A DNA stretch of 10,490 nucleotides, taken from positions 1 to 10,490 of the forward strand of contig RBNI01007262.1 in the NCBI GenBank assembly GCA_003990745.1. Reading direction: 5' to 3'. The position numbers were made by a program, and so were the translations under genes. The notes beneath the pieces were generated by a model. That model was given only the letters and a program-made list of their open reading frames with translations, did no database searches and was not told the origin of the DNA. Source of the stretch: Jimgerdemannia flammicorona (taxonomy: Eukaryota; Mucoromycota; Endogonomycetes; Endogonales; Endogonaceae). Within the stretch, counting starts at the first letter, position 1. The number at the start of each line of letters is the position of its first letter. Shown one piece after another: positions 1 through 10,490 of this stretch.

Positions 1-1150
1 TATTTTATTTTCATGGGTTATATATTGTGTCTGGCTATCTGCCTCGACAATAATATTTCCCTTTTTATTTATTTTATTTTCATGGGTTATATATTGTGTC
101 TGGCTATCTGCCTCGACAATAATATTTCCCTTTTTTATTTTTTTATTTTCATGGGTTATATATTGTGTCTGGCTATCTGCCTCGACAATATTTTTTCCCT
201 TTTTATTATTTTATTTCATGGGTTATATATTGTGTGTCTGGCTATCTGCCTCGGCAATAATATCTTCCTTTTTATTTTTTTATTTATTTTATTTTCATGA
301 GTTATATATTGTGTCTGGCTATCTGCCTTGGCAATAATATCTCCCTTTTTATTTATTTTATTTTCATGGGTTATATATTGTGTCTGGCTATCTGCCTCGA
401 CAATAATATTTCCCTTTTTATTATTTTATTTCATGGGTTATATATTGTGTCTGGCTATCTGCCTCGACAATAATATTTCCCTTTTTATTATTTTATTTCA
501 TGGGTTATATATTGTGTCTGGCTATCTGCCTCGGCAATAATATCTTCCTTTTTATTTTTTTATTTTTTTTATTTTCATTGGTTATATATTGTGTCTGGCT
601 ATCTGCCTCGACAATAATATCTCCCTTTTTATTATTTTATTTCATGGGTTATATATTGTGTCTGGCTATCTGCCTCGGCAATAATATCTTCCTTTTTATT
701 TTTTTATTTATTTTATTTTCATGAGTTATATATTGTGTCTGGCTATCTGCCTCGGCAATAATATCTCCCTTTTTATTTATTTTATTTTCATGGGTTATAT
801 ATATTGTGTCTGGCTATCTGCCTCGATAATAATATTTCCCTTTTATTATTTTATTTCATTGGTTATATATTGTGTCTGGCTATCTGCCTCGGCAATAATA
901 TCTTCCTTTTTTATTTTATTTTCATGAGTTATATATTGTATCTGGCTATCTGCCTTGACAATAATATTTCCCTCTTTATTTATTTTTTCATGGGTTATAT
1001 GTCATTCTCTTTTATTATTTTATTTTATGGGTTATATGTCATGTCTGGCTTATCTGCCGTGATGATTCTACCCTTTATTAATTTATTTTATTAGTTATAT
1101 TGTGTCTGGCTATCTGTTTTGGCAATTTTATCTCCTTTTATTACAGGTTA
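1..1150. repeat. AT-rich minisatellite, about 16 copies of a 67-77 base unit
   Basis: A core reading ATGGGTTATATATTGTGTC then TGGCTATCTGCCTCGACAAT, followed by a T-rich spacer, recurs throughout. The CTGGC of the core falls at 31, 100, 169, 238, 315, 384, 451, 518, 595, 662, 739, 810, 877, 942, 1045 and 1107, so spacing clusters at 67, 69 and 77 bases; the size classes come from T-rich spacer length. The last copies (about 960-1150) are the most diverged and one lacks the core. Several overlapping hydrophobic reading frames exist only because the unit has few stops. The array runs off the left edge. It may lie in the 5' region or a 5' intron of the gene at 1204. Confidence 0.97.
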
Positions 1151-1203
1151 ACTAACATATTAACCTTCTATCATTCTAATTATACAGATTATAACTGAAT
1201 CTG

Positions 1204-2398
1204 ATGTCAGAAAACTTGTGTTGCATATGCGGTCGTGGTGATCGAGTTTTTGAAACCTGCAATATTGTAGGATGCCTCAATATGATATGCATTGAGCATA
1301 ATGACAGCGATGAGAAATCACCACTCTGTGCTTCTGAAGTACCCGAAAATACATGGATATGTCCTATGCATAATCAGACTGGTGTCAGTATGATCATTTT
1401 AACCAGTTATATATATATATTATTATTATTCTAATTAGAAATTATCTCTTTATCAGGTTGGAATCAAGTATGATGCTAATATCAAAGTGGATATTCAGTC
1501 ATTGGAGTTTAGTGAAATAGCATGGAATGCTATCATGGGGCTGCAAATAGTACATTTGGAAAATACCGCGTAAGTGTTTATTTAGGGAGGGATGGGGGGA
1601 GGTTTGTAATATTATTATTATTAATTATTAATTTCATCCATTATTTATTTATATATATAAAGCAATGCCAAATATTCATCTATTTACATGTCTTTAATGG
1701 TGGCAACTCTCTTCAACAATGTATACAAGCTGGAGACTTTTGGTTTGAGCAAGATAGTGATGGGAACCCATGGTCACTTGCCAAAAGCATGGTAAGTAAT
1801 TTAATATATTTGTGTTCATATCTTTATAATTCATCTAAATCTAATTTGAATTGTAATTACAGTTTTTTGATGCTCTCTTCAAGTTGTCTGTATATAGTGA
1901 TATCAACCTCATCCTTCTCATCTGTGGTACTGTGATATATCCCAAAAATAATGACAAGGAACAAATATCGAATGCATATACATCAATTGTGGATATTATT
2001 CGAAGGTTAGTCTCTTCTGGAATTGTTGTTATACCTATATATACAATATCAACCATCTATATTGTTTTTATAGAGTTACTGTTGGCCATGCTTTACTATT
2101 CACTTGACATGATTTGGAGCCTGCCAGAATAGTACATGCTTTAATGCAGTCAATTGAAGGCTACGAATTCCAACACCTATCTCTTGTCGAATCGGTGACT
2201 GTAAGGTTCAATAGCCTTAATGAGGAAGATGGGACGCTAGTTTGGTGTCTAGAGGCAGGGCAGGGAACATATGTGCATCGAAAGGCAATGCCTTGCAGCA
2301 AACATCCTCGTGCACATAAACACCAGAACAAGTTTTGTATTGATATTGGAAAATATGAGGGTAAAACCTATGTTTCAGATGCAATGCACCTAGGGTAG
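1204..2398 (+). pseudogene. PHD-like zinc-finger protein gene, five exons, probably broken (frameshift plus in-frame TGA)
   Basis: Exons I can trace are 1204-1383, 1457-1569, 1663-1791, 1863-2005 and 2074-2398, joined by introns of 68-93 bases with GTCAGT, GTAAGT, GTAAGT and GTTAGT donors. Exon 1 encodes a PHD-like finger: CCIC, ETCNIVGC, MICIEH, then WICPMH, where the usual final CxxC is CxxH and the central HxxC is CxxH. Exons 3 and 4 read through in one frame (IFIYLHVF, GDFWFEQD, NLILLICGTVIYP). Two breaks are visible. In exon 2 the frame from the finger (VGIKYDANIKVDI) differs by one base from the frame entering exon 3 (NSTFGKYRQ), as if one A were lost near 1547-1550. In exon 5 a TGA at 2105-2107 interrupts one continuous frame (GHALLFT, then HDLEPARIVHALMQ). 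Using the acceptor at 2127 instead of 2073 removes the TGA in frame. The C-terminus (GTYVH, PCSKHPRA, DIGKYEGKTYV) recurs in the minus-strand copy at 7556-7952. The start is uncertain: acceptors at 1187 and 1210 could bring in an upstream exon beyond the minisatellite. Function unknown beyond the finger. Confidence 0.7.
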
Positions 2399-2431
2399 TT
2401 ATTTAGCTATTGAAATTGTTATCATTTTGCC

Positions 2432-2437
2432 AATAAA
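2432..2437 (+). promoter_or_regulatory. AATAAA polyadenylation signal
   Basis: A canonical AATAAA lies 33 bases past the TAG ending the gene at 2398. The minus-strand relative has the same hexamer at a similar distance from its stop, which supports the 3' end chosen here. Confidence 0.55.
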
Positions 2438-2684
2438 TGTATTTGATTTCTCTGTTGAAATTTGCCATTAGTAACCAGGTAGTTCGGAGTAGTTAGATCA
2501 AATATTTTACCACTGGACATGTTGAGAGTATTCTATATATATTCACAAATTAGTTACAAATATTATCATTGGCGAAGACAAACTACCTGAGCTAACTATA
2601 GAGCATTTTCTTTGATATGTACCCAATGACTAATAGGGAAGAGTAGCTGAAATGGCTGTGCCCTGAGTTTTGCCATTAGCTAAA

Positions 2685-2956
2685 TCAATAAGAAACAGCT
2701 GAATTATATACTAGTGGTCTTGGACATGTTATATAACTCTTGACAATATATATTTACAGCAAAAGGTAGCTCTGTATCTCTGTTTATAGTTATTTGCTCA
2801 ACCATATTACAGAACTAAATTCTGCAGTTAGCTGTAGGCTGCAATTTTATAAGCTATTGAATATTGCTTCTGGTACAGTTGTGCATTATTTTCCATTTTA
2901 CGAATTTAATATCACCCCAAATGAGTCACCTGATCATGCGCCCAAACATAAATTCG
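2685..2956 (+). repeat. Direct duplication, left copy
   Basis: This stretch, starting at TCAATAAG and ending in AAACATAAATTCG, matches 3031-3342 base for base over most of its length, with scattered substitutions and small indels. Shared blocks include GACATGTTATA, CTTGACAATATATATTTACA, CTGCAGTTAGCTGTAGGCTG and GAGTCACCTGATCATGCGCC. Copies are offset by about 346 bases. No gene is visible in 2399-3280; the rest is AT-rich unique sequence. Confidence 0.93.
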
Positions 2957-3030
2957 GGGGGTCCAATGGCTAAATATTCACCATGTGTTTCTAATCTGAA
3001 TGGGTTAGGCCAACCCTGATCGTGTGCTAA

Positions 3031-3342
3031 TCAATAACGGCTGAATTATATATTGCAGTAAAATTAGAAGTAGTCTTGGACATGTTATAACTCTTGACAA
3101 TATATATTTACAGCAAAAGATAGCTCTGTATCTCTGTTTATAGTTAGTTTCTCAACCACATTACAGAACTATAATCTGCAGTTAGCTGTAGGCTGTAATT
3201 TTATAAGCTACTGAATATTGCTTCTGGTACAGTTATGCATTATTTCCATTTTACAAATTTAATTGTCACCCCAATGAGTCACCTGATCATGCGCCCAATG
3301 CATCACATGATCGTGTGCCCCTGTCACCCAAACATAAATTCG
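3031..3342 (+). repeat. Direct duplication, right copy with an extra motif unit
   Basis: Second copy of 2685-2956. It differs chiefly by about 33 extra bases between GCGCCC and AAACATAAATTCG, and that insert carries one more CATCACATGATCGTGTGCCC unit. It abuts the promoter of the FAR1-Ulp1 gene. Confidence 0.93.
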
Positions 3343-3366
3343 TAACTGCTGCACTTATGTGCGCCC
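3270..3366 (+). repeat. Left CACATGATC-GTGCGCCC motif cluster, candidate subterminal or terminal repeat
   Basis: Two back-to-back units, GAGTCACCTGATCATGCGCC at 3276 and ATCACATGATCGTGTGCCC at 3302, are followed by a bare GTGCGCCCA at 3359. The reverse complement of 9657-9716 carries the same two-unit layout (AGTCACATGACTGTGTGCCC, then ATCACATGACTGTGCGCCC) with a 25-base period. Inverted clusters of this type are what the ends of DNA transposons look like; the exact element end and a target-site duplication were not found. Confidence 0.65.
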
Positions 3367-3385
3367 AACATACTCCGCAACCACT

Positions 3386-5742
3386 ATGGCCTCTAATATA
3401 CCACAACCGGGTCTCACCTTTGTAACATTTGAAGAGGCCCGTGAATTCATTGTTCGCTATACAATACAAACCAATGTCGAAATTATTCTTATAAATACAC
3501 TTAAGAGCAAACACAATGGCAGCTATCTCAAGGCAGCTTTCGCTTGCAAAAAGCAAGGCAAGTACGTCGGAAAAAAGGCAGAGTACACGACCACACGGAC
3601 CGGCTGCCCCTTTGTAATCAGGGTCAACTACAGAGCATCCTCTAAAGAATTTACAATAACTCAAACGAACCTGAATCACAATCATGAGCCTGCTGTCAAC
3701 CTCCCGGGGAAGGTAACGATAATGCCGATGATGGTGGAGACGCCAACCGAGATTGTAGAGACCATGGTGGAAGATAGGAAGACGTTAGATGACAAAAAGG
3801 TGGTGGAAGATAAGAAGATGTTAGATGGCAAGAAAGTGGAGAAGCAGACAATGATGTTAGATGATATGAAAGTAGATGAACAAGAACAAGACGATGACAC
3901 GTTCTTTGATGCTATCGGCAATCATGATGATAGAACTGTTATCCTATCTGTCTCTATGCACTCCACCACCAATGCATCCACCTCTGCTGCTGAACTCCCA
4001 ACCGAGATGCCTCCTACTGCCAATCTTTCATCTGCTGTACTCTCTACCAGTATCAACTCATGTGTAACAGAGATACCAATAGAACCCGAAAAGGTGAGAT
4101 GTTATTCAATTTGCAAAGTGGTAAAACATATTTCTACAGTATATTAATATTACCCATTTTAATTTAGTTGACAGTTGCAATTCCAAAATCGGTCAAACAA
4201 GTTTTTAAACAACTACCACACGAATTTCATTCTGGGTTTGCGGAGCTGATTGAGAAGGCAGCCACATATACTCTACAACATGGTAAACTACCCAGTTGGC
4301 CAGACAAAGCAATCGAACTCAAGGAGATCAAGTCTGGCCCTGAAACCCTACAGCCATGGATCAACCAACAAGATATCAATCGACTGAATGCTGGCGAGCG
4401 GCTAAATGATACTATAATAAATGGATATATTGAATGGTATATATTTAAGTGTTTATGTTTATTAAACTATATATATTATTGGGAATCTATCTGATTATTA
4501 TTTTTTTAGGTGCAGGGCTCAACAGCCATCTAACCAAGTTGCAATCTTCAATACACACTTTTTTTCTCTTCTAAGAAAAGACCCTACCAAATTGCTTGGA
4601 CGAAGCACTAATCCTCTCAAGACCAAATTTTCGTTGATTCCAGTCAATTGGGAAGGGTAAATATATTTAGATGTTTATTTTCTATCAGTAAAAGTATATA
4701 TAAAAATAGTCATTTATATTAACTAGATACTATCTATAATATCGCAGCATACACTGGTTCCTAGTAGCTCTTTGTAATATGCACTTGGTGCTTGATGCAA
4801 CTCTATCGGAGGATATATCACAAAGGTCAGTATTATTTTTTTGACATGTAATTATATGTACCAATACTTATATTAGATATTTTAAATATACAGACCTTTC
4901 ATTGCAATCTTGGACTCAATGAATAAAGATGTTCAACCACAAGTAATCGAACCCATCCTGGTATATCTGGAAACATTAGCTGAAGGATCATCTCAGATAT
5001 CAAACATTAGGACTACAGAAGTCATCATTGCTAAGGTATGGTATACTGATATATATAGAGTATAATACAATATTATATCAAACTGAGATATATAGTTATA
5101 TTATAGGTACCCCAGCAAAAAAATGGATTCGACTGTGGAGTATTTCTACTATATTTTACCGAAATATTTCTCTCTGCTCCTGAGTACTATTGCACAATTC
5201 TGCAGGTAACTATATCTACTATTAATACATATAATTTATTTTCAAACTGCTATATGAAAATTACTTCTAACTAATATATATATATATATATATTATAGAA
5301 AAATACAGATGCAAATGCATGGAAGGGGGAAATACCCATGTCTCATATGCGCACTCATGTTCATGATGTGATTCAGAAGCTGTCAACCCAATCTCATGCT
5401 GCTCAAAAACATGACATTTCTGGTCCATCTTCGCAAATTACCTCACTACCAAACCTCACCAAAGCGCTTGCAGAAGCATACAACAAAAGGATAACACAGG
5501 TATCATGTCCAAAAGATGAAGAAGAGAAGACTGAAGATATTATTCAAGGCAGGAGTAAGGCTACACCACCACCACCACCACAAGAGAGAATATCAAAACC
5601 TGAAGTCAAAACTATCCGATCAGCCAAATGCGCAGCTGGTACCAATGATGCCAAACGTCTAGCTGAAAATCTGGAGGATGAAAGGCCCAAACGTAAACGA
5701 ATTGCAAAGTTACAGACAAAGGAAGATGAAGACATCAATTGA
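3386..5742 (+). CDS. FAR1-type DNA-binding domain fused to Ulp1 (C48) cysteine protease
   Basis: Seven exons (3386-4093, 4168-4436, 4510-4656, 4748-4825, 4894-5035, 5107-5205, 5299-5742) join without a break into 628 residues; the six introns are 68-93 bases with good GTRNGT-type donors and YAG acceptors. Residues about 11-104 form a FAR1/WRKY-GCM1-type domain with candidate zinc ligands C54, C74, H98 and H100 (ACKK, TGCPF, NHNHEP). A Lys/Asp-rich repeated linker (128-172) and a Ser/Thr-rich stretch follow. From about 300 comes an Ulp1 domain: LNDTIINGYIEWC, then catalytic-type H377 (GIHWF), D408 (ILDSMN), Q451 (VPQQ) and C458 (FDCGVF). The C-terminal tail is polar with a basic nuclear-signal-like PKRKR at 611-615. 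Ulp1 enzymes remove or process SUMO-like proteins, so a nuclear, DNA-targeted deSUMOylase is a fair inference. The first ATG after the motif cluster is used; upstream of it the frame lacks another ATG. FAR1 domains derive from Mutator-like transposases, but no transposase core is present. The intact frame contrasts with the broken genes around it. Confidence 0.9.
3767..3900 (+). repeat. Degenerate coding repeat in the FAR1-Ulp1 linker
   Basis: Three to four diverged units of about 36-39 bases encode variations on E-D-(K/R)-K-x-L-D-x-K-K-V, giving a highly charged Lys/Asp/Glu spacer between the DNA-binding and protease domains. The repeat stays in frame, as expected for a linker under length but not sequence constraint. 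Confidence 0.75.
5273..5298 (+). repeat. (TA)n tract in the last intron of the FAR1-Ulp1 gene
   Basis: An alternating TA run of about 20 bases sits directly before the TATTATAG acceptor at 5298. It is a simple-sequence tract likely to vary in length and may stand in for the usual pyrimidine tract. Confidence 0.8.
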
Positions 5743-6239
5743 GCATGCCAAGTGGGTATATGAGTAGCATTTTCTACCATTGCAATCTTGGGACTCTGTC
5801 TAAAACAATTATTTACATTTGATCAACAGTGATCACATTATATATGTTGAACTTTAGTATAATGTGAAACCCTCAAACACAAACCAATTTGTATATGAAA
5901 ATATTAGCAAGTGGATTGAAAAATGTAAATGCAATGTGTAATTATCATTGATAATATGATGATGATATTGCAAACATATAGGTTGCAAATGTGTTCTTAC
6001 CATATATTAATGTGATCCTGGAATATGTTCAGGTAAATGAAATTAACTATTGAACTCTACAAATGAGTGTTATAATTTTATTTGAAGGCATGGAGAATGA
6101 AATTTGGTTAGCTCAAACTAATATTATCTGCACTGTAACATCGTTGGCAGAGAGTATTTTAAGCTAACCAATATTCTACCTTACAACATTTGTAATTATA
6201 TAAAATACAATATCTGAATTTTCGGATCGGTTCAATGCA
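5743..6239. other. Non-coding AT-rich 3' flank
   Basis: I see no credible coding frame here on either strand. It follows directly on the stop of the FAR1-Ulp1 gene and should hold its 3' untranslated region; no canonical AATAAA stands out near the stop. Confidence 0.6.
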
Positions 6240-6800
6240 CTCTACAACTCTACTTCATAGAGGCCTCTTCAACGGCTAATATATCTACAATCTGGGAGCA
6301 ATTGCAAATTCAAGCTCTGTAATATTGTACACTAGATATCTTTCCACATTGCTACAGAGCTACAATGTACCAGATGTATATGATATCTGGTGAAATTACA
6401 CCAATCAGACCACTTCATCTACAATGAAGATTTAGTTCAGATGCAAACTGGAACTGCTTTTCAACAGCTAATTCCTCTGCAGCCTGGCAGCAATTGCAAA
6501 TTCAAGCTCTGTAACATTTTGCACTAGATATATATCCACATAATTACAGAGCTGTAATGTGCCAAGTATATATAATATCTAGTGAAATTAAGTCAACCAG
6601 ACAACTTTAATTTCATTTCATAATGTGGTGTTATGGAATTTGGTACAGATGTATACTGGAACTGCTTTTTCAATGGCTAATTCCTCTACAGCCAAGTAGA
6701 AATTGTGATATCTAGCTCTGTAGTATTTTGTATTAGATATCTCATTACATAACTACAGACCCACATTTAGCTAGGTATTTATGTTGTCTAGAGTTATTAC
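6240..6800 (+). repeat. Three diverged direct repeats of about 190-210 bases, each with an internal palindrome
   Basis: The phrase TTCAA(C/T)(G/A)GCTAAT recurs at 6268, 6460 and 6669, each time followed by CAAGCTCTGTAA or a variant, an ACTAGATAT block, and TACAGAGCT or TACAGACCC. The second and third copies also share CTGGAACTGC just ahead. Within a copy, CACTAGATAT pairs with ATATCTAGTG and AGCTCTGTA pairs with TACAGAGCT, so each unit could fold into an imperfect hairpin about 80 bases long. Divergence rises from copy to copy, the third being the worst match. Confidence 0.85.
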
Positions 6801-6985
6801 ACTGGCAAGAGCACTCTAATTTCACTTCTGTATACTCTATTACTGTATTTGGATACACAGACCCAATAATTTGATGGTGCTCTTGGGTGGGACGGGCAAG
6901 GCTAAGGGTGGAAAGGCTATGGTTGAGCGAAATGGCAGAGTTTTTAAAGGTGCGGTGCTACATGACTCGAAGAATCTGCTAGATG

Positions 6986-7452
6986 TTAATTTGATACACA
7001 CGCATGCTCCACTTGGAGAACACCACCATTGCTGTGCAAAACAATAAAGAAGTATCCATCAGGGAAAGCCATTTTGCCAGAGGAATTTTGCCAGAGGAAA
7101 TCAAAAGCACGTCGAGACGCGGTTTTGGAAAAACGGCCCCACAGGTGAGAGCAAACTTGAGTTTTCGACTCGAGGGAGAGAAGGGACTTAGTTTGCAATC
7201 TTTCTCTTTGTTCACCGAGTTGATGCTACAGAGATATATGTAAACTTTCTCAATTAAACGGTAGTTGCTCACCAGTTTCTGTTCAGCATCACTCATCCAT
7301 TGACCACAGAAGGATCATTGTCGGCAGACTGTGAAAACCTCGAGAGTGAATGCTGTGACATCACATAACGCCTGCCAGGCTGTATCGCCTGACTGAATTA
7401 TGAGATGCTTGAGTTTGGAATGCTTATCTTGATAGCATTCAATCAAAATATA
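6986..7452 (-). pseudogene. Unrecognised gene 3' end, one 47-base intron, upstream frame interrupted by TGA
   Basis: On the minus strand, 7296-7273 (MSDAEQKL) joins 7225-6986 across a 47-base intron (GTGAGC to CTGTAG) in phase 0, giving 87 residues ending QVEHACVSN. The downstream exon reads SHLWGRFSKTASRRAFDFL and MAFPDGYFFIVLHSNGG, which look like real protein, but I do not recognise a family. The same frame stays open far upstream, to about 7452 (SGDTAWQALCDVTAFTLEVF), interrupted by a single TGA at 7315-7317. Either a short protein starts at the ATG at 7296, or this is the 3' end of a longer gene with a nonsense mutation. It lies just beyond the 3' end of the decayed gene at 7556-7952 on the same strand. 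Confidence 0.5.
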
Positions 7453-7455
7453 TCA

Positions 7456-7531
7456 AACCAACCAAAGGCAAATCATACTATATTTCAATTCAAACCCAAC
7501 CGAAAGCAAATCATACTTTATTCCAATTCAA
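7456..7531. repeat. Two tandem copies of a 38-base unit in a 3' flank
   Basis: AACCAACCAAAGGCAAATCA starting at 7456 is repeated as AACCCAACCGAAAGCAAATC from 7493, each continuing into a TACT(A)TATTYCAATTCAA block. The pair sits in the presumed 3' region of the minus-strand gene at 7556-7952 and includes its AATAAA. Confidence 0.85.
7517..7522 (-). promoter_or_regulatory. AATAAA polyadenylation signal (minus strand)
   Basis: TTTATT on the plus strand reads AATAAA on the minus strand, 33 bases after the TAG at 7556-7558. This mirrors the arrangement after the gene ending at 2398. Confidence 0.5.
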
Positions 7532-7555
7532 GCATGCTCAATAGCTAAACCACTC

Positions 7556-7952
7556 CTAATCTTGGTGTAGTACATCTACAACATAGCTTTTACCATCATA
7601 TATTCCAATATCTTGTTCTGGCTCGAGGATGTTATTGTCCAATGACATTTCGGGGTGCTTTACAATTAATGACCCTTACATTATGCACCGAATCGATGAC
7701 AAGACAACATTGACCTCTTTTGCAGGCTCGAGGGTGCTTGGTACATGGTTCATATATTCCATGTATATACGTACCCTCACCATCGATGAAAACCCACACG
7801 GGGCTATGAATAGTTCCTTGTATTGCTGCCCGAACAGACATCTGTAACAGTGTATTCGCAAGTTCGTGTTTCAAGATAGCTGTCATGATAGGATTGCTCA
7901 CATGTTGTAGCTCGATATTGCGATTTGCAAAGAGGATAACCTTCCCAACATT
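7556..7952 (-). pseudogene. Decayed paralogue of the C-terminal region of the gene at 1204-2398
   Basis: Read on the minus strand, 7952-7632 encodes NVGKVILFANRNIELQHVS, then VWVFIDGEGTYIHG, EPCTKHPRACK and CLVID, ending at TAA 7632-7634. This parallels LVWCLEAGQGTYVH and PCSKHPRAHK of the plus-strand gene. One base out of frame, 7672-7556 encodes VKHPEMSLDNN, then EPEQDIGIYDGKSYVVDVLH and TAG, parallel to DIGKYEGKTYVSDAMH and TAG. Nucleotide similarity continues past both stops (TTTAGCTATTGA). A frameshift between about 7672 and 7640 therefore separates two halves of one protein end. No PHD-like finger or middle region was found upstream on this strand. It may be the far end of a gene whose first exon is the H3-tail ORF at 8699, but the intervening 600 bases are mostly repeats. 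Function unknown. Confidence 0.65.
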
Positions 7953-8470
7953 TCAGATTGACTGGAGTATGCTTGAATCCAATTTCATGATAATATTTGC
8001 AGTTTAATGGGATGAGTCTTAAGAACACTTGTCAAAATGACTGGAGTTCGTCTCAAACCCAACTACAAATTGCCATCTGTCAAATTGACTGATGGGCAAT
8101 GAAATCGGCACAAAATAATATTGCAGTTCAATGGGATGAGGCTCAAGAACACCTGTCAAATTGACTAGAGTTCGCCTCAAACCCAACTACAAATTGCCAG
8201 ACTGATGGGCAATGAAATCGGCACAAAATAATATTGCAGTTCGATGGGATGAGGTATAAGAACTCCTGTCAAATTGACTGAGGACAATGAGAATGGCACC
8301 AATACCATAAAATCATCATGCCACAATTATGCTGGAGAGAAGTGTATGAAACACCTGTCAAATTGACTGGAGTTTCACCTCTGTCCACAATTTAGGCAGA
8401 ATCTCACCATGGCTTCTGTCAGATTGACTGAAGATGACGAGATGGTCATATAGCAATGTCAAATTGACTC
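7952..8470. repeat. Array of GTCAAATTGAC motifs within 124-base higher-order repeats
   Basis: A CTGTCAAATTGACTG core or close variant begins at about 7952, 8031, 8079, 8155, 8268, 8357, 8418 and 8458. Between 7975 and 8280 the longer unit is clear: TGCAGTTYAATGGGATGAG, AAGAACWCYTGTCAAA, GTTCG(T/C)CTCAAACCC, AACTACAAATTGCCA, GATGGGCAATGAAATCGGCA. One copy has lost 12 bases, including a core, at about 8199. The core is a near-palindrome (GTCAAATTGAC against GTCAATTTGAC). Minus-strand frames through it stay open for up to about 45 codons (VNLTGV, HPIELQYYFVPIS) and then stop, so a coding origin is possible but unproven. Confidence 0.85.
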
Positions 8471-8492
8471 TGCTGACCTTGATTGAACCCCC

Positions 8493-8518
8493 CCTTTTTT
8501 TTTTTAAAAAAAAAAAGG
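8493..8518. repeat. Perfect T11-A11 palindrome
   Basis: CC, eleven T, eleven A, GG form a perfect 26-base inverted repeat without loop. It separates the GTCAAATTGAC array from the H3-tail ORF. Homopolymers this long are also prone to sequencing length errors. Confidence 0.9.
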
Positions 8519-8576
8519 AGAGATTAAGTACCTTGTTATTATCTTTGTAGTATGGAGGGTTGACCTCAGTCTTCTT

Positions 8577-8699
8577 TCATTTAGATGGATGGGCAGCAGG
8601 AGGTGTCGGGCTGATGGGTCTTGTTTCGAGTAGCTTTAGGGGTTGGGTCATGGCATGGCCACCTGTCGACTTTTTTGCTGTCTGCTTTGTCTTCGCCAT
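8577..8699 (-). CDS. Short ORF encoding a histone H3 N-terminal tail mimic
   Basis: A 40-residue minus-strand frame begins MAKTKQTAKKSTGGHA. Against the canonical H3 tail ARTKQTARKSTGGKA this matches 12 of 15 positions; the changes are R2K, R8K and K14H, so T3, K4, K9, S10 and T11, the main modification sites, are kept. The likeness ends at residue 16; the rest (MTQPLKLLETR, PISPTPPAAHPSK) is Pro-rich and unrelated to the H3 core, so this is not a truncated histone gene. The ATG sits in a good context (ACAGAATGG) and is preceded by pyrimidine-rich leader sequence. It ends at TGA 8577-8579. It could be a free peptide, or the first exon of a longer protein joined by splicing to downstream minus-strand exons such as 7952-7556; no convincing donor before the TGA is seen. 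Role is inferred only: bait or decoy for H3-tail readers and writers. Confidence 0.7.
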   Translation of the reverse strand: MAKTKQTAKKSTGGHAMTQPLKLLETRPISPTPPAAHPSK

Positions 8700-9050
8700 T
8701 CTGTTCGGTAAAATCGAAAAAGGTCAACAAAGGGGTGGAGGGAGTACACGGAAACGGACTGTGAATGAGAATGCAGTGAATAGGGAGGCCGGAATGTGTG
8801 TGAAGGAAGAGAGGTACGATCTCTCAACTGTATTTTGTAAAGAAAAAGGGAGTACACGTGTCTGATGAATGGAGGGGGGGGCATAGGTATGAACGAACAG
8901 CCAGGAGGTGCGACAGAATACCCAGGTAAACAGTAAACGCGCGTGACAGAATATGTATTAACCAGGTAAACGCGTGTCTGATAGTATGGGAAATGGGGAG
9001 GAGCGTATGTATGGAGGTTTGAGGACAATTTTTGAGTTAGCTCAAACACT
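8700..9050 (-). promoter_or_regulatory. Probable promoter and leader of the H3-tail ORF
   Basis: The 350 bases upstream of the minus-strand ATG at 8699 are richer in G+C than the surroundings and, on the minus strand, carry many CT-rich tracts typical of fungal promoters and leaders. Short direct repeats occur: GACAGAATA plus CCAGGTAAAC at 8912-8930 and again at 8945-8970; GGGAGTACACG at about 8740 and 8849; CGTGTCTGAT at 8857 and 8971. No clear TATA box. The opposite strand has an open frame at 8560-8865 that I do not regard as a gene. Confidence 0.35.
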
Positions 9051-9053
9051 GAT

Positions 9054-9101
9054 GTGCGCCCAGACGGTGCGCCCAGACGGTGCGCCCAGACGGTGCGCCC
9101 A
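9054..9101 (+). repeat. GTGCGCCCAGACG tandem repeat, 3.7 copies
   Basis: Three perfect 13-base copies (9054, 9067, 9080) and a fourth partial GTGCGCCCA (9093). The unit starts with the same GTGCGCCCA found in the motif clusters at 3270-3366, 9132-9173 and, inverted, 9657-9716. Confidence 0.95.
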
Positions 9102-9131
9102 ATGAATTTTGCCGAATTTTCACTGTTTCAC

Positions 9132-9173
9132 GAATCTCCTGATCGTGCGCCCATACCACATGATCGTGCGCCC
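9132..9173 (+). repeat. Direct-orientation GATCGTGCGCCC motif pair
   Basis: CTCCTGATCGTGCGCCCAT and CCACATGATCGTGCGCCCTT follow each other 21 bases apart, in the same orientation as the left cluster at 3270. With the inverted pair at 9657-9716 they could bound a small element of about 600 bases. Confidence 0.8.
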
Positions 9174-9443
9174 TTTGAGCTATTAGCTAACAAATAATAT
9201 AGCACAACGAGACCAACGGGTCTTATGAATGGCGGGACTTGCAAGCCTATGGAACCTATCTGAATAAACATTTTCTGGGCAATGGACATTACTTGCTGAA
9301 TATTCACTTATCAAACAAACATTGCAGTTTATGTAACCTACAGATATTTCTTGCATACATTGCAGACATTCTCGAATGGATTACAGACATTTTAGCAGAT
9401 ATTGCAACACTGAAAAATCTTAAATACTTAGCTTAGTTTGCAG

Positions 9444-9602
9444 TTACATCACTTAAGAAGAAACGGAAGCCTTATTGATGACCCAACAGTTCGGTATGCT
9501 ACTTTTCTTGAGCAACACAAGGTTCTTGGAAAATCCCAAGTTGATTACATATGTGCTCATCTGGGGATTTCTGCTAGATACCCTGTTGCTCGCAAAAAGT
9601 AG
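9444..9602 (+). other. Short open frame running through a foldback, possible exon remnant
   Basis: A 52-residue frame follows a good acceptor-like TTTGCAG at 9437-9443 and reads GSLIDDPTVRYATFLEQHK, VLGKSQVDYICAHLGIS, ARYPVARKK and TAG. The composition looks like genuine protein, but I recognise no family and there is no ATG near the front, so it would have to be a last exon or a captured fragment. The stretch before it (9174-9443) holds a 65-codon frame that I cannot support as a gene. Confidence 0.3.
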
Positions 9603-9621
9603 CATGCCAAACTGTTGGGTC
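9480..9621. mobile_element. 142-base foldback element with 38-base inverted arms
   Basis: The left arm at 9480-9517 (GACCCAACAGTTCGGTATGC, then TACTTTTCTTGAGCAACA) matches the reverse complement of 9584-9621 (GACCCAACAGTTTGGCATGC, then TACTTTTTGCGAGCAACA) at about 33 of 38 positions, around a 66-base loop. That is the form of a MITE-like or foldback element. The right arm is followed by a second GTTGGGTC. The immediate flanks show no clear target duplication. Confidence 0.6.
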
Positions 9622-9656
9622 GTTGGGTCATGGCGAAATAAATAATTCGATACTAC

Positions 9657-9716
9657 TTGGGCGCACAGTCATGTGATGGATTTGGGCACACAGTCATGTG
9701 ACTGATTTGGGTGTGC
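9657..9716 (-). repeat. Right, inverted CACATGA-GTGCGCCC motif cluster
   Basis: On the minus strand two 25-base units read AGTCACATGACTGTGTGCCC and ATCACATGACTGTGCGCCC, preceded by GCGCACACCC. They mirror the left cluster at 3270-3320 in order and spacing, about 6.4 kb away. Candidate opposite end of a transposable element. Confidence 0.65.
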
Positions 9717-9999
9717 GCAGTAGGAATAGCAATAAGTAATTACGTGGTTTGGGTTGGGGAATTTATGTGTGACGTTACACATTTGTCTTTTTAGGGACTT
9801 CCTCACCCATGCAGCTCACCCATCAATTGTGTGATTGGCACCAATGAAATGTTTTTTTTTACCCTTTTAAACAGCCCATTTTTTGACTAACGCGTTCTCC
9901 ATCACTCCTCTCAACCCACCTTCATTATATGGGACACAATTTTTCTAATCATAAGGCACCTTTTGAAAAATTGCGCCCCATATACACCCTCCCGTATTC
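9717..9999. other. Unassigned intergenic sequence with CCAAT-type boxes
   Basis: No gene seen. GATTGGCACCAATG at about 9833-9846 places an inverted and a direct CCAAT box side by side, GTGTGACGTTACAC at about 9768 contains a CRE-like TGACGT, and AACGCGTT lies at about 9889. These might be promoter elements of a gene outside the window. Confidence 0.3.
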
Positions 10000-10232
10000 A
10001 TATACGCGGTTCCCGTACCCATGCATACGCGGTTTACGTGTCAAACTTATTCGCATAATTGTTGTTGCATCAAACATATTCTCATACGCGTTTTACGCGT
10101 CAAATATCGCGTCAAACATATACATTCCTACACATACGCGTCAAACATACGCATTCATACACATTCGCATCAAACATATTCACATACGCGTTTTATGCAT
10201 TCAACATATTTCCCAAACTGTCTCACGCGTAC
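10000..10232 (+). repeat. Degenerate CATACGCGT / CAAACATATTC repeats
   Basis: Phrases such as CATACGCG, ACGCGTCAAACATA, CAAACATATTC and CATACGCGTTTTA recur with variable spacing at roughly 20-60 bases. ACGCGT or one-off forms occur repeatedly from about 10085 to 10228. All three plus-strand frames are long and open only because the repeat lacks stops; I do not call a gene. Confidence 0.75.
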
Positions 10233-10330
10233 GTGCAATGTAAGTCGTCTTGGCTAGTGTTTCGAGTTTTTTTTTTGGTCTCATGTGTATCGTGCTTAGG
10301 TTTACAATTCAATCGCCGTCTATTATAGAA

Positions 10331-10367
10331 GTCCAGTCCAGTCCAGTCCAGTCCAGTCCAGTCCAGT
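10331..10367 (+). repeat. (GTCCA)n pentanucleotide microsatellite
   Basis: Seven perfect GTCCA units pass directly into the CATCC array, suggesting the two arose from one another by substitution and spread. Confidence 0.97.
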
Positions 10368-10490
10368 CCCATCCCATCCCATCCCATCCCATCCCATCCC
10401 AACCCCATCCCATCCCATCCCATCCCAACCCCATCCCATCCCAACCCCATCCCATCCCATCCCATCCCATCCCATCCGATCCCATCCCAT
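10366..10490 (+). repeat. (CATCC)n pentanucleotide satellite, runs off the window
   Basis: About 25 units of CATCC, interrupted at regular places by CAACC variants (about 10401, 10426 and 10442) and one CGATC near the end. The minus strand is (GGGAT)n, which has G-quadruplex potential. It is not a standard TTAGGG telomere repeat. Confidence 0.97.

Follow-up and report, generated by a model that had tools for sequence, protein, structure and literature searches.

Most of the histone mimics known to us are short motifs found in viruses or in host enzymes. In influenza A H3N2 virus, the foreign protein NS1 shows the start of an H3 tail to chromatin proteins through an ARSK motif of four residues, located at the C-terminus without the free amino end of H3 (available excerpt of PMC10612106). 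The host protein BAZ2B has a histone-like linker that lowers H3 binding by its own PHD finger, as reported in the accessible part of PMC5663869. In Arabidopsis, the anti-silencing targets of VANC, a protein encoded by VANDAL transposons, are often tandem repeats that vary between related elements, and the portion of that report at hand does not mention an H3 mimic (PMC5735166). At the level of titles and abstract openings, the literature did not describe a transposon-encoded H3-tail mimic. Here we analysed a stretch of 10,490 nucleotides from the fungus Jimgerdemannia flammicorona (the window), in which a short ORF begins with a near copy of the H3 tail.

The preliminary description of this DNA had reported an ORF of 40 codons whose product starts like histone H3. 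This ORF exists at 8577..8699 on the minus strand (read from 8699 to 8577; translation MAKTKQTAKKSTGGHAMTQPLKLLETRPISPTPPAAHPSK, followed by a stop), and its resemblance to H3 was reproduced: 12 of the 15 residues after Met are identical, with Lys for Arg at positions 2 and 8 and His for Lys at position 14. Such a match is improbable by chance, as had been argued, since the top match to H3 among the 224,897 ATGs of 400 first-order Markov shuffles of the window reached 6/15. The ORF is not a whole gene. It is the truncated exon 1 of a longer gene, with its length set by a premature TGA (8577..8579, minus strand) at a codon that specifies Arg in copies C272a, C607b and C1768, which continue past codon 40 (...HPSKRRKT...) up to a GT donor. 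Because these sister copies splice on, a stand-alone gene of 40 codons was ruled out. In C470a, C2392 and C738, a stop is found at the same place as the TGA of the window.

Exon 1 of the window copy, which belongs to the A-type (the groups are given below), spans 8532..8699 on the minus strand, with the ATG at 8699, H3-like residues 1-16, a basic linker and a GT donor at 8531; its protein identity with exon 1 of C272a is 86% over 56 aa. On the same strand follow a remnant of intron 1, made of repeated units with TCAAATTGACTG (7953..8531), and the last exon, encoding the C-terminal region (7638..7952), which is stop-free inside and 85% identical to C607b over 105 aa. Exons 2-6, from the finger onward, were not found in 7953..8531, where no match to the finger or to exons 3, 4 and 5 was obtained. 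As its finger exon was not found, the window A-type copy is a pseudogene, of which exon 1, a piece of intron 1 and the last exon remain.

The window holds part of a second, B-type gene on the plus strand. A tandem array at 1..1143 (69 bp x 14.3, then 63 bp x 2.1) was read as its intron 1, and in loci L011 and L039 the same array separates exon 1 from the finger exon; exon 1 of this gene would fall beyond the contig end. Its finger exon (1188..1383), rich in Cys and His with PHD-like spacing, is 11 nt shorter near its start than that of C5768 and is therefore out of frame there, and exons 3-6 (1463..2398) are decayed, with a TGA in the last exon. The copies have their exons in a common order: exon 1 encodes the tail and the basic linker, a long first intron separates it from the Cys/His finger exon, and the exons after that end in a conserved C-terminal region. 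Spliced frames are open in C607b (377 aa), C1768 (378 aa) and C5768 (374 aa), while the spliced model of C272a contains one TAG. A-type models have 7 exons, with phases 0,0,0,2,0,2 equal in three copies, and B-type models have 6, with one intron fewer; proteins of the two types share about 38% identity. The complete protein of about 375 aa thus consists of an H3-like tail, a basic linker, a Cys/His finger and the conserved C-terminal region.

Beyond the tail, the protein does not resemble a histone, in agreement with the preliminary description: no H3 core was found behind the tail, the H3 genes sit elsewhere in the genome, and the histone fold core gave no Pfam or NCBIfam histone match in the four gene models, which also had no Pfam match above cut-off. 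A profile of exon 1 (9 rows) hit H3 tails among PDB entries (E 4.8e-9; best 60 of 134 matches), and phmmer with exon 1 of C272a retrieved the H3 N-terminal tail at E 0.0017. With a profile of the whole protein, the best 60 of 129 PDB matches were all H3, H3 variants, Cse4 or H3/CENP-A chimeras, with a best E of 0.0025, while the C-terminal region gave nothing convincing against the PDB (best E 0.56).

A PHD finger has eight metal ligands and a Trp two residues ahead of the seventh. An alignment of 10 rows of the family's finger shows seven invariant Cys/His positions, an eighth that is Cys in 8/10, and a nearly invariant motif W-x-C-P-x-H. Its metal-ligand types presumably differ from the C4HC3 of PHD fingers. 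Searched at E up to 10, the PHD family PF00628 matched 0/10 finger sequences, and a PF00628 search of the genome returned nine places, none of them a finger of this family; neither Pfam nor the profile search of the PDB nor an hhalign comparison with one PHD supports a PHD label. AlphaFold2 gave no usable fold for the finger exon of the window alone (pLDDT 43). As a separate observation, two of the nine PHD places are related genes with a canonical PHD (L057, 1091-1621, and L058, 609-1274, both minus strand; PF00628 at E 2.8e-10 for L057), located on contigs that also bear copies of the family (C272 and C2165), which makes them possible candidates for a reader partner. The L057 gene had a single match in an outside protein search, a Jimgerdemannia flammicorona protein identical to it over its last 92 residues. 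Part of this stretch recurs elsewhere in the genome, and the idea that the eight places concerned are all copies of the L057 gene was dropped.

Searching the fungus's own genome (134.8 Mb, 7754 contigs) with the 40 residues gave 13 matches including the window, eight of them at E <= 8.1e-9 and one (E 2.89) to a histone H3 gene. A degenerate-pattern search also returned 13, the window and the same H3 gene among them, and exon 1 of two other groups retrieved 18 and 14 matches, with the H3 gene among the 18. Altogether 30 exon-1 copies were read on 23 contigs and grouped by eye into A (9), B (7), E (1), C/F (5) and D (8); some C/F- and D-type matches were weak (E 0.16 to 0.39) and were included because the motif was present on reading. 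The nine A-type copies are the window, C470, C272, C607, C1768, C2392, C738, C3353 and a frameshifted one on C171. Exon-1 copies were found mostly by likeness to the tail, so that altered tails are under-counted; C5768 was found through later exons, yet carries the tail, and C788, also found through later exons, has no exon 1 or tail in the DNA examined there. The last exon alone gave 31 genome matches at E up to 0.001, with fragments and the two of the window counted in. Together, these copies form a dispersed, transposon-like gene family that may be mobile. The homologue search that the preliminary description had called for was thus successful within the genome, and no homologue was found outside it, either for exon 1 or for the alignment of the four models, in a set of 5.8 billion proteins.

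Within the D group, the codon for H3 residue 2 is TGA in L063, L064, L065, L067 and L068, TAA in L070 and CAA in C278 and L066, a pattern that would fit decay of an Arg codon via C-to-T and G-to-A change. Separately, the H3 gene of contig C6089 (L015, 589-687, minus strand) carries several Arg-to-His changes, with a CpG observed/expected ratio of 0.31 in L044, as if it had decayed by C-to-T mutation.

We then compared the tails, using 29 of the 30 copies, decayed ones included. After Met the common form is A-R-T-(K/R)-Q-T-A-K-K-S-T-(G/F)-G. Counts per residue out of 29 are K8 29, K9 28, S10 28, T11 28, T6 27, Q5 26, G13 25, T3 24, A7 22 and A1 20, while R2 (12), K4 (14, against 15 for R4) and F12 (21) mark the variable sites. 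The placement of the tail at the very N-terminus, as proposed from the ORF alone, is borne out by an ATG directly in front of it in 25/29 aligned copies. The double exchange of Arg for Lys could be extended to the family at position 8; Lys at position 2 is private to the window copy and its near twin C470a (2/29), the other A-type copies having R2. Similarly, His at position 14 is true of the window copy, and this position is not conserved across the family, being R in C272b, C2486a and C5768 and H, C, P or A in the other copies compared.

The way in which the tail is encoded shows that most of its residues have been maintained. In seven group representatives, A1, T3, Q5, T6, A7, K8, S10, T11 and G13 are constant (A1 in six, as C607a lacks the start), and each of these nine positions is written with two to four synonymous codons; the positions that vary are 2 (R/Q), 4 (K/R), 9 (K/T) and 12 (G/F). 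Over 11 tail codons, C272b and C607a differ by 10 synonymous changes and 0 replacements. Among tail pairs of the seven representatives, dS is saturated in 13/21 and dN is at most 0.20 in 21/21, and for the pair of open copies C607b and C5768 the tail has a dN of 0.26 and a dS of 1.60, compared with a dN of 0.66 for the gene as a whole. These comparisons show, at the level of codons, a tail under purifying selection, kept while the underlying DNA changed. The copies show the sequence hallmark of histone mimics: a short stretch resembling H3, conserved and beyond chance expectation, within a protein that is no histone. Because C272b, the closest of four members compared, shares 15/20 residues with H3 1-20, an old origin from an H3 gene is possible.

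The surroundings of the copies were also informative. A companion gene in the window (3386..5742, plus strand, exons joined manually) encodes two domains that score above cut-off, a FAR1 DNA-binding domain (PF03101) at E 2.2e-7 and, at E 4.5e-19, a SUMO protease domain of the Ulp1 type (Peptidase_C48, PF02902). FAR1 is a mark of Mutator-like elements, and the unit contains a FAR1-type DNA-binding protein, as a Mutator-like or other DNA transposon would. A FAR1-Ulp1 gene adjoins the mimic in 6/16 exon-1 stretches and in 0/9 other stretches, four of which extend exon-1 contigs. In L009, L010, L019 and L020 mimic and companion are arranged head to head, within about 0.8-1.4 kb of each other, and a facing orientation is seen in the window and L014. 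The window also contains six sites of TGATCGTGCGCCC against 0.07 expected, a number reached in 0/200 shuffles: three with one mismatch each upstream of the FAR1 gene (2931..3320, plus strand), two exact ones 441-474 bp upstream of the mimic ATG (9140..9173, plus strand) and a sixth at 9659. The core of TGATCGTGCGCCC recurs in 12/70 fetched loci, several of them mutually overlapping. In L037, a locus without FAR1 match, this core occurs six times, with six exact copies of GATCRTGCGCCC counted in 6 kb.

Tandem arrays behind exon 1 differ between groups, with units of 69 bp in the window, 68 bp in L039, 78 bp in L010 and 74 bp in L038; a second exon-1 copy in L039 is followed by an unrelated unit of 62 bp, and A-type copies have another unit. 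The CpG observed/expected ratio is 0.56 in the window and 0.61-0.81 in L009, L014, L016 and L017, with 0.93 at the H3 locus L049. Judged from these features of the DNA, the surroundings look like those of a silenced repeat family. Other elements were noted nearby. The window has a palindrome-like, MITE-like repeat at 9478-9630, 78% identical to its own reverse strand and present at many genome places, and arrays of the pentamers AGTCC and TCCCA at 10330-10490, up to the contig end. ORFs resembling a PDDEXK_9 nuclease and an AAA-ATPase occur beside A-type copies (L016, 6305-7129 and 7364-7813, minus strand; L018, 1-621, plus strand).

We propose, with about even confidence, that the mimic acts as a decoy that draws off the host's H3-tail-binding proteins, in an anti-silencing role. 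With an ATG directly before the tail in most copies and Ala as residue 1 in 20/29, loss of the initiator Met would leave the protein with a free N-terminus like that of H3. The protein would enter the nucleus, where its C-terminal part, the FAR1-Ulp1 partner or both may bring it to the tandem repeats of the element; there the exposed tail could occupy host proteins that bind the H3 N-terminus, and silencing of the element would weaken. Three points favour this reading: the anatomy of a repeat family, a SUMO-protease gene as companion, and the similarity to the variable tandem repeats targeted by VANC. The methyltransferase GLP contacts H3R8 extensively, while Dim-5 tolerates its loss, according to the accessible text of PMC2797608; with K8 throughout and F12 outside group A, the mimic may bind and yet be a poor substrate of some enzymes. 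The idea of mimicry by an accessory or mobile gene gains from the dispersed family and the purifying selection on codons; the window copy itself is a pseudogene without a finger exon. Several observations were counted against the decoy reading: at least 20/30 exon-1 copies are interrupted by stops or frameshifts or have lost their start; the sampling of exon 1 favours unchanged tails; position 4 is R in 15/29; the finger matches no PHD model; the family had no homologue in the outside protein search; T6I and A7V are found in C5768, although its frame is among the three open ones, and changed tails also occur in C738 (A1V, T6M, A7T), C2165 (A7T) and C2486b (K9T); 10/16 exon-1 stretches have no FAR1 gene within the DNA fetched; and no transposase was present among 10 ORFs picked. 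A broader conjecture, which we put forward only tentatively and consider somewhat unlikely, is that the two genes would constitute a counter-silencing module of eukaryotic mobile elements, in which an array-focused H3 mimic titrates readers and writers of H3K9 and the H3 N-terminus, the protease strips heterochromatin of SUMO, and subfamily-specific arrays serve as addresses.

Other explanations were weighed. That the tail is a chance resemblance or a piece of a broken H3 gene is exceedingly improbable and already contradicted, as shuffles reach at most 6/15 and the 30 copies use synonymous codons that differ between groups. A CpG-poor, partly changed H3 gene does exist on C6089, and 15/20 residues shared with H3 1-20 in the closest of four members would allow an old H3 origin; against this, the gene models have no histone match, and the match to the H3 gene on C5406 starts from Q5, preceded by an AG, at a point where the family is unbroken. 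A reading of the tail as no more than a nuclear-import signal taken over from H3 would be consistent with the import of H3 1-28 via Kap123, with the minor effect of K14R in yeast (excerpted in PMC5677370), with R14 in C272b, C2486a and C5768 and with SKRRKT in the linker of A-type copies. This explanation is weakened because Kap123 reads H3 K14 and K23 (PMC5677370), although K14R is minor and some copies have R14; position 14 is otherwise H, C, P or A in the copies compared. Moreover, T3, Q5, T6, S10, T11 and G13 are largely kept through synonymous change, and import would not be expected to need them. We consider it improbable.

Just as improbable, in our estimation, is a role of the tail as a substrate or sensor that H3 enzymes methylate, acetylate or phosphorylate and that then reports or recruits by its mark. 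Its model is influenza NS1, whose ARSK mimic is modified by H3 enzymes (PMC10612106, in part), and the retention of K9 and S10 (28/29 each) and T3 (24/29) among aligned copies would suit it. R4 in 15/29, K8 in 29/29 and F12 in 21/29 do not, nor does the extensive contact of GLP with R8, although Dim-5 tolerates its loss (PMC2797608). Somewhat better placed, and still unlikely, is an internal ligand: the family's Cys/His finger would bind its own tail or that of a neighbour, leading to auto-inhibition or head-to-tail assembly and no sequestration of host readers. Tail and a finger with PHD-like spacing do occur in one protein, and BAZ2B offers a precedent, its histone-like linker lowering H3 binding by its own PHD (PMC5663869, in part); here, however, neither Pfam nor an hhalign alignment to a single PHD identifies the finger as such a domain.

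If the decoy reading is right, it would provide a testable case of transposon counter-defence in fungi. A fungal family in which 13 H3-like residues at the N-terminus persist through synonymous change would show that chromatin is copied by repeats as well as by viruses, and its natural variants of the H3 tail (K8 in 29/29, F12 in 21/29, R4 in 15/29) could be used for probing the requirements of readers and writers.

Compared with histone H3 itself, the mimic shares 12-13 of the first 15 residues in three copies compared and the N-terminal position, but it differs by having no histone fold match, by K8 in place of R8, by F12 in 21/29 and by its gene structure. BAZ2B is similar in combining a histone-like peptide with a zinc-finger reader in one protein (accessible part of PMC5663869); unlike the mimic, it is a host protein, its peptide is an internal Lys-rich linker and no near copy of the N-terminus, and its PHD is a recognised domain. 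With VANC the family has in common an element-encoded protein and tandem repeats differing between related elements (excerpt of PMC5735166), and it is set apart, by Pfam search alone, through having no Pfam match above cut-off. Finally, like NS1, the mimic would be a foreign protein that presents chromatin proteins with the first residues of an H3 tail, but it would do so with about 13 residues at the true N-terminus, and it belongs to a repeat-borne fungal gene family.
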